Made by a program: the position numbers and the translations under genes
The notes under the pieces: model-generated
What the model was told of the DNA's origin: nothing
Database searches by the model: none
What the model saw: only the letters and a program-made list of their open reading frames with translations
Source: Ruminococcus sp. YE282
Lineage (GTDB): Bacteria; Bacillota; Clostridia; Oscillospirales; Acutalibacteraceae
Assembly (NCBI GenBank): GCA_900101355.1
Contig: FMUV01000004.1
Span: 46,343-110,342, forward strand
Direction of reading: 5' to 3'
DNA: 64,000 nt
Part shown: positions 1 through 64,000 of the stretch, piece after piece
How the letters are laid out: every line of letters begins with the position of its first letter
Numbering within the stretch: position 1 is the stretch's first letter

Positions 1-2
1 GT

Positions 3-1955
3 CTTTTCAAACAGCTTATCAAGGACGGCTATCAGGTTGAAGTTTCAGACAACTGGCAGAGATTTGAAGATCCGTGGTGTCTGCGCAGAGAAGACGAAGC
101 TGTTTTGGTTTCATTCAAAGACCAGACTGTAAGAGCTATTCCTTACGATATGGCTGTTATCGGCTGCAAGACAAGCAACATCAACACTCTCAGACTCTGG
201 CAGGCTGAAGCTGTTAATGACTTTGACTTTACAGCATTTAACGATACTGAATATGACAAGGCCGTTAAGGAAAAGAACGACGCTGAAAACATCACAAAGG
301 TTCTTTATCCGAACGACAACAAGTATGAAGGAAAAGTTCTCAGACTTAAACAGCAGTATTTCTTCTGCTCTGCTTCACTTCAGGACATTATGCGCCGTTA
401 TAAAGCAAAGCATGGCAACGATTTCAGCTACTTTGCAAAAGAAAATGCAATTCAGCTTAACGATACACACCCTGTATCATGCGTACCTGAACTTGTAAGA
501 CTTCTTATGCTTGAGAATATGAACTTTGACGAAGCATTTGAAATTGCAAGAAAGACTTGCGCTTATACAAACCACACAGTACTCGGCGAGGCTCTTGAGA
601 AATGGCCTGCTGACCTTATGACTCAGGTTGTTCCTGAAATTTATCACATCATTTGCCTTATCGCTAACAAGTGCCAGGAAGAGCTTACTGCAAAGGGTAT
701 CAGCGAAGATATGAAAGCTAAGATGCGCATTGTTGACGGCAACGTTGTTCATATGGCAAGACTTGCAACATACGCTTCAACTTATGTAAACGGTGTTGCT
801 CAGCTTCACACAGAAATTCTTAAGGACGACGTTCTTAAAGAGTGGTATCAGGTATATCCTGAAAGATTCCAGAACAAGACAAACGGTATTACACAGCGCC
901 GTTGGCTTGGTCTTTGCAACCCTGAGCTTGCAGCAATGATTACAGACAAGGTTGGTTCTGACGAATGGCTTACAGACCTTTCACTTATTTCAAAGCTTAA
1001 CGAGTCTGTAAACGACACAAGAACAATCAACAAGTTCAATACAATTAAGAAGAAGAAGAAAGTTCAGCTTGCTGAATACATAAAGAAGATGGACGGTTAT
1101 GATGTAAATCCTGACACAATCTTTGATATTCAGGTTAAGCGTCTTCACGAATACAAGAGACAGCTTCTTAACGCTTTCTCTATCATGACAATTTATTACA
1201 GACTTAAGGAAAACAAACTTAAGAACTGGACACCAACAACATTTATCTTTGGCGCAAAGGCTGCTCCGGGATATGCAAGAGCAAAAGCAATCATCAAGTA
1301 CATCAACGAGATTGCTAATCTTGTAAACAACGATCCTGACACAAAGGATTTGCTCCAGGTTTACTTTATTTCAAACTACAACGTATCTTATGCAGAAAAG
1401 ATTGTTGTTGCCGCTGACATTTCAGAGCAGACATCAACAGCAGGTCTTGAAGCTTCAGGTACAGGTAATATGAAGTTCATGCTCAACGGTGCAGTTACAC
1501 TCGGAACATATGACGGTGCAAACATCGAAATTGCAGAGTGTGCAGGCGAAGAGAACGAATACATCTTCGGTGCAAGAGTTGAAGACATTGAAAAGCTCAA
1601 GGCTGAGGGTTACGATCCTAAGAAGCTTTACGACGCTAATCCGGAAATCAAGAGAGTTGTTGATACACTTATCGACGGCACATTTGATGATGACGGAGCA
1701 CAGGGCGAAGGTAGCTTTAAGGAACTTCACGATTCACTTCTTAAGGATTCAAGCTGGCAGAAAGCCGACAACTACTTCCTTATCTATGACCTTCCGCTTT
1801 ATGTTGACGCAAAAATTAAGGCTAATGCAGATTATGCTGACCGTAAGGCATTCGGTAAGAAGTGCCTTATGAATATTGCAAATGCAGGTAAGTTCTCATC
1901 TGACCGTGCAATTGTAGAGTATGCTAAGGAAATCTGGCACGTAAGCCACAAGTAA
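3..1955 (+). CDS. glgP: Glycogen/starch phosphorylase, C-terminal part (5' end outside window)
   Basis: Glycogen phosphorylase (GT35) releases glucose-1-phosphate from alpha-1,4-glucans using phosphate and a PLP cofactor in the cytoplasm. The reading frame is open from the first bases of the window (LFKQLIKDGY...), so the true start lies upstream; about 650 residues are present against roughly 800 in the family. Family motifs are clear: VRAIPYDM and NTLRLW near the start, the substrate-site segment QLNDTHP, and the PLP-binding lysine in GTGNMKF followed by TLGTYDGANIEI. A TTG about 100 bases in could be mistaken for a start, but the conserved sequence continues before it. The gene ends just before a strong hairpin terminator. 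It fits glycogen storage or starch use. Confidence 0.96.
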   Translation, partial: LFKQLIKDGYQVEVSDNWQRFEDPWCLRREDEAVLVSFKDQTVRAIPYDMAVIGCKTSNINTLRLWQAEAVNDFDFTAFNDTEYDKAVKEKNDAENITKVLYPNDNKYEGKVLRLKQQYFFCSASLQDIMRRYKAKHGNDFSYFAKENAIQLNDTHPVSCVPELVRLLMLENMNFDEAFEIARKTCAYTNHTVLGEALEKWPADLMTQVVPEIYHIICLIANKCQEELTAKGISEDMKAKMRIVDGNVVHMARLATYASTYVNGVAQLHTEILKDDVLKEWYQVYPERFQNKTNGITQRRWLGLCNPELAAMITDKVGSDEWLTDLSLISKLNESVNDTRTINKFNTIKKKKKVQLAEYIKKMDGYDVNPDTIFDIQVKRLHEYKRQLLNAFSIMTIYYRLKENKLKNWTPTTFIFGAKAAPGYARAKAIIKYINEIANLVNNDPDTKDLLQVYFISNYNVSYAEKIVVAADISEQTSTAGLEASGTGNMKFMLNGAVTLGTYDGANIEIAECAGEENEYIFGARVEDIEKLKAEGYDPKKLYDANPEIKRVVDTLIDGTFDDDGAQGEGSFKELHDSLLKDSSWQKADNYFLIYDLPLYVDAKIKANADYADRKAFGKKCLMNIANAGKFSSDRAIVEYAKEIWHVSHK

Positions 1956-1983
1956 TTTAAAACAATTACAAAATAACTAATTA

Positions 1984-2010
1984 AACGGGTTGCTGCTGCA
2001 GCCCGTTTTT
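1984..2010 (+). terminator. Rho-independent terminator after glycogen phosphorylase
   Basis: A 10-bp stem (AACGGGTTGC with GCAGCCCGTT, one wobble pair), a 4-base loop and a T run lie 29 bases after the stop codon. Confidence 0.9.
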
Positions 2011-2186
2011 CTTATAGAAATTTTCAACATAGAATGTTAATTATCACAGCGCTGAGTATCCTTAAACTATATAAAATACCGATTGTTTGACTTTTTGAAG
2101 CAAAAACAAAAAAATTTCAACATATAATCAACAGAAATTTAACAGAGCTATTTGTGTTATAAAATGTTGATAAATCGCAATGACAC

Positions 2187-2223
2187 AAAAATAAAGCGAA
2201 GCACAAGTTTATGCGCTTCGCTT
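2187..2223 (-). terminator. Terminator of lepA, minus strand
   Basis: Perfect 9-bp inverted repeat AAGCGAAGC / GCTTCGCTT with a 12-base loop. On the minus strand it is followed by a T-rich tract (TTTATTTTT), as expected downstream of lepA. Between this hairpin and the one at 1984-2010 I see only AT-rich sequence and no gene. Confidence 0.75.
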
Positions 2224-2270
2224 GTTAATTATGTGTTAAACATTGTTGAAAATTTTGCAGTCTGATGTTA

Positions 2271-4082
2271 TTAATCGGTATCCAGTTTCAGCACTGCCAT
2301 AAACGCCTCCTGCGGAACCTCAACGGAACCTAACTGGCGCATACGTTTCTTACCTTCCTTTTGCTTTTCAAGCAGCTTTTTCTTACGGCTGATATCACCG
2401 CCGTAGCACTTTGCAAGCACGTCTTTACGCATTGCTTTTACGGTTTCTCTGGCAATAATTTTGCCGCCTATGCACGCCTGAATTGGTATTTCAAAGAGCT
2501 GACGCGGAATTTTTTCTTTCAACTTTTCCGCCATTTTTCTGGCTCTTCCGTACGCTTTGTCCTTGTGAATAATAAACGAAAGCGCATCAACAACCTCGCC
2601 GTTAAGCATAATATCAAGCTTTACAAGCTGGCTCGGAACGTATTCTTTCATCTCATAGTCAAAAGAAGCATAGCCTCTTGTACGTGATTTAAGAGTGTCA
2701 AAAAAGTCATAGATAATCTCGGCAAGCGGCAAAATATAATGCAAATCCACTCTGTCAGCATCGATATACTGCATATCAGCAAAAGTTCCTCGTCTGTCCT
2801 GACATAATTCCATAATATTTCCGACATACTCTTTCGGAGTATAGATATGTGCGTCGGTAACAGGTTCTTCTGCCATTTGAATCAACGACGGGTCAGGATA
2901 ATTTGTTGGATTATCAATCATTTCAACGGTGCCGTCGGTGCGTGTAATGCGATAAATAACGCTCGGAGCAGTTGTTATAAGGTCAAGCTGATATTCACGT
3001 TCAAGCCTTTCTTGGATAATTTCCATATGCAAAAGTCCCAAGAATCCGCATCTGAAGCCGAATCCAAGTGCAATCGAGGTTTCAGGCTCAAACGAAAGCG
3101 CAGCATCGTTGAGCTGAAGTTTTTCAAGCGCATCCTTTAAATCACCGTACTTTGCACCGTCAACCGGGTAAATACCGCAGAAAACCATTGGATTTGCTTC
3201 TCTGTAACCGGGAAGAGGTTCTTCGGCAGGGTTTGATGTTAACGTTACAGTATCGCCAACCTTTGCGTCAGCCAATGTCTTGATTGAAGCCGCAATATAG
3301 CCAACCTCGCCTGCATAAAGCCCGTCGGTGCTCTCCATTGTTGTGGCATGCATAAGTCCGCACTCAACAACGTTAAATGTACTTCCTGTTGCCATAAGCT
3401 TAAATTCATCACCCGGATGAATCTGACCTTCTTTAAGTCTTACATAAATAATTACACCCTTGTAGCTGTCATAATAACTGTCAAAAATCAATGCGCGCAA
3501 GGGTGCGTCTTTGTCACCTGTCGGCGCAGGAATATCTGTTACAACCTTTTCCAAAACCGCATGTATGTTGATTCCGGCTTTTGCGGAAATCTTCGGCGCA
3601 TCCTGAGCAGGTATTCCGATTACGTCCTCAATTTCATTAATTACCCTGTCAGGGTCAGCACTGGGCAGGTCGATTTTGTTGACAACAGGGACAATTTCAA
3701 GACCGCTGTCAACCGCAAGATATGTGTTTGCAAGGGTTTGAGCTTCGATTCCCTGTGATGCATCAACGACAAGTATTGCACCCTCACAAGCGGCAAGCGA
3801 ACGGGAAACTTCATAGTTAAAGTCAACGTGACCGGGCGTGTCAATCAGATTAAAAAGATATTTTTCGCCGTCATCGGCAGAATATACAACGCTTACTGCA
3901 CGTGCTTTTATTGTAATTCCACGCTCACGCTCAAGCTCCATATCATCAAGAAGCTGAGCTTCCATATCACGCTTTGAAACCGAATTGGTTTGCTCAAGAA
4001 TACGGTCGGCAAGTGTGCTTTTGCCGTGGTCAATATGAGCAATGATGCTGAAATTTCTTATTTTATCCTGTGGAAAGGACAT
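2271..4082 (-). CDS. lepA: Elongation factor 4 (back-translocating GTPase LepA)
   Basis: LepA is a ribosome-associated GTPase that acts on stalled or mistranslocated ribosomes and in subunit biogenesis. The product, about 603 residues, has the G1 motif AHIDHGKST near the N-terminus, switch region [17 protein letters not shown] (G3) and NKIDLPS (G4). The LepA-specific C-terminal part ends in a basic segment ([16 protein letters not shown]) and a full-length tail. I place the start at the ATG that gives [11 protein letters not shown], because AGGTGA precedes it by 4 bases; an in-frame ATG 18 bases upstream has no ribosome site. It is transcribed alone toward its own hairpin terminator. Confidence 0.97.
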
Positions 4083-4100
4083 AGCGTCACCTAATTTCAT

Positions 4101-4216
4101 CTATAATCTTAAGTGCAAATGTTTCGGCTTATAAAAATAAAGCTGAGGAGCGATGCTCATTTGCACTGATTTTAATTCATCTCAAGCTCTGCTCGTTGAA
4201 AGCAAAGCAGGGCATA
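4101..4216. repeat. Intergenic palindromic element (AAGTGCA family)
   Basis: The segment begins TATAATCTTAAGTGCAAATG and contains a perfect 10-bp inverted repeat (AGTGCAAATG at 4112-4121, CATTTGCACT at 4158-4167). It ends with a 17-bp arm (4200-4216) whose reverse complement is at 4811-4827. Related TAATCTTAGTGCA-type segments occur at other intergenic sites in this window. It carries no coding sequence. Confidence 0.5.
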
Positions 4217-4318
4217 ATAATCAGGATAATTATATCACACACACACCGAATTAACAAGTGAAAATCGGTTGAAAAAACTTGTCCAAGGTGATATACTTAT
4301 GCCAAAAGGGATGATGAT

Positions 4319-4777
4319 ATGAGTAAAGGCGATATTGCAAAAAACTATTTTGAAAACGGATATAACTGCTCTCAGGCAGTTGTACTTGCATTTTGCGAAG
4401 ATTTTGGGCTTGAAAAAGAAACAGCAGCAATGATTGCCGCACCGTTTGGCGGCGGAATCGGCAGACTCAGGGAAGTTTGCGGCACATTTTCGGGAATAAA
4501 TATGATTCTCGGACTTGCCGAGGGAAAAAACACTCAGGAAAATCGTAGCAAAAAGACAGAACTATACAAGGATGTACAAGCCCTGGCTGAAAAATTCAAG
4601 GCAGACAACGGCTCAATTATATGCAGAGATTTGCTTAACCTGCGCATAAAAATCAAGGATAACCCTACTCCCAGCGAACGCACCGACGAATACTACAAAG
4701 CCCGCCCGTGTTCGGAACTTTGCAGATATGCGGCTGATTTACTTGAACAATTTTTGGCTGAAAACAAAAAAGTTTGA
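4319..4777 (+). CDS. C_GCAxxG_C_C family putative redox protein
   Basis: A 152-residue protein of the C_GCAxxG_C_C family, named for its conserved cysteines and glycine motif. Visible signatures are YNCSQAVVLAFCEDFG at the N-terminus, APFGGGIGRLREVCGTFSG in the middle, and two late cysteine positions (IICRDLL, RPCSELCRYA). The family is thought to be redox-active, sometimes next to metal or selenium metabolism genes, but its biochemistry is not settled. It stands alone between lepA and tcdA, both on the other strand. A 17-bp inverted repeat brackets it (4200-4216 and 4811-4827). The ATG follows AGGGATGATGAT, a weak ribosome site. Confidence 0.85.
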   Translation: MSKGDIAKNYFENGYNCSQAVVLAFCEDFGLEKETAAMIAAPFGGGIGRLREVCGTFSGINMILGLAEGKNTQENRSKKTELYKDVQALAEKFKADNGSIICRDLLNLRIKIKDNPTPSERTDEYYKARPCSELCRYAADLLEQFLAENKKV

Positions 4778-4810
4778 AGCATTAAACAATAAATTGATAT
4801 TAAATAGAAC

Positions 4811-4880
4811 TATGCCCTGCTTTGCTTGCGATTAATTGCAAACATTGCTAAGGAACATTAGCTTTTCAAGGGTTAAAAAA
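4811..4880. repeat. Intergenic repeat, partner arm of 4200-4216
   Basis: The first 17 bases (4811-4827) are the exact reverse complement of 4200-4216. The following GCGATTAATTGCAAACATTG resembles a segment at about 60736-60755 near the start of another intergenic element. No coding potential seen. Confidence 0.4.
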
Positions 4881-4957
4881 TGAAAAATCAACTGAAACTC
4901 TGATTTGGCACCCACTTCAGATGCGTATTTTATTTTTAATTTAGATTATACATAATA

Positions 4958-5000
4958 AAACAGGCACGACAGCTTTATTCTAACTGTCGTGCCTTTGCTT
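4958..5000. terminator. Bidirectional terminator between the redox gene and tcdA
   Basis: A perfect 11-bp stem AGGCACGACAG / CTGTCGTGCCT with an 11-base loop has T-rich flanks on both strands. It can end the minus-strand yfhO-tcdA transcript and plus-strand transcription from the redox gene. Confidence 0.85.
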
Positions 5001-5019
5001 TATATTTTTTAACAATTAT

Positions 5020-5772
5020 TTAACGAATTAGGTCTTTGACAACCTCGCCTGCAATAATCAATCCTACCACAGACGGGACAAACGCCGTACTTCCGGGAAC
5101 CTGGCGGCGTTGAGTGCATTTTCTTGCCGTTCCCGGAGGGCAAATGCAGTGTTGCTTACAGCTTATTGCCATATCGTCAACAGGCGTAATCGGTTTTTCT
5201 TTTGAGTAAACAACCTTCAAGCTCTTGATTTTGCGCTTTCTAAGCTCGGTTCTCATTACCCTTGCAAGCGGGCATACGGACGTGCTGTATATGTCGGCAA
5301 CCTCAAAAGCCGAGGCATCAAGTTTGTTACCTGCGCCCATTGAACTAATAATCGGAGTTCCTGACTTGTCGGCATTAACAACAAGCGTAATCTTTCCTGT
5401 CACCGTATCAATTGCATCAACAATGTAATCGTATTGTGAAAAATCAAACTGCTCTGCCGTATCAGGCATATAAAAAGTTTTGTGAGTGTTTATTATCACA
5501 TCGGGATTGATGTCGTGAAGCCTCTCTTCTGCAACATTAACCTTATACTTTCCGACAGTTTTGCGTGTTGCAAAAATCTGTCGGTTAATATTGGTAAGGC
5601 ATACCTTGTCGTCATCAATCAAATCAAGGGTGCCAACTCCGCTGCGAACAAGTGCTTCGGCTGTATATCCGCCGACGCCGCCTATTCCGAATATAGCCAC
5701 CTTTGAATTGTTGAGTTTTTCCATAGCCTCTTTGCCCAAAAGCAATTCGGTTCTTGAAAACTGATTAAGCAT
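5020..5772 (-). CDS. tcdA: tRNA threonylcarbamoyladenosine dehydratase (ThiF/E1-like)
   Basis: TcdA uses ATP to cyclise the t6A37 modification of ANN-decoding tRNAs to ct6A. The 250-residue product has the E1/ThiF nucleotide-binding motif FGIGGVGGYTAEALVRSGVG, the adenylation-region residues NRQIFAT, and the family-typical C-terminal stretch CPPGTARKCTQRRQ followed by PGSTAFVPS. Cysteines around CKQHCICPPG match the usual TcdA/CsdL pattern. It starts 21 bases after the stop of the yfhO-family gene and is probably co-transcribed with it. A sulfur-transferring ThiF paralogue is the alternative, but the C-terminal block favours TcdA. Confidence 0.92.
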   Translation of the reverse strand: MLNQFSRTELLLGKEAMEKLNNSKVAIFGIGGVGGYTAEALVRSGVGTLDLIDDDKVCLTNINRQIFATRKTVGKYKVNVAEERLHDINPDVIINTHKTFYMPDTAEQFDFSQYDYIVDAIDTVTGKITLVVNADKSGTPIISSMGAGNKLDASAFEVADIYSTSVCPLARVMRTELRKRKIKSLKVVYSKEKPITPVDDMAISCKQHCICPPGTARKCTQRRQVPGSTAFVPSVVGLIIAGEVVKDLIR

Positions 5773-5793
5773 TATAATCTCCTGTATCTCGGA

Positions 5794-8643
5794 TTAATTG
5801 TTATTATCTGTTATTTCAGCAGGTTTTTCCTGCGGTTTGTTTTTGCGTTTTTTAAAGATATAAACATATACGCACAATGCCGCAAATGCCGCAGCACAAA
5901 TTACAGAAACCGCAAATCCCGGCCAGAATCCCTGAGGATAGTAATAAAGTTTTATTGTGTGCTCACCGACAGAAAGCGGAAAAGCAACCAATGAATTGCC
6001 AACCGGTGTGATGTCAACCTTTTTGCCGTCAACAACAGCGGTCCAGCCTTTTTCGTATGGAATAGATGTGTAGAACAATCCGTCTTTTGTTACGTTTATT
6101 GTTCCCTCCATAGAACTGCCGGTAGCCTTTGTTGTGGTCATAACACCACGGCTTACTGCTTCATATCCTTTTTCAAACACATCCTGATTAAACAGGTTTA
6201 CATAAACTTTTGCGGTGCCTGCCTGTCCCTGTTTGAGCTGTGAATATACAGAAATCTTATCGCCCTGATTAAAGTAACCAATGCAGGCAATATATGAACG
6301 TCCCATTCCGTATGTCTTAGGCTGAGCCACATCGTTTTGCATAATTGTAATATCGTCACCGCCGGTAATGTCGGCATACATACAATAAATACCGTCTTTC
6401 GGAGCTGTGTAATTCCACTTTACATTCGGTGTGATTGAGCCGTCAAGACAGCTGAACGAATAGTTGCCGTATGCGGTTTTATTAACGGTAAACTTGCTTG
6501 AATCATAGTGACCCTGACTTTCAACCTCAAGCGGAGTATAAACGTTCTCGTCCACTCCCGTTGCAAGCTTAAAAAATTCACTCTGAGTATCAAACGGATT
6601 AAACTGGTCTTCGTTGTCGTTTTCTACCCACTGTGACAGCTTGCTGTCTGTCATAAATCCCATAGGAAGATAATGATTGTTTTTAAGAAGTTTTTCGTTT
6701 GCAAGGGTGTAAACCTCGCTGAGGTCATAGGTATTCTGATAGGTTACGTCACGTGCAACAAGATATTTAAGGTTCATAAACAGGTTGGCAACAGGTGAGC
6801 TCTCGGCGTATGTGTAACGGTTTCCACTCTTCCAGCCCATCAAACCGAAGTTTTCAAAGAATCTTGTCATATTAACATTAGCCATTGAATTGAACATTGA
6901 AAGTCCGTCATAGTGGTTAAGCGCACCGTCGTTGAGAGTCTGTGTTGACGTCATCTCTGCACGCCAAAGCTCTGTTGTATCCTCCTCAAGATAGTTCATA
7001 TAATCAAGAACCGCCTCGGTGGTTTCTTCGCCTCTCGGATAATCTGTTGTGGTTGTAACGGTGGTAACGGTTACGCTGTAATATGCCGTAACTGCGCTCT
7101 GACCGATTACAAGCACGGTTAATACAATACTGAGCACCGTTTTGGGAATAATACGCTTTGTGTAGAACAGTACAATAATTGCAGTAACTGCCAAAAACAG
7201 CGCAGATGCAACCAATGTAGGAGTAATCCACTCGGCATGTTCGGTAAACTGAGTCTTAATTCCGTCGTCATTAATTGCAAGCGCAAGCACAACCGCGCTG
7301 CAAGCCGCAGCAACAATAACATTAAGTGCAGATGAAAAATCAATGATAGAAAATGCTCTGAACGCCATAACAATAAGCACAAAGCTTATAAGATAGCTGA
7401 AACGGTACGGAATCATATTTGTGAAGTGAAAGCCGTGCCAAATATAGTCAAGCTGTCTGATAACACAGCTTATCATCATAAAGAACAGCAAACCAACATC
7501 AACAATTTTTTCTCTTAACTTAATCTTCTTAGAGGTAAGGAACAAGAAGCCAAAGAATATACAAATTGCTCCGCAGGAAATGTTCGGAATTGCGTCGGCA
7601 GCCTTTGTTGCGGCGCAGGTGAAATTAACAAGGTTTGCAACTATGCTCTTCATAGCCTTGAGAACGCCTGCCAAATCATTTGTTCCGCCGATATTAATTG
7701 CAAAGGTTGACGGGAACGCACTGCCGGAAGCATTTGTGTTTTGAAGTCCGAAAAATGCCGGCAACAGGAAAAATGCAGTCAATCCTATGCCTATTACCGA
7801 AAATACAGCAACTTTTACCAAGCTTCTGAAAAATTCTTTGACATTTTGCCAATGAACAATATGGTACGCTATAAAAATCAACAGCGTAAAAATGCAGGTA
7901 AACAAACCGATATAGTAGTTTGTGAGGAGCGAAAGAGCAAGAGTTACCGTGTAAAGACGGAACTTGTTTTCTGTAAGAAGTTTTACAACGCCGAGAACAA
8001 CAAGCGGAGTGATACAAACCGTATCGAGCCAGATTGTGTTCCAGTAATATCCCATAAAGAATGCGCAGAATGAGAAGCAACATCCGAACAGCATGAGAGA
8101 TATATCATTCTTCTTATAAACACTGCGCAGAAAGATTGCAGTAAACATACCGCCAAGAGCAATTTTGATTGAAACAGAGAACATAAGAAATTCTCTTAGC
8201 CATGCAGACGGAATAAATACCGTTAAAAAGTTAAGCGGACTTGCAAGATAATAGGACATCAGCGCAAAGTAATTTGTACCTCCGCCAACCGCCCAGGTCC
8301 AAAACAGCGACTCGCCGTTTTTCAGCTTGTCCTGAAAGTCTGCAAGAAACGGAAAATATTGGTGCCACAAGTCAGTAACTAGAATCTGTTTGTCGGCAGT
8401 GCCAAACGGCGAAACATTCATAAGTCCAAACGCCGTAACCATAAGAATAAACGGTACTGCAAATGCAAGAATAATGTAAATGTTTTTTAATACAAATCCC
8501 TTAAAACCATTTGGATACTGCTTTTCAATCGGCGGGTTAACCTCTGTATTTGCAGAAGCTTTTCCGGCCTTTGCCGCAGCCTTTGTTCTTGCGGCAGATT
8601 TTGCCTTAGAACCGGCTTTTGAAGCGGATTTTTTGTTCGCCAT
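5794..8643 (-). CDS. yfhO: YfhO-family polytopic membrane glycosyltransferase (GT-C type)
   Basis: A 949-residue multi-spanning protein of the YfhO family. In B. subtilis and Listeria, YfhO-type proteins transfer sugars from undecaprenyl-phosphate to surface polymers such as teichoic acids, with a CsbB-type GT2 and a GtcA-type flippase. After a lysine/alanine-rich cytoplasmic tail of about 45 residues comes the first membrane helix (ILAFAVPFILMVTAFGLM). The early outer loop has the family block TDLWHQYFPFLADFQ and WTWAVGGGTNYFA. Further helices, a large extracytoplasmic region and a final helix before a KKRKNK tail follow. The start follows GGAGGT by 9 bases; an ATG 57 bases upstream lacks a ribosome site. 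The likely GT2 and flippase genes are divergent next door. Confidence 0.9.
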   Translation of the reverse strand: MANKKSASKAGSKAKSAARTKAAAKAGKASANTEVNPPIEKQYPNGFKGFVLKNIYIILAFAVPFILMVTAFGLMNVSPFGTADKQILVTDLWHQYFPFLADFQDKLKNGESLFWTWAVGGGTNYFALMSYYLASPLNFLTVFIPSAWLREFLMFSVSIKIALGGMFTAIFLRSVYKKNDISLMLFGCCFSFCAFFMGYYWNTIWLDTVCITPLVVLGVVKLLTENKFRLYTVTLALSLLTNYYIGLFTCIFTLLIFIAYHIVHWQNVKEFFRSLVKVAVFSVIGIGLTAFFLLPAFFGLQNTNASGSAFPSTFAINIGGTNDLAGVLKAMKSIVANLVNFTCAATKAADAIPNISCGAICIFFGFLFLTSKKIKLREKIVDVGLLFFMMISCVIRQLDYIWHGFHFTNMIPYRFSYLISFVLIVMAFRAFSIIDFSSALNVIVAAACSAVVLALAINDDGIKTQFTEHAEWITPTLVASALFLAVTAIIVLFYTKRIIPKTVLSIVLTVLVIGQSAVTAYYSVTVTTVTTTTDYPRGEETTEAVLDYMNYLEEDTTELWRAEMTSTQTLNDGALNHYDGLSMFNSMANVNMTRFFENFGLMGWKSGNRYTYAESSPVANLFMNLKYLVARDVTYQNTYDLSEVYTLANEKLLKNNHYLPMGFMTDSKLSQWVENDNEDQFNPFDTQSEFFKLATGVDENVYTPLEVESQGHYDSSKFTVNKTAYGNYSFSCLDGSITPNVKWNYTAPKDGIYCMYADITGGDDITIMQNDVAQPKTYGMGRSYIACIGYFNQGDKISVYSQLKQGQAGTAKVYVNLFNQDVFEKGYEAVSRGVMTTTKATGSSMEGTINVTKDGLFYTSIPYEKGWTAVVDGKKVDITPVGNSLVAFPLSVGEHTIKLYYYPQGFWPGFAVSVICAAAFAALCVYVYIFKKRKNKPQEKPAEITDNNN

Positions 8644-8746
8644 AGCTTTCTTACCTCCATAAATATTTTTAGCTATAATTAATCCAGTATATTTTAACAC
8701 GTTTTTACTGCAAGGTAAATAAAAATATAAAAAAATCCAAAAAAAA

Positions 8747-8775
8747 TGGACTTTTGCTTTTTACTTTGATATAAT
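8747..8775 (+). promoter_or_regulatory. Promoter of the GT2-GtrA glycosylation operon
   Basis: TGGACT (8747-8752), a 17-base spacer and a perfect TATAAT (8770-8775). A start site near 8782 would put the ATG at 8796 on a very short leader and exclude an upstream GTG at 8778. Confidence 0.75.
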
Positions 8776-8795
8776 GGGTGGATAGAGGTGATTTT

Positions 8796-9767
8796 ATGAA
8801 AACCATTGATTTGGTTGTTCCCTGCTTTAACGAAGAAGAGGGACTTGAACACTTTGTACTTGAAACAAATAAGGTAATCGACACACTTCCCGATTACAGT
8901 TTCAGATATATTCTTGTCAACGACGGAAGTCGTGATAAAACTTATTTGATTATGAAACAGCTTGCCACACGTTTCAGCAATGTCAAATACATTTCTTTTT
9001 CAAGGAACTTCGGAAAAGAAGCGGCAATGTACGCAGGACTTCAGCACGCAACGGCTGATTATGTTGTTGTTATGGACGCCGACTTGCAGCACCCGCCGCA
9101 GGTGTTCCCGCAAATGATAGAAGCCCTTGAAAAAGAGGGTTACGATTGCTGCGCAACAAAGCGTGAAGAACGTGAGGGAGAAAGCTTTTTCAGAGGATTT
9201 TTCTCAAAGCTTTTCTTCAAAATCTCAAACAAGCTGACTGACGTAAAAAATCCGTACGGAGCAATGGATTACCGTATGATGACTCAGCAAATGGTTCGCT
9301 CCATTGTTGAACTGGGCGAAGTTCAGAGATTTTCCAAGGGAATATTCTCTTGGGTTGGATTTAACACTAAATGGATATCGTTCAAAACGGTAGACCGTGA
9401 GCTTGGAACATCAACATGGAAATTTTCAAGCTTGTTTAAGTATGCAATTGACGGCATAACCTGTTTTTCGGTTGCACCGCTTAGGTTTACTGCCGTTATG
9501 GGCGCTATAATATTCTTTATATCGCTTATCTATATAATAATAACATTAATTCAAACTCTGTTTTTCGGAGTTACTACTCCCGGATATGTTACAACCCTGT
9601 GTGCGGTACTGTTTTTGGGAGGAATTACTGAAATGTCAATCGGTATTCTTGGCGAATATATAGGAAGAATTTATCTTGAAGCCAAAGACAGACCGATTTA
9701 TATTACAAAGTTCTCAAACTTTGAAGAAGAAAATAACGAAGAAAAGGAAGAACCCAATGAAAAATAA
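8796..9767 (+). CDS. CsbB/DPM1-like undecaprenyl-phosphate glycosyltransferase (GT2)
   Basis: A 323-residue GT2 enzyme that would load a sugar onto undecaprenyl phosphate on the inner membrane face. It has the N-terminal nucleotide-binding start VVPCFNEEEG, the VNDGSRDKT motif, SRNFGKEAAMYAGL, the metal-binding DADLQHPP, and two C-terminal membrane helices typical of CsbB/GtrB/ArnC-like enzymes. The chosen ATG follows AGAGGTGA. Its 3' end overlaps the next gene by 11 bases, so translation is probably coupled. With the flippase-like gene downstream and the YfhO-type gene divergent, it completes the three-part glycosylation module known from Bacillota. The sugar cannot be read from the sequence. 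Confidence 0.92.
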   Translation: MKTIDLVVPCFNEEEGLEHFVLETNKVIDTLPDYSFRYILVNDGSRDKTYLIMKQLATRFSNVKYISFSRNFGKEAAMYAGLQHATADYVVVMDADLQHPPQVFPQMIEALEKEGYDCCATKREEREGESFFRGFFSKLFFKISNKLTDVKNPYGAMDYRMMTQQMVRSIVELGEVQRFSKGIFSWVGFNTKWISFKTVDRELGTSTWKFSSLFKYAIDGITCFSVAPLRFTAVMGAIIFFISLIYIIITLIQTLFFGVTTPGYVTTLCAVLFLGGITEMSIGILGEYIGRIYLEAKDRPIYITKFSNFEEENNEEKEEPNEK

Positions 9768-11112
9768 GTCAAAAACCATAAGTTTTTCATATGCTCTTGT
9801 AATAACCGCAATCGTAGTTGTGCTTTCATTTATATGCACCTGCTTTGCCGTAAGCTCCGCTTCAAACAGTTCACAGGCTGACCTTAACGCTGCATTAAGC
9901 TACGCTGATGACAAAGTTAAAGATTTTAATTCTCAGGAATCTAAAATTAAATTTGATTTTGCCGACAAAATTTATTCAAAAGCAAATGCGGTAGCTTTAC
10001 TGTACAGCAAAGACACAACTGATGAAGATTTGCAGAAAATCACAAGAGATTTGTATATTGATTCGGTAGTTATTGTTGACAGCAACAACAACTGCGTAGC
10101 TTCATACCCGGAAGACTACAAGGGTAAGAACATAAAGAAAACAGATGATTATGCATCATTTTCAAAAATCGTAAAGGGTATGGCTGTTAAACTTATGAGC
10201 GAACCTGTTCTTGCCGAGGACAGCAGCAATGAATATTCATTGCTTGCAGGCGTTCCGCAGAGCGACGGAACAGGCGCAGTTATTATCGGAATTACCACTG
10301 ATGATTATGCAAACGTAAACGGTGCCAACCTTGCCGAAAATTGCGGAAGAAACGTTATAATAGCAAAAGATGGAGAGATTATAAGCTCTACCTTCGGTTC
10401 TGAAAAGAAAGCCAAGCTCGAAGACCTCGGCATAAACGACAGCGACCTTTCAAAAGACAGCTTTAATTTGAATTATGACGGCAACAGCTATCTTTGCAAA
10501 ACATCCGTTCAGGGAGATTACACAATTATTTGCGCTTCACAGCAAAGTTCTTCTGCCGCTGTTTGGGTAATTCTTATTATTGAAATAGTTTTACTTTTGT
10601 GTGCAGCCGTTATGTTTGCGTTAAGTCCGAAATTCTCAGAATTTTTTTCTAACTTTTTCGATATAAAGTTTTGGAAATTTATCCTTGTGGGCATTATCAA
10701 TACATTGGTAGGAAACGGACTCCAGTTTGTATTCTACGCCTGCTTTGGCTGGGACAAGTTCCAGTGGGGCGTTTGGCTTGCGTCTGCACTCGGATATTTA
10801 ATCGGAAGCATTGTAAGCTACTTCCTCAATAAATACTTTACCTTTAAGAATAAAGAAAAGGGCTGGAAACCGATTGCACGCTTTGCACTCAACATTGCAA
10901 TTTGCTATGCGATTGCATACGGAATTGCAATTCCTGTTACAAAGTGGATTTGCGTTGCAAACAGCTTTACAATGTTTGGTTTAAGACCGGAAGTATTTGC
11001 AGACTACGCTTCGATGCTTATCGGCGCTTGCCTGTTTGTTGCAACAAACTATATCGGTCAAAGATTCTTTGCTTTCCGTGAAAAGAAAACCGACAGCAAC
11101 GAGACAAAGTAA
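9757..11112 (+). CDS. Sensor-domain/GtrA fusion, putative glycolipid flippase
   Basis: A 451-residue protein with an unusual layout. An N-terminal membrane helix (about residues 8-32) is followed by about 240 extracytoplasmic residues, a second helix (VWVILIIEIVLLLCAAVMFAL), and a C-terminal four-helix GtrA/GtcA domain starting WKFILVGIINTLVGNGLQF and including SYFLNKYFTFKNKEKGW. GtrA-type proteins are thought to flip lipid-linked sugars. The outer part (DLYIDSVVIVDSNNNCVASY, then a second AVIIGITTDDYAN unit) resembles double Cache/PAS-like ligand sensors, which is my inference. The ATG at 9757 overlaps the GT2 gene by 11 bases and has AAGGAAG upstream. A hairpin terminator follows. GtcA-type flippases normally consist of the GtrA domain alone. 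Confidence 0.85.
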   Translation: MKNKSKTISFSYALVITAIVVVLSFICTCFAVSSASNSSQADLNAALSYADDKVKDFNSQESKIKFDFADKIYSKANAVALLYSKDTTDEDLQKITRDLYIDSVVIVDSNNNCVASYPEDYKGKNIKKTDDYASFSKIVKGMAVKLMSEPVLAEDSSNEYSLLAGVPQSDGTGAVIIGITTDDYANVNGANLAENCGRNVIIAKDGEIISSTFGSEKKAKLEDLGINDSDLSKDSFNLNYDGNSYLCKTSVQGDYTIICASQQSSSAAVWVILIIEIVLLLCAAVMFALSPKFSEFFSNFFDIKFWKFILVGIINTLVGNGLQFVFYACFGWDKFQWGVWLASALGYLIGSIVSYFLNKYFTFKNKEKGWKPIARFALNIAICYAIAYGIAIPVTKWICVANSFTMFGLRPEVFADYASMLIGACLFVATNYIGQRFFAFREKKTDSNETK

Positions 11113-11130
11113 ATTTAAGACTTTAGTATT

Positions 11131-11156
11131 AGGGACGATGAAAATCGTCCCTTTTG
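11131..11156 (+). terminator. Terminator after the sensor-GtrA gene
   Basis: 8-bp perfect stem GGGACGAT / ATCGTCCC with a GAAA tetraloop and a following TTTTGTT, 19 bases after the stop codon. Confidence 0.85.
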
Positions 11157-11321
11157 TTAATTGCAATATAGACAGACAATATAATAAAAATCGGCTGTAA
11201 AAACAGTTAACTATTCCGAGATAAATTAAGTAGCTTGAGCAAAATTATTTTGACTGAAAACAGCAGGAAAAAAAGCGTTAAAATCAGCGTTTTCTCAAAG
11301 TTATCCTAAAAGTCAAAGCCC

Positions 11322-11350
11322 TTGCATTTTTGCTTGTAATAATGTATAAT
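11322..11350 (+). promoter_or_regulatory. dnaA promoter
   Basis: TTGCAT (11322-11327), 17-base spacer, perfect TATAAT (11345-11350); predicted leader of about 100 bases before dnaA. The rest of 11157-11455 is AT-rich and shows no gene. A near-match to a DnaA box, TTATCCTAA, lies at about 11311 but differs from TTATNCACA at two positions. Confidence 0.7.
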
Positions 11351-11455
11351 GATTAAGAATGGTATTTTAGGCTTTGATGGTATATTTCAGGGGTAATGAA
11401 TACGACAAAAAACGGTATAAGGATTACTATATATCGGGTATAGGAAGGGAAAAAT

Positions 11456-12781
11456 ATGGATTCTTTTGAGGACGCATGGGAGCTTATCTGCTCGTATTGT
11501 CAGACAAAAATCACAGACGTAGCATACAATACATGGATAAGCAGAATAAAACCCCTAAAACTTGACTTTGAGAGCAACACGGCATATCTTATTGTACCAA
11601 ACGACTTTCATCGTCAGACTATAACACGTTGTTATATTCCGCTTTTAAACGAGGCTTTTGAGGCGATTTTTGACAATAAATTTAATATTGCACTGCAAAC
11701 TCCGGACGAAACAGGTTCCGTTGAGGTAAAGCAGCCGAAAATCGAAGACGAAAGCACAGACACAAATTACGAATATACATTTGAGAACTTTATTGTCGGC
11801 TCGTCAAATAAATTTGCACATGCGGCTTGTCTTGCGGTTGCGACAAATCCCGCAAGAGCGTATAACCCGCTGTTCCTTTACGGTAACTCGGGACTCGGAA
11901 AGACTCACCTGCTGTATGCTATCGGAAACGAAATCAAGAAAAATGACCCGTCAAAGGTTATTTGTTACATAAAGGGTGACGACTTCACAAATGAGTTGAT
12001 TGAATCACTGCGTTTGGCAAAAATGAGCGAGTTCAGGCATAAGTACAGACAGACCGATATTTTGCTCGTTGACGACGTTCAGTTTATCGGAGGTAAGGAA
12101 AGTACACAGGAAGAGTTCTTCCATACGTTCAATGCGCTTTATGACGCAAAAAAGCAAATTGTACTTACATCAGACCGACCGCCTAAGGAGATTAAAACTC
12201 TTGACGACCGACTTCGTTCACGATTTGAACAGGACTTGATTGCCGACATTCAGCCGCCGGACATTGAAACAAGAATAGCAATTATAAAGCGTAAGGCTGA
12301 AATTGACGGAATTGATTTGTCAAACGAGGTATGCGAATATATCGCTTCAAAAATCAAGTCAAATATTCGTCAGCTTGAGGGAACCGTTAAAAAGCTAAAA
12401 GCAAAATCCCTTTTGAATAATGAAAAACCGAATATTTCCGCTGCTCAGGAGGTTATTGCCGATATTCTCAATAACGACGTTCCGCCTGAAGTTACAGTGG
12501 AAAGAATTATTGACGAGGTTGCAAGAACATACGGCGTTTCTGCTGAGGAAATTCGTTCTCAGAAAAACAGAAGCGCAAATATCAGCAACGCGCGCCATAT
12601 TGCGATTTACATTACAAGAGAGATGACAACACTTTCTATGGTTGCAATCGGCGAAGAGTTTGGTAAAAGACACTACTCAACAATTATATATACATTGCAA
12701 AAGGTTCAGAAGATGATGAACCAAGACCAAAAGGTTAAGGAATTGATTGAGGATACAATCAAAAATATCAGAGACAGATAG
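11456..12781 (+). CDS. dnaA: Chromosomal replication initiator protein DnaA
   Basis: DnaA binds and melts the origin and loads the helicase. All four domains are visible in 441 residues: N-terminal helicase-loader domain (DAWELICSYCQTKI), a short linker, the AAA+ ATPase with Walker A GNSGLGKTHLLYAIG, Walker B ILLVDDVQFIGGK, and sensor/box VII residues around LDDRLRSRFEQDL. The C-terminal DNA-binding domain carries the signature ARHIAIYITREM followed by HYSTIIYTLQKV. The ATG follows GGAAGGG. The gene heads the classic Bacillota origin cluster. The DNA-binding helix-turn-helix is ordinary, so the lack of obvious consensus DnaA boxes nearby is notable. Confidence 0.98.
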   Translation: MDSFEDAWELICSYCQTKITDVAYNTWISRIKPLKLDFESNTAYLIVPNDFHRQTITRCYIPLLNEAFEAIFDNKFNIALQTPDETGSVEVKQPKIEDESTDTNYEYTFENFIVGSSNKFAHAACLAVATNPARAYNPLFLYGNSGLGKTHLLYAIGNEIKKNDPSKVICYIKGDDFTNELIESLRLAKMSEFRHKYRQTDILLVDDVQFIGGKESTQEEFFHTFNALYDAKKQIVLTSDRPPKEIKTLDDRLRSRFEQDLIADIQPPDIETRIAIIKRKAEIDGIDLSNEVCEYIASKIKSNIRQLEGTVKKLKAKSLLNNEKPNISAAQEVIADILNNDVPPEVTVERIIDEVARTYGVSAEEIRSQKNRSANISNARHIAIYITREMTTLSMVAIGEEFGKRHYSTIIYTLQKVQKMMNQDQKVKELIEDTIKNIRDR

Positions 12782-13007
12782 TCAATATGTGATTTATCGG
12801 TATTTGAAAAATAAATCAGAAACTGTTATCTGCAATGCGATAATTAATAAACCGCTGTAAGCCTACGGAACGGTACAAAATTCGTTCTGTATGGTTGACA
12901 TTATATATAAGTATATAAATTAAACCACGCACAGTAGATTTAATTGAATTTGTTTTTCTAAAAACTATCTATGATGTGCCAAAAGACGTATAAAAAAAGT
13001 TACTTTA

Positions 13008-13235
13008 AGATGAATGGAAGACACGGGACACCATTGGTTTTTGATAAATCAGACCGTCTACACGTGCCAAAAACGTGCTAAAAAGTTATTTTCAGATGAA
13101 TGGAAGACACGGGACACTATTGGTTTTTAATAAAACAGACTGTCTACACGTGCCAAAAAGCTATTTTCAGATGAATGAAAGACACGGGACACCATTGTTT
13201 TTTGATAAATCAAACTGTCTGCCCGTGCCAAAAAA
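13008..13235. repeat. Three tandem copies of an imperfect-palindrome unit in oriC
   Basis: Copies start at 13008, 13094 and 13169 (units of 86 and 75 bases, the third about 67). A partial tail copy (GTGCCAAAA) lies upstream near 12976. Each unit reads AGATGAATGGAAGACACGGG, then a T-rich stretch, GATAAATCA and a GTGCCAAAA end. In copy 3 the outer CACGGG pairs with CCCGTG and the inner TTTGAT with ATCAAA, so each unit could form a cruciform or hairpin. Confidence 0.8.
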
Positions 13236-13266
13236 TTAACATTTTAATTAACATTAACTTAACATT
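13236..13266. repeat. TTAACATT triplet, candidate DNA unwinding element
   Basis: TTAACATT occurs at 13236, 13248 and 13259, 11-12 bases apart, followed by an inverted ATGTTAA near 13278. The stretch is almost entirely A/T. Confidence 0.5.
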
Positions 13267-13454
13267 TACTAACCCGATGTTAAAAGTTGAAATTTGTTGA
13301 AAATAATCTAACAAAAATAAACAAAACACAATTTTAAGATGTGGACGTGTTTTGCCAGAGTACAAGCCGTTTAAAAGGGTTTTACTACATATTAACATCC
13401 CCTACTACGACTACGGAAAAAATAAAGATATATAGAAGAGAGGTTTTCACTGCC

Positions 13455-14561
13455 GTGAAATTTTCGTGTTTAAGAACCGACATAGTAAACGCAATTTCAA
13501 ATGTTTCGAGAGCAGTATCTTCAAAAGCTGCCATTCCCGCACTTGAGGGTGTGCTGATTAAAGGATACGGCGAAAAGCTAAATATTTCGGGATATGACCT
13601 TGAAATCGGTATGACAACTGACATTGACGCCACTATACAAAGCGAAGGCGAGTTTGTTATTAAGGCAAAGCTTATTTTGGATATTGTACGTAAAATGCCG
13701 GAAGAAGTTGTGTTCATTGAAACTGACGAAAAAATGGTTGTAAATATCAAATCAGGTAACGTTGACTTTAACGTTGTCGGTATGTCGTCGGTTGAATATC
13801 CGGATTTACCGTCTTTTGAAAAGACCGACTCAATTACAATCAACGCCAAAGTTCTGCGTGATATGATAAGACAAACAGTGTATGCGGTAAGCGATAATAC
13901 GGCAAAGCCGATTTATACAGGTTCATTGTTTGAAATTGAAGACGGAGTATTCAAAATCGTAGCCATTGACGGTTACAGAATGGCTATCAGAAGTGAAAAC
14001 GTTGACTCTCAGAGCAAAAACAGATTTGTTGTTCCGGGGAAAACCCAGCTTGAGGTGCTTAAGCTTTTAAATGACGACGAAGAAAATGCCGAGATAATTA
14101 TCGGTCAGCGCCACATTGCTTTTCAAATCAACAGCTACCGCGTAATTTCAAGGCTGATAGAAGGCACATTCCTTGATTACAAAACCACTATTCCAAGCGA
14201 CACAAAAACCGAGCTTGTTATTTCGACAAGAAGTATGATTGCCTCTGTTGAGAGAATGGCTTTGCTTAATAACGAGAGGGTTCAGAGTCCTGTAAGATGT
14301 AAATTTGCCGACGACGAAATCAAACTTTCATGCGCTTCGGCACTTGGCAGGGCAAACGACGAAATCTCGGTTCAGATAATCGGAGACGACGTTGAAATCG
14401 GATTTAATAACCGTTATATGCTTGAGGCACTCAAAAATACCGATACCGACGAAATCAAAATGATTTTGAACGGTCCTGTTGCGCCGATTATTATAAAACC
14501 GGTAAAGGGCGACAGCTTTTTGAGCATTGTTGTACCGATGAGGCTTGCAAATGAAAATTGA
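13455..14561 (+). CDS. dnaN: DNA polymerase III sliding clamp (beta subunit)
   Basis: The ring clamp that tethers DNA polymerase III and other repair and replication factors to DNA. The 368-residue length is normal for the family, with three clamp-fold repeats. Recognisable parts are [21 protein letters not shown] at the N-terminus, [11 protein letters not shown] in domain 2, and the C-terminal peptide-binding pocket segment [21 protein letters not shown]. The start is a GTG giving [14 protein letters not shown], preceded by AGAGAGG; a longer open frame upstream is not conserved sequence. It overlaps the S4-domain gene by 11 bases, implying translational coupling. Confidence 0.97.
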
Positions 14562-14763
14562 TAGGATAAAAATTGACTCCGAATACATAAAACTTCAGGA
14601 TTTGATGAAGTTTTGCGGTTTGGTGGGAACAGGCGGAGAAGCCAAAATTGTTATTCAGAACGGTGAGGTTAAAGTAAACGGCGAGGTCTGCACAATGAGA
14701 GGCAAAAAGCTGAGAGCAGGCGACAAGGTTGAATTTGACGGAACCGAAATTATTGTTGAATAG
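14551..14763 (+). CDS. yaaA: S4-domain RNA-binding protein YaaA/RlbA
   Basis: A 70-residue S4-domain protein found between dnaN and recF in most Bacillota. The S4 fold is visible in [21 protein letters not shown], then a [10 protein letters not shown] strand pair and a final [11 protein letters not shown] strand. In B. subtilis it is linked to large ribosomal subunit assembly. The ATG lies inside the dnaN 3' end (ATGAAAATTGA overlap). An in-frame TTG two codons upstream is possible, but the ATG matches relatives better. Confidence 0.93.
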
Positions 14764-14782
14764 TCGGGATTGATTTGAAAAA

Positions 14783-15913
14783 TTGAAAGTAATTGCACTT
14801 AAATTTGAAAATTTCAGAAATCTAAAGAACGACATAATCACGCCCTGCGACGGAGTTAATATAATCTACGGCAACAACGCCCAGGGCAAAACGAATATTA
14901 TCGAGGCACTTTGGTTTTTTTGCGGCGGACATTCGTTTCGCAGCGCAAAAGACAACGAAGTAATTTGCTTTGATAAGCCAAACTCAAAAATTGAAATGAG
15001 ATTTTTCGGTCAGGGACGAGAGCAAACCGCAAAAATAGTGTTTCTTTCAAACAAAAAGCAGGTTGAAATTAACGGAATAGAAAGGACTTCGGCTTCTGCG
15101 CTGATAGAGAAGTTCAATGCCGTGGTATTTTCACCCGAGCATTTGAATTTGATTAAGAGAGGACCGTCCGAACGCCGAAAATTCATTGACAGCGCAATTT
15201 GCAGGGAAAAACTCAAGAATGCGGTGATTTTGTCAAAATTCAACCGTATTCTTGTCCAAAGAAATTCTCTGCTAAAAGATATTTATAAGCGTCCTGCTCT
15301 TGAGGACACACTTGAGGTGTGGGACGAACCGCTTATAAAATACGGCTCAATGCTGATTGCACAAAGGCTTGAGTATGTTAAGATGCTTAGCAAGAGAGCC
15401 AAATTTTATCACAGCGGAATTTCAAAAAATAAAGAGGAATTAAATATACGCTATGTTTCATCGGCTCAGATTACGCTTGAAGATGACTTTGAAACAATAG
15501 AGAAAAAACTCAGAGAGAAATTTTCTGAAAATAAAAGAGACGACATACGAACGGGCGTGACCAATGCCGGTCCGCACCGTGATGATATAGAAATACTGAT
15601 TAACGGCAAAAACGCAAAGTCATTTGCTTCTCAGGGGCAGCAGAGGAGCGCTGTTTTGTCGCTGAAACTTGCGGAAGCGTCCGTTCTCAAAGAAAAAATG
15701 GGCGAAGAGCCTGTTATTTTGCTGGACGACGTGCTGTCCGAGATTGACAACAAACGCCAGGATTTTTTGCTTAACGAAATCAAGGATTGCCAGGTGTTTA
15801 TAACCTGCTGCGAAAAATCCAATAAAGAACAGCTCAAAGAGGGCAAAATTTTTCAGGTTGAAAACGGAGAAGTTACTGATGTATCTGCACTTGGGACAAG
15901 ACACGGTGATTGA
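14783..15913 (+). CDS. recF: DNA replication and repair protein RecF
   Basis: RecF is an ABC/SMC-type ATPase that helps load RecA at gapped DNA. In 376 residues it shows the N-terminal FENFRNL, Walker A IYGNNAQGKTNIIEAL, the central RRKFIDSAIC segment, signature FASQGQQRSAVLSLKLAEA, and Walker B PVILLDDVLSEID. The start codon is TTG (giving MKVIALKFENFRN), the only candidate that keeps the conserved N-terminus; the ribosome site is weak. The 3' end overlaps remB by 35 bases. Confidence 0.96.
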   Translation: MKVIALKFENFRNLKNDIITPCDGVNIIYGNNAQGKTNIIEALWFFCGGHSFRSAKDNEVICFDKPNSKIEMRFFGQGREQTAKIVFLSNKKQVEINGIERTSASALIEKFNAVVFSPEHLNLIKRGPSERRKFIDSAICREKLKNAVILSKFNRILVQRNSLLKDIYKRPALEDTLEVWDEPLIKYGSMLIAQRLEYVKMLSKRAKFYHSGISKNKEELNIRYVSSAQITLEDDFETIEKKLREKFSENKRDDIRTGVTNAGPHRDDIEILINGKNAKSFASQGQQRSAVLSLKLAEASVLKEKMGEEPVILLDDVLSEIDNKRQDFLLNEIKDCQVFITCCEKSNKEQLKEGKIFQVENGEVTDVSALGTRHGD

Positions 15914-16127
15914 AAGCGAAAGCATTATTGCAATGTTTGATATTGACGCCTGCACCGTATCCAAAAAAACAAGGGATTTTCTTACAATCGCCGAGCAGTC
16001 GGGGCAGGTTGTGAATGTGTCTTATGAACTTCCGAAATCGTTTGTTGTGTGCCGAAAGGACGGCAAAACCGTTGTGTATATCAGCCAGCTTGCGACAAAA
16101 ACTCTGTCAAGACGTCAGACACTTTGA
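15879..16127 (+). CDS. remB: Extracellular-matrix regulator RemB (DUF370)
   Basis: An 82-residue DUF370 protein. RemB (YaaB) sits beside recF in Bacillota and is related to RemA, a DNA-binding regulator of matrix genes. The N-terminus MYLHLGQDTVIESESIIAMF and the middle block DACTVSKKTRDFL are typical. The ATG at 15879 has GGAGA eight bases upstream and lies inside the end of recF; longer upstream frames are non-conserved. Confidence 0.88.
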   Translation: MYLHLGQDTVIESESIIAMFDIDACTVSKKTRDFLTIAEQSGQVVNVSYELPKSFVVCRKDGKTVVYISQLATKTLSRRQTL

Positions 16128-16187
16128 GTTTTATTGCAGTAAAATTTATTGAACGATATCTTTTGACTTTAAAATCGAGGTATGAAT

Positions 16188-16973
16188 ATGACAAAAAAGA
16201 GATGCCCGTATTGCGGAAAAAGAATTTCATACACCGCTTCATTTTCAAACAGGAGAAATGCAGAATACGTTTGTCCGAGGTGCGGCAAAGAAAGCAAGGT
16301 AAGAATCAAAAGCTCAATTTTGATTGTGTTTGCCGTGTTTGCATTAATTGCAATTGCAATTATGGTTGTGTGGAGCGTTTTGGGTTTTTCAAATAATCCG
16401 CTGGGAATTGCATTTGTGGCTTTGCCTCTGATTATCTTTGTATTCTTAACGCCTAAGTTTGTTTATTATGAGCCACTCAAGAAATACAAAAAGTCTATGG
16501 AAGCCAAAAAGGCGGGAATTGCCTACTCTGACAATCTGCTGATTTCGGATTTTAAGGAAGAACCTTTCAGAGGCCGCAGTGCTCAGGATAACGGACAGTT
16601 CCAGATAAACGCCGATGTCTTTAATAAAATCAGAGCCGAAAGAAATGCGGCTCGGGAACAGCTTGGCAAGGATGACATCAGCTCAAATACACAAAGAGAT
16701 GAAATTTCTGATACAAAACCTGTAAACACCAATAATGTGCAAAATATTCACAATAAAAACGGACAGCAAAGTGACGGTTATGTTCATTTAATTGACAATG
16801 TCAGCGAGAATCATTCTTATGACAATGTTCCGCTAAAAAAGATTCATTCCGAGAATGTTCACAGCGCAAGCCGTTCGCGTCATTATATTCCCGACAGTGA
16901 CAGCGAAACCGACGAAAAACCAAAGCAGCAAAAGCCCAGCGGCAACAGATATTCTTCAAACAGAAGGTTTTAA
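16188..16973 (+). CDS. Zinc-ribbon membrane protein with long hydrophilic tail
   Basis: A 261-residue protein of unknown function. Residues 1-40 form a zinc ribbon with two CxxC pairs 19 residues apart (CPYC...CPRCGK). Two membrane helices follow (SSILIVFAVFALIAIAIMVV and GIAFVALPLIIFVFL), then about 170 hydrophilic, low-complexity residues rich in N, D, S and K ending SSNRRF. The ATG at 16188 is 7 bases after GAGG; one at 16182 is too close. The next gene encodes a paralogous zinc ribbon (shared RNAE-x-C-x2-CGK pattern), so the two probably arose by duplication. Position between remB and gyrB suggests co-transcription with origin genes. Confidence 0.75.
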   Translation: MTKKRCPYCGKRISYTASFSNRRNAEYVCPRCGKESKVRIKSSILIVFAVFALIAIAIMVVWSVLGFSNNPLGIAFVALPLIIFVFLTPKFVYYEPLKKYKKSMEAKKAGIAYSDNLLISDFKEEPFRGRSAQDNGQFQINADVFNKIRAERNAAREQLGKDDISSNTQRDEISDTKPVNTNNVQNIHNKNGQQSDGYVHLIDNVSENHSYDNVPLKKIHSENVHSASRSRHYIPDSDSETDEKPKQQKPSGNRYSSNRRF

Positions 16974-16976
16974 GCT

Positions 16977-17279
16977 ATGATTAAATTGCCGGTATGTCCG
17001 CATTGCCACACGATTTTTAGGTATGGCGATGTAAAAAGAATTATGTACAAAAGAAACGCAGAATGTTACCACTGCGGCAAAAAATTCAAGGTATCACGAG
17101 TAAAATTTTTGCTTTTGTTATTGATGATTGCATTAGTTGCTGCAATCATTGACGCTTTTGAGCTATGGATAATAGCTTCAATCAGCTTTTGGACCTTGCT
17201 TGTGACAAATATTGCAGTTGTTGTTGCAGGAATTTTAGTTATGCCGTTTTTTGTAAGATTTTGCGTGATTGATAAATAA
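16977..17279 (+). CDS. Small zinc-ribbon membrane protein (CxxC-19-CxxC)
   Basis: 100 residues: an N-terminal zinc ribbon (CPHC, 19 residues, CYHCGKKFKV) followed by two membrane helices (FLLLLLMIALVAAIIDAF and a VTNIAVVVAGILVMPFFV segment). The CxxC spacing resembles the TIGR04104-type cxxc_20_cxxc proteins of Bacillota, whose function is unknown. Its ribbon matches that of the preceding gene, which ends three bases before this ATG. An RNA-, DNA- or redox-related membrane role would be speculation. Confidence 0.75.
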   Translation: MIKLPVCPHCHTIFRYGDVKRIMYKRNAECYHCGKKFKVSRVKFLLLLLMIALVAAIIDAFELWIIASISFWTLLVTNIAVVVAGILVMPFFVRFCVIDK

Positions 17280-17361
17280 CTTATTGAGAGCATTTTTATA
17301 TTTCATCCGCCGATAAAGAGTAATGATAACACCGTAGGGACAAATTCTTTTGCCCGATTAG

Positions 17362-19404
<2,043 letters not shown>

Positions 19405-19452
19405 TTATATTCTTAACTGCACAGCGCAGATAATCAAAAAGGAGGTTACATT

Positions 19453-19887
19453 ATGCATTCAAGAACAAAATTAACGGTTCGCTATGCCGAAACCGACCAA
19501 ATGAAAATTGCTCATCATTCAAATTATCCGATATGGTATGAAATGGGCAGAGCCGATTATATCAAAATGTTCGGCACTAATTACAAAGATATGGAAAAAT
19601 CAGGCATTATAACGCCTCTTGTAAATCTCAACTGTCACTACGGGCTTCCGGCTCTTTATGACGATGAGCTTATTATCCGCACTTGGTGCACAATGATGAC
19701 CGCCGCAAGGATTGAGTTTTCATACTCTGTTAAAAGGATAAACAAGGACGGAACAGAAACCGAGCTTGGCTACGGTTCGACTCAGCACGCGTTTGTTGAC
19801 GCAAAAACTTTCAAGCCGTGCAACGTCAAAAAGCGTTTGCCTGAGCTTTATGAAAAGATAAATCAGAATATTAAGTATTTTGAATAA
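19453..19887 (+). CDS. YbgC-type acyl-CoA thioesterase (hotdog fold)
   Basis: A 144-residue 4HBT-family hotdog protein, likely hydrolysing acyl-CoA or a related thioester in the cytoplasm. The N-terminal active-site motif RYAETDQMKIAHHSNY, with the catalytic aspartate, followed by PIWYEMGRADYIK, is diagnostic. AAGGAGG precedes the ATG. It lies between gyrB and gyrA, an insertion that interrupts the usual gyrB-gyrA order. I see nothing linking it to DNA topology, and substrate identity is open. Confidence 0.88.
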   Translation: MHSRTKLTVRYAETDQMKIAHHSNYPIWYEMGRADYIKMFGTNYKDMEKSGIITPLVNLNCHYGLPALYDDELIIRTWCTMMTAARIEFSYSVKRINKDGTETELGYGSTQHAFVDAKTFKPCNVKKRLPELYEKINQNIKYFE

Positions 19888-19991
19888 AATGGCATATTTT
19901 ATTATTTTTTAATATACAGGATAACAAAGTTGTCATTAAAAGGATATTTACCGCGCAATTTCGTTGAGCATATATGAAAAAGAGGTAAAAA

Positions 19992-22484
19992 ATGGATAAC
20001 GAACAGATGAATGATCAGCAGAATGAAAAAAGGATAATCGACGTTGATTTGCGGCAGGAAATGCGCAAGAGCTTTCTTGATTACTCTATGAGTGTAATTG
20101 TTGCGAGAGCTTTGCCTGATGTACGTGACGGACTAAAGCCTGTTCACCGCCGTATTCTTTACACGATGTATGAAAGAGGTCTTGAACCGTCAAAGCCGTA
20201 TCATAAATGTGCCGATACGGTTGGTTCTGTGCTTGGTGCTTATCACCCGCACGGTGACGCTTCGGTTTACGACGCAATGGTTAGACTTGCTCAGGATTTC
20301 TCAATGAGATATATGCTTGTTGACGGTCACGGAAACTTTGGTTCCGTTGACGGCGACCCGCCTGCTGCCTATCGTTATACCGAGGCTCGTATGAGCAAGA
20401 TAGCAATGGATATGCTCACGGATATTAACAAAGATACGGTAGATTTTATTCCGAACTATGATGACAGACTTAAAGAGCCTGTTGTGCTTCCAAGCCGTTT
20501 TCCTAACCTGCTTGTAAACGGCTCAAGCGGTATTGCCGTCGGTATGGCAACCGAGATTCCGCCGCATAATCTTGGCGAAACAATAGACGCAGTCTGTGCC
20601 CTTATTGATAATCCTGACGCCGAAGTTGCAGAACTTATGGAGTATATGCCCGGTCCTGACTTTCCGACAGGCGGAATCATTATGGGCAGAAGCGGCATAA
20701 GGGCTGCATATGCAACAGGAAGAGGAAAAATAACCGTTCGTGCCAGAACAGAAATAGTCGAGGCTAAAAACGGAAGATATAAGATTATTGTAACCGAGCT
20801 TCCTTACAAGGTAAACAAGGCAAGACTTATTGAGAATATCGCAAATCTTGTAAAAGACAAGCGCATTGAGGGAATCTCAAACATTGAAGACCATTCCGAC
20901 AGAATCGGTATGCATATTGAAATTGACGTTAAACGTGACGCATCTCCCGAAATTGTGCTGAATCAATTGTTTTCATATACACAGCTTCAGACAACTTTTG
21001 GCGCAATTATGCTTGCAATTGTTGACGGAGAGCCAAAAATTTTGACTCTCAAGGATATGCTCAAATGCTATATTGACTTTCAGGAAGAAATTATCCGCAG
21101 ACGTACTGAGTTTGACCTGAAAAAGGCTCAGGACAGGGCTCACATTCTTGAAGGCTTAAAGGTTGCAATAGACTATATTGACGAAGTTATTGCAATTATT
21201 CGCCGCAGCAAGGATTTGCCGAGCGCAAGAGCTGCCCTTATGGAGAGATTCAGGCTTGATGAGGTTCAGGCGCAGGCAATTGTTCAGATGCGTCTCGGAC
21301 AGCTCACAAATATGGAGCGTACAAGGATAGAGGAAGAAATTGCAGCTTTGCAGGCAAAAATTAAAGAATATATTGAAATACTTGAAAGCGAAACAAGAAA
21401 GCTTGAAATTGTTAAGGAAGAGCTTATTGCAATTCGCAACAAGTATGCTGACCCAAGAAGAACAGAGATTTGCGCGGTAAGCGGCGAGGTTGATATTGAA
21501 GACCTTATTCCGCAGGAGGAATGTGTGCTTACGCTTACACGTTTCGGCTACGTAAAACGTCTTGCCGTTGATACCTACAAAATTCAGCGCAGAGGCGGAC
21601 GAGGCGTTTCGGGAATGTCAAGGCGTGAAGAGGACGTTGCCACCGAAATGTTTATCATCAATTCTCACGATTATGTGCTGTTTTTTACAGACAAGGGCAG
21701 AGTTTACAGACTCAAATGCTATGAGGTTCCCGAGGGCAGCAGACAGTCAAAGGGTATTAACATTGCAAACCTTCTTCCGCTTGCTTCGAATGAGAACGTT
21801 ACGTCAATGATAAGAGTGCCGGAGTTTGACGAAGAAAAATATTTGATTATGGTTACACGCCAGGGAATTATCAAGAGAATTTCCCTTAATGCTTATAACA
21901 CGGCACGCAAGGGCGGACTGATTGCTCTTGAACTTAACGAGGGCGACGAGCTTGCTTGGGTTAGAATGACCGACGGCAATGACCAGGTTATTGTTGCAAC
22001 CAAAAAGGGTGTTGCAATTCGCTTTAAGGAAACCGACGTACGTGCCATGGGAAGACAGGCAAGGGGCGTTAAGGCACTTAGCCTGAAAGAGGGCGATGTT
22101 GTCGTAGGAATGAGTGTTGTCCGTGAGGGCGGATATGTTCTTACCGTTTCTGAAACAGGCTACGGCAGACTTTCAAGCCCTGATGATTACCGTGTTCAAA
22201 GCCGTGGCGGTAAGGGCCTTACCAACTACCACGTTGAAAAATACGGTGATGTTGCCGCAATTAAGGTTGTTGACCTCGACGATGATATTATCATTATTTC
22301 GCAGGACGGCATTATTATAAGAATCGCCGCCGAATCAATCAGAATTTGTTCGCGTCCGTCAAAGGGCGTTACCGTTATGAAAATCGGTGACGGCGATAAG
22401 GTTGTTACGGTTGCACGTGCTCCTCACGAAGCCGAGGACGGTGATTCAGACGAGGATGTTTCCGAAGAACCGACAGATGATTAA
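19992..22484 (+). CDS. gyrA: DNA gyrase subunit A
   Basis: The breakage-reunion subunit of gyrase. It has [19 protein letters not shown], the quinolone-region motif [17 protein letters not shown], the catalytic tyrosine Y129 in [24 protein letters not shown], and a C-terminal beta-pinwheel with the GyrA box [10 protein letters not shown]. Length is 830 residues. Residue 90 is alanine where E. coli has Ser83, as in the intrinsically less sensitive M. tuberculosis GyrA. The acidic tail ends at a TAA after EEPTDD. Fifteen more acidic in-frame codons follow, before TAA-TAA at 22530-22535, so the tail seems shortened by a late nonsense change. Confidence 0.98.
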
Positions 22485-22740
22485 TCAACAGAATCCGAAG
22501 CTGAAACGGTTGAAGAGAATACAGCGGAATAATAAATACAGTTAAAGATTTTTTCACCTATAAGGTGAGTGGCACATCAAAATTTCAGCGTAATTTTATA
22601 ATTTTACACGGAAACGCTGAGGAGATAATGCCCTTGCACCGCTTGCAATTGCGTGTACGCTAAGATTTTTGTAAGCAAATCAAGGGTATTGTTCTGATTT
22701 TAACAAGACAATAAATCGGGCGGATAGAAATATCCGCCCT
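22485..22740. other. Region after gyrA: tail remnant, intergenic repeat, hairpin
   Basis: 22485-22529 continues the gyrA frame as an acidic peptide (STESEAETVEEN...). From about 22554 comes a palindrome TCACCT-ATA-AGGTGA and a segment with ATCAAAATTTCAGCG, also found in the elements near 30840 and 60790. A 9-bp hairpin GGGCGGATA-GAAA-TATCCGCCC lies at 22718-22739 but lacks a good T run on either side. Confidence 0.5.
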
Positions 22741-22770
22741 GCAAACTATTGGTTCAATATGAGGCAGCAT

Positions 22771-23490
22771 ATGAAAAGATTAGTTTCAATTCTTACAATT
22801 TTCTCAATGATATGCGGAGCAGTTGGTTTTTCTGCCTGCAACACAAACGACAGCAAACTGAATATTGAACAACCGACGCAGTCTGCGTCAAATGACGAAA
22901 TTTATCCTGCACAGAACCTAAATTCAACAGAAGACAGCGATAATGTAAACGGAAAGCGATTTTCTCTTACGCTTGAAGGTTTTGTTGAAAAATATAATAA
23001 TATTCAAAACAGCCTCGGAAATGACGAAAAGCTGAGCGTCGGCGGCTGGAAGAAAAACGGTGAAGCCGTTAATGATAATAACGGCGTGAAAATCCAATAC
23101 TATTACTATGACGACAAAGACATAAATTATACGGCAACCGTTGAGGTTGAAAGCCAAAAGCTTCTTAATATCGGCTGCGGCACCACAACAAGCAAGTTTA
23201 TGGCGCAGGAAGACAACGCAGAAAATGGTAATCAGACGATAAAAAAGGCGGCGATTATGGCAGAAGCCGCATGTCAGTTTCCAAGCGGCAGCGAAGAATT
23301 TTTGCAGAATATTTTTTATCGAATCACTACCGAAAGTTCCGACTCAATTTGGTATCAGGGATTTGTGTTTTCTTTGAGCACAAAAGAGGATAAGAATGAC
23401 AGCAAAAACAATGTTCTGTTGTTTAGAGTATTCCCAATTAAAGATGAATTAAAGGAAGAATGGAATCTTTCGGAATACGGCAGTAATTAA
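22771..23490 (+). CDS. Putative lipoprotein, unknown function
   Basis: A 239-residue secreted protein with a lipoprotein signal peptide: MKRLVSILTIF...GFSAC, where the cysteine would be lipidated. After an acidic, Ser/Asn-rich linker the domain contains a SLTLEGFVEKYNNI helix, YYYYDDKDINYTATVEVE strands, and a helix with AAIMAEAACQFPSGSEEFLQ. I do not recognise a named family. The ATG at 22771 is preceded by GAGG; the ATG 12 bases upstream lacks a ribosome site. It follows the gyrA region and precedes the tRNA cluster. No nearby gene explains its role. Confidence 0.8.
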   Translation: MKRLVSILTIFSMICGAVGFSACNTNDSKLNIEQPTQSASNDEIYPAQNLNSTEDSDNVNGKRFSLTLEGFVEKYNNIQNSLGNDEKLSVGGWKKNGEAVNDNNGVKIQYYYYDDKDINYTATVEVESQKLLNIGCGTTTSKFMAQEDNAENGNQTIKKAAIMAEAACQFPSGSEEFLQNIFYRITTESSDSIWYQGFVFSLSTKEDKNDSKNNVLLFRVFPIKDELKEEWNLSEYGSN

Positions 23491-23556
23491 ATTTTATGGA
23501 TATTTTTCAGTCATTTTGACAAAAATAAAAAAATTTAAAAAATTTGCAAAAAAGTA

Positions 23557-23585
23557 TTGACAAAACGGACTTCTTACAATATAAT
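23557..23585 (+). promoter_or_regulatory. Consensus promoter of the Met-Glu-Leu tRNA cluster
   Basis: Perfect TTGACA (23557-23562), exactly 17 bases, perfect TATAAT (23580-23585), 34 bases before the first tRNA. Confidence 0.93.
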
Positions 23586-23619
23586 AGAACTTGCTGATTT
23601 TAAGTATCGGCAAAAACAT

Positions 23620-23696
23620 GGCGGAATAGCTCAGCTGGCTAGAGCATTCGGTTCATACCCGAAGTGTCGTAGGTTCAAGTCCTATTTCCGCTACCA
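23620..23696 (+). tRNA. tRNA-Met (CAT), elongator
   Basis: 77 bases including encoded CCA. Acceptor stem GGCGGAA / TTCCGCT starts with a G-U pair; anticodon stem TTCGG-TTCATAC-CCGAA has CAT at 23654-23656; T-arm GTTCAAGTC is present. It lacks the initiator features, so elongator Met is most likely; a lysidine-modified Ile tRNA is a less likely alternative. Confidence 0.93.
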
Positions 23697-23701
23697 TATC
23701 T

Positions 23702-23776
23702 GGCCCGGTGGTCAAGCGGTTAAGACACCGCCCTTTCACGGCGGTAACACGAGTTCGATTCTCGTCCGGGTCACCA
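23702..23776 (+). tRNA. tRNA-Glu (TTC)
   Basis: 75 bases with encoded CCA; anticodon stem CCGCC-CTTTCAC-GGCGG gives anticodon TTC; T-loop GTTCGATTC. It lies 5 bases after tRNA-Met in the same transcript. Confidence 0.94.
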
Positions 23777-23784
23777 AACTTTAT

Positions 23785-23872
23785 GCCGGTGTGGTGGAAT
23801 AGGCAGACACAAGGGACTTAAAATCCCTCGGACTAATACTCCGTACCGGTTCAAGTCCGGTCACCGGCACCA
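23785..23872 (+). tRNA. tRNA-Leu (TAA)
   Basis: 88 bases with encoded CCA and the long variable arm of class II tRNAs. The anticodon stem AGGGA-CTTAAAA-TCCCT gives TAA; acceptor GCCGGTG pairs with CACCGGC. Confidence 0.95.
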
Positions 23873-23903
23873 AGACAGTTGGAATCAACTGTCTTATTTT
23901 TTG
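23872..23903 (+). terminator. Terminator of the tRNA cluster
   Basis: AGACAGTT-GGAATC-AACTGTCT stem-loop followed by TATTTTTTG, immediately after tRNA-Leu. Confidence 0.92.
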
Positions 23904-24060
23904 TCCAAATTCAGTATTTTATCGAACCTTATCGAAGTTTTTATGCCCGAATTTGTCGGCTGTAATTTATGCTGTCACTATCAGGATTTTGAAAACCCTC
24001 GAATAAAGAGGCTCAATGTCAATAGTTTGGGTAATTCTGAAGAAATGAGTACTTGATTAG

Positions 24061-24095
24061 ACAAGCGGTAGTTATAAAGCTACCGCTTGTTTTTA
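24061..24095 (+). terminator. Strong terminator hairpin without an adjacent gene
   Basis: Perfect 11-bp stem ACAAGCGGTAG / CTACCGCTTGT followed by TTTTTAT. The 150 bases before it (23904-24060) show no gene that I recognise, so it may belong to a lost gene or a small RNA. Confidence 0.8.
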
Positions 24096-24254
24096 TAAGC
24101 TTTATTAATACAGCAACTTTTATTTAAATCTGAGTAATCCCCCCGGTTTATCTTTAAAGGGGTGAGCCTATAACTGATTTATAAGATATGCAAAGGGAAA
24201 TTTGGTGTGAGGACAATAACTTTTGTTAAATGACTGTAATTTTCTCGTTACTTC

Positions 24255-24500
24255 GTGGCGAGAGGTATTTGTACTAAGATTATAGACCTTTGCACAAAAT
24301 ACATCAAAATCACGGTTGAAGACACTACGTTAATTCAAAAGGCAATTGCCGATATTACCACTCTTGACAATAACCAAAAAGTTCTTGCCGATGTGGATGG
24401 TGACGGTGAAATTTCAGCTTTTGATGTAACTTTGATTCAAAAATATATTGTCGGTGGTTATCAAAATACAGGGCTTGTCGGGATGACTGCAAATATTTAA
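24255..24500 (+). pseudogene. Remnant of a dockerin-containing protein
   Basis: Only the C-terminal end of a type I dockerin remains. From about 24303 the frame reads ITVEDTTLIQKAIADIT and then a complete second repeat ADVDGDGEISAFDVTLIQKY. The first calcium loop is cut at its start and no signal peptide or catalytic domain precedes it; a stop codon sits at 24237-24239 in the same frame. The cut lies next to CTAAGATTATA, the reverse complement of the start of the intergenic repeat family. The end (IVGGYQNTG) closely matches the dockerin of the LRR protein at 48742-49687. A hairpin terminator follows. Confidence 0.8.
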
Positions 24501-24551
24501 TTAGTTACTTTTTAAATTGATACATACAACTCCGCGTTTATTTAACATTTT

Positions 24552-24586
24552 AAGGCTCTGCTTTTTGCGGGGCTTTAATTTTTTCG
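24552..24586 (+). terminator. Terminator after the dockerin remnant
   Basis: AAGGCTCTGC-TTTTT-GCGGGGCTTT stem with several wobble pairs, followed by AATTTTTT. Confidence 0.65.
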
Positions 24587-24702
24587 ATAAAAAGTTTAAA
24601 AGTTTAATTTTCTTTGTACTTTTAAGTTATTTGATTAAGTATATTCGGGAATTTTCAAAATCATTTGATACAATCCGACATCTTTGCCACGTCAAAAAAT
24701 GC

Positions 24703-24731
24703 TTGCAATAGATGCGATATGATATTATAAT
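24703..24731 (+). promoter_or_regulatory. ddl-murF promoter
   Basis: TTGCAA (24703-24708), 17-base spacer, TATAAT (24726-24731), about 60 bases upstream of ddl. Confidence 0.75.
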
Positions 24732-24793
24732 GTATAAGAGTAAAAATTTTTAATATTAGAAGTAAATTTGTAATATGAAACAGGGGTATTTTT

Positions 24794-25831
24794 ATGAGAA
24801 TTGTTGTTCTTGCAGGCGGACTCAGCACAGAGCGTGATGTTTCAATTTCATCAGGTATTTTGGTTGCTGACGCACTCAGAAAAAAGGGACACGAGGTCGT
24901 TTTGCTTGATGTATTTACAGGTTATGAAGAAAATATCTGCGATATTGACGCTTTGTTCAAAAATAATTACAGTTTTGTTGATAAGATAAATGTCGGAGAA
25001 AAAATTTCCGATATAAGCGAGGTTAAGGAAAATCGTCTTGATAAGTCGGACAGATTTATCGGCAGCAATGTTATTGAAATTTGCAGTTATGCCGACATTA
25101 CTTTTCTTGCGCTTCACGGCGGCGAGGGCGAAAACGGTCAGATTCAGGCTGCATTTGACTTGCTCGGAGTAAAATACACGGGTTCGGGCTATCTTGGTTC
25201 TGCACTCGGTATGCACAAAGGACTTACCAAAAGCGTTCTTGTGCAAAACAAGGTTCTTACGCCAAAGGGCGAAGTGTTTAAGTCAGCACAGGAAGCTGAA
25301 AAATGGAATACTTTCCCCTGTGTTGTAAAACCGTGTTCAGGCGGTTCAAGCGTTGGAATAACCGCCGCTAACAACAAGGAAGAATATGTTAAGTCGGTAA
25401 AAGAAGCCTTTGGATACGGCGAAAACGAGATTGTTGTTGAGCAGTTTGTTAAGGGAAGAGAATTCTCCGTAGGTTTGCTCGGCGGAAGGGCTTTGCCACC
25501 GATTGAAATTATTCCGAAATCCGGATTTTATGATTATGCCGCAAAGTATCAGGCAGGCGCAACGTTGGAAATTTGTCCTGCCGATATTGACGAAGCAACC
25601 GACAAAAAATTGCGTGAGTCTGCCGAAGCCGCATACAAGGCGCTTTATCTTGAAAATTATGCAAGAATTGACTTCATTCTTGATGAAAACGGCGAGGCAT
25701 ACTGCCTTGAAGCCAACACCTTGCCGGGAATGACTCCGACAAGCCTGCTTCCTCAGGAGGCTGCGGTTGAGGGCATGAGCTATGCCGATTTGTGCGAAAA
25801 AATAATTGAAATCTCACTTAACAAAAAATAA
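24794..25831 (+). CDS. ddl: D-alanine--D-alanine ligase
   Basis: Ddl joins two D-alanines with ATP for the peptidoglycan stem. In 345 residues it has the N-terminal VLAGGLSTERDVSISSG, LALHGGEGENGQIQ, the ATP-grasp core (PCVVKPCSGGSSVGI, VEQFVKGREFSVGLL) and the metal-binding CLEANTLPGMTPTSLLPQ. The substrate-pocket region AKYQAGATLEICPA suggests D-Ala-D-Ala rather than D-Lac activity, though this is not conclusive. GGGG precedes the ATG. murF follows after 54 bases, so the two consecutive pathway steps are co-transcribed. Confidence 0.95.
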   Translation: MRIVVLAGGLSTERDVSISSGILVADALRKKGHEVVLLDVFTGYEENICDIDALFKNNYSFVDKINVGEKISDISEVKENRLDKSDRFIGSNVIEICSYADITFLALHGGEGENGQIQAAFDLLGVKYTGSGYLGSALGMHKGLTKSVLVQNKVLTPKGEVFKSAQEAEKWNTFPCVVKPCSGGSSVGITAANNKEEYVKSVKEAFGYGENEIVVEQFVKGREFSVGLLGGRALPPIEIIPKSGFYDYAAKYQAGATLEICPADIDEATDKKLRESAEAAYKALYLENYARIDFILDENGEAYCLEANTLPGMTPTSLLPQEAAVEGMSYADLCEKIIEISLNKK

Positions 25832-25885
25832 ATTCTTGAATCAGATGATTTAGCAATCATATTTCTGGTTATTTCGGAGTAAAAA

Positions 25886-27235
25886 ATGAAACCATTTACA
25901 CTTGAAGAAATTGCTGCGGCGTGCGGCGGAAAATATGTCGGAGACGCAGAAAAAAAGCAGTTGTGCATCACGTCGGTTGAACGTGACAGCCGCTGCATAA
26001 AAGACGGTTCGCTTTTTCTTGCAATAAAAGGAGAACGTGTTGACGGTCACGATTATATCGAAAAATGTTTTGAAAGCGGAGCTTGCTGTGCTGTTTGCAA
26101 AAAACCTCCGATTAATGTTCAAAAACCTTATATTTTAGTTGATTCCACTCTTGAAGCGGTTAAGAAGATTGCCAAGGCTTACCGTGAAAAGTTTAATATT
26201 CCGATAGTCGGCGTGTCGGGCAGCGTTGGCAAAACTTCAACAAAAGAAATGCTCTATGCCGTGCTTTCTCAAAAATTTAAGACCCATAAAACAGAGGGTA
26301 ACCTCAATAACGAGCTCGGTGTGCCGCTTACAATTCTTTCAATGCCGGAGAACACAGAAGCCGCTGTAATTGAAATGGGAATTTCTGATTTTGGCGAAAT
26401 GTCAAGACTTGCTCAGATTGTTCAGCCTACCGTTTGTGTTCTGACAATTATAGGTTGCTGTCATCTTGAAAATTTAGGCGACCGTGACGGAGTTTGCAAA
26501 GCAAAGACAGAAATGTTTAAATTTGCCGCAGATAATGCTGAATTTGTGCTGAACGGCGATGACGACAAACTTGCACAAATTACCGATGTGAACGGCAAAA
26601 AGCCTATTTTTTTCGGACTTAAAAACAGCAACAGATATTATGCAGAGAATATTAAAAATAACGGTGAGGGCGGCGTAAGCTGTACGCTTTGTGCCGACGG
26701 CGACAAATTTGACGTTGTAATTCCCGCAATCGGTAACTATATGGTTTCCAATGCTCTTGCAGCCGTTGCAGTCGGCAGAATTTTGGGGCTGAGCGATGAG
26801 CAGCTCAAAAGCGGAGTTGAAGCGTATAAGACAGTGGGAAGCCGTGCACACGTGATTAACACGGGAAGAATCAGAATTATTGACGATTGTTACAATGCCA
26901 ATCCAACATCGGTTAAGGCTTCTCTTGATACACTGTCAAACTTTGACGGAAGAAAAATTGCTGTTCTCGGAGATATGAAAGAGCTTGGCAAAGAGGATTT
27001 AAAGCTTCACTTTGATACGGGTGTGTATGCAAAGTCGAAATCGGATGTTGTAATATCAATAGGCGAGTTGTCAAAAGAGTTGGCAAAGGGCGCAAAAGGA
27101 AAGTGGTTTGCGGATATTGAATCGGCAAAACCTGAGATTTTGTCGCAGATAAAAGACGGTGATACCGTGCTTGTCAAGGCTTCGCACTCAATGCAGTTTG
27201 AAAAGATTGTTGAATTTTTGAAAGCAAATTTTTGA
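25886..27235 (+). CDS. murF: UDP-MurNAc-tripeptide--D-alanyl-D-alanine ligase
   Basis: MurF adds the D-Ala-D-Ala made by Ddl to UDP-MurNAc-tripeptide. The 449-residue protein shows the N-terminal Mur ligase domain (FTLEEIAAACGG, SRCIKDGSLFLAIKGERVDG), the ATP site VSGSVGKTSTKEML, the LNNELGVPLTIL and EMGISDFGEMSRL blocks, and the C-terminal ligase domain (IDDCYNANPTSVKASLD, VLGDMKELG). It follows ddl and shares its promoter. Confidence 0.96.
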   Translation: MKPFTLEEIAAACGGKYVGDAEKKQLCITSVERDSRCIKDGSLFLAIKGERVDGHDYIEKCFESGACCAVCKKPPINVQKPYILVDSTLEAVKKIAKAYREKFNIPIVGVSGSVGKTSTKEMLYAVLSQKFKTHKTEGNLNNELGVPLTILSMPENTEAAVIEMGISDFGEMSRLAQIVQPTVCVLTIIGCCHLENLGDRDGVCKAKTEMFKFAADNAEFVLNGDDDKLAQITDVNGKKPIFFGLKNSNRYYAENIKNNGEGGVSCTLCADGDKFDVVIPAIGNYMVSNALAAVAVGRILGLSDEQLKSGVEAYKTVGSRAHVINTGRIRIIDDCYNANPTSVKASLDTLSNFDGRKIAVLGDMKELGKEDLKLHFDTGVYAKSKSDVVISIGELSKELAKGAKGKWFADIESAKPEILSQIKDGDTVLVKASHSMQFEKIVEFLKANF

Positions 27236-27358
27236 GCGTATAGAGACTTGAATAAATTTCATATTGTATTGTAAATTCTATGTCTTAATTCAGAAAAATC
27301 AAAAAAGTTATGTGAATTTAATATAGGAGAACCTATAAAATAATAAAGAAGGGCAGGA

Positions 27359-27991
27359 ATGGAAATGTCAGTTTTATATATGACGCATCCGTTAATAAAA
27401 CACAAAATTACTATTTTGCGCAAAGAAACCACCACAACCGGAGAATTTCGCAAGCTTATCGAAGAAATTGCGATGTTAATGGGATATGAGGCTCTTTCGG
27501 ATTTGCCGACAGAGGAAATATCCGTAAAAACTCCGATTGAAGAAACCGTTCAGCCTGTTATTGCAGGCAAAAAGCTTGCTGTTGTTCCGGTTTTGAGAGC
27601 CGGACTTGGAATGGTAAACGGCATTTTGGCTCTTGTTCCTACCGCAAAGGTAGGTCATATCGGTTTATATCGTGACCCGGTAACTCATGAGCCTCACGAG
27701 TATTACTGCAAACTTCCCGAAAAAATCGACCAGCGCCAGATTGTTGTTGTTGACCCAATGCTTGCAACAGGCGGTTCTGCTGTTGCGGCTGTTGATTACA
27801 TCAAACAGCACGGCGGCAAAAGAATCAAGTTTATGTCAATTATTGCTGCTCCGGAGGGTGTAAGCGAACTTATGAAGGCACACCCCGATATTCAGCTTTA
27901 TGTTGGCTGTCTTGACAGATGCCTCAACAAGGACGCATATATTTGTCCGGGTTTGGGTGACGCAGGCGACAGAATCTTCGGTACTCTGTAA
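27359..27991 (+). CDS. upp: Uracil phosphoribosyltransferase
   Basis: Upp converts uracil and PRPP to UMP in pyrimidine salvage. The 210-residue length is standard. N-terminal [17 protein letters not shown], the [12 protein letters not shown] block, the PRPP-binding loop [19 protein letters not shown], and the C-terminal [12 protein letters not shown] are all present. ATG codons at 27359 and 27365 are both usable; AAGGG precedes the first. It is separated from murF by 123 bases and ends at a hairpin terminator. Confidence 0.96.
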
Positions 27992-28062
27992 TACTTTGAT
28001 TTGCCTAAATAGTAAGCAAAATTAAGAAAAATTTTGAAATTATTTATTTCAGATAAAATTAT

Positions 28063-28106
28063 AAGCCGTATTGGATAAAGATTCCTAATACGGCTTTCTG
28101 TTTTGG
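28063..28106 (+). terminator. Terminator of upp
   Basis: Perfect 10-bp stem AAGCCGTATT / AATACGGCTT with a 14-base loop and a following TCTGTTTTGG tract. Confidence 0.75.
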
Positions 28107-28430
28107 TTTAATGTCTTTGAGTGTTAAAAGAAGTTTTAGTAAATAGTCGAGGTAACTCAAAAATAAATATTGATTTAGGCAAGCGGCGGTAAAGGATGAA
28201 CAAGTCCGCAAAAACGGACAATAGAAAAATACATAAATCCGTTAAAAAACACAACAGAAAAAAGTCTCCTATGACAGAACAAAATAAACTGTCATAGGAG
28301 GTTTTTATATTAAATATTTAAATGTTTTTAATATTTGATTATGTAACAGCAAAAGTGTTCCATTTTATATCAAAAAATATTTTTTATAATCGTTTTGCAT
28401 TTTTTATAATCAAAAACAAGTATAAAAAAA
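28107..28430. other. Intergenic region with a strong orphan hairpin
   Basis: Contains a 12-bp perfect stem CTCCTATGACAG / CTGTCATAGGAG (28266-28300) followed by GTTTTTAT, a convincing plus-strand terminator without an adjacent coding gene. Upstream, 28170-28240 holds GC-richer sequence (AGGCAAGCGGCGGTAAAGG, GTCCGCAAAAACGGAC hairpin) that I cannot assign. A small RNA ending at this terminator is possible but unproven. The rest is AT-rich. Confidence 0.5.
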
Positions 28431-28473
28431 CACAGTAAATAAGTCGTTTTTAGTAACTTTAGCTTATTTACTG
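28422..28473 (-). terminator. Terminator of tRNA-Thr, minus strand
   Basis: 11-bp stem CAGTAAATAAG / CTTATTTACTG with a 19-base loop; on the minus strand a GTTTTTTTATAC tract follows, 11 bases beyond the tRNA 3' end. Confidence 0.7.
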
Positions 28474-28483
28474 CGTTTCGCTG

Positions 28484-28559
28484 TGGAGCTGATAACGGGA
28501 TTTGAACCCGTGACCTCGTCCTTACCAAGGACGCACTCTACCTCCTGAGCTATATCAGC
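28484..28559 (-). tRNA. tRNA-Thr (GGT)
   Basis: 76 bases with encoded CCA on the minus strand. Acceptor GCTGATA / TATCAGC, D-arm TAGCTCAGGAGGTAGAG, anticodon stem CGTCC-TTGGTAA-GGACG with anticodon GGT, and T-arm GGGTTCAAATCCC. It is divergent from the rimP-nusA operon. Confidence 0.95.
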
Positions 28560-28698
28560 ATATTAAATTGTGATGCGGCATTTTGTATAAACACAACGTC
28601 CGAAAGTTATCATATCATATTTGATTGATAATTTCAAATGTTTTTTGAAAAAATTTTGAAAAATTTTTAAAATTTACATCAAATAATGCAAAAAACAC

Positions 28699-28727
28699 TT
28701 GATAACGCCTAAAATCGGTGTTATAAT
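28699..28727 (+). promoter_or_regulatory. Promoter of the rimP-nusA-infB operon
   Basis: TTGATA (28699-28704), 17-base spacer, perfect TATAAT (28722-28727). The predicted start near 28734 lies about 75 bases before rimP, leaving a leader with a prominent hairpin. Confidence 0.85.
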
Positions 28728-28750
28728 TTTAATGTTGAATATTTTAGACT

Positions 28751-28785
28751 AAGGAGTGGGCAGCAAACCCGCTCCTTTGTATTTA
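28751..28785 (+). promoter_or_regulatory. Leader hairpin of the rimP-nusA operon, possible attenuator
   Basis: AAGGAGTGGG pairs with CCCGCTCCTT (10 bp, one wobble) around a 7-base loop, followed by a T-rich tract (TTGTATTTATTATTTTG). It lies between the promoter and the rimP ribosome site (AGGAGG), so it resembles an intrinsic terminator in the leader. NusA is encoded downstream and acts on such hairpins, so autoregulation is plausible. Confidence 0.6.
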
Positions 28786-28809
28786 TTATTTTGCTTTAGG
28801 AGGTATCAT

Positions 28810-29289
28810 ATGGCAAAGAGCAAGGGCGGAGTTACCGTGTCAAAGGTAAGACAACTTTGTGAGCCGATTATAAATGAGCTTGGGTTGTCGCTTTGGGACG
28901 TTCGTTACGTCAAGGAGGGAGCCGGCTGGTTTCTGAGAATTTATATTGACAAAGACGGCGGCGTTGATATTAACGATTGTGAAACTGTTTCCCGTGCAGT
29001 CAATGAGCCTCTTGACGAGCTGGACCCAATTGAAAATGCCTATTGTCTTGAAGTTTGTTCGCCGGGAATTGAGCGTGAACTTATCCGTGACGAACATTTT
29101 GAACAGTTTATCGGCGCAGATATTATGGTAAAAATGCGTGTGCCTATTGACGGTATCGGCAAGGAATTTAAGGGTGTGCTGAAATCCTATGATGACGGAA
29201 TGGTTACAATCCGTGACCATTCGGACGAAAACGAAGTTACTATCAGCAAAAAAGATGCTGTTTGGATTAAACTTGATGATTTTGATTAA
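28810..29289 (+). CDS. rimP: Ribosome maturation factor RimP
   Basis: RimP binds the 30S precursor and assists its assembly. The 159-residue protein has the typical GLSLWDVRYVKEGAGWFLRI, YIDKDGGVDINDCETVSRAV and the conserved YCLEVCSPGIERELI. The C-terminal SH3-like domain contains GKEFKGVLKSYDDGMVTI. The ATG follows AGGAGGTATCAT; the upstream in-frame extension is the leader hairpin and is not coding. nusA begins 23 bases later. Confidence 0.95.
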   Translation: MAKSKGGVTVSKVRQLCEPIINELGLSLWDVRYVKEGAGWFLRIYIDKDGGVDINDCETVSRAVNEPLDELDPIENAYCLEVCSPGIERELIRDEHFEQFIGADIMVKMRVPIDGIGKEFKGVLKSYDDGMVTIRDHSDENEVTISKKDAVWIKLDDFD

Positions 29290-29312
29290 TTTTGTAAAGG
29301 ATGATTTGGAAA

Positions 29313-30458
29313 ATGACTAACAAGGACCTTTTTGAAGCGCTGAGAATGTTTGAAAAAGAAAAAAATATTACAATGGATTATATGCTCCAGCAGATTGAAA
29401 AGGCAATTGAAATTGCCTGCAAGAATAACTACGGCGGCAACGAGAGCGTAGTGTTCAAGGTTGACCCGGAGAAGAATTTGTTTGACGCTAAGCTTAAAAA
29501 GACAGTTGTTGACGAAGTTTATGACCCGAATTTTGAAATATCGCTTGAGGACGCCCAGGAAATCAACAAAAGAAAAAGGGTTGAAATCGGCGATGAAATT
29601 GAAGTCCCGCTTGATACAAAGCACCTTGGAAGAATCGCAGTTTCTTCTGCAAGAAACGTAATTCGTCAGGGAATCCGTGCCGGTGAAAAGGGACAGACTC
29701 TTATTGAGTTCCAGAGCAAGCTCGGCGAGATTGTTACCGCAACCGTTGAAAGAATTGACCCGAAAAACGGTGTTGCAACAATTAAAATCGGCAAAAGCGA
29801 GGCAATGCTTCCGAAAAGCGAGCAGCTTGGTTATGAAAACCTCAAAGAGGGCGACCATATAAAGGTTTATATTGCCGACGTTAAGGATAACGACAGAGGT
29901 CCTCAAGCAATTATATCAAGAACTCACCCGGGATTTGTAAGACGTATGTTTGAGCAGGAAGTTCCTGAAATTTTTGACGGAATTGTTGAAATAAAATCAG
30001 TATCAAGAGAAGCCGGTTCAAGAACCAAGATGGCTGTAAAGAGCAACAATCCCGACATTGACGCTATCGGTGCCTGCATAGGACCGAAGGGTGCGCGTGT
30101 AAACAAAATTGTTGAGGAGCTTGGCGGAGAAAAAATTGATATCATAGAATACAGTGACGAGCCTGAAAAGTACATTTCCGCCGCCCTTTCGCCCGCTACC
30201 GTGTGCAAGGTTGAAATTGTTGACGAAGAAAAGAAGAGCTGTAAGGCTACCGTGCCTGACGGACAGCTTTCACTTGCAATCGGCAACAAAGGTCAGAATG
30301 CACGTCTTGCGGCAAGACTTACAGGCTGGAGAATTGACATTCGTCCCGAAAGCGGATTCTTTGGCGAAGATGAGGACGAAGATGAAAAGCAGGATGAAGT
30401 TCCTGAGAATACCGAAGCCGAAAACACAGAAGAAGCTGTTGAAAGCTCAGAAGAATAA
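29313..30458 (+). CDS. nusA: Transcription termination/antitermination factor NusA
   Basis: NusA binds RNA polymerase and nascent RNA, modulating pausing, intrinsic termination and antitermination. The 381-residue protein has the N-terminal polymerase-binding domain (MTNKDLFEALRMFEKEKN), an S1 domain (GEIVTATVERIDPKNGVATI), and two KH domains (DAIGACIGPKGARVNKIVEE and LAIGNKGQNARLAARLTGW). It ends in an acidic tail of about 30 residues rich in E and D, lacking the extra C-terminal repeats of proteobacterial NusA. AAAGGA lies upstream of the ATG. Confidence 0.97.
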   Translation: MTNKDLFEALRMFEKEKNITMDYMLQQIEKAIEIACKNNYGGNESVVFKVDPEKNLFDAKLKKTVVDEVYDPNFEISLEDAQEINKRKRVEIGDEIEVPLDTKHLGRIAVSSARNVIRQGIRAGEKGQTLIEFQSKLGEIVTATVERIDPKNGVATIKIGKSEAMLPKSEQLGYENLKEGDHIKVYIADVKDNDRGPQAIISRTHPGFVRRMFEQEVPEIFDGIVEIKSVSREAGSRTKMAVKSNNPDIDAIGACIGPKGARVNKIVEELGGEKIDIIEYSDEPEKYISAALSPATVCKVEIVDEEKKSCKATVPDGQLSLAIGNKGQNARLAARLTGWRIDIRPESGFFGEDEDEDEKQDEVPENTEAENTEEAVESSEE

Positions 30459-30510
30459 TTGTTTTTACATTTGCTTTTTAAATAGCATAATCCTTTAAAA
30501 AGGTGATAAG

Positions 30511-30807
30511 ATGAAAAAAGTACCGATGCGAAAATGCACAGGCTGTATGGAAATGAAGCCTAAAACAGAGCTTATAAGGGTTGTTAAGTCTCCCAATGTA
30601 AAGGATGAAAACGGAGAGATAACCGCAAGCGGAGAAATTTCGCTTGACCTTACGGGCAAAAAATCCGGCAGGGGCGCATATGTGTGCAAAAGCGCAGAAT
30701 GTCTTGAAAAAGCCCACAAGGCTCACAGGATAGAGCGTTCGCTGTCGTGTAAAATTCCCGAAGAAATATACGAACAGCTCAGAACGGAACTTGAAAACAT
30801 AACTTAA
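30511..30807 (+). CDS. rnpM: RnpM/YlxR RNA-binding protein
   Basis: A 98-residue YlxR (DUF448) protein. The family, now called RnpM, binds RNase P RNA in Bacillota and may modulate tRNA processing. It shows the conserved start PMRKCTGCMEMKPKTELIRVV and the RGAYVCKSAECLEKA block. An insertion around residues 27-45 (KDENGEITASGE) lengthens the central loop. AAAAAGGTGATAAG precedes the ATG. It lies between nusA and ylxQ, the canonical place. Confidence 0.92.
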   Translation: MKKVPMRKCTGCMEMKPKTELIRVVKSPNVKDENGEITASGEISLDLTGKKSGRGAYVCKSAECLEKAHKAHRIERSLSCKIPEEIYEQLRTELENIT

Positions 30808-30942
30808 TTGCGAATCCGCTGTCTCTAAGGCGGAGGACGCAATATCAAAATTTCAGGAGTTATATCTTGCTGATATTTTGAAGAGCTAACGCTCAGTTGC
30901 ACTTATTAAAATAAATAAACTTGACACAGAAAAGGGGATATT
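30808..30942. repeat. Intergenic element inside the nusA-infB operon
   Basis: 135 non-coding bases with a TCCGC...GCGGA hairpin (about 30819-30838), GCAATATCAAAATTTCAG, and a final AGTTGCACTTATT. These parts match the repeat family seen near 22580, 33765, 49980 and 60790. Its presence inside an operon suggests it is tolerated in, or processed from, mRNA. Confidence 0.55.
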
Positions 30943-31275
30943 ATGACTGACAAAATATTGTCGCTTCTCGGTTTGTGTCGGCGTGCGGGAAAACTTGCAA
31001 TTGGCGCCGAGCCGTCAATTGAGTCTATGCAAAAGCACAAATCGGTACTGATTTTATATGCCGAGGATTTTTCTCATAACAGTTTGAAACCTGTTTTGGA
31101 GCAGGCCAAGCAAAGCAATGTAAATGCATTTGACATACACAGAAGCAAAGACGAGCTTAGTCATTCGCTGGGCAAATTGTGCGGAGTCCTGTCGGTAGAA
31201 GACAGAGGCTTTGCCGATAAGCTTGTCGGACTTATTCAAGATGAACAGAGAGGAGAATTATATGATAAAATATAA
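30943..31275 (+). CDS. ylxQ: L7Ae-family ribosomal/K-turn-binding protein YlxQ
   Basis: A 110-residue L7Ae/L30e/S12e/Gadd45-fold protein, normally found between rnpM and infB. These proteins bind kink-turn RNA. The N-terminal [20 protein letters not shown] and the [11 protein letters not shown]...KPVL segment fit the fold. AAAAGGGGATATT precedes the ATG. The last 14 bases overlap infB, whose start is embedded here. Confidence 0.9.
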
Positions 31276-33652
31276 GGTTAAGGATGTAGCGTCGGATTTG
31301 GGGGTTCAGAATAAAGAGATTACCGAGATTCTTGAAAAATACTGCGGCGTAAACAAAAAGACAATGGCTTCTCTTGACGAAAGTGAGCTTGACGTAATTT
31401 TTGATGTTATGACTAAGAAAAATAATGTTGAAAATTTCGATTCATACTTTGCTGCACGCAACGAAAAGCTTGACGGTGAGGTTTCAAAGCCCGCTAAGTC
31501 CGAAAAGCCCGAAAAGAGCAAGAATACAACCGACGAAAAGAGCGGAAAGAAAGATAACAACAGCAAAAATGTAAAAGATAACAAGGAAAATGCAAAGCCT
31601 GAACCTGCTCAGAAAACGGAAGCTCCTAAGAAAGAAGAAAAGCAGGTAGAGATTAAGAGCGAAGAGTCTGTACAGAGAAAGCGCAGAGTAATTGATACAC
31701 GTACAAGCAATATCAATGTTGACAAATATAATTCTAAGTATGACGATATGGCGAGCGACAGCTCAAAAATGCGTAATACGGACAATACGATAAAGAAGCA
31801 GAAATTTTCTAACCGTTCACAGCGCCAAAAAGGCAGACGTCAGGGCAGAAGAGAAACCGAGGCAGAGCGTTTGAAGCGTATTGCCCTTGAGCGTAAGCAG
31901 AAGCCTATTACAGTTCAGATTCCTGATGAAATTTTGGTTTCAGAGCTTGCTCTCAGACTTAAGGCAACGGTTGCCGAGGTCGTTAAAAAGGCATTCCTTA
32001 TGGGAACAATGGTTACCGCAACCGATACAATAGATTTTGACACAGCTTCACTTATTGCAATGGAGTTCCATGCTAAGGTAGAAAAGGAAGTTGTTGTTAC
32101 AATTGAAGAACAGCTTATCGACGACAGCGAAGACGACGAGGCAAATCTTGTCGGCAGAGCACCGGTAGTTGTTGTTATGGGTCACGTTGACCACGGTAAA
32201 ACTTCTATTCTTGACGCAATTCGCCATGCAAACGTAACAGCAGGAGAAGCAGGCGGAATTACACAGCACATCGGTGCGTACAGGGTAATGATTAACGGCA
32301 AACCGATTACTTTTCTTGATACACCTGGACATGAGGCATTTACAACTATGCGTGCAAGAGGCGCACAGGTAACGGATATTGCAATCCTTGTTGTTGCTGC
32401 GGACGACGGTATTATGCCGCAGACAATTGAGGCTATTCATCACGCAAAGGCAGCCGGAGTTTCGGTAATTGTTGCAATTAATAAGATGGATAAAGACGGC
32501 GCAAATCCTGAGCTTGTTAAACAGCAGCTGACAGAGCACGAGCTTATCCCGGAAGAGTGGGGCGGCGACACACCGTGTATTCCTGTTTCTGCAAAGACAA
32601 AAGAAGGTCTTGACGACTTGCTTGAAATGGTTACTCTTGTTGCAGAAATGAAAGAGCTTAAGGCTAATCCCGACAGAGCCGCAAAAGGTACTGTTATTGA
32701 GGCAAGACTTGACAAGGGCAGAGGTCCTGTTGCTACCGTGCTCGTTCAGAACGGTACGCTTCATAAGGGTGATACAATCATTGCCGGCACAAGTGTGGGC
32801 AGAGTAAGAGTAATGACAAACGACAAGGGCGAAAGAGTAAAAGAAGCGGGGCCGTCGGTTCCTGTTGAAATCACAGGTCTTGACGAAGTTCCGACAGGCG
32901 GCGACACCTTTGACGCAGTAAAGGACGAACGCCTTGCACGTACTCTTGCAGACCAGAGAAAGTCGGCAAAGAAAGAAGAAGTGTTTAACGCTCAGACAAA
33001 GGTTACTCTTGATAACCTGTTTGACCAGATGAAACTCGGCGAGGTTAAGGAACTTCAAATTATTGTTAAAGCAGACGTACAGGGTTCTGTTGAGGCGGTT
33101 ACCCAGTCGCTTGTTAAGCTTTCAAATGATGAGGTAAGAGTAAACGTAATTCACGGCGCAGTCGGTGCAATTAACGAATCCGATGTAATGCTTGCCGAGG
33201 CGTCTTCCGCAATTATCGTTGGATTTAACGTTCGTCCCGATGCGGTTGCTGCCGAAAACGCAGAGCGTGCAGGTGTTGATATGCGCCTTTACAGCGTAAT
33301 TTACGATTGCATTAACGAGATTGAATCAGCTATGAAGGGTATGCTTGCGCCAAAACAGCGTGAAGTTGTTCTCGGTATGGCTGAGTGCCGCAACGTAATC
33401 AAGATTAAGTCGGTCGGCACCATCGCAGGTTCTTATGTAAAGAGCGGCAAGATTCAGCGCGGCGGCGGAGTAAGAGTTATTCGTGACGGTATTGTTATTG
33501 CTGAAGATAAGATTGCTTCTCTCCAGCGCTTTAAGGACGCGGTTAAAGAGGTTAACGAGGGCTACGAGTGCGGTATCGGACTTGAAAAATTTAACGACCT
33601 CAAGGAAGGCGATATGTTCGAGGTTTATACTATCGAGGAATATCGTGACTGA
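31262..33652 (+). CDS. infB: Translation initiation factor IF-2
   Basis: IF-2 is the GTPase that delivers initiator tRNA to the 30S subunit. The 796-residue product has an N-terminal helical domain ([13 protein letters not shown]), a long charged linker (Lys/Glu-rich, about residues 75-200), the IF2_N element ([18 protein letters not shown]), the G domain ([41 protein letters not shown]), and C-terminal domains with the initiator-tRNA-binding region ending [17 protein letters not shown]. The ATG at 31262 follows AGAGGAG; longer upstream frames overlap ylxQ coding. Confidence 0.97.
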
Positions 33653-33754
33653 TTTATGAAAATATAATCATAGTGCATATTTGGGCAATATCGGACAATT
33701 GATTGTTTGATGAATATACAAAATATTTTTGACGATTACGCAGATAATATTTGT

Positions 33755-33850
33755 ATATAACCTAAGTGCAGATGTCCCTCGCCCTTAGGCGGAAGGATTT
33801 GATATAAAATTCAGTAAATGTCTGTAAGTCAATATTAGATTTTTCAGACT
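33755..33850. repeat. Intergenic repeat between infB and rbfA
   Basis: Reads TATAACCTAAGTGCAGATGTC, a small CGCCCTTAGGCG hairpin, then GATATAAAATTCAG. It shares these blocks in the same order with the elements near 30830 (inverted) and 60790 (inverted). No coding potential seen. Confidence 0.55.
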
Positions 33851-33871
33851 ACTAATAATATTTAACATTGT

Positions 33872-33900
33872 AAGGGCGAACATCGTTCGCCCTTAAATAT
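33872..33900 (+). terminator. Hairpin just upstream of rbfA
   Basis: AAGGGCGAAC-ATC-GTTCGCCCTT, a 10-bp perfect stem, followed by only a weak T/A tract. It could be a processing or partial termination site between infB and rbfA. Confidence 0.5.
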
Positions 33901-33912
33901 AAGAGGACTAAA

Positions 33913-34290
33913 ATGGCAGGACATAGAATTGAAAGAACAACAGAAGATATAAAGCGTGAGCTTACTGCAATTTTCAGAGAATTAAAGGACCCTCGTGTTA
34001 GCGGAGCATTTTTATCAATTGTGCGTGTTGAGGTTACAAACGATTTGTCGTACTGCACGGTGTCGGTCAGTGCGATTGAGGGGATTGACCGTGCAAAACA
34101 GGCTGTTAAAGGTCTTGAATCGGCAGCGGGATTTATCCGCCGAGAGCTTGGACACAGGCTCAGACTGCGCCATGTTCCCGAACTGATATTCAAAGCAACA
34201 GACAGCATTGAATACAGCGCTCACATTAACCGTATTTTGCACGACCTTGATATTGATGACAGCGAGGAAAACAAAGATGACGATAACTGA
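33913..34290 (+). CDS. rbfA: Ribosome-binding factor A
   Basis: RbfA binds the 30S subunit near helix 1 of 16S rRNA and is needed for late maturation. The 125-residue protein has the usual start HRIERTTEDIKRELTAIFRE, LKDPRVSGAFLSIVRVEVTNDL, and the KH-like FIRRELGHRLRLRHVPELIF. A short acidic tail closes it. AAGAGG precedes the ATG. The last 14 bases overlap nrnA. Confidence 0.95.
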   Translation: MAGHRIERTTEDIKRELTAIFRELKDPRVSGAFLSIVRVEVTNDLSYCTVSVSAIEGIDRAKQAVKGLESAAGFIRRELGHRLRLRHVPELIFKATDSIEYSAHINRILHDLDIDDSEENKDDDN

Positions 34291-35212
34291 GGTTGCGGAT
34301 TACTTAAATTCACACAACAATTTTGACATTCTTACTCACGCATATCCCGACGGTGATACGCTCGGCAGCGGTTATGCGCTTTGCCTTGCACTTCAGCAAA
34401 TCGGCAAAAACGCAAGGGTAATCACAACAAATATTCCAAAGAACTTTCAGTTTTTGACAGACGGCGTGCAAAAACAGGATTTTTTGACCGAAACGGTTGT
34501 CAGCACCGATGTTGCCGATGAAAAGCTTTTGGGTTCAAACAAGGAAAAATATGTGGGTAAAATTGATTTGTGTATCGACCATCATATGACAAACAAGGTT
34601 GAAGCCGAGCTTAAATATGTTGATGAAAATGCGGCGGCAAATTGTGAGAACATTTATCGTTTGCTGCTTACAATGAATATCAAAATCACCAAACAGATTG
34701 CAAATTGTCTTTACACGGGAATTTCAACGGATACAGGGTGTTTTCGCTACACAAACACAACATCGGATACTCTGAGAACAGCGGCGGCTCTTATGGATAT
34801 CGGCTGTGATACGGCTTATATTAACAAGGTGATGTTTGAAACTAAATCAAAGGCAAAAGTACGCCTTGAACGTGCGGTTTATGACACAATGCTTTACTGT
34901 GCCGACGGCAAGTGCGCTATTATCAATACAACTCTCGAAATGCAAAAAGCTCTTAATATCAGCGATGACGAGCTTGAGGGGCTTGCCTCTATTCCCCGTC
35001 AGATTGAAGGCGTTTTAATCGGCATTGTGATGAGAGAAAAGGAAGGCGGCGTGTTTAAAGTTTCTGTCCGCACCAACGGTAATGTCAATGCGGCGGAATT
35101 TTGTCAAAAATTCGGAGGAGGCGGACACTCTGCGGCGGCAGGCTGTTCCGTTAACGGAAGCCTTGACGAAGTGCGCTCAAAGCTTATTTCAGCGGCGGAA
35201 GCGATACTATGA
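34277..35212 (+). CDS. nrnA: DHH-family phosphoesterase NrnA (oligoribonuclease/pAp phosphatase)
   Basis: NrnA degrades nanoRNA and dephosphorylates pAp in Bacillota. The 311-residue protein has the DHH-domain motifs LTHAYPDGDTLGSG and DLCIDHHMTNK, a third metal site GISTDTGCFRYTNT, and the C-terminal DHHA1 domain with FGGGGHSAAAGCSV. The ATG overlaps the rbfA end and follows GAGGAAAA. truB starts within its stop codon region (ATGA overlap). A role in c-di-AMP or c-di-GMP breakdown product removal is possible but not shown here. Confidence 0.92.
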   Translation: MTITEVADYLNSHNNFDILTHAYPDGDTLGSGYALCLALQQIGKNARVITTNIPKNFQFLTDGVQKQDFLTETVVSTDVADEKLLGSNKEKYVGKIDLCIDHHMTNKVEAELKYVDENAAANCENIYRLLLTMNIKITKQIANCLYTGISTDTGCFRYTNTTSDTLRTAAALMDIGCDTAYINKVMFETKSKAKVRLERAVYDTMLYCADGKCAIINTTLEMQKALNISDDELEGLASIPRQIEGVLIGIVMREKEGGVFKVSVRTNGNVNAAEFCQKFGGGGHSAAAGCSVNGSLDEVRSKLISAAEAIL

Positions 35213-36114
35213 ACGGACTGATTCTTATAAACAAACCGAAAGATTTTACTTCGTTTGATGTGGTTGCGGTAATGCGTAGACTTGCAAAACAAAAAAAGGC
35301 AGGTCACACAGGAACGCTTGACCCGAACGCAACGGGCGTTTTGCCTATTCTTCTCGGTTCGGCAACCAAGGCACAGGACCTGATTGTCAGTCACGACAAA
35401 ACCTATATTGCTGATTTTAAGCTCGGACTCACTACCGATACGCTTGATATTTGGGGAAGGGTTACCGCCGAATATGAGTCAAATGCCGACGGTGACAGCG
35501 TAAAAAATGCCTTGCAGGATTTTGTCGGAGAAATTGAACAGATTCCCCCGATGTTTTCCGCTGTGCAAAAAGACGGCAAAAGGCTTTATGACCTTGCCCG
35601 TCAGGGAATTGAAATTGAGCGTGAAAGCCGAAAAGTAACGGTTTATGACATTGAACTTTTAAATTTTGATAACGAAACCCAGAGCGGCAGTTTTAGAATT
35701 GCCTGTTCCAAAGGAACGTATGTAAGAACCGTTATCGACGATATGGGCAAACAGCTTGGCACTGGGGCTGTAATGACAGGTTTGCAGAGAATTGAAGCCT
35801 GCGGATTTTCAATTGATGAGTGTATTACTCTTGATGAGGCGAAAAGTCTTGCCGAAAGTGAAAAACTCGAAACGGCTCTGCATTCTGTTGAAAGTTTGTT
35901 TAAGTCGTATGACAGCATAAAAATATCTCCGGCTCAGACAAAACGATTTTCTAACGGCGGTGCACTTGATTTGGCACGCACAAGGCTTAAAAACAGCAAT
36001 CCCGATGACGGAAAAATTTTAAGAGTAAGTGATAATGAAAATAATTTTATCGGTCTCGGCAAGGTTGACGCTGAAAAATCCGAACTGAAGATATATAAGC
36101 TTTTCAATACATAA
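35209..36114 (+). CDS. truB: tRNA pseudouridine(55) synthase
   Basis: TruB makes pseudouridine 55 in the T-loop of tRNAs. The 301-residue protein has INKPKDFTSFDVVAVMRR, the catalytic-aspartate motif GHTGTLDPNATGVLPI, PPMFSAVQKDGKRLYDLARQG and the SKGTYVRTVIDDMG block. The first codons overlap the nrnA stop by 4 bases. It is the last gene of the operon, followed by a bidirectional terminator; ribF and rpsO, common next neighbours, are absent. Confidence 0.96.
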   Translation: MNGLILINKPKDFTSFDVVAVMRRLAKQKKAGHTGTLDPNATGVLPILLGSATKAQDLIVSHDKTYIADFKLGLTTDTLDIWGRVTAEYESNADGDSVKNALQDFVGEIEQIPPMFSAVQKDGKRLYDLARQGIEIERESRKVTVYDIELLNFDNETQSGSFRIACSKGTYVRTVIDDMGKQLGTGAVMTGLQRIEACGFSIDECITLDEAKSLAESEKLETALHSVESLFKSYDSIKISPAQTKRFSNGGALDLARTRLKNSNPDDGKILRVSDNENNFIGLGKVDAEKSELKIYKLFNT

Positions 36115-36154
36115 GTTTTTACTCACAAATTGTATAAAAGTTAATAATACATAG

Positions 36155-36192
36155 CAAAAAGGAACGGCGTTTTAATGCCGTTCCTTTGTTAT
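36155..36192. terminator. Bidirectional terminator between truB and the transketolase genes
   Basis: Perfect 10-bp stem AAGGAACGGC / GCCGTTCCTT, with T-rich flanks on both strands, between convergent transcription units. Confidence 0.88.
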
Positions 36193-36234
36193 ATTATCTT
36201 TAATTTTTCAAGAATGATATAAAAATTAAATCAA

Positions 36235-37179
36235 TCAACCTTTAACAACGTCTCTGATTACCTTGGCAATATGAGGCTGCGTGAGACCGAATTTGTCAAG
36301 AAGTTCAAGCGCAGGACCGCTGTAACCGAATACGTCGTTAACGCCGATTTTGGTTATCTTAACCGGATATTCCTCGCTTAGTACTTCGCTTACCGCACTG
36401 CCCAATCCGCCGATTACGTTGTGTTCCTCAACTGTAATAACTCTGCCTGTTTCCTTTGCAGCCTTTATAATGATTTCACGGTCAATAGGCTTGATTGTGT
36501 GAATGTTGATAAGGCGGGCGTTTATTCCCTCTGCTTCAAGCTCTTTAACGGCTTTGAGTGCTTCGTTTACAACAAGACCTGTTGCAATAACCGCAACGTC
36601 GTTGCCTTCGTGAAGCGTAATGCCCTTGCCAAGCTCAAATTTGTATGTTGATGGGTCGTTAAAGCTGTCAATTGCAAGTCTGCCGAGTCTGATGTAAACA
36701 GGACCCACATATTCAACCGCAGCCTTTGTTGCAGCCATCATTTCATAGTGGTCGGCAGGATTGATAACTACCATTCCCGGAATTGTACGCATAATTCCGA
36801 TGTCTTCAATGCACTGGTGAGTTGCGCCGTCCTCGCCTGTTGAAATGCCTGCGTGGCTTCCCGCAATTTTAACGTTAAGGTGCGGATAAGCAACCGAGTT
36901 GCGGATTTGCTCAAAAGCTCTGCCTGTTGCAAACATTGCAAAAGAAGCGGCAACAGGAATCTTTCCCGCAGCAGCCATACCTGCCGCAACACCTATCATA
37001 TTGCCTTCTGCAATACCGCAGTCGATGAATCTTTCGGGAAACTCTTTCTTAAAAATGCCTGTTTTTGTTGCTGCTGCAAGGTCAGCGTCAAAAACAACAA
37101 TATCTTTATTTGTTTTGGCAAGCTCGCACAAAGCCATACCAAAACTCTCTCTTGTAGCCTTTTTAATAATCTCAGCCAT
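36235..37179 (-). CDS. Transketolase, C-terminal subunit
   Basis: The pyrimidine-binding and C-terminal domains of a split transketolase, which moves two-carbon units in the pentose phosphate pathway with ThDP. The 314-residue protein has GIAEGNMIGVAAGMAAAGKIPV (with the conserved Glu), GEDGATHQCIEDIGIMR, and the C-terminal VEEHNVIGGLGSAVSEVL. Its ATG overlaps the TGA of the N-terminal subunit by one base (TGATG), which couples translation and favours 1:1 assembly. Confidence 0.94.
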   Translation of the reverse strand: MAEIIKKATRESFGMALCELAKTNKDIVVFDADLAAATKTGIFKKEFPERFIDCGIAEGNMIGVAAGMAAAGKIPVAASFAMFATGRAFEQIRNSVAYPHLNVKIAGSHAGISTGEDGATHQCIEDIGIMRTIPGMVVINPADHYEMMAATKAAVEYVGPVYIRLGRLAIDSFNDPSTYKFELGKGITLHEGNDVAVIATGLVVNEALKAVKELEAEGINARLINIHTIKPIDREIIIKAAKETGRVITVEEHNVIGGLGSAVSEVLSEEYPVKITKIGVNDVFGYSGPALELLDKFGLTQPHIAKVIRDVVKG

Positions 37180-38027
37180 CAGCAGTTGCCCTCCAATCTG
37201 TCAATTTCAGCCTGAAGCTCGGCTGTTGCCTGCTCATACTGTTCCTTGTTCGGGGCTGTGCCGTGCCAGCCAACCTGATTTTCCATAAATGAAACGCCCT
37301 TGCCCTTAATTGTTTTTGCAAGGATTGCAGTAGGTTTGCCTTTAATTGTTTTTGCCTTGTCAAGAGCTGATTTAATCTCTTCAAAGTTGTGACCGTCAAT
37401 TTTGATTACTTCAAAACCGAAAGACTCAAACTTTTTGTCAAGCGGCTCAATTCCTGCAATTTCTTCAACAGGACCGTCAATCTGCAAGCCGTTTTGGTCA
37501 ACGATTACAACAAGATTGTCAAGGTTTTGGTGAGAAGCAAACATTGCGGCTTCCCAAACCTGACCTTCCTCAACTTCGCCGTCGCCGAGAAGCGTATATA
37601 CACGATAGTCTTTGTTATCAAGCTTTGCGGCAAGAGCCATACCGCACGCTGCGGAAATGCCCTGACCGAGTGAACCTGTGCTCATATCAATACCGGGTGT
37701 TCCCTTCATATCGGGATGTCCCTGAAGCATTGCGCCAACATGACGCAAAACTTTAAGCTCGTCCCACTCAAAGTAACCTTTTAGCGCAAGAATTGCATAA
37801 AGGCTCGGACAGCAATGACCTTTTGAAAGCACAAAACGGTCTCTGTCTTCCCACTTAGGCTGTTCGGGCTTAACGTTCATCTCCTTAAAATAGAGATAAG
37901 TCATAATGTCTGCCGCCGAAAGCGAGCCGCCGGGATGTCCGGATTTTGCGTGATAAGTACCGAGGATGGCACCCATTCTTGACTTTGCAGCAAGAATTTT
38001 TAGCTGCCTGATTTCTGAACTATCCAT
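37179..38027 (-). CDS. Transketolase, N-terminal subunit
   Basis: The ThDP pyrophosphate-binding half of the split transketolase, 282 residues. It has KSGHPGGSLSAADIMTYLYF, the LSKGHCCPSLYAIL segment, and the ThDP motif GDGEVEEGQVWEAAMFASHQ followed by VVDQNGLQIDG. The ATG at 38027 has AAAGGA nine bases upstream; one at 38036 is directly against that site. A minus-strand promoter (38093-38120) is shared back-to-back with coaX. Confidence 0.94.
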   Translation of the reverse strand: MDSSEIRQLKILAAKSRMGAILGTYHAKSGHPGGSLSAADIMTYLYFKEMNVKPEQPKWEDRDRFVLSKGHCCPSLYAILALKGYFEWDELKVLRHVGAMLQGHPDMKGTPGIDMSTGSLGQGISAACGMALAAKLDNKDYRVYTLLGDGEVEEGQVWEAAMFASHQNLDNLVVIVDQNGLQIDGPVEEIAGIEPLDKKFESFGFEVIKIDGHNFEEIKSALDKAKTIKGKPTAILAKTIKGKGVSFMENQVGWHGTAPNKEQYEQATAELQAEIDRLEGNC

Positions 38028-38092
38028 TACTACCATTCCTTTCAGTTCTTTCGGTCTGTTTCAGCCAAAACCGACCAAACATAACTAAATTT

Positions 38093-38120
38093 ATTATACA
38101 CTATATCCGCCAAATTTCAA
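38093..38120 (-). promoter_or_regulatory. Transketolase promoter, minus strand
   Basis: On the minus strand TTGAAA (38120-38115), 16 bases, TATAAT (38098-38093). Confidence 0.65.
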
Positions 38121-38169
38121 TCATTTTTTTGGAATTGTTAAAATTGTGTCAGATAATATATAATCAAGC

Positions 38170-38197
38170 TTGAAACAATTATGATTTATGGTATAAT
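38170..38197 (+). promoter_or_regulatory. coaX promoter
   Basis: TTGAAA (38170-38175), 16-base spacer, TATAAT (38192-38197), about 47 bases before coaX. Confidence 0.65.
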
Positions 38198-38243
38198 TAA
38201 AAATATATTTATCAATATATTATTGGAATTCGGAGGGAATTTT

Positions 38244-39011
38244 ATGCTTTTAACCGCTGATGTTGGAAACACTAACATAAAACTCGGGCTTTTTGACGGT
38301 GATGAGTTCACCTGCAAAATTCGTTTTTCAACGGATACCTGTCAGACCAGCGACGAATTTGCGGTTGAACTTTATACTTTTTTTCAGATTTATAAGATTG
38401 ACGCACAAAGCATAACTTCCTCTATTATCAGTTCCGTTGTGCCGAAGGTTACCTATCCGCTGAAAACGGCAATTCAAACCGTGACCGGGGCTAAAAGCTT
38501 TATTGTGGGACCCGGACTGAAAACAGGGCTTGATATTAAAATCGAACATCCCGAAACCCTCGGGGCGGATATTGTTGCCGGCTGCGTCGGTGCGTGCGAA
38601 AAGTATGACGGGCCGTTTATTATGATATTTATGGGGACGGCAACGGCAATTGCATATGTTGACGAAAACCACGCTTATCACGGCGGTGCGATTGCACCCG
38701 GAGTGGGAATTTCTCTTGACGCTCTGACTCAAAACGGCGCTTTGCTTTCTTCCGTGGATTTAAAAGCGCCTAAAAAGGCAATTTCGTCGAATACCACCGA
38801 CTGCATACGTTCGGGCGTAATGTTCGGTACGGCTTGTATGCTTGACGGAATGATAGACAGATTTATTCAGGAGACAAAAAAGGAATGTACGGTTATTGCA
38901 ACGGGTGGTTTGGCTCCGCTGATGATAAAGAACTGTACACACCAAATTGTGTTTGAAGATAACATAATTTTGGACGGACTTAATTATATTTACAAGCGAA
39001 ACAAAAAATAG
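38244..39011 (+). CDS. coaX: Type III pantothenate kinase
   Basis: CoaX phosphorylates pantothenate, the first step to coenzyme A, and is not feedback-inhibited by CoA. The 255-residue protein has DVGNTNIKLGLFDGDE, SSVVPKVTYPL, GADIVAGCVGACEKYDGP, the FMGTATAIAYVDENHAYHGGAIAPG active-site region (parts given) and a final IATGGLAPLM. The ATG follows CGGAGGG. It is followed by an ECF S component and birA, suggesting a small vitamin-use operon. Confidence 0.94.
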   Translation: MLLTADVGNTNIKLGLFDGDEFTCKIRFSTDTCQTSDEFAVELYTFFQIYKIDAQSITSSIISSVVPKVTYPLKTAIQTVTGAKSFIVGPGLKTGLDIKIEHPETLGADIVAGCVGACEKYDGPFIMIFMGTATAIAYVDENHAYHGGAIAPGVGISLDALTQNGALLSSVDLKAPKKAISSNTTDCIRSGVMFGTACMLDGMIDRFIQETKKECTVIATGGLAPLMIKNCTHQIVFEDNIILDGLNYIYKRNKK

Positions 39012-39129
39012 TTTTTGTTTTAAACCGTACATTTAATTAATTTATTGTATACACCGCCTAACGGCGTTGTAAATAAATTTGCGTTTCACCCGCATAATAT
39101 AGGGTGGGGAAACAGCAGGAGGTTATATT

Positions 39130-39729
39130 ATGTCAAAAGACAGAATCAACAACAAAACATTCAAACTTGTCGGGCTGGGGATCCTGACTGCAATCATCAT
39201 TGTGCTGCAGATAGTTACCACGTTCTTTCCGACAAAACCGGTTTCAATCACGCTTGCCCTTATTCCGATAATAATCGGCGCAGCCTTTTACGGTGCAGGT
39301 GCGGGTGCGTACCTTGGCGGAGTATTCAGCGTGGTTGTTATTCTTATGTGTGTATTCGGTGCAGATGTGGGCGGCGCAATGGTTTGGAACGCCAATCCGT
39401 TTTTGTGCATTGCTGTTTGTATGTTAAAGGGCGTCGGCGCAGGCTTTGCGGCAGGTGCGGTTTATAAAGCCCTAAGCAAAAAAAGCACAACATTGGGTGC
39501 TGTTGCAGCCGGTGTGGTGTCTCCGATTGTAAATACCGGAATTTTCGTTCTTGGACTTTTCCTTTTCTTCAAACCCGTTCTTGAGGCTTGGGCAGGCGGA
39601 ACAGACATTGTTTACTATGCTCTTATTACAATGACAGGCGTAAACTTCCTTGTAGAGCTTGGCGTAAACATTATCTTAAGCCCTGTTATCGTAAGAATTA
39701 TTCAGGCGGTAAGCAAGAGCAAGTCCTAA
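39130..39729 (+). CDS. ECF transporter S component (vitamin-specific, possibly pantothenate)
   Basis: A 199-residue membrane protein with about six helices, fitting ECF-type substrate-binding (S) components: LVGLGILTAIIIVLQIV, ITLALIPIIIGAAFYGAGAG, GAYLGGVFSVVVILMCVFG and PFLCIAVCMLKGVGAGFAAG. S components bind a vitamin and dock onto a shared EcfA-EcfA'-EcfT engine. No ATPase is next to it, so it must use the general module. Genomic neighbours coaX and birA suggest pantothenate or biotin; sequence alone does not decide. AGCAGGAGG precedes the ATG. Confidence 0.8.
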   Translation: MSKDRINNKTFKLVGLGILTAIIIVLQIVTTFFPTKPVSITLALIPIIIGAAFYGAGAGAYLGGVFSVVVILMCVFGADVGGAMVWNANPFLCIAVCMLKGVGAGFAAGAVYKALSKKSTTLGAVAAGVVSPIVNTGIFVLGLFLFFKPVLEAWAGGTDIVYYALITMTGVNFLVELGVNIILSPVIVRIIQAVSKSKS

Positions 39730-39758
39730 TTTCAATAAATATTTGCCCGGAGGTAAAT

Positions 39759-40730
39759 ATGCAGAAAAAAATACTTGAGATTCTCACAAGCGCAGAGGAT
39801 TATGTTTCGGGACAATCGATTTCCGAACAGCTTGGAATATCACGCCAGGCGGTTTGGAAAGGAATCAACTCCCTTAAAGAGCGCGGATATGATATAAAAT
39901 CTCTTCAGAACAGGGGCTACAAACTTGTATCTCCGCCAGAACATATGGACCAATGCATGCTTGAAAATCTCCTTGTCAACAATAAAATAATCGGAAAGAA
40001 CATGATTGTTCTTGACTCCGTCGGCTCGACAAACGATTATCTTAAACAACTCGGCAGTGATGGCTGCTCCAACGGAACTGTGGTTACCACACGTGAACAG
40101 GTCAGCGGAAAAGGCAGACTTGGCAGGGTGTGGCAGAGCAAAAGAGATGAAAACATAGCGTTTTCGGTTTTGCTCAGACCCCATATGACCCCGTCGGAGG
40201 TTACGGCAATTACGCCTCTTGCAGGTCTTGCCGTGTGCAAGGCACTTAGAGATTTTACCGGGCTTGATTGTATGATAAAATGGCCCAATGATATTGTTGT
40301 GGGTCGAAAAAAGATTGTCGGAATACTTACAGAGATGAGCGCAGAATTTGATGCAGTGGAGTACACTGTGACAGGAATCGGAATCAATGTTGACCAAGCG
40401 GTTTTTCCGGAAGAAATAGCTTACAAAGCCACCTCGGTTTTGCTTGAAACAGGAAGACATTTTGACAAAAACAAGCTGCTTGCCTGTGTTCTTGAACACC
40501 TTGAGGCTGAATTTTTAAGCAATAATCTTGAGTTGACACCGACTGCTCTTGCAGAGTACAGCGATATGTGCATTTCAATCGGCAAAAGCGTTACTTTTCA
40601 GCGAGGCACACGCAGAATAAGCGGTATGGCTGTTGGCGTTGAAAATGACGGTGAACTGAAAATTATGCTTTCCGACGGCACAATCTGCAATGTAAATTCG
40701 GGCGAAGTTACCGTTCAGGGAATTTATTAA
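39759..40730 (+). CDS. birA: Bifunctional biotin ligase / biotin operon repressor
   Basis: BirA attaches biotin to carboxylases and, in the two-domain form, represses biotin genes. The 323-residue protein has an N-terminal winged helix (ISEQLGISRQAVWKGINSL) and a catalytic domain with DSVGSTNDYLKQLG, the biotin-AMP loop SGKGRLGRVWQS, and KWPNDIVVGRKKIVGILTE. The C-terminal SH3-like domain ends GEVTVQGIY. CCCGGAGGTAAAT precedes the ATG at 39759. A regulatory role is likely, but I did not find an obvious BirA operator here. Confidence 0.94.
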   Translation: MQKKILEILTSAEDYVSGQSISEQLGISRQAVWKGINSLKERGYDIKSLQNRGYKLVSPPEHMDQCMLENLLVNNKIIGKNMIVLDSVGSTNDYLKQLGSDGCSNGTVVTTREQVSGKGRLGRVWQSKRDENIAFSVLLRPHMTPSEVTAITPLAGLAVCKALRDFTGLDCMIKWPNDIVVGRKKIVGILTEMSAEFDAVEYTVTGIGINVDQAVFPEEIAYKATSVLLETGRHFDKNKLLACVLEHLEAEFLSNNLELTPTALAEYSDMCISIGKSVTFQRGTRRISGMAVGVENDGELKIMLSDGTICNVNSGEVTVQGIY

Positions 40731-40734
40731 AAGA

Positions 40735-40772
40735 AGCGGTTGGGCAATTGACTTTACCCGACCGCTGTTTAT
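40735..40772 (+). terminator. Terminator after birA
   Basis: AGCGGTTGGG pairs with CCCGACCGCT (10 bp, one wobble) around a 12-base loop, followed by GTTTATTTAT. It ends only about 20 bases before the next ATG. Confidence 0.7.
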
Positions 40773-40790
40773 TTATGATATTATTTGTTT

Positions 40791-41708
40791 ATGAAAATAC
40801 AGAATCTGTTTCAAAGTCGAATATTTGCCTATTTTGCGGCAGTTTTTTGCACGTTGCTTTGGGGAACGGCGTTTCCGTTTATAAAACTGGGGTATTCGTC
40901 GTTTGAGATTGCCGAAAGTGACATCGGCTCAAAACTTCTGTTTGCAGGGTTAAGGTTTGCAATTGCAGGAGTTATGGTATTGGTTTTTCTTTGCGTGTGT
41001 GAACGAAAATTCACGCTTCCCAATAAAGATGAAATTTTGCCTGTTACGGTTCTCGGCTTGGTTATGACGGCAGGTCAGTATATTTTTACATACATCGGCA
41101 TAGGATTTACAAGCGGTACAAACACCTCGATAATTACCGCCTGCGCTTCATTCTTTACCGTGCTTTCGGCTCCGCTGTTTTTTAAAAATGACAAACTTAC
41201 CGCTTTTAAGGTAATAGGCTGTGCGCTCGGTTTTGCAGGAGTTCTTGCAATAAACAGGGGCGGAAAAATAAGCGTTGACACTTTGTTTGGCGATGTTATG
41301 ATACTTGTCTCAACACTGTGCTCGGCAGCAGGAAATATACTTTCAAAAAAGCTTGCAAACGGCAGAAATCCTGTAAAGATAACGGCGTTTCAGCTTTTAA
41401 TCGGCGGTATTGTGCTTACAATAATCGGTCTTGCGTGCGGCGGCAGACTCAGCTTTGAAAAAATGCAAAGTTCTTTTATTTTGCTTTGGCTTGCTTTTGT
41501 GTCGGCTGCTGCGTTTACAATATGGACAGCATTGTTGAAATATCATCCGGCAAGCAAAATCACGGTTTTTAACTTGCTTGTGCCGATTTTCGGCACGGTT
41601 CTTTCGGGACTTATGCTTGGGGAAAACGTTTTCAGAATTGAAACTCTTGTGTCACTTGTTTTGATTTCACTCGGTATTGCAGCCGTAAATTTTCAAAAAA
41701 AGACGTGA
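40791..41708 (+). CDS. DMT/EamA family transporter
   Basis: A 305-residue ten-helix transporter with two EamA repeats (AAVFCTLLWGTAFPFIKLG in the first, FGDVMILVSTLCSAAGNIL in the second). EamA proteins export amino acids, sugars or other metabolites; the substrate here is unknown. The ATG at 40791 is only about 20 bases beyond the birA terminator and has no recognisable ribosome site. Its mRNA may be leaderless or translated from an upstream TTG. Confidence 0.88.
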   Translation: MKIQNLFQSRIFAYFAAVFCTLLWGTAFPFIKLGYSSFEIAESDIGSKLLFAGLRFAIAGVMVLVFLCVCERKFTLPNKDEILPVTVLGLVMTAGQYIFTYIGIGFTSGTNTSIITACASFFTVLSAPLFFKNDKLTAFKVIGCALGFAGVLAINRGGKISVDTLFGDVMILVSTLCSAAGNILSKKLANGRNPVKITAFQLLIGGIVLTIIGLACGGRLSFEKMQSSFILLWLAFVSAAAFTIWTALLKYHPASKITVFNLLVPIFGTVLSGLMLGENVFRIETLVSLVLISLGIAAVNFQKKT

Positions 41709-41761
41709 GAAATTAAATTGTCAGAAAATTAATATGCGGCGTTAAATAAAAGGTGGGTTAT

Positions 41762-42424
41762 ATGAAAATAAAGGGCGTAATTTCAGATATGGACGGTGTT
41801 ATACTCGACAGCGAAAAGCTGTATGTGCGCTTTTGGTGCGAGGCGGCAAATTTTTACGGCTACCCTATGCAAAGACAGCACGCACTCAGCATTCGCTCAA
41901 TGGCTCGTCCTCTTGCGTCGGAAAGGTTAAAGGGTTATTTTGGCGAGGGTTTTGATTATCATGCGGTTCACGACAAGCGGATTGAATTGATGGATAAATT
42001 TATAAATGAAAACGGAATTGAGCCAAAACCGGGTGCAAAAGAGCTTTTGCGGTATTTAAAAGATAATAACTATAAAACAGCGCTTGCAACCGCAACCGCA
42101 TTTGAGCGCACCAAAAAATATCTCGAACAGGTTGACCTTTATAAGTACTTTGACGAGATAGTTTGCGCCTCAATGGTAAAATGCGGAAAGCCCAAGCCTG
42201 ATATTTATTTTTTTGCAGCCGAAAAATTAAGTTTGAAATCGCAGGAATGTGTTGCGCTTGAAGATTCGCCTAACGGAATAATTTCGGCAAGTTCTGCCGG
42301 ATGCAAGACTGTGATGGTGCCTGACCTTGACGGACCAACGGATGATATAAAACCGCTTCTGTTTGCCGTGGCAAACGGTGCGGAAGATGTTATACGTATT
42401 CTGAAAGATTGCGACGAGGAGTGA
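41762..42424 (+). CDS. HAD-superfamily hydrolase (beta-phosphoglucomutase-like)
   Basis: A 220-residue HAD phosphatase of the PGM-like subfamily. Motif I is DMDGVILDSE (nucleophile and acid/base aspartates), motif II lies in ALATATA, motif III is the lysine in KPKPD, and motif IV is EDSPNGI. A four-helix cap follows motif I. It could dephosphorylate sugar phosphates; substrate unknown. AAAGGTGGG precedes the ATG. It ends 5 bases before the symporter gene and is probably co-transcribed. Confidence 0.88.
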   Translation: MKIKGVISDMDGVILDSEKLYVRFWCEAANFYGYPMQRQHALSIRSMARPLASERLKGYFGEGFDYHAVHDKRIELMDKFINENGIEPKPGAKELLRYLKDNNYKTALATATAFERTKKYLEQVDLYKYFDEIVCASMVKCGKPKPDIYFFAAEKLSLKSQECVALEDSPNGIISASSAGCKTVMVPDLDGPTDDIKPLLFAVANGAEDVIRILKDCDEE

Positions 42425-42429
42425 ACTAA

Positions 42430-44142
42430 GTGGATTTAATTACAGAAATTGCAAATCATTTGGACGAGTTCTTATGGGGCGTGCCGATGATAGTCATCTT
42501 GCTTGGCACACACATCTATATGACCGTGCGAACAAGATTTATGCAGCGCAAAACCTTTAAGGCGATTCGTTTGTCGGTAACCAAAGACCCGGACAGTGAC
42601 GGAGACATAAGCCCGTTTCAGTCTTTGACAACTGCCCTTGCTTCCACAATCGGAACGGGTAATATTGTCGGGGTAGGTACAGCGGTTGCCCTTGGCGGAG
42701 CGGGAGCTGTTTTCTGGTGTTGGCTTACAGGTGTGTTTGGCATAGCCACAAAATATGCAGAATCGTTGATAGCGGTAAAATATCGTGTGAAGACCAAGGA
42801 CGGAAAAATGCTTGGCGGAGCGATGTATGCTATTGAACGCGGTATTCATCCGAAAATCGGAGGCAAAAAAAGAAGTATGAAGTGGCTTGCCGTTTTATTT
42901 GCCGTATTTGCCGTTTTGGCTTCGTTCGGCATAGGCGTGGGCGTTCAGACAAATGCAATTTCTAATATTTTGGACAGTGCGTTCAACAAATCCCTTGTAT
43001 GCGACCTTGGCTTTATCAATTCAAGCAAGGACACCGACATCACTTTTGACGGTTACGGAAAAATTTATGATGAAAATATGTGGACTGATTTTTCCGCTCA
43101 GTCCGATGACGATTATATTTACATAAACAATTCAAATAATTGGAAATCACCGTGCGTTTATTATACAACCAACGAGAGCGATGAGTGGGTCGGAGTTGGT
43201 ATGACTGAGCTTGACGACCAGCCGAATGTGTTCAGAGCTTCAGTCCCCGACAATGCCGACAAAATTATGTTTACCGACAAGGGAATTTCTCTTGTTTCTC
43301 TTATTGCCGGACTTGTTACAACGTTTTGCATAGCTCTTGTAATTTTCGGCGGAATCAAAACCATTTCAAGAGTGTGTGAAATGCTTGTTCCGTTTATGGC
43401 TATAATGTATGTTGTGGGATGCATTATAATTCTGATTATAAACGGCGACGTGTTGTGGCAGACAATAACAACGATTGTTACTTCGGCATTTTCCCCGAGA
43501 GCTCTCGGCGGCGGAATGACGGGCGCAGGAATAATGCTTGCGGCAAGATATGGTGTTGCCAGAGGACTTTTCAGCAATGAATCAGGTATGGGTTCGGCTC
43601 CGATTGTAGCTTCTGCCGCTCAAACCAGAAACCCTGTAAGACAGGCGCTTGTTTCGGCAACGGGAACATTTTGGGATACCGTTGTTGTGTGCCTTATGAC
43701 AGGTCTTGTGGTTGTAAGTTCCTGCATTAAAAATCCTGATATTGATACTGTAAACATTGAGGGCGGAAGACTGACCTCAGCAGCCTTTGCTCAGATTCCG
43801 ATTATCGGAACTCCGGTTTTGGTTGTGGGAATTGTTCTGTTTGCATATTCGACAATCCTCGGCTGGTCGTATTACGGCGAAAGGTGTATTGAATATCTTT
43901 TCGGCAAGAAGGGCACCGTTCCTTACAAAATTTTGATAGTAGTTATTTTGGCAATTGCTCCGGTGGTTTCAATAGACCTTGTTTGGACTATGTCAAACAT
44001 CTTCAATGCACTTATGGCTTTGCCGAATATCTTTGCGATTATAGCGCTTACTCCGGTTATTGTTAAAGAAACCGATTATTATCTGTATGGCAACAGACTG
44101 GATGAAAGGGATACAACTCCGATTCCGACAGTAAACAAGTAA
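42430..44142 (+). CDS. AGCS sodium:alanine symporter with an inserted CBM26-like domain
   Basis: A 570-residue AGCS-family amino acid carrier (LeuT fold) that would import alanine or glycine with sodium. Family motifs are STIGTGNIVGVGTAVALGG, FWCWLTGVFGIATKYAE, IKTISRVCEMLVPFMA and FSNESGMGSAPIVASAAQT. Between ISNILDSAF (residue 185) and the next helix (residue 287) is an insertion of about 100 residues absent from ordinary members. Residues 228-285 look like a CBM26 starch-binding module: YIYINNSNNW, YY, WVGVGMTE, then NVFRASVPDNADKIMFTDKG. By the LeuT fold this is the extracellular EL2 loop. GTG start after GAGGAG. This is a likely new architecture. Confidence 0.9.
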   Translation: MDLITEIANHLDEFLWGVPMIVILLGTHIYMTVRTRFMQRKTFKAIRLSVTKDPDSDGDISPFQSLTTALASTIGTGNIVGVGTAVALGGAGAVFWCWLTGVFGIATKYAESLIAVKYRVKTKDGKMLGGAMYAIERGIHPKIGGKKRSMKWLAVLFAVFAVLASFGIGVGVQTNAISNILDSAFNKSLVCDLGFINSSKDTDITFDGYGKIYDENMWTDFSAQSDDDYIYINNSNNWKSPCVYYTTNESDEWVGVGMTELDDQPNVFRASVPDNADKIMFTDKGISLVSLIAGLVTTFCIALVIFGGIKTISRVCEMLVPFMAIMYVVGCIIILIINGDVLWQTITTIVTSAFSPRALGGGMTGAGIMLAARYGVARGLFSNESGMGSAPIVASAAQTRNPVRQALVSATGTFWDTVVVCLMTGLVVVSSCIKNPDIDTVNIEGGRLTSAAFAQIPIIGTPVLVVGIVLFAYSTILGWSYYGERCIEYLFGKKGTVPYKILIVVILAIAPVVSIDLVWTMSNIFNALMALPNIFAIIALTPVIVKETDYYLYGNRLDERDTTPIPTVNK

Positions 44143-44161
44143 ATCATTTATATAAAATAAT

Positions 44162-44200
44162 AATGGCAGCTGATTTTATCAGCTGCCATTAGTTTATGAT
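44162..44200. terminator. Bidirectional terminator between symporter and AraC gene
   Basis: Perfect 12-bp stem AATGGCAGCTGA / TCAGCTGCCATT with a TTTTA loop between convergent genes; T-rich on the minus side (ATTATTTTAT). Confidence 0.75.
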
Positions 44201-44209
44201 ACAAAAATT

Positions 44210-45049
44210 TTATTTTTTCAAAAGTTTTTTCTTATACTGTGCAGGTGTGCAATTGTATACCTTTTTGCACTGTGTAATGAATGATTTAACGTTTGCAAAT
44301 CCGTTTTCAAATGTTGCGTCAGATACGGTCGAGTTTTTGGTAAGCATATCTTCAATTGCATTTTCAAGTCTGAGGTTTGCAAGGTATTCCGAAAAACTTA
44401 CGTGTGTAACGCTCTTGAAATACTTTGAAAAATAAGACGGAGAAAGATTTACAACGGCAGAAATTTCGTCGAGCGGAATTTCGTGCTTAAAGTTTTCATT
44501 TATATATGCGATTGCAGTCTTTGCGTACGAGAAATCGCGCTTTGGCAATACTACCGATGCGGAAGCACGGCGGAAGTATACACAGTTTTTAAGAAGAATA
44601 TAATAAAGATTGTTTACGTTAGCAACCTGAAGCAGGTCTGAATAATCATCATCACTGCTGACAACGTCGGCAATCTTTTTGAGTTCGTCAATAATGCGAG
44701 CTTTTACATCAGGCTTTTCCGTAACATCAAAGAAAACGCTGTCAATCGGTTTGCAGAACATTCTCATATACTCAAAAGAAAGCTGGATGCACAAAAGTTC
44801 ACAGCTTGTTCCGTTTACGGGGCGTACAAGATGGACGTCTTCGCTGTTGAATAATATAAAATCGTTTTCCTCAATAATTTTCACTTCACCGTTATGTGAA
44901 CACTCACATCGTCCGTTAATAACATACACAATTTCAGTTTCTCTGTGCCATTGAAGCTCTGCCTTCTGAGTGTCAGAATTTAGGTTCAGATGCATAATGG
45001 TTGCAGGAATGTTTTTATTATAGTTAATAACATCATACTTATAATCCAT
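44210..45049 (-). CDS. AraC family regulator, cupin + HTH
   Basis: A 279-residue transcription regulator. The N-terminal cupin-like sensing domain (TEIVYVINGRCECSHNGE, FILFNSEDVHLV) precedes a C-terminal double helix-turn-helix (EIPLDEISAVVNLSPSYFSK, SFSEYLANLRLENA, YKKK end). AraC proteins of this shape usually activate carbohydrate genes, with a sugar as ligand. The ATG follows AAGGGG. It is divergent from a second, unrelated AraC gene. Confidence 0.9.
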   Translation of the reverse strand: MDYKYDVINYNKNIPATIMHLNLNSDTQKAELQWHRETEIVYVINGRCECSHNGEVKIIEENDFILFNSEDVHLVRPVNGTSCELLCIQLSFEYMRMFCKPIDSVFFDVTEKPDVKARIIDELKKIADVVSSDDDYSDLLQVANVNNLYYILLKNCVYFRRASASVVLPKRDFSYAKTAIAYINENFKHEIPLDEISAVVNLSPSYFSKYFKSVTHVSFSEYLANLRLENAIEDMLTKNSTVSDATFENGFANVKSFITQCKKVYNCTPAQYKKKLLKK

Positions 45050-45085
45050 TTCCTATACCCCTTACAAATTATTATTGAAATTTTG

Positions 45086-45115
45086 TTGAAATTATTATAT
45101 CATATTTAGTATAAT
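45086..45115 (+). promoter_or_regulatory. Promoter of the plus-strand AraC gene
   Basis: TTGAAA (45086-45091), 18-base spacer, TATAAT (45110-45115), in the 115-base gap between the two divergent AraC genes. Confidence 0.6.
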
Positions 45116-45164
45116 CAAGTGATATGTCAACTGCTATGTATAAATGTTAGTTTTATAGGGATAA

Positions 45165-45980
45165 ATGTTGTGTGAGAGTGTTATGAATGAATTTTCAGGA
45201 TACAGTTCAATAAATTGTTTTTGTTATTTTTGCGGAAAATGTGAAAAAGCAACAAAACCGATAAATATAAAAATATCAAAAGACACATATAAACTCTTTT
45301 ATCTTACCGACGGCGAGTGTACAATTTTTGTTGATGAAACAAAATTCGTACTTTCAAGACACCAGTCGTTTATGGTCTTTCCAAACCAGCGTGTGGTTAT
45401 GCAGCCCAACCCTGAGATAACAGTTTCTCTTAACTGGGTTGAGTTCAGCGGAAATGTTGCAATGTCAATACTTTCACAGACAACTTTTTGCAGAGAATTT
45501 CCTGTTGTCGGAGAAATTGATGTTCCGCATTTTGAAGATTACTTTTTTATTCCCGACAGCGGAGCTCAGCCTGCGTGTTATCAGTTCAGAGCAGGAGCGG
45601 CAATTGTAATTCTTCTTTCGTTTTATATGGAGTATTTCCCTAAAAGAGAGTCAGATTTTAATATATATGTTGAATCCGCCCTAAATTTTATTGAGCGAAA
45701 TTTTCAGAATGTGCACCTTTCCGTTCAGCAGGTCGCAGACTATGTAAAACTGGACCGTACGTACCTTTACAGACTGTTTAAACAGCAGATGGGAATGTCG
45801 ATTGTTGAATATATCAACAGGCGCAGAGTTTCAAGGGCAGAGGTTATGTTAATTGATATGCAAATTTCGGTGAAGGACGTTGCGTTTTCTGTGGGATTTT
45901 CGGACCCAATGTATTTTTCCCGAGTGTTTAAACGCCTTAACGGAATAACTCCGACAAAATTTAAAGCCGCAACCTGTTAG
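45165..45980 (+). CDS. AraC family regulator
   Basis: A 271-residue AraC-type protein with an N-terminal ligand-binding cupin-like domain (KLFYLTDGECTIFVDETKF, FMVFPNQRVVMQPN) and a C-terminal double helix-turn-helix (LSVQQVADYVKLDRTYLYRL; AFSVGFSDPMYFSRVFKRLN). ATG codons at 45165 and 45183 are possible; the first has AGGG close upstream. Its targets are unknown; with the divergent AraC gene it may govern carbohydrate genes elsewhere. Confidence 0.88.
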   Translation: MLCESVMNEFSGYSSINCFCYFCGKCEKATKPINIKISKDTYKLFYLTDGECTIFVDETKFVLSRHQSFMVFPNQRVVMQPNPEITVSLNWVEFSGNVAMSILSQTTFCREFPVVGEIDVPHFEDYFFIPDSGAQPACYQFRAGAAIVILLSFYMEYFPKRESDFNIYVESALNFIERNFQNVHLSVQQVADYVKLDRTYLYRLFKQQMGMSIVEYINRRRVSRAEVMLIDMQISVKDVAFSVGFSDPMYFSRVFKRLNGITPTKFKAATC

Positions 45981-46087
45981 TCTGCGATGAATAAGAAAGG
46001 TCTAATTTGCTATACTAAATACAGCCGAAAACGAGTATAACTGCTTAATTTATCGGTGATAAGTAAACAAGCAAAGGAGAACTTATT

Positions 46088-46624
46088 ATGGAACTTAAGG
46101 GTTCAAAAACCGAAAAAAACCTTGAAGCTGCTTTTGCGGGCGAGTCATTGGCACGCAATAAATACACATATTATGCGGCAAAGGCGAAAAAAGACGGATA
46201 TGTTCAGATTGCGGATATATTTGAAGAAACCGCAAACAACGAGAAAGAACACGCAAAAATTTGGTATAAGCTTCTTAACAACGGTGTCAGCGATACAAAG
46301 GAAAATCTTAATGCCGCCGCAGCAGGGGAAAATTATGAATGGACTGATATGTATCCCAAGTTTGCAAAAGTGGCAAAAGAAGAAGGTTTTGATGATATAG
46401 CCGCTTTGTTTGAAAAGGTTGCGGAGATTGAAAAACATCACGAAAATAGATTTAAAAAACTGCTTGAAAATGTGAATGGAAATCTTGTGTTTTCAAAGGA
46501 TAATGACGTTGTGTGGCAATGCAGCAATTGCGGACATATATGTATCGGGAAAAAGGCTCCCGAGGTTTGCCCGGTCTGTTCACATCCGCAAAGCTATTTC
46601 ATGATAAATCCCGTTAATTTTTAG
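46088..46624 (+). CDS. rbr: Rubrerythrin
   Basis: Rubrerythrin reduces hydrogen peroxide in anaerobes through a diiron centre and a rubredoxin site. The 178-residue protein has the ferritin-like four-helix domain with [32 protein letters not shown] and [17 protein letters not shown], and a C-terminal rubredoxin-like [10 protein letters not shown]...CPVC. The length is near normal. AAAGGAG precedes the ATG. A 9-bp hairpin (46637-46665) separates it from the sirtuin gene. Confidence 0.95.
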
Positions 46625-46636
46625 CATATAAACTTT

Positions 46637-46665
46637 GCTCTCTGTGCAGTAAATGTACAGAGAGC
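46637..46665 (+). terminator. Hairpin between rubrerythrin and sirtuin genes
   Basis: GCTCTCTGT / ACAGAGAGC stem, 11-base loop, weak T tract. It is probably a partial terminator. Confidence 0.45.
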
Positions 46666-46693
46666 GTATTTGAATTGAAAAGAGAGTATAAAT

Positions 46694-47416
46694 ATGAGTG
46701 ATTTTGAAGAGCTTCAAAACGTTATTGACAAAAGCAAAAGAATAGTGTTTTTTGGCGGCGCAGGTGTGAGCACCGAAAGCGGGATTCCTGATTTTCGCAG
46801 TGTTGACGGTCTTTATAATCAAAAGTATGATTATCCGCCTGAGCAAATTTTAAGCCACAGCTTTTTTGAGAAAAACACCGAAGAATTTTACAGGTTTTAC
46901 AGAGACAAAATGCTTTGCCTTGATAAAAAGCCCAACAAGGCTCATCTGAAAGTTGCTGAACTTGAAAAAGCGGGTAAGCTAATTGCTGTTGTTACACAAA
47001 ATATAGACGGACTTCATCAAGCGGCAGGAAGCAAAAATGTTTTTGAACTGCACGGAAGCGTGCTGAGAAACTACTGCCGAAAGTGCGGAAAATTTTATTC
47101 TGCCAAATACATAAAAAACAGCTGCGGCGTCCCCGAATGTGAGTGCGGCGGTGTTGTCAAGCCTGATGTTGTACTTTATGAGGAGGGGCTTGACGACAGA
47201 ACGGTAAACGGGGCGATAAGCGCAATTGAAAGTGCAGATACGTTGATTATTGCAGGCACAAGCTTGACTGTGTATCCTGCCGCAGGATTTGTCAGATTTT
47301 TCAGAGGCGAAAACATTGTATTAATCAACTGTGATAAAACGCCGTTTGATTCTCAGGCAACTTTGGTGTTCCACGAAAAGGTCGGCGAGTTGTTGGATAA
47401 AATAAAAGTAAATTAA
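46694..47416 (+). CDS. NAD-dependent protein deacylase (SIR2 family)
   Basis: A 240-residue sirtuin that removes acyl groups from lysines using NAD. It has FFGGAGVSTESGIPDFRS, TQNIDGLHQAAGS, the catalytic histidine in ELHGSVLRNYC, four zinc cysteines (CRKC, then CECGG region), PDVVLYEEGLDDR and IIAGTSLTVYPAAG. It lies downstream of rubrerythrin on the same strand. A CobB-like substrate range is assumed from the family. Confidence 0.93.
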   Translation: MSDFEELQNVIDKSKRIVFFGGAGVSTESGIPDFRSVDGLYNQKYDYPPEQILSHSFFEKNTEEFYRFYRDKMLCLDKKPNKAHLKVAELEKAGKLIAVVTQNIDGLHQAAGSKNVFELHGSVLRNYCRKCGKFYSAKYIKNSCGVPECECGGVVKPDVVLYEEGLDDRTVNGAISAIESADTLIIAGTSLTVYPAAGFVRFFRGENIVLINCDKTPFDSQATLVFHEKVGELLDKIKVN

Positions 47417-47702
47417 AGGCGAATTTGAATTTAATTGTATTACGGTTTTGTATTTATATTCTTGTGTCTTGAATATGTTTTTTAGTCGGACCAGACAGGG
47501 AAGATTATAGTTAAATACTGTGTATTAAGAAATTTTTGAGTGTAAACTTTGGTTTGAATTTTAAATTTTCTTTTATTTCAGCATATTTTTAAATAGCTTT
47601 TTAATAATTTGCGGTAAAAAAATCATCAGGCATAAAATTGCCGCAAAGCCGCATAAAACCTGGGGTGCAACCGACGGTTGCGGAATTGAAAACTAAAATG
47701 TA
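47417..47702. other. AT-rich gap with two small hairpins
   Basis: About 290 non-coding bases. It holds TTGCGG...GCCGCAA (about 47608-47646) and a perfect GCAACCG-A-CGGTTGC hairpin (about 47673-47687). I see no gene. Confidence 0.4.
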
Positions 47703-47732
47703 TTGCACTGTGTCAAACTTTTTTCGTATAAT
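47703..47732 (+). promoter_or_regulatory. Promoter of the XRE-membrane regulator
   Basis: TTGCAC (47703-47708), 18-base spacer, perfect TATAAT (47727-47732), about 36 bases before the start codon. Confidence 0.65.
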
Positions 47733-47768
47733 TAGGGCACAAAATAAATTGAATTTCGGAGGGTATTT

Positions 47769-48614
47769 ATGAATATTGAAATAGCAAACAGACTTTATCA
47801 GTACAGAAAGAAAAATAACCTTTCACAGGAAGAGCTCGCAGCCAAAATCGGTGTAAGCCGTCAGGCGGTTTCAAAGTGGGAACGTGCAGAGGCGTCTCCC
47901 GATACCGATAATCTTATCCTGCTTGCCAAGCTTTACGGTGTTACTCTTGATGACCTTTTACAGGGAGAAAGCGAACCTCAAAAGGCAGAAAATTGTGAAC
48001 AGTCTCAAAAGGAAGCGCAGGAAGAACAGAGCGATGACGGATTTGCTCCCGACCCCGACGCAAACTATACTAAATGTGATAAGGTAAGTTTCAAAAAGGG
48101 AATACATATTCACTCAAAGGACGGAGACAAGGTTGATATAAGTTTTAAAGACGGCGTGAACGTTATTGACAGTGACGGTTCAAGAGTCAGCGTAAACCGC
48201 CATGGTGTGAATGTTTCTGAAAACGGAAAAACCAAAGTATATACTGATGAAAACGGTGATGTCCATTACAGCGACGACGTAAAAGAAAAATCAAACCACA
48301 AAAAGAGTACGTTTATGATGTTTCCATATTATCTTATCACGGCTGTTGCTTACATAGTGTTTGGATTGTTCAACATTTGCGGCGGATTTGCGTATGGCTG
48401 GATTGTTTTTTTGACTATTCCGCTTTATTACACGACTGTTGAAGCAATAATCAAGAGAAAACCAAGTGCGTTTTGTTTTCCCGCACTTGTTGTAATTGTG
48501 TATCTTATTTTTGGCTTCGGTTGGCGGTTATGGCATCCGTCGTGGGTGATATTTCTCTCAATTCCTGTTTATTACAGTATGTGCAGCTTCTTTAAGCACA
48601 GAAAAGACAATTAA
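47769..48614 (+). CDS. XRE-type DNA-binding protein with membrane helices
   Basis: A 281-residue protein with an N-terminal Cro/CI helix-turn-helix (YRKKNNLSQEELAAKIGVSR, then QAVSKWERAEASPDTDNL). An acidic linker leads to short repeated beta units (KDGVNVIDSDGSRVSVNRHG). C-terminal hydrophobic helices follow (YYLITAVAYIVFGLFNICGG, WIVFLTIPLYYTTVEAII, ALVVIVYLIFGFGW, WVIFLSIPVYYSM). The layout suggests a regulator tethered to the membrane. The ATG follows CGGAGGG. Function and targets are unknown. Confidence 0.85.
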   Translation: MNIEIANRLYQYRKKNNLSQEELAAKIGVSRQAVSKWERAEASPDTDNLILLAKLYGVTLDDLLQGESEPQKAENCEQSQKEAQEEQSDDGFAPDPDANYTKCDKVSFKKGIHIHSKDGDKVDISFKDGVNVIDSDGSRVSVNRHGVNVSENGKTKVYTDENGDVHYSDDVKEKSNHKKSTFMMFPYYLITAVAYIVFGLFNICGGFAYGWIVFLTIPLYYTTVEAIIKRKPSAFCFPALVVIVYLIFGFGWRLWHPSWVIFLSIPVYYSMCSFFKHRKDN

Positions 48615-48665
48615 AATGCTTATGTCCTAAGCGTAAAAATCCGTTTTTATACGGCGGATAAAGTA

Positions 48666-48708
48666 AAAGTGCTTCGGCGGGAGATTTAATCTCCCGCCGA
48701 AACACTTT
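48666..48708. terminator. Large bidirectional terminator hairpin
   Basis: A 14-bp perfect stem TTCGGCGGGAGATT / AATCTCCCGCCGAA with a 1-base centre, extended by AAAGTG / CACTTT after one mismatch, lies between the convergent XRE and LRR genes. Confidence 0.88.
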
Positions 48709-48741
48709 AAATAGCTAATGCTCTTTCACTTTTTGTTCCAA

Positions 48742-49687
48742 TTAAATAATTGCAGGCTTTCCGACATTCCCTGTATTTGAATAACCACCGACAATATATT
48801 TTTGAATCAAAGTTACATCAAAAACTGAAACTCCACCGTCACCGTTCACGTCGCCAAAAATTTTGTCATCAGATATAACAATAAAAGGAATGTTATGCTC
48901 ATCTGCATATTCTTGAGCATATGAGTCTTCATATCCGTATATAGTTAAACTTTTGCAACCGTAAAAGGCTTTATCATCAATCCATGAAACACTTTCAGGG
49001 ATTGTAATGTTCGTTAAGTTTGTACAACCGGAAAGACCCCACTTACCAATACTTGAAACACCATCATGTATTGTGATACTTGTTAAGTTTGTGCAGCAGG
49101 AAAAAACATCATTACCAATCCATGTAACACTCTCAGGGATTGTTATGTTCGTTAGACCTTTGCAATATCCAAAAGCCTTGTTACCAATACTTGTAACGCC
49201 GTCAGGAATTTGATAATCTCCGGCTTTTCCGATTGGATAAGCTATAAGGGTATCTTGTGCTTTATTAAATAAAACTCCGTCTACGCTCGAATACACACTG
49301 CTGTTTTTATAAGCCGTTATGCTCGTTAAGTTATCGCAACCGATAAAAGTTGATGCACTAATGCGTGTAACACCGTCAGGGATTTTTATGCTTTTTACAC
49401 TTGTGCAGCCTTTAAAAGTATAATCTAAAAAGGTAACCTTATGTCCCAAAATATCATACGGAATTGTAACGCTTGCGGCTGAACCAATGTATTTGGTTAA
49501 TGTGCAAGTATTATCTTCCTCCACATAATATTTAAAGTCATGATAGGTTTTCTCCACATAATATTCAGAGTCATAATAGGTTTCCTCCGCAGATACCCTG
49601 AACGGCGCACACATCATTACACCAATCAGCATTACAACGGCTAATATTGCCGAACCCGCTTTTGTTGTTTTTTTTTACTTTCTTCAT
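48742..49687 (-). CDS. Secreted BspA-like LRR protein with dockerin, reading frame broken at an A9 tract
   Basis: A secreted protein with leucine-rich BspA-type repeats (VTSIGNKAFGYCKGLTNITI, IPESVTWIGNDVFSCC, and others) and a C-terminal half-dockerin with one calcium repeat (GDVNGDGGVSVFDVTLIQKY). The start ATG at 49687 has GAGGAGG upstream and would give MKKVKKTTKAGSAILAVVML, a clean signal peptide. However, the run of nine A bases right after it (49668-49676 on the plus strand, as T) puts the ATG out of frame with the mature protein. Eight A bases would restore a 314-residue precursor. As read, the open frame begins only at about 49632. Sequencing error, mutation or phase variation are all possible. 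Confidence 0.85.
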
Positions 49688-49967
49688 TTGTTTTCCTCCT
49701 CAAAATAAAAACTGTATAGCCGAAGCTACGCATAAAAATACATAACTCCGATTGTCGCAAACAAATTCTCAATGTTGCCTGAATGTTTGAAATCAGAGTC
49801 CATATTAACTGAGATAAAAAAGCACAATTATCAGGCAATAAAATTATTAAAATTTGTTTTTTAATTTCATTTTATCAGCAATTTAAGCTTATGTAAACGG
49901 TTAATTAGGTAATGTCTATAATTCTGTTGGTTTTGTATACTAAATAAATACAACTTTTGTATAAAAG

Positions 49968-50030
49968 CTCTATAATCTTAGTGCAACTATCCTCGTTGCC
50001 ATTGAGGCAGTGGACATCTGCACTACGTTA
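49968..50030. repeat. Intergenic palindromic element (AAGTGCA family)
   Basis: Begins TATAATCTTAGTGCAACTATC and ends GACATCTGCACTACGTTATA, so AGTGCA (49980-49985) and TGCACT (50019-50024) form its ends. Related to 4101-4216 and 33755-33850. The rest of 49688-49967 is AT-rich and I see no gene. Confidence 0.55.
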
Positions 50031-50041
50031 TAATAACAAAA

Positions 50042-50080
50042 GCCGCATTAAACGATTAAGTTTAATGCGGCGATTTTTTG
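50042..50080. terminator. Terminator of the lexA operon (bidirectional)
   Basis: 11-bp stem GCCGCATTAAA / TTTAATGCGGC with an 8-base loop; T-rich on both strands (GATTTTTTG on plus, TTTTGTTATTA on minus). It is the first terminator met downstream of the TSCPD gene on the minus strand. Confidence 0.8.
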
Positions 50081-50128
50081 CAATACAATATTATAATTAA
50101 ATTCAGATTTTATATAGATTAGAAAAGC

Positions 50129-50389
50129 TTAGCCTGCAAGTTCCTCGTTATAGGCCTGTCTTACAGCCTTTGCAAGCTGGTCTGCACAAGAGGTCTGACG
50201 AAAGCCGCAGGTGTTGCCAAGCAATTTTTCTTCAATCTGTTCAACGGTCCAGCCGTCAACAAGTTTTGAAATTGCCTTGAGGTTGCCGTTACAGCCGCCC
50301 TTGAATTTTATGTTTGTTATAACATTTCCGTCAATGTGAAAGCTGATTTCCATTGAACAGACGCCCTTGGTTATATAAGTATAATCCAT
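50129..50389 (-). CDS. TSCPD domain protein (TIGR03905 family)
   Basis: An 86-residue TSCPD-domain protein. Its length and motifs TKGVCSMEISFHIDGNVI, FKGGCNGNLKAISKLVDG and GNTCGFRQTSCADQLAKAV fit TIGR03905. The TSCPD domain also occurs at the end of some ribonucleotide reductases, and the conserved cysteines suggest metal or redox chemistry. Function is unknown. GGGAG precedes the ATG. It is the last gene of the lexA-LOG-DUF6472-TSCPD unit. Confidence 0.85.
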   Translation of the reverse strand: MDYTYITKGVCSMEISFHIDGNVITNIKFKGGCNGNLKAISKLVDGWTVEQIEEKLLGNTCGFRQTSCADQLAKAVRQAYNEELAG

Positions 50390-50408
50390 ATTATCAGTCT
50401 CCCTGTTT

Positions 50409-50579
50409 TTAATTTTGTTTCCTTACAATTTTATACTCATCATAAAGTTGAAAATAATGACATTGACTTACGTTTTGGGTCAAAAACTTTTCCATTTCGT
50501 CCTCGTCAAGGTCAATGCTGCAATAATCGCCAAATTCTTCATCGGTTACATAATGAGCACACATCTCGCAGTTATCCAT
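50409..50579 (-). CDS. DUF6472 family small cysteine protein
   Basis: A 56-residue protein: MDNCEMCAHYVTDEEFGDYC, a SIDLDEDEMEKFL helix, SQCHYF, and a final DEYKIVRKQN. The CxxC pair plus two more cysteines could bind a metal. It matches the DUF6472 pattern I know from Clostridia. GGAGG lies 4 bases before the ATG, and it starts 11 bases after the LOG gene, 19 bases before the TSCPD gene. It is too short for usual gene-length cutoffs, and a plus-strand frame over it is not convincing. Confidence 0.82.
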   Translation of the reverse strand: MDNCEMCAHYVTDEEFGDYCSIDLDEDEMEKFLTQNVSQCHYFQLYDEYKIVRKQN

Positions 50580-50590
50580 TTTAACCTCCG

Positions 50591-51157
50591 TTATTCCTTA
50601 TATTTGTCATATGAAAACGGTTTGTAGTTATCAAGCTGCTCGAAAATTTCTTCTTCATTTTTTGCAATGGAATAAAGTTTGTTGCAGTTTTCTGTCATAA
50701 ACTTTTCATCAACGGCATTTTTCATCATGGCAATCATTGAATCGTAATAATTGCGGACATTGTAAATTATTATCGGTTTTGTGTGCCTTTTGAGCTGCTT
50801 TAGGGTTAATACCTCAAAAAATTCCTCAAATGTTCCCATTCCGCCCGGGCAGATTAAAAAGGCGTCGGACTTGTCTTCCATTATACCTTTGCGCTCACGC
50901 ATTGTTTCTGTAAAAATCAGCTCTGTGCATTGGTCATAAAGGACATTCATTTCTACAAAAAACTTTGGACTTACGCCGATAAGTTTTCCCTTTTTTTTGG
51001 CAACTCCGCGTGCGGTTGCGCCCATTACTCCGTATTTTCCTGCGCCAAAAACAACTCCGCAGTTTCTTTTTGCGATTGAAAAACCAAGATGTTCGGCTGA
51101 ATCAAGAAATTCCTTGTTTATATTTTCGCTTGATGAGCCGAATACACATATATTCAT
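50591..51157 (-). CDS. LOG family protein (TIGR00730, nucleotide 5'-monophosphate phosphoribohydrolase-like)
   Basis: A 188-residue Rossmann-fold protein with the LOG motifs FGSSSENI, VFGAGKYGVMGATARG, and PGGMGTFEEFFEVL. LOG enzymes cleave cytokinin-type or purine nucleotide monophosphates into base and ribose-5-phosphate; in bacteria their substrates are often AMP or similar. ACAGGAG precedes the ATG. It lies 61 bases after lexA on the same strand, so it may share the SOS promoter. Confidence 0.9.
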   Translation of the reverse strand: MNICVFGSSSENINKEFLDSAEHLGFSIAKRNCGVVFGAGKYGVMGATARGVAKKKGKLIGVSPKFFVEMNVLYDQCTELIFTETMRERKGIMEDKSDAFLICPGGMGTFEEFFEVLTLKQLKRHTKPIIIYNVRNYYDSMIAMMKNAVDEKFMTENCNKLYSIAKNEEEIFEQLDNYKPFSYDKYKE

Positions 51158-51218
51158 ATTAAAACTCCTGTCTAAATAAATTCGTATATATATTATGCTG
51201 AATAATTCGCAAAAATAA

Positions 51219-51806
51219 TCAGTAATATCTTATGACTGAAATAACCTTCCCCAACAGCACAACTTCATCTACAATAATGGGTTCAAAGCTGTCGTTTTCC
51301 GGTTGTAATCTGAAATGGCCGTTTTCTTTATAAAAGCGTTTAACGGTTGCTTCGTCACCGACAAGCGCAACCACAATTTCTCCGTTTTCCGCAACGGGAG
51401 TGCGGTTTACAATCACAATGTCGTTGTCAAGAATACCGGCGTTTATCATACTTTCGCCCTGAACACGCAGTGCAAAAAGCTCTTTGCCGCGTTTGAGGTG
51501 TTTGGGAACCGGAACATAGCACTCAATGTCTTCAACAGCAAGTATGGGAATACCTGCCGCAACACGACCGAGCACGGGTACGGACGCAGACTTTTCTTCG
51601 CCTGTAATGCGAATACAGCGATTCACGCCGTGTTCCCGTTCGATAAGTCCCTTTTCTTCAAGTGCTTTAAGGTGGTGGTGTACCGTCGAAGTGGAGCTTA
51701 AACCGGTTTGTTCGCAAATTTCACGCACCGACGGAACTCTGCCGTCAACAGAACATTCCTTGAGGTAGTCAAGTATCTTTTGTTGGCTTTTGCTTAACGG
51801 TTTCAT
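51219..51806 (-). CDS. lexA: LexA SOS repressor
   Basis: LexA represses DNA-damage genes and self-cleaves when RecA is activated. The 195-residue protein has the N-terminal winged helix (LKECSVDGRVPSVREICEQTGLSSTST in part) and the C-terminal protease domain: cleavage site VLGRVAAGIPI, catalytic serine GESMINAGILDND and lysine VGDEATVKRFY. AAAGGTGTG precedes the ATG. A near-consensus operator lies in its promoter, so autoregulation is expected. The LOG, DUF6472 and TSCPD genes follow on the same strand. Confidence 0.96.
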   Translation of the reverse strand: MKPLSKSQQKILDYLKECSVDGRVPSVREICEQTGLSSTSTVHHHLKALEEKGLIEREHGVNRCIRITGEEKSASVPVLGRVAAGIPILAVEDIECYVPVPKHLKRGKELFALRVQGESMINAGILDNDIVIVNRTPVAENGEIVVALVGDEATVKRFYKENGHFRLQPENDSFEPIIVDEVVLLGKVISVIRYY

Positions 51807-51829
51807 ATTATCACACCTTTCCGCTTAAA

Positions 51830-51868
51830 TTATATCATACAATAATTCGAAAATCAAACATTTGTTTT
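51830..51868 (-). promoter_or_regulatory. lexA promoter with LexA operator
   Basis: On the minus strand TTGATT, 17 bases and TATAAT form a promoter. Overlapping its -35 side is AAAACAAATGTTTG (plus coordinates 51855-51868), a 12-of-14 match to the Bacillota SOS box CGAACRNRYGTTYG, differing only at the first two positions. Confidence 0.7.
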
Positions 51869-51989
51869 ATAAATTTAGTAAAATTACGGATATATTTTTG
51901 AAAAGAAAACCAAACAGTGAACTTCAGCCCTATTTCAGTTTAAGTTCAAGATACTTTCAGGATAAGTTCACACAGTTTTCATAATACTG

Positions 51990-52142
51990 TTGTTTAATAT
52001 AACCGTACTCAAAAGACGGAACCGCAACCGTCAGAGTATATTGTTCTACCCTCCTCAATATGAACCGACATAGAGGTTCATATTTGTACCCCTCATTTTT
52101 TAAAGAACAGGAAAACGCCGGACAGAAATGTCCGGCGTTTTC
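51990..52142. ncRNA. Candidate structured RNA ending in an orphan terminator
   Basis: Three inverted repeats sit close together: TACTC...GACGG / CCGTC...GAGTA (about 52006-52041), AATATGAACC / GGTTCATATT (about 52059-52086), and a strong terminator AAAACGCCGGACA-GAAA-TGTCCGGCGTTTT (52112-52141). No protein gene is assigned between lexA and the B12 operon, so these could form a small RNA. A minus-strand frame ending VEQYTLTVAVPSFEYGYIKQ also looks somewhat protein-like, so the strand is uncertain. Confidence 0.35.
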
Positions 52143-52196
52143 ATTTGTTCTTTTATACATTAAAATCCTTGCGTTGTCTGAGCAATATGCTTTTCC

Positions 52197-52225
52197 TTGA
52201 CACGTAATTTTTATTATGATAAAAT
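52197..52225 (+). promoter_or_regulatory. Promoter of the cobalamin operon
   Basis: Perfect TTGACA (52197-52202), 17 bases, TAAAAT (52220-52225), just upstream of the riboswitch. Confidence 0.75.
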
Positions 52226-52239
52226 TAATCAAATTATAA

Positions 52240-52470
52240 TATGTATTTCAGATGTGCGGTTCACGGCGGATAAGTTCGCTGTGGTAAAGGGAATATCGGT
52301 GTGAATCCGAAGCAACAGCCATTACTGTGTTTGACCAAGGTCATAAGTCAGGTTACTTCCGCATTTCTGCGGATAATGCTTTCTTGGGCAAAAGAAGAAA
52401 CGCACCGATTTTTGTACTGTTTGTGCAGTACAGCTTTGTTGTGCTTTCCTTTTGGAAGGCTTTTTTTATG
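52240..52470 (+). promoter_or_regulatory. Cobalamin (adenosylcobalamin-type) riboswitch with terminator
   Basis: The aptamer core is clear: AAAGGGAATATCGGTGTGAA then TCCGAAGCAACAGCCATTAC and TGTG, the B12 box and conserved flanking joints of the Cobalamin RNA family. A terminator follows: GCTTTCC-TTTT-GGAAGGC with seven T (52442-52467), 30 bases before the first gene. Binding of B12 would therefore stop transcription of the operon. An in-frame extension of the first gene across this region is not real coding. Confidence 0.93.
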
Positions 52471-52498
52471 CCTTCAATATATTTACGGAGGAATTGCT

Positions 52499-54379
52499 AT
52501 GAAAACAATTAAAAGATTAACCTCGCTTGTTTTGACGGCAACTGTTATTACGTCTTTTTCGGCAGTTGGAATAAGTGCAAATGCAGCCGAAAACGACAAG
52601 GTGAGAGTTATTGTCAGCAACGATGTCTTTTCAAAAGCGGACGGAGCTGCCTGGGATGGCACTCTTGTTGATGAATGGGTGGATATTGACGAAAATTCCA
52701 CAATGCTTTCATCGGTTGTAAAAGCTCTTGAAAATCACGGCTATACTCAGACGGGCGCAGACAGCGGCTATTTTAGCGAAATAAACGGCCTGTCATCCTC
52801 AGACTGCCAGATGGGCGGCTGGATGGGTACGCTCAACGATTGGTTTACAAACGAACTTTTCGGCTATTATACCGTTGCTAACGGCACACTTGAAGCAGGC
52901 GATGAAATAAACCTGCAATATACAAAGTCTTACGGTGTTGACATCGGCTCGGATTGGAGCGACAACACTACCGCTCTTGCTTATGCGGAGTTCAGCGTCG
53001 GAACACTTTCTCCCGAGTTTGACCCTGAGGTTACCGATTATACCCTTACAGTTCCCTCAGATACCAAAAGCATTGCCGTCACACCGACAGCGTTCAACAA
53101 AAACTATCAGGTAAGAACTTACAAGAATGAATACACACCCGCTGAGAACGGTACAGAATACAAAAGAAATTCTGATATTTCGGTAGTTGACGGCGACAAA
53201 ATTATTATAGGTGTAGGCAGTGATAAATGGCCGTCAATGAATTACAGCGCAGGCGGCATAGAGTATACCTTTACAGTAAAATTTGAGCAGGAAGAGACAG
53301 CAAAGGCAGTTTCCGAAAAGTTAAAGTCAACTTCCGACTATTTGCTTACTCTAAGCACTCCGAGCGTTGGCTCTGTTGGCGGAGAGTGGAGTGTACTCGG
53401 TCTTGCGAGAAACAACACAATATCCGATTCTTTTGCAAACGGATATTATGCAAATCTTGAAAACTATGTAAAAGAAAAGGGTTCTTCAACCCTCAGCAAA
53501 AACAAATCAACAGACAATTCAAGAGTTATTCTTGCCCTTTCCGCAATCGGCAAAGACGCAAGAAACGTTGCAGGCTATAATTTGCTTGAACCATATGCGG
53601 ATTTTGAATATGTAAATTGGCAGGGAATCAACGGACCTGTATTCGCACTCATTGCTCTTGACACATACGGCTACGATATTCCGACAGACAGCTCGGTTTC
53701 AGAGCAGACAACAAGAGAAAAGCTTGTTGATTACATCCTTGAAAATGCGCTTGAAAACGGCGGCTGGACATTTTTCGGAACAACTGCCGACCCTGATATG
53801 ACCGGAATGGCAATTCAGGCTCTTGCACCTTATTACAATACCAATGAAGCTGTAAAGACGGCTGTTGACAAAGCTGTGGGCGTACTTTCTGATATGCAGA
53901 AGAGCAACGGCGGATTTGCTTCCTGGGGAACCGTAAAATCAGAAAGCTGTGCTCAGGTTGTTACTGCACTTGCAAGCATAGGCATTAATCCCGACAAAGA
54001 CAGCAGATTTGTAAAAGAGGGCGGCAGCGCAGTTGACGCTTTGCTTTCATTCGGCTGTGAAAACGGATTTAAGCATACCGCAGACGGAAGCTATAACCAA
54101 ATGGCAACAGAACAGGGCTTTTATGCACTTGTTGCATATAACAGATTTATAAACGGAAACAATTCGCTTTACGATATGACAGATGCATCTCCCGACAGCG
54201 TAAAATATGATGTTGACGGCAACGGTTATGTTGATGTTTCCGACGCAACAATTATTCAGAAGTACCTTGCAGGCACGGCAAAGCTTTCTTCAACTCAAAT
54301 TGCAAGGGCTGACGTTGACAACGACGGAAGTGTAACGGTTGTTGACGCAACATTTATTCAAAAACAACTTGTAAAATGA
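52499..54379 (+). CDS. Secreted DUF4430 / prenyltransferase-like / dockerin protein, putative B12-capture protein
   Basis: A 626-residue secreted protein. Signal peptide (1-30, ending ISANAA); DUF4430 domain (about 32-150, with GGWMGTLNDWF and YTKSYGVDIG); cadherin-like beta sandwich (about 163-262, FDPEVTDYTLTVPSDTKSIA); alpha/alpha prenyltransferase-like domain (about 268-560, GGWTFFGTTADPDMTGMAIQ, SNGGFASWGTVKSESCAQVV); and a two-repeat type I dockerin (568-626, DVDGNGYVDVSDATIIQKYL, ADVDNDGSVTVVDATFIQK). Mammalian intrinsic factor and transcobalamin combine an alpha/alpha barrel with a DUF4430-like domain to hold B12. With the cobalamin riboswitch directly upstream, a B12-binding role is a good inference. 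The dockerin would anchor it to a cohesin scaffold. GGAGG precedes the ATG at 52499. Confidence 0.88.
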   Translation: MKTIKRLTSLVLTATVITSFSAVGISANAAENDKVRVIVSNDVFSKADGAAWDGTLVDEWVDIDENSTMLSSVVKALENHGYTQTGADSGYFSEINGLSSSDCQMGGWMGTLNDWFTNELFGYYTVANGTLEAGDEINLQYTKSYGVDIGSDWSDNTTALAYAEFSVGTLSPEFDPEVTDYTLTVPSDTKSIAVTPTAFNKNYQVRTYKNEYTPAENGTEYKRNSDISVVDGDKIIIGVGSDKWPSMNYSAGGIEYTFTVKFEQEETAKAVSEKLKSTSDYLLTLSTPSVGSVGGEWSVLGLARNNTISDSFANGYYANLENYVKEKGSSTLSKNKSTDNSRVILALSAIGKDARNVAGYNLLEPYADFEYVNWQGINGPVFALIALDTYGYDIPTDSSVSEQTTREKLVDYILENALENGGWTFFGTTADPDMTGMAIQALAPYYNTNEAVKTAVDKAVGVLSDMQKSNGGFASWGTVKSESCAQVVTALASIGINPDKDSRFVKEGGSAVDALLSFGCENGFKHTADGSYNQMATEQGFYALVAYNRFINGNNSLYDMTDASPDSVKYDVDGNGYVDVSDATIIQKYLAGTAKLSSTQIARADVDNDGSVTVVDATFIQKQLVK

Positions 54380-54402
54380 TTTAATTATCGGCGGCGAAAA
54401 AT

Positions 54403-55338
54403 ATGAAATCTTTAATTACTAAAATCATAAATTTCATAAAGCAGCACAAAACGGCAGTTATTTCAAGTTTGGCTGTGGTTTTGGTACTTGCGGCGTCCTT
54501 TGTGTTTTTCGGAAACGAGAGTCCAAATTCTCAGAAAGAGCTTACAAAAAGCTCGTATTCGGCAGAAGACAGCACCGATGAAACTCAAAAATCGGATTTA
54601 ATTGTTTCCGCAACTGAGAGCTCCAAAAGTACCGAACCGCAAAACTCAGAATCTTCCAAATCGGATGAAAGCTCAAACTCTGCGGCTGATGACAATAAAG
54701 GGAAAACCGACAGCGGCGAATCCTTTGTGCAGAATCAGACGGTTGTTGAGCCTAATGTCTCGCCGAGTCCGTACGGAGACAACCAATCTCATCAAGATTC
54801 TGAATCGAAACAGGAATCGGAAAGTTCTTCTTCCGACGGAAAAGATAAATATCTTACCGACCCGATACCCGAGGGCAAGCCAAAACCGGTAGAACCTCAG
54901 GACCAGGAAATTGAGGACAAAACACTTTATTGTACGTTCTCAATCTCTTGTGCGACTATACTTGATAATATGAAGAGCCTGAGAAAGCATAAGGCAGACC
55001 TTGTTCCATCTGACGGCTGGATTTTAAAACCGCAAAAGGTTGAATTTAATGAGGGAGAGTCTGTGTTTGACGTGCTTCAGCGTGTGTGCAAAGAAAACAA
55101 GATTCATATGGAAGCGTCGTGGACTCCGATTTATAATTCCTCATATGTTGAGGGAATCGCCAATTTGTATGAATTTGACTGCGGTAATCAGTCGGGCTGG
55201 ATGTATAAGGTAAACGATTGGTTTCCAAATTACGGCTGTTCACGTTATGAGCTAAAAAACGGCGACACGGTTGAATGGAAGTACACCTGCAAAGGTTACG
55301 GATTTGATGTTGGCGCATCAATGCCGATGGGCGGCTAA
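54403..55338 (+). CDS. Membrane-anchored DUF4430 protein, putative cobalamin receptor
   Basis: A 311-residue protein with an N-terminal membrane anchor (about 17-36), a long Ser/Glu/Asp-rich linker (38-170) suited to span the cell wall, and a C-terminal DUF4430 domain (about 175-305) with GWILKPQKVEFNEGESVFDV, CGNQSGWMYKVNDWFPNYGC and DTVEWKYTCKGYGFDVG. It may receive B12 from the dockerin protein and hand it to the ECF transporter. It starts 23 bases after the previous gene; the ribosome site is weak. Confidence 0.85.
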   Translation: MKSLITKIINFIKQHKTAVISSLAVVLVLAASFVFFGNESPNSQKELTKSSYSAEDSTDETQKSDLIVSATESSKSTEPQNSESSKSDESSNSAADDNKGKTDSGESFVQNQTVVEPNVSPSPYGDNQSHQDSESKQESESSSSDGKDKYLTDPIPEGKPKPVEPQDQEIEDKTLYCTFSISCATILDNMKSLRKHKADLVPSDGWILKPQKVEFNEGESVFDVLQRVCKENKIHMEASWTPIYNSSYVEGIANLYEFDCGNQSGWMYKVNDWFPNYGCSRYELKNGDTVEWKYTCKGYGFDVGASMPMGG

Positions 55339-55393
55339 TCAGCGGCAAAAGAATTTTGCTCCACTGATATTAACATTGATTTAAGGTAAAATT

Positions 55394-56284
55394 ATGAAAG
55401 ACAGTTTTTCACGGCTCAATCCGTTTGTCAATTTAATATTTTTTGCTTTTGTAATTGTGCTGACAATGTTTACGCTTAATCCAATCTGCATTGGAATCTC
55501 ACTTGTGTGCGCTTTGCTCAACGCACTGTACCTCAACGGAAAAAAAGCGGTAAGAATTTCGCTTTTGTACCTATTGCCTATGGCAGTGATGATTTCGCTT
55601 ATCAATCCGCTGTTTAATCACCAAGGCGTAACAATTCTCACATACTTTTCTTGGGGTAATCCGCTTACCCTTGAATCAATATTATACGGAATCGCAACCG
55701 CAGTACTGCTCAGTTCGACAGTACTGTGGTTTTCGTGCTTTAATACGGTAATGACAAGCGACAAATTTGTGTATCTGTTCGGCAAGGCGGCTCCTTCGCT
55801 CAGCCTTGTGTTGTCAATGACGCTTCGGTTTGTGCCAAAATTTACGGCTCAAATGAAAAAGGTAAGACAGTCTCAGAAGTGTATAGGCAGAGATGTGTCG
55901 GACGGCGGTTTGATAAGCAGAATAAAGCACGGAATCAAAATAATTTCAATTATGATAACCTGGTCGCTTGAAAATGCAATTGAAACTGCGGATTCAATGA
56001 AAAGTCGTGGTCACGGACTAAAGGGCAGAACGGCATATTCCGTCTTTAAATTTACGCAAAGAGATTTTGCCGTGCTTGCATTCGAGTTGATTCTCGGATT
56101 GGCGGCTGTAATACTGCTGTTTGGCGGAATTTCCGAGTTTTGGTATTATCCGTCAATCAGCGGCAATATTTTTGAAGCAATTTCTGTTGTTGACTATTTA
56201 ATTTATGCGGCGCTCATGCTTATGCCGCTTGTTATCAATGTTTGGGAGGGCAAGAAATGGAAGCGTTTAAGGTCGAAAATCTGA
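55394..56284 (+). CDS. ecfT: ECF transporter membrane subunit EcfT (CbiQ family)
   Basis: EcfT is the scaffold helix bundle that links the ATPases to the substrate-binding S component. The 296-residue protein has about five helices, the conserved LSLVLSMTLRFVPKFTAQM and the coupling motif ADSMKSRGHGLKGRT (the Ala-Arg-Gly type motif). It starts 56 bases after the DUF4430 gene and overlaps the next by 28 bases. Together they form a complete dedicated ECF transporter. Confidence 0.93.
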   Translation: MKDSFSRLNPFVNLIFFAFVIVLTMFTLNPICIGISLVCALLNALYLNGKKAVRISLLYLLPMAVMISLINPLFNHQGVTILTYFSWGNPLTLESILYGIATAVLLSSTVLWFSCFNTVMTSDKFVYLFGKAAPSLSLVLSMTLRFVPKFTAQMKKVRQSQKCIGRDVSDGGLISRIKHGIKIISIMITWSLENAIETADSMKSRGHGLKGRTAYSVFKFTQRDFAVLAFELILGLAAVILLFGGISEFWYYPSISGNIFEAISVVDYLIYAALMLMPLVINVWEGKKWKRLRSKI

Positions 56285-58899
56285 CGTTCAGATATCCCGA
56301 AACAGGCGTTAATGTGCTTAAGGATATTTGCTTTTGTATTAACAAAGGTGAATTTATAACCCTCTGCGGACCGTCGGGCTGCGGCAAAAGCACGCTTTTG
56401 CGCAATATGAAGCCTGTGTTGGCGCCTGTTGGGGTTAAATCGGGCAAAATACTGTTTAACGGAAGTGAAATATCAACACTTTCTCAGCGTGAACAGAGCG
56501 AAAAAATCGGTTATGTTATGCAATCGCCCGATAATCAGATTGTAACGGACAAGGTTTGGCACGAGCTTGCTTTCGGGCTTGAAAGTCTTGGTTTTGACAA
56601 CAAAAACATAAGAAAACGGGTTGCCGAAACGGCAAGCTTTTTTGGAATCCAAAACCTTTTTGATAAAAGCGTTGACGAGCTTTCGGGAGGTCAAAAACAG
56701 CTCTTGAATTTGGCGTCGATAATGGCTATGCAGCCCGAAGTGCTGATACTTGACGAACCGACAAGCCAGCTTGACCCGATTGCCGCATCGGACTTTCTTG
56801 CGGTTATTTCAAAAATCAACCGTGAAATCGGCACAACAATACTTATAACAGAGCACAGGCTTGACGAGATTTTGCCAGTGAGCGACCGTGTGCTGGTTAT
56901 GGAAAACGGAGAGATAATTTCGGACGATACGCCGCAGAATACGGGCATTAATTTAAAACAAAAAAACATTAAAACTTTTTTGTCACTGCCGTCGCCTATG
57001 CGCATATGGGACAGCTGCGACGGAAAAAGCCCCTGCCCCGTTACCGTTACGCAGGGACGAAAATGGCTTGAAGAATACGCTGAAAATCATACGCTCTTTA
57101 AGCTGCCAAATGAGAGTATTCCATGTAATGACGGCAATGTTTGCATTGAATTAAAAGATGTTTGGTTCAGATATGAAAAAGACAGTCCTGATGTTCTCAA
57201 GGGTCTGTCGCTGAATGTGTTTAAAGGTGAATTTGTAACTGTTCTCGGAGGAAACGGAACTGGAAAGTCAACGTTGCTGTCGGTTCTTTGCGGTATAAGC
57301 TCTCCGTACAGCGGCAGTGTGAAAATTGCCGACGCACATATTGACGGAGATATAAACATAGCTTGTCTGCCGCAAAATCCTCAGACATTGTTTGTAAAAA
57401 AGACCGTGCTTGAAGATTTGCTTGAAGTTTTTGACGGCCGAAAAATTGATAAAGAACTTAAAGAAAAACGCCTTGCCCAGGCTGTTGCCCTTTGCAGGCT
57501 GAAAACACTTTTGAATCGCCACCCCTATGACCTGTCGGGCGGCGAACAGCAGCGTGCCGCCCTTGCAAAACTTTTACTTTTAAGGCCGAAAATTTTGTTG
57601 CTTGACGAGCCTACCAAGGGTTTGGACGCAGAGTTTAAGGCTGTGTTTGCCGAGATTATCGCAACGCTTTGCAAGTCTGGCGTTACCGTGATTATGGTTA
57701 GTCACGATGTTGAGTTTTGCGCTCAATACAGTCACAGATGTATGCTGATGTTTGGCGGCGAGATTGTGTCGGACGGAACTCCGAGAGAGTTTTTTTCTTC
57801 AAACAGTTTTTACGTTACCTCTGCAAACCGAATGTCACGCGGAATAATCAAAGACGCCGTAACGGCTTACGATGTGATTTTTTGTTGTACAGGCAAAGGC
57901 AATGAGAAAAACGACGACATTGATTTTGACCTCTATGACAGCTCATACACAATAGAAACAAAAAACAACAAACCGAAAACTTCCGAAAAACTGCCGCTCT
58001 GGAAGAAAATTTTCGGAGTTTTCTCGGCAGCTGCGCTGTTGTTCGGACTTGTTGTAAATCTTGATTACATCAGTTCTTTTAATTCCAAAACATTGCCTGT
58101 TTGGGCGGATTTTTTGATAATCGCCGTGCCTGTTGCGTTGCTTATGGTGTCATTCGGTTCAAAATCAAAGCGTCCTATTGACCAAAGACCGAAAAAAACA
58201 AAAATCCCGAAAAGAACCGCTGCCGCGGCGGCAATGATTTTGTTTGCCGTTCCGATTACGATATTTGTGGGCGTGGTTTATCTTAATGACCAAAAATATT
58301 TGTTTATTTCGTTGCTTGTAATGCTTGAATGTATGCTGCCGTTTTTTCTTGTGTTTGAGGGACGAAAGCCTCAGGCACGTGAACTGGTTATAATAGCTGT
58401 TATGTGTGCAATTGCGGTAGTCGGCAGAACTGCGTTCTATATGCTTACGCAGTTCAAGCCCGTTGTGGCTCTTGTGATAATTTCGGGGGTTGCGTTTGGC
58501 GGTGAGTCAGGCTTTTTGGTCGGAGCGGTGACAATGCTGGTTTCAAGTTTTGTGTTTCAGTTCGGCGCATGGACGCCTTGGCAGATGTTTTGTGCCGGAA
58601 TAATCGGATTTTTAGCCGGAATTTTATTCCGAAAAGGGCTTTTGAGCCGCAACAGAGGTGCGCTGTGCATATTTGGCTTTATATCTACAATAGTTATTTA
58701 CGGCGGAATAATCAACTTCGGTTCGGCAATTATGGCGCACGCAGATATGAATCTTGAAACAATTCTGTCGTTTTACGTAACCGGATTTCCGTTTGACATA
58801 GTTCATGCGCTGTCAACTGTTGTATTTTTGTACTTTTGCGCTGAACCCATGCTTGAAAAGCTTGACAGAATCAAGGTAAAGTATGCATTGATTTCCTAA
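56257..58899 (+). CDS. EcfA-EcfA'-S fusion: two ATPases and substrate component in one chain
   Basis: An 880-residue fusion. First ABC ATPase: Walker A GPSGCGKST (about 38-46), signature LSGGQKQLLNLASIM, Walker B LILDEPTSQLD. Second ABC ATPase from about residue 290: GGNGTGKSTLLSVL, LSGGEQQRAALAKLLL, LLLDEPTKGLD. From about residue 580 several membrane helices form an ECF S component (RELVIIAVMCAIAVVGRTAF, VIISGVAFGGESGFLVGAVT, FGAWTPWQMFCAGIIGFLAG). The riboswitch suggests the substrate is cobalamin. GGGAGGG precedes the ATG at 56257. The end is followed by a hairpin terminator. Confidence 0.92.
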   Translation: MEAFKVENLTFRYPETGVNVLKDICFCINKGEFITLCGPSGCGKSTLLRNMKPVLAPVGVKSGKILFNGSEISTLSQREQSEKIGYVMQSPDNQIVTDKVWHELAFGLESLGFDNKNIRKRVAETASFFGIQNLFDKSVDELSGGQKQLLNLASIMAMQPEVLILDEPTSQLDPIAASDFLAVISKINREIGTTILITEHRLDEILPVSDRVLVMENGEIISDDTPQNTGINLKQKNIKTFLSLPSPMRIWDSCDGKSPCPVTVTQGRKWLEEYAENHTLFKLPNESIPCNDGNVCIELKDVWFRYEKDSPDVLKGLSLNVFKGEFVTVLGGNGTGKSTLLSVLCGISSPYSGSVKIADAHIDGDINIACLPQNPQTLFVKKTVLEDLLEVFDGRKIDKELKEKRLAQAVALCRLKTLLNRHPYDLSGGEQQRAALAKLLLLRPKILLLDEPTKGLDAEFKAVFAEIIATLCKSGVTVIMVSHDVEFCAQYSHRCMLMFGGEIVSDGTPREFFSSNSFYVTSANRMSRGIIKDAVTAYDVIFCCTGKGNEKNDDIDFDLYDSSYTIETKNNKPKTSEKLPLWKKIFGVFSAAALLFGLVVNLDYISSFNSKTLPVWADFLIIAVPVALLMVSFGSKSKRPIDQRPKKTKIPKRTAAAAAMILFAVPITIFVGVVYLNDQKYLFISLLVMLECMLPFFLVFEGRKPQARELVIIAVMCAIAVVGRTAFYMLTQFKPVVALVIISGVAFGGESGFLVGAVTMLVSSFVFQFGAWTPWQMFCAGIIGFLAGILFRKGLLSRNRGALCIFGFISTIVIYGGIINFGSAIMAHADMNLETILSFYVTGFPFDIVHALSTVVFLYFCAEPMLEKLDRIKVKYALIS

Positions 58900-58956
58900 A
58901 TTAATATCAAAATCGCTTTAATTGAAAATACACGAGCAAAGTTTTAAATTGATACA

Positions 58957-58990
58957 AAAAAACACCTGTCATTTGGCAGGTGTTTTTATA
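58957..58990 (+). terminator. Terminator of the cobalamin operon
   Basis: 10-bp stem AAAACACCTG / CAGGTGTTTT with an 8-base loop and a following TTATATTT. Confidence 0.85.
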
Positions 58991-59079
58991 TTTATTTTCC
59001 ACAAAATATTGCAATTATGTTAAATGATAGTTATAATAAAAACATGTTTTATTATAACTTGAACTTTGGAGGGGATTTT

Positions 59080-59640
59080 GTGGACAAGGTCTTGGATAAA
59101 CTTGGATTGTATGATATTGTCGCGGTTTTACTTTCGGGAATGGTTATAACCACCCTGTCCTACTTGCTTTTAACGGCTGTTTACGCCATTAATATCGAGG
59201 CGCTGAATAACGGATTTGATTCAGGCGTTGTATTTATTTTTTTAATATTAAGCTATTTTATCGGGCTTGTTTTTCAGGAGCTGGGTTCACTGTTTCAGTT
59301 TACTGTTCATAAATTAATACATAACAACAGCCTGGCTATGTATAAAACAAAGAAGCATTGGAAAAAGGAAAAAGATAACGGTCAAAAGTCCTATCAATAC
59401 ATTACCAAAGCTGAATTTGAATTACTGAAAGAGAAGCTGCAAAATGTTGATATGGATTCCAAAGAATGGAATGACAATACAATTTTTTATTACTGCAAAA
59501 AATATAAAGAGGCAGACGATATGAATTTTATCGAAAAATTGCAATCTCTGAGCGGTATGAGCAGAAGTTTTGCGATTCATTTCTTTATTGTATTTTTTCT
59601 TCCCTTGTTTATTATATTTCTCAGCAACCGTATCAGATAA
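59080..59640 (+). CDS. Hypothetical membrane protein, frameshifted near its end
   Basis: A 186-residue protein with N-terminal membrane helices (YDIVAVLLSGMVITTLSYLL, VVFIFLILSYFIGLVFQEL), a soluble middle and another helix (FFIVFFLPLFIIFL). GTG start after GGAGGGGA. The stop falls just after SNRIR, but a second frame immediately after it reads KLFVPIIAFALFLIFYFRFT then more charged residues, ending at 59804. This continues the membrane topology, so a one-base change near 59630 has probably shortened a 240-residue protein. I do not recognise a family. Confidence 0.75.
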   Translation: MDKVLDKLGLYDIVAVLLSGMVITTLSYLLLTAVYAINIEALNNGFDSGVVFIFLILSYFIGLVFQELGSLFQFTVHKLIHNNSLAMYKTKKHWKKEKDNGQKSYQYITKAEFELLKEKLQNVDMDSKEWNDNTIFYYCKKYKEADDMNFIEKLQSLSGMSRSFAIHFFIVFFLPLFIIFLSNRIR

Positions 59641-59800
59641 ATTTAAAATTGTTTGTTCCGATAATAGCTTTCGCTTTGTTTCTTATATTCTATTTTAGGT
59701 TTACAAGATTTGTTGTTGTGAGATATACAAAGATATTCAGGAGCTATTTGTATTCAAACATTAACGAGAAATCCCAAAATAACCAGGAACGTAATTCCTC

Positions 59801-60643
59801 TTAAAATAATTCGGGGTGCATACGGCTGTAATGGAATATATACTGCTGTGCAATGCCGGCATATTGACCAAAGTCGTCTCCGCTCATTCCCGGAAAAAGT
59901 TTTTCCATTGCACGCTTCATCCAAACGTCAATCGGAAACGCTTCTATCCTGTGCATACCAAACAACAAAGTACAGTCGGCTACCTTTTTACCGACCCCGG
60001 TGATTTTCATAAGTTCACTGCGGGCAGTATCGTAGTCGGCTTTTTTGCATAATTCAAGGTCAACTTCGCCCGAATAAACCTTTTGCGCGGCGTCAATAAG
60101 GTATCTGTTTCTGAACCCTGCCCTGAGTGGAGCCAAGTCGTCGGGTGAAAGCTTTGACATAGTTTCGGCGGTCGGAAATGCAAATTCACCGTTTTCTATC
60201 GGTTCGCCAAAGTTCTCGCAAAGTCTTTGTACAATCCCCTTTATGCGTTTTATATTATTGTTTTGTGAGATAATAAACGTACACAGTGTTTCATAGGGCT
60301 CTTGCCTTAATATTCTGATTCCCGGCGCATATTGAGCCGCCTCTTTTAGTACAGGGTGCAGGTTTGCAATTTCGGCTCTTACCTTGCCGTAATCAAGCGA
60401 CAAATCAAAATAATCGTACCATATGTTTTCAAAATCTTCTTTTGATGCGTTTTCTATATATAAATCGGTGCCCTCAAGGCGCACGGATACGCACTTTCCG
60501 AAAGCAACGCCTTTAAAAGAGCCGTCGCTCTGTTTTGTCCATCGAAAACTTTGTCCGCAGTCAAGGGTTTGTTCAAGGTCAAGGTCTGTTACGCCTGTAA
60601 TTTTAATTTTTCCATTTTGTTCAATACATTCCAAAAGGCACAC
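59801..60643 (-). CDS. ogg: OGG1-type 8-oxoguanine DNA glycosylase
   Basis: Removes oxidised guanine and then nicks the strand. The protein of up to 280 residues has DLDLEQTLDCGQSFRW, LCTFIISQNNNIKRIKGIVQ, the helix-hairpin-helix with catalytic lysine GVGKKVADCTLLFG, and the second active-site aspartate in FPIDVWMKRAM. It belongs to the bacterial relatives of OGG1/AlkA. The longest start is a GTG at 60643, but AAAGGA is better spaced for a TTG at 60634. The end overlaps the second frame of the upstream plus-strand gene by 4 bases. Confidence 0.92.
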   Translation of the reverse strand: MCLLECIEQNGKIKITGVTDLDLEQTLDCGQSFRWTKQSDGSFKGVAFGKCVSVRLEGTDLYIENASKEDFENIWYDYFDLSLDYGKVRAEIANLHPVLKEAAQYAPGIRILRQEPYETLCTFIISQNNNIKRIKGIVQRLCENFGEPIENGEFAFPTAETMSKLSPDDLAPLRAGFRNRYLIDAAQKVYSGEVDLELCKKADYDTARSELMKITGVGKKVADCTLLFGMHRIEAFPIDVWMKRAMEKLFPGMSGDDFGQYAGIAQQYIFHYSRMHPELF

Positions 60644-60719
60644 TTCCTTTCAAAAAAATTATATCACAAGTGCGGGTTTTATGGTACAATAAATTTAAAT
60701 TCAGCAACGTTCTGATTTA

Positions 60720-60870
60720 CTTGCAGAAAGCAGAGCTTGCGGTTGATTGCAAGGGTGCAAAGAAGCTTTGGTTCCTCGGAATTTCGGTGATTAAATTTAA
60801 TACAACTGAAATTTCGGACGCTCTGCCGCTTTTAAAAGCGGAGACGTCTGCACTTAGATTATGGAGTGTG
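60720..60870. repeat. Intergenic repeat before the DUF6062 gene
   Basis: In reverse orientation it reads TCCATAATCTAAGTGCAGAC, then CTCCGCTTTTAAAAGCGGC (a perfect 8-bp palindrome), then GAAATTTCAG. The same blocks, in the same order, appear at 30808-30942 and 33755-33850. The left part resembles 4811-4880. Confidence 0.6.
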
Positions 60871-60875
60871 AAAAT

Positions 60876-61562
60876 ATGAAAGAAACAATATGCACAATAC
60901 CGATTAACGATATATTTATGCCAAAAGATGTATGCCCGTTTTGCCGAATGGAAAAAATGCTTGATGAACAGTATGTTCGGTTTATTACGGGAGACGCTAT
61001 GATGGAGCCGAGCGTAAGAATAGAGACAAATAAAAAGGGATTTTGCCGCCGTCACTTTGAGCAAATGCAAACCGAGGGGCAAAAACTGCCGAATGCGCTG
61101 ATTCTTGAAAGCCATTTGCAGGAAATAATCGATATTCATATGCCCAAAAAGCTTAGGGGCAAGCCTGACAAAAAACAGCTTGAAAACCTAAAAAAAGAGC
61201 TTTCTTCCTGCTACGTATGTGACAGAATAGAAAGCGATATGCACCATTTTATGGCGACAATTTTTGTTGAATGGGCAAAGGGCGAAGAGTTCAGAAAGCT
61301 GTATAACGAACAGCCGTTTATCTGCCTTAAGCACTACCATTTTGTTATGAGTGCCGCAACCGGAAAGGGCGGATTGTCGTCGAAACTTATTCCTGATTTT
61401 TACGCCGAAACAGCCGCACTGACTAAAAATTACCTTATGTCTCTCAAAAAAGATATAACACACTTTTGTTCTATGTTTGATTACCGCAGTCAGGGGCAGG
61501 AGTGGGGCACTTCAATTGACGCCATTGAGCGCAGTATCGACTTTTTAACAGGCAAAGGATAA
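60876..61562 (+). CDS. DUF6062 family protein
   Basis: A 228-residue cytoplasmic protein with many conserved cysteines: VCPFCRMEKM, GFCRRHFEQM, SSCYVCDRIESDMHHFM, and ICLKHYHFVM. The pattern matches DUF6062, common in Clostridia and of unknown role; metal or redox function is likely. The ATG at 60876 follows GGAGTG. It sits between two DNA glycosylase genes on the other strand. Confidence 0.82.
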   Translation: MKETICTIPINDIFMPKDVCPFCRMEKMLDEQYVRFITGDAMMEPSVRIETNKKGFCRRHFEQMQTEGQKLPNALILESHLQEIIDIHMPKKLRGKPDKKQLENLKKELSSCYVCDRIESDMHHFMATIFVEWAKGEEFRKLYNEQPFICLKHYHFVMSAATGKGGLSSKLIPDFYAETAALTKNYLMSLKKDITHFCSMFDYRSQGQEWGTSIDAIERSIDFLTGKG

Positions 61563-61599
61563 ATTAACACGGGCGGATAAGACCCCGAGAAAAGTACAA

Positions 61600-62226
61600 T
61601 TAAATTTTCTTTTTGCAAAAGCTGTTCATACAGCAAATTTCGCACTTGGGATTGCGTGCCGTGCAAACCGCTCTGCCGTGCAGAACAATTCTGTGGCAAA
61701 AGTCGTTGCTTTCTTCCGGCGGAAGTAAATTCCTGAGGGCAAACTCGATTTTTTTCTGGTCTTTAAGGTCGTGCAGTCCAAGTCTGTGCGTTATTCTTAT
61801 GCAGTGGGTGTCCACAACAACGGCAGGCTTGCCAAAGATGTCTCCGCAAACCAGGTTGGCGGTTTTTCTGCCGATTCCGGGAAGCTTTGTCAGGTCGTCA
61901 ATATTATCCGGAACAATTCCCGAAAATTCATTGCGAAGCATTTTTGCAAGATTCACAATGTCCTTTGATTTTGTTTTGTAAAGACCGCAGCTTTTTATAT
62001 ATTCGGCAACTTCATCGGGCGTTGCGTCTGCAAAATCATCAACATTTTTAAACCTTTCAAAAAGTGCCGGCGTTACTGTATTTACACGTGCGTCCGTGCA
62101 TTGAGCCGAAAGCCTTGTGGCTATAAGAAGCTGAAGCGGGTCGCTGTATGTAAGCGAACAGCGGGCGTCGGGATATTCGTTTTTCAGCGCTTCAACGGCG
62201 TTTATTGCAATTTGCTTTTTTGTCAA
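61600..62226 (-). CDS. nth: Endonuclease III
   Basis: A DNA glycosylase/AP lyase for oxidised pyrimidines. It has the catalytic-lysine region LLIATRLSAQCTDARVN, the helix-hairpin-helix LPGIGRKTANLVCG with the lysine, the catalytic aspartate in VVVDTHCIRI, and the iron-sulfur loop C-x6-C-x2-C-x5-C at the C-terminus. I choose TTG at 62226 (MTKKQIAINAVEAL) because CGGTGA precedes it; an ATG at 62259 would add 11 residues but lacks a ribosome site. Confidence 0.94.
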   Translation of the reverse strand: MTKKQIAINAVEALKNEYPDARCSLTYSDPLQLLIATRLSAQCTDARVNTVTPALFERFKNVDDFADATPDEVAEYIKSCGLYKTKSKDIVNLAKMLRNEFSGIVPDNIDDLTKLPGIGRKTANLVCGDIFGKPAVVVDTHCIRITHRLGLHDLKDQKKIEFALRNLLPPEESNDFCHRIVLHGRAVCTARNPKCEICCMNSFCKKKI

Positions 62227-62322
62227 GTTAATCACCGTTTTCAGTTTATCATAATTCATTTACTATTGCAATCGGGAACGTAATTTGTTAGAATGTGTTT
62301 ACTAATTCAAAAGGGTGATTTT

Positions 62323-63054
62323 ATGTATAAAAACTATGTTTTTGATTTGTACGGAACTTTAATAGACCTTAATACCGATGAAAATGATGATAATCTTTGG
62401 AAAAAGATGGCTATATACTACGGCTATAAGGGTGCTAATTATACTTACGAGGAAATTCACAGCGAATATCTTCGCCTTGTTGAAAAGGAAATAAATCTTG
62501 CAAAGAGCAGACACAAGGAATATTCCGGCGTGGATATAAAACTTGAAAAGGTATTCAAAGAGCTTTTTGCACAAAAGGGAGTAACGGTAACCGATTCACA
62601 GATTTTGTTTGTTGCCGAGATGTTCCGCTGCTTTTCAACAAAATATATCAAATTGTATGACGGCGTAATTGATTTGCTTGATACATTAAAAGCAAAGGGC
62701 AAAAAAATATATCTTTTGTCAAACGCTCAGCGTGTGTTTACCGAAAACGAGCTTAATATGTTTGACCTTACAAAATATTTTGACGGAATTTGCCTTAGCT
62801 CGGACGAGGAATGTCTGAAACCCGATGTGAATTACTTTAAGATTCTTTTTGACCGCTACGGACTTAAGAAAGAAGAATCAATTATGATTGGCAATGACCA
62901 TATATCTGACATTGGCGGAGCGGCTGATTTTGGCATTGACAGCCTTTACATTAATCAAAGCATTTCGCCCGATGTTAATGATGATGAAATTCGCAGTACA
63001 TACAAGGTTATGGACGGCGATGTTTATAAAATCAAAAAACTTATCGTAAAATAG
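62323..63054 (+). CDS. HAD-superfamily hydrolase
   Basis: A 243-residue HAD phosphatase. Motif I is FDLYGTLIDL with only the nucleophile aspartate clearly conserved, since the acid/base position is Tyr (DLYGT); motif II is LLSNAQ, motif III KPD, motif IV GNDHISDIGGA. The DLYGT signature is common in Clostridial HADs of the YjjG-like type. Substrate unknown. AAAGGGTGA precedes the ATG. The gene is monocistronic or followed by a small protein gene. Confidence 0.88.
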   Translation: MYKNYVFDLYGTLIDLNTDENDDNLWKKMAIYYGYKGANYTYEEIHSEYLRLVEKEINLAKSRHKEYSGVDIKLEKVFKELFAQKGVTVTDSQILFVAEMFRCFSTKYIKLYDGVIDLLDTLKAKGKKIYLLSNAQRVFTENELNMFDLTKYFDGICLSSDEECLKPDVNYFKILFDRYGLKKEESIMIGNDHISDIGGAADFGIDSLYINQSISPDVNDDEIRSTYKVMDGDVYKIKKLIVK

Positions 63055-63102
63055 TATACTCATTTTTTCGCCGTACATAATAAGTACAGCGAGGTGAGTA
63101 TG

Positions 63103-63279
63103 ATGAAAAAGAAGAAAACTTACAGGCAAGATAAGGGGAAGTTTGCCCAGCCTGATTTAGAACTTAATACAATTTCGGCAAACGACTGCACGGGTCTTAT
63201 TCCTGCCGCACTTACCGATGAAATGGAGCAGGAATTTTATGAAGAACTTTACCCGTATGAAGCAGAACCGAATGATTGA
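63103..63279 (+). CDS. Small hypothetical protein
   Basis: A 58-residue protein starting MKKKKTYRQDKGKFAQPDLE and ending with an acidic DEMEQEFYEELYPYEAEPND. GAGGTGA precedes the ATG codons at 63100 and 63103; the second has better spacing. No membrane segment or signal peptide. A good terminator follows directly, supporting a real gene. I do not recognise a family. Confidence 0.6.
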   Translation: MKKKKTYRQDKGKFAQPDLELNTISANDCTGLIPAALTDEMEQEFYEELYPYEAEPND

Positions 63280-63286
63280 ATACAAA

Positions 63287-63314
63287 CAAAAGCTCCCAAT
63301 CGGGAGCTTTTGTC
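63287..63314 (+). terminator. Terminator before the prophage-like genes
   Basis: Perfect 11-bp stem CAAAAGCTCCC / GGGAGCTTTTG with an AATC loop. It is followed by TCATATCTTG on plus; on minus the T-rich side is TTTGTATTC. Confidence 0.75.
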
Positions 63315-63325
63315 ATATCTTGGGC

Positions 63326-63565
63326 TTATTCTATGATTTCTTCTACCGTAGGTGTGTCGCCCCAAACGGCGATTACGGCATTATAATAATCGTTTGGCAA
63401 AATGGATTTAATAAGTTTTCTTCCGCTTACACTGTTTGCATAGGTGTTTCGTATGTTGCCGCCTACCTGCATTTCAACATTGTTGAATGTTAAAAACTGC
63501 TGTTTCAGCACTGAAACACTGTCCTGTGTGAGCATATCAAGTGTGATTTTTGTTGTTAATTCCAT
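63326..63565 (-). CDS. Small phage-tail-associated hypothetical protein
   Basis: A 79-residue protein: MELTTKITLDMLTQDSVSVL, a central GGNIRNTYANSVSGRKLI, and a C-terminal AVWGDTPTVEEIIE. Small proteins like this often follow tail-fibre genes in Clostridial prophages, but I cannot name a family. It is 15 bases downstream of the presumed tail protein and probably co-transcribed with it. Confidence 0.6.
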   Translation of the reverse strand: MELTTKITLDMLTQDSVSVLKQQFLTFNNVEMQVGGNIRNTYANSVSGRKLIKSILPNDYYNAVIAVWGDTPTVEEIIE

Positions 63566-63580
63566 ATTTTCTTAGTCTCC

Positions 63581-64000
63581 TTATTTTTTGATTTTGTAAA
63601 TTAATGTTTCTTGGATGCTTTCGCCGTCAGAGATTGCAACGGCTTCTCCCTGCGTAATTATTGTCAATGTTGCGGTGTTGGCTGCAATTGCAATTCCCAA
63701 CTTGTTTTTTGACGTTGTAATAGTCGGCTTTCGCAGAATAATATCGTTTTGATACGGAAGACCCAAAAGCGAGTATGATTTTGCTGCGCTCATCGTAGCT
63801 GCTGAAAATATAACAGTAAACGTCAGCATGACAAAATCGCCGACTTTTTGATAATTGAATTTTGCAGATGTAACAGGAACGTTTTCAGAGTATAAAGACA
63901 AATCTCCGCTGCCCGATTCAACGTTTGCGGCATCGTATTTTTTGCTTAAATCTGCCGAGATTGTAATTTTGCCCTGCTTGTTATCGTCAATTTTTATATT
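63581..64000 (-). CDS. Putative phage tail/fibre protein, C-terminal part (5' end outside window)
   Basis: At least 140 residues, open to the window edge. The sequence NYQKVGDFVMLTFTVIFSAA followed by SYSLLGLPYQNDIIL resembles the C-terminal beta-rich domains of phage tail fibres or receptor-binding proteins, which share a KVGD-x-V...GLP pattern. It ends YKIKK. If correct, the window enters a prophage here. Identification is by motif resemblance only. Confidence 0.5.
   Translation of the reverse strand, partial: NIKIDDNKQGKITISADLSKKYDAANVESGSGDLSLYSENVPVTSAKFNYQKVGDFVMLTFTVIFSAATMSAAKSYSLLGLPYQNDIILRKPTITTSKNKLGIAIAANTATLTIITQGEAVAISDGESIQETLIYKIKK

Follow-up and report, generated by a model that had tools for sequence, protein, structure and literature searches.

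What does the operon behind a cobalamin riboswitch take up, and why should its secreted component carry a dockerin? We addressed this question in a window of 64,000 nucleotides (the whole stretch of DNA that was analysed) from Ruminococcus sp. YE282, a bacterium similar to the gut starch degrader Ruminococcus bromii. The original prediction held that two DUF4430 proteins catch vitamin B12 outside the cell and pass it to an ECF transporter. We regard as probable a B12-repressed capture-and-import operon in which the product of gene 1 sits on a cohesin scaffold and B12 reaches the transporter by way of gene 2.

Leader and gene order

As had been proposed, four co-directional genes on the + strand follow a promoter-like site, a cobalamin riboswitch and a terminator, the whole forming one unit at window positions 52197-58987. 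The promoter-like site (52197..52225, +) is sigma-70-like, TTGACA-17-TAAAAT with TG before the -10; it agrees with 11/12 consensus positions and is the best of its region, a consensus match only, from a scan that returned 23 sites where shuffled sequences gave 15.7 on average. The riboswitch aptamer, of the compact form, lies at 52240..52377 (+), and comparison with the Cobalamin RNA model, suggested as a check of the prediction, gave 36.5 bits for RF00174, above the gathering score of 31.5, with an E of 1.2e-5 across the window. At E<=0.001 the genome shows no other RF00174 match, and the core of this one is kept in the aligned leaders of 7 relatives; counting against the overall reading, the R. 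bromii riboswitch examined reached 27.0 bits, below the Rfam threshold. Downstream, a hairpin scan and the sequence itself place an intrinsic terminator (52443..52467, +), with a stem at 52443-52460 and then T7. The computed leader fold contains a competing pairing between aptamer and terminator arm, through which the ligand may switch the terminator.

Gene 1 (52499..54379, +; 626 aa) starts at the ATG at 52499 behind a Shine-Dalgarno GGAGG (52487..52491, +); its listed frame begins at a GTG at 52301, within the riboswitch. It is followed by gene 2 (54403..55338, +; 311 aa), gene 3 (55394..56284, +; 296 aa) and gene 4 (56257..58899, +; 880 aa), whose start overlaps gene 3 by 28 bases. A terminator-like hairpin found by the hairpin scan (58958..58987, +) ends the unit.

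Two predicted DUF4430 proteins, a dockerin and an ECF transporter

Pfam, genome searches and a structure model describe gene 1 as a signal peptide, a candidate DUF4430 domain (52712-52888), a cadherin-like domain (53009-53203), an alpha-alpha toroid (about 53306-54193) and a type I dockerin (54206-54370). This agrees with the secreted DUF4430/prenyltransferase-like/dockerin protein foreseen for the locus. Pfam support is clear for Dockerin_1 (49.6 bits, above cut-off) and is given for Cadherin-like at 27.7 bits; SQHop_cyclase_C stays below its cut-off (20.9 against 26.1), as does the divergent DUF4430 in the single-protein scan (19.7 against 23.8). For the latter, the genome search gave 23.5 bits, or 25.4 when neighbours in frame were counted, and the corresponding domain of an R. 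bromii relative (L300) scored 33.4. The gene 1 model has an overall pLDDT of 86.1, with blocks of the DUF4430 domain modelled poorly at 47-67. Its toroid has the alpha-alpha toroid fold: transcobalamin chains make up 4/24 Foldseek matches at E<=0.001, among other toroids that include complement C3 (the first match), terpene cyclases and farnesyltransferase. By sequence profile the best PDB match is squalene-hopene cyclase (2.1e-9), and the 26 PDB sequence matches hold terpene cyclases/synthases and alpha-2-macroglobulin instead of any B12 carrier; this, like the weak DUF4430 score and model of gene 1, counts against the B12 reading.

Gene 2 was expected to be a membrane-anchored DUF4430 protein, and hydropathy places an anchor at about aa 17-37, followed by a polar linker and a DUF4430 domain (55054-55287) with a Pfam score of 74.5 bits. 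This domain was modelled at pLDDT 90.3, and transcobalamin, intrinsic factor or haptocorrin account for 17/19 of its Foldseek matches at E<=0.001. The likeness of DUF4430 to the intrinsic factor/transcobalamin domain thus holds for gene 2 at the level of predicted fold; at the sequence level, no match to transcobalamin or intrinsic factor was found.

The gene 1 dockerin has both calcium loops complete, and these loops, together with an ATxIQK motif, agree with the genome's other dockerins. There are 24 dockerin matches in the genome; a scan of ten of the other proteins with a dockerin showed an amylase/pullulanase-CBM26 protein, CBM26 proteins and a GH53 protein among them. Among four cohesin matches in the genome (three above cut-off), one resembles R. 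bromii Amy4 (4.2e-18) and Coh5 (2.3e-17), a candidate partner; against this, the cohesin matches are few and mostly weak. The protein at L274 5456-6379 reached 32.4 bits for cohesin in the genome search, yet none by hmmscan, and its best PDB match had an E of 0.17, so we do not count it as a sure cohesin; the cohesin at L275 (24.6 bits) had no PDB match. Relatives including R. bromii carry the receptor dockerin as well, though both calcium loops are present in only 6/15 by a strict motif. At five loci (L282, L283, L287, L299, L337) the receptor is split into two proteins with a dockerin on each half (Pfam was run on 3/5 of them), and within the same genus the G185 operon (L214) gave no dockerin match.

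The remaining genes encode the parts anticipated for them, an EcfT and a fused EcfA-EcfA'-S, so that the T component, two ATPases and the S component of an ECF transporter of CbrT type are all present. Gene 3 matches the Pfam CbiQ family at 44.1 bits, above cut-off. In gene 4, Pfam and NCBIfam matches and motifs identify two ABC domains, two Walker A motifs, two LSGG signatures and ECF S-component families. A single-sequence PDB search with the S domain (58363-58881) returned 6FNP as its sole match (1.2e-8); with a profile, 6FNP scored 2.7e-18 and the next match, a riboflavin uptake protein, 0.0016. The entry is ECF-CbrT, the proven B12 ECF transporter (PMC5997447). Judged by its sequence, the S domain is CbrT-like rather than like the S component for another substrate, in line with B12 as the predicted cargo. 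BtuC-like FecCD was not found above cut-off in the genome.

Conservation behind cobalamin riboswitches

An RF00174 match was present in 194/300 genomes of the family. The 150 loci considered are the best matches listed, and the weakest, the window's own among them, lie outside this set, so compact low-scoring riboswitches like that of the window are under-represented. Of these best 150 loci, 82 have a DUF4430 match on the riboswitch strand no more than 7 kb downstream, 36 a toroid, 59 an S component and 33 a T component, with 0 on the opposite strand in each case. The pairing of riboswitch and DUF4430 therefore exceeds chance. Extending the distance to 9 kb gave an S match at 62 of the best 150, 49 of these 62 with DUF4430 too, and left 18 loci without a match to any model used, several of which end at contig edges. 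Ten proteins from nine loci lacking DUF4430 and toroid were Peripla_BP_2 and FecCD (BtuF/BtuC-like), CbiD, CbiA, CbiM, GlutR and others.

Counted from the S side, 58 CbrT-type loci have 6 kb or more of upstream sequence; DUF4430 accompanies 48 of them, and 44 of those 48 also have a toroid; the other ten, without a DUF4430 match, count against the linkage. Of 37 toroid loci, 30 carry DUF4430 as well, whether within that ORF or at another place in the downstream stretch, and propeller variants occur at L172, L193, L208 and L220. A GW.Y motif is mostly absent from small DUF4430 proteins adjoining lone S genes (3/28), which also counts against. Dockerins are present in 9 of the best 150 riboswitch loci and in 11/80 loci of a second set, so a scaffold is no general requirement. 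The DUF4430 HMM used 29/30 loci (L016 was too short), and 6/24 loci were omitted by length from the dockerin HMM. A regular expression for the riboswitch core was dropped, having given 117 forward versus 92 reverse matches in 80 loci and recovered 54/151 known loci. The parts of the operon, their conservation, the predicted folds and the candidate partners in the genome were in this way established computationally.

Mechanism, alternatives and meaning

From these observations we infer B12 binding by the products of genes 1 and 2, hand-over to the transporter and docking on a scaffold. When cobalamin is scarce the leader would be read through, and when it is present the aptamer would allow the terminator to form, a direction suggested by the fold and the gene content. 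Gene 1 would be secreted, and its dockerin would fix it to a cohesin scaffold at the cell surface, of the type on which the starch proteins of the cell are carried. The gene 1 toroid and a DUF4430 beta-grasp, from gene 1 itself or supplied in trans by gene 2, may close on the corrinoid as in intrinsic factor and transcobalamin. Gene 2, tethered by its long polar linker, would take or complete the B12 complex and deliver it to the gene 4 S domain, which is CbrT-like, and EcfT with the two EcfA domains would drive B12 inward, chiefly for methionine synthase.

Within a B12 operon, the dockerin could instead be a calcium-stabilised tail, leaving gene 1 a free or loosely held secreted binder with no scaffold. 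The control genome of Deinobacterium chartae has dockerin matches without cohesin matches, the dockerin-like end of a Bacillus relative (L354) scores weakly (19.7 bits against a cut-off of 22.9), and few of the 80 named loci have a dockerin at all; but the intact loops and shared ATxIQK motif, the Amy4/Coh5-type cohesin and the five split receptors with a dockerin on each half speak for docking and make a free binder unlikely. A similarly low probability attaches to a different cargo. Gut cobamides are diverse, and an operon still controlled by B12 might import cobinamide or another cobamide instead of cobalamin. CbrT itself is reported to take cobinamide besides cobalamin (PMC5997447). Against such a cargo, a genome search that covered CbiD found no match to it. 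The genome does encode MetH, which requires a complete cobamide.

It is far less probable that gene 1 is a terpene-cyclase/prenyltransferase-type enzyme or a structural toroid, leaving only the transporter related to B12. The resemblance of its toroid to squalene-hopene cyclase, other terpene cyclases and farnesyltransferase would fit an enzyme, but the protein is secreted, a motif search found no DxDD, looked for as the mark of a terpene-cyclase-type enzyme, and toroids of this kind follow the riboswitch on one strand only and in the company of DUF4430; we set this reading aside. We likewise set aside cobalt or nickel transport, suggested by the CbiQ name of gene 3 and a sub-threshold TIGR02454 match (28.8 bits; cut-off 111.8), as scarcely credible: EcfT components generally score as CbiQ, and the S domain resembles CbrT, with no CbiM family in the Pfam matches listed for it.

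For the preferred reading, a scaffold-borne B12 receptor, much of the operon has a precedent. Burroughs et al. 2007 (PMC1796856) predicted operons of DUF4430, toroid and CbiOQ as B12 scavengers, and their SLBB/transcobalamin-like operons similarly combine a secreted DUF4430-type-toroid fusion, a second such protein, and ABC ATPase and T genes. Dockerin goes unmentioned in the available text of that paper, to which the present locus adds the riboswitch, the dockerin, the CbrT-linked S domain and a count of riboswitch linkage; the new part is therefore the dockerin and scaffold linkage. The original prediction singled out a vitamin receptor on a cohesin-dockerin assembly as novel, and no precedent emerged: searches of an open-access library and word searches in the main texts of PMC5814915, PMC9112005, PMC2930009 and PMC11557425 yielded no dockerin-borne B12 receptor and no paper joining dockerin with DUF4430.

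ECF-CbrT of Lactobacillus delbrueckii shares the S-component family and ECF import of cobalamin; the accessible text describes CbrT as one of eight S components predicted on a shared ECF module, its cluster including a cbrS gene, and describes no extracellular binding protein, whereas the present locus joins A, A' and S in a single polypeptide and has DUF4430 proteins outside (PMC5997447). BtuG of Bacteroides is likewise a gut-bacterial surface protein catching B12 for a transporter but is described as a seven-bladed propeller lipoprotein acting with outer-membrane BtuB, in contrast to a dockerin-borne toroid and an ECF transporter (PMC6143338). Human intrinsic factor and transcobalamin also join a toroid to a DUF4430-type beta-grasp for extracellular B12 capture, with a fold match in gene 2; in gene 1 the domain order is reversed, cadherin-like and dockerin domains are extra, and a second beta-grasp protein is at the membrane. 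Unlike the human system, this one has to our knowledge no endocytic receptor. The R. bromii amylosome is a dockerin/cohesin surface complex with a cohesin type shared by this genome; its components, in the available descriptions, serve starch and no vitamin receptor is named; the 27 R. bromii dockerin proteins include 22 'Doc' proteins without a GH13 module (PMC5814915, PMC9112005).

A broader proposal, which we advance tentatively and with rather less than even confidence, is that gut Clostridia use their cohesin-dockerin scaffolds for vitamin capture as well. An intrinsic factor in two pieces, with toroid and beta-grasp on separate proteins, would come together in trans at the scaffold and the membrane, close on B12 and feed an ECF transporter equipped with extracellular binding proteins, contrary to the rule for its class; at least one unexplained R. 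bromii Doc protein would be this receptor.

If true, vitamin capture would join the known tasks of cellulosome-like complexes, and a candidate role would be available for one dockerin protein of a keystone starch degrader of the gut, an organism whose Doc proteins are for the most part presumed to bind starch. The view that ECF importers always work without outer binding proteins would be challenged, and competition for B12 by B12-requiring Ruminococcus-like bacteria would be explained. Moreover, the idea put forward in 2007 that the B12 carriers of animals descended from bacterial B12 catchers becomes testable in culturable strains.

Operon, leader and transporter

The operon lies in a genome of 2.54 Mb and 81 contigs (the window being G000:C55:46343-110342), and the matches found here suggest that the organism resembles Ruminococcus bromii. 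The whole unit (52197-58987, + strand) runs from a promoter-like site through a cobalamin riboswitch and leader terminator to four genes, all on the + strand and closely spaced or overlapping, and a closing terminator-like hairpin. This confirms the layout in the original prediction, which had also proposed a check with the Cobalamin RNA model: RF00174 matched at 52240-52377 (+ strand) with 36.5 bits against a threshold of 31.5. A whole-genome search found no second RF00174 match, and a genome profile search placed both DUF4430 matches inside the operon.

The leader fold is more stable than shuffled versions (z -3.27). The computed free fold joins the aptamer core (52295-52303) to 52401-52409 by base pairing. 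In a computed intermediate whose 3' end is 52452, the 5' arm and loop of the terminator (52443-52467, + strand) are paired to AAAGGGAA of the aptamer (52286-52293). We infer that the latter pairing may serve as an antiterminator; ligand binding would break it, giving an OFF switch.

Gene 3 is EcfT (Pfam CbiQ, 44.1 bits) and gene 4 is an 880-aa EcfA-EcfA'-S fusion, as had been read from the sequence; the fusion carries Walker A and signature motifs, two of each. Searched against the PDB as a single sequence, the S domain matched only 6FNP_A (1.2e-8); in the profile search, the next match after 6FNP (2.7e-18) was a riboflavin uptake protein (0.0016). The transporter in 6FNP, L. delbrueckii ECF-CbrT, has been shown to import cobalamin and cobinamide (PMC5997447). 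A small-type lone S component from the riboswitch loci, the one tested, again had 6FNP as its sole PDB match. The genome encodes a cobalamin-type methionine synthase; CbiD, the synthesis gene covered by the search, was not found, and no FecCD (BtuC-like) match exceeded the cut-off, the single 21.5-bit match being interrupted by a stop.

Putative extracellular receptors

Gene 2 (311 aa) encodes a membrane anchor, a polar linker (aa 41-165, 80% S/T/D/E/K/N/Q/P) and a DUF4430 domain (74.5 bits, Pfam) with the motif SGWMY.VN.WFPNYGCSRY conserved over 52 sequences. The domain model (pLDDT 90.3, pTM 0.82) gave 19 PDB matches at E<=0.001. As the proposed comparison with intrinsic factor had anticipated, 17 of these were B12 carriers (transcobalamin, intrinsic factor or haptocorrin), with a best value of 2.7e-6 for transcobalamin and a TM of 0.78 by target (2.3 Å) to the apo beta domain of human transcobalamin. 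Because the sequence profile of gene 2 recovered none of these structural matches from the PDB, the modelled relationship to transcobalamin and intrinsic factor is one of fold. The other two matches were chains of 3u7z, the R. gnavus protein RUMGNA_00854, which was solved as a putative metal-binding protein and shares the same transcobalamin beta fold; it might be a B12 binder.

Gene 1 (626 aa) carries a signal peptide, a divergent DUF4430, a cadherin-like sandwich, an alpha-alpha toroid and a type I dockerin. The signal peptide, toroid and dockerin agree with the original prediction of a secreted protein with prenyltransferase-like and dockerin parts; its DUF4430 assignment held at 25.4 bits, over the Pfam cut-off, when the protein was scored with in-frame neighbours in the genome search, but fell below at 19.7 bits in the single-protein scan. 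The DUF4430 of an R. bromii relative (L300) exceeded the cut-off at 33.4 bits. In the gene 1 model (pLDDT 86.1, 55 sequences) the toroid was confident and part of DUF4430 unsure. Foldseek returned 24 PDB matches at E<=0.001, headed by complement C3; four were transcobalamin chains, and the remainder included terpene cyclases, farnesyltransferases and alpha-2-macroglobulins. The 26 sequence-profile matches of the toroid, among them cyclases, synthases and alpha-2-macroglobulin, contained no B12 carrier, and no DxDD motif was found in gene 1. The toroid fold is thus supported by modelling, and its putative B12 role rests on genomic context.

Linkage across the family

Among the matches listed, we examined 150 RF00174 loci from 124 family genomes, reaching up to 10.5 kb downstream. 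Within 7 kb on the same strand were DUF4430 in 82, toroid in 36, S in 59, EcfT in 33, EcfA in 59 and dockerin in 9; on the opposite strand the only match was one EcfA. DUF4430 or toroid occurred in 89 of the 150, and DUF4430 in 49 of the 62 having an S match within 9 kb. Contents varied from a riboswitch with a small DUF4430 and lone S up to the complete set. The small DUF4430 and lone S genes form minimal two-gene B12 modules, whose 28 DUF4430 domains are a distinct subtype (GW.Y motif in 3/28). At seven loci (L165, L219, L226, L227, L247, L173, L251) the riboswitch directly precedes EcfT-EcfA-EcfA'(-S) with no DUF4430 match, by sequence the same transporter in a receptor-free version.

A scan of 84,980 species genomes gave at least 592 S relatives. 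Among the 80 best, the sequence upstream of S reaches 6 kb or more in 58; DUF4430 is present in 48 of them, 44 with a toroid too, and 10 have neither. The riboswitch reached threshold in six of seven loci searched in Paenibacillus, Bacillus, Fusibacter and Lutispora (four uncut at 98-113 bits, two running off the locus end), L323 being the one where none was found. In Bacillus sp. REN16 (L354), tandem cobalamin riboswitches (661-855 and 1044-1224) precede a DUF4430/toroid operon with a weak dockerin-like C-terminus; the genus is not known for cellulosomes.

Of 37 toroid loci, the window included, 7 have DUF4430 and toroid in one ORF, 23 have DUF4430 solely in another ORF, and no DUF4430 was seen in the other 7. 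Since separate ORFs predominate, we propose that toroid and beta-grasp partners would often come together in trans, on separate proteins. In PDB entry 5np4, by its title, the beta domain of human transcobalamin was solved on its own with cyanocobalamin bound, which indicates that a lone beta-grasp domain is able to bind B12.

Dockerins and the predicted scaffold

The outer component had been predicted to be anchored by a dockerin, and the dockerin itself was borne out: the type I dockerin of gene 1 has two complete calcium loops, and dockerins also occur on the predicted receptors of R. bromii relatives. The genome has 24 dockerin matches by profile search. Ten of these proteins were domain-scanned over the part that each locus covers; among them are an amylase/pullulanase with CBM26, other proteins with CBM26, GH53, a protease of the papain type, a transglutaminase, and LRR and CotH proteins, by sequence an amylosome-like set. 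Of four cohesin matches, three exceed the cut-off; one of the four, in an ORF (at least 567 aa) that has a C-terminal membrane segment, matches the R. bromii Amy4 cohesin end (9qf3, 4.2e-18) and Coh5 (7uvg, 2.3e-17). In R. bromii, a dockerin has been shown to bind the cell surface calcium-dependently (PMC5814915), and 22 of 27 dockerin proteins are reported to lack a GH13 module (PMC9112005). The window has two more dockerin-like matches, at 24306-24449 (+, 33.8 bits) and 48787-48855 (-, 24.5 bits).

Nine listed riboswitch loci have a dockerin within 7 kb, eight over the Pfam cut-off and L123 at 19.0 against 22.9. They span four genera (g25, g31, g44, g106), and the window's own genus, g1, brings the number to five. 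In g31 it is DUF4430 that precedes the dockerin, in g106 two toroids, in g25 DUF4430 plus a PQQ-type propeller, and in the single g44 locus a propeller and no DUF4430. Counting g1, four genera thus have a dockerin on a protein with DUF4430 or a toroid. Within g1, a gene 1 relative (G259) aligned over residues 104-625, dockerin within, and one operon (L214, G185) matched DUF4430 and toroid without a dockerin. Riboswitch-controlled dockerin proteins with a PQQ-type beta-propeller in place of the toroid occur at L193, L208, L220 and L172 (g25, g44), DUF4430 being present in three of the four; they recall BtuG, the Bacteroides propeller protein that catches B12.

Dockerin matches were found in 11 of the 80 best S-side loci. 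L279-L281, L300 and L301 have the fused form of gene 1 (L300 and L301 being R. bromii 5AMG and ATCC 27255). L282, L283, L287, L299 (Lachnoclostridium sp. MSJ-17) and L337 have a split form, DUF4430-cadherin-dockerin plus toroid-dockerin, and L332 has two dockerin ORFs, neither with a toroid or DUF4430 match. A Pfam scan of the split proteins of three of these five loci (L287, L299 and L337) placed Dockerin_1 over the cut-off (22.9) in four of six proteins; the L287 and L299 toroid-bearing halves scored 21.0 and 17.6. Across 15 dockerins of fused and split relatives, the strict loop motif was found in both loops of six and one loop of nine. RF00174 matched the split-form loci L282 (39.1 bits), L337 (38.8) and L299 (36.0), and was sub-threshold with its core kept in L300 (27.0) and L279 (27.4). 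No match at threshold was found in L301, L280, L283 or L287; the L301 leader is nearly identical to that of L300, and the L280 leader shares the riboswitch core. In the split form, dockerins on both halves would keep them on one scaffold.

SLBB/toroid proteins encoded with CbiO/CbiQ were predicted to be B12 scavengers by Burroughs et al. 2007 (PMC1796856), whose text already notes paired paralogues and a propeller architecture, proposes that animal versions were acquired from low-GC Gram-positives, and does not contain the word "dockerin". Searches of the open-access literature, outside which most subscription papers fall, yielded no dockerin-borne B12 receptor, and none of the open-access papers with the terms DUF4430 or dockerin contained both. 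Taken together, the riboswitch, the CbrT-like S domain, the gene 2 fold and the family linkage make the predicted role in B12 capture and import well supported, as originally read, and the operon is a variant of the kind predicted in 2007. The new element is the predicted attachment of a B12 receptor to a cohesin-dockerin type scaffold, a putative attachment that recurs in several genera of one family, R. bromii isolates included.
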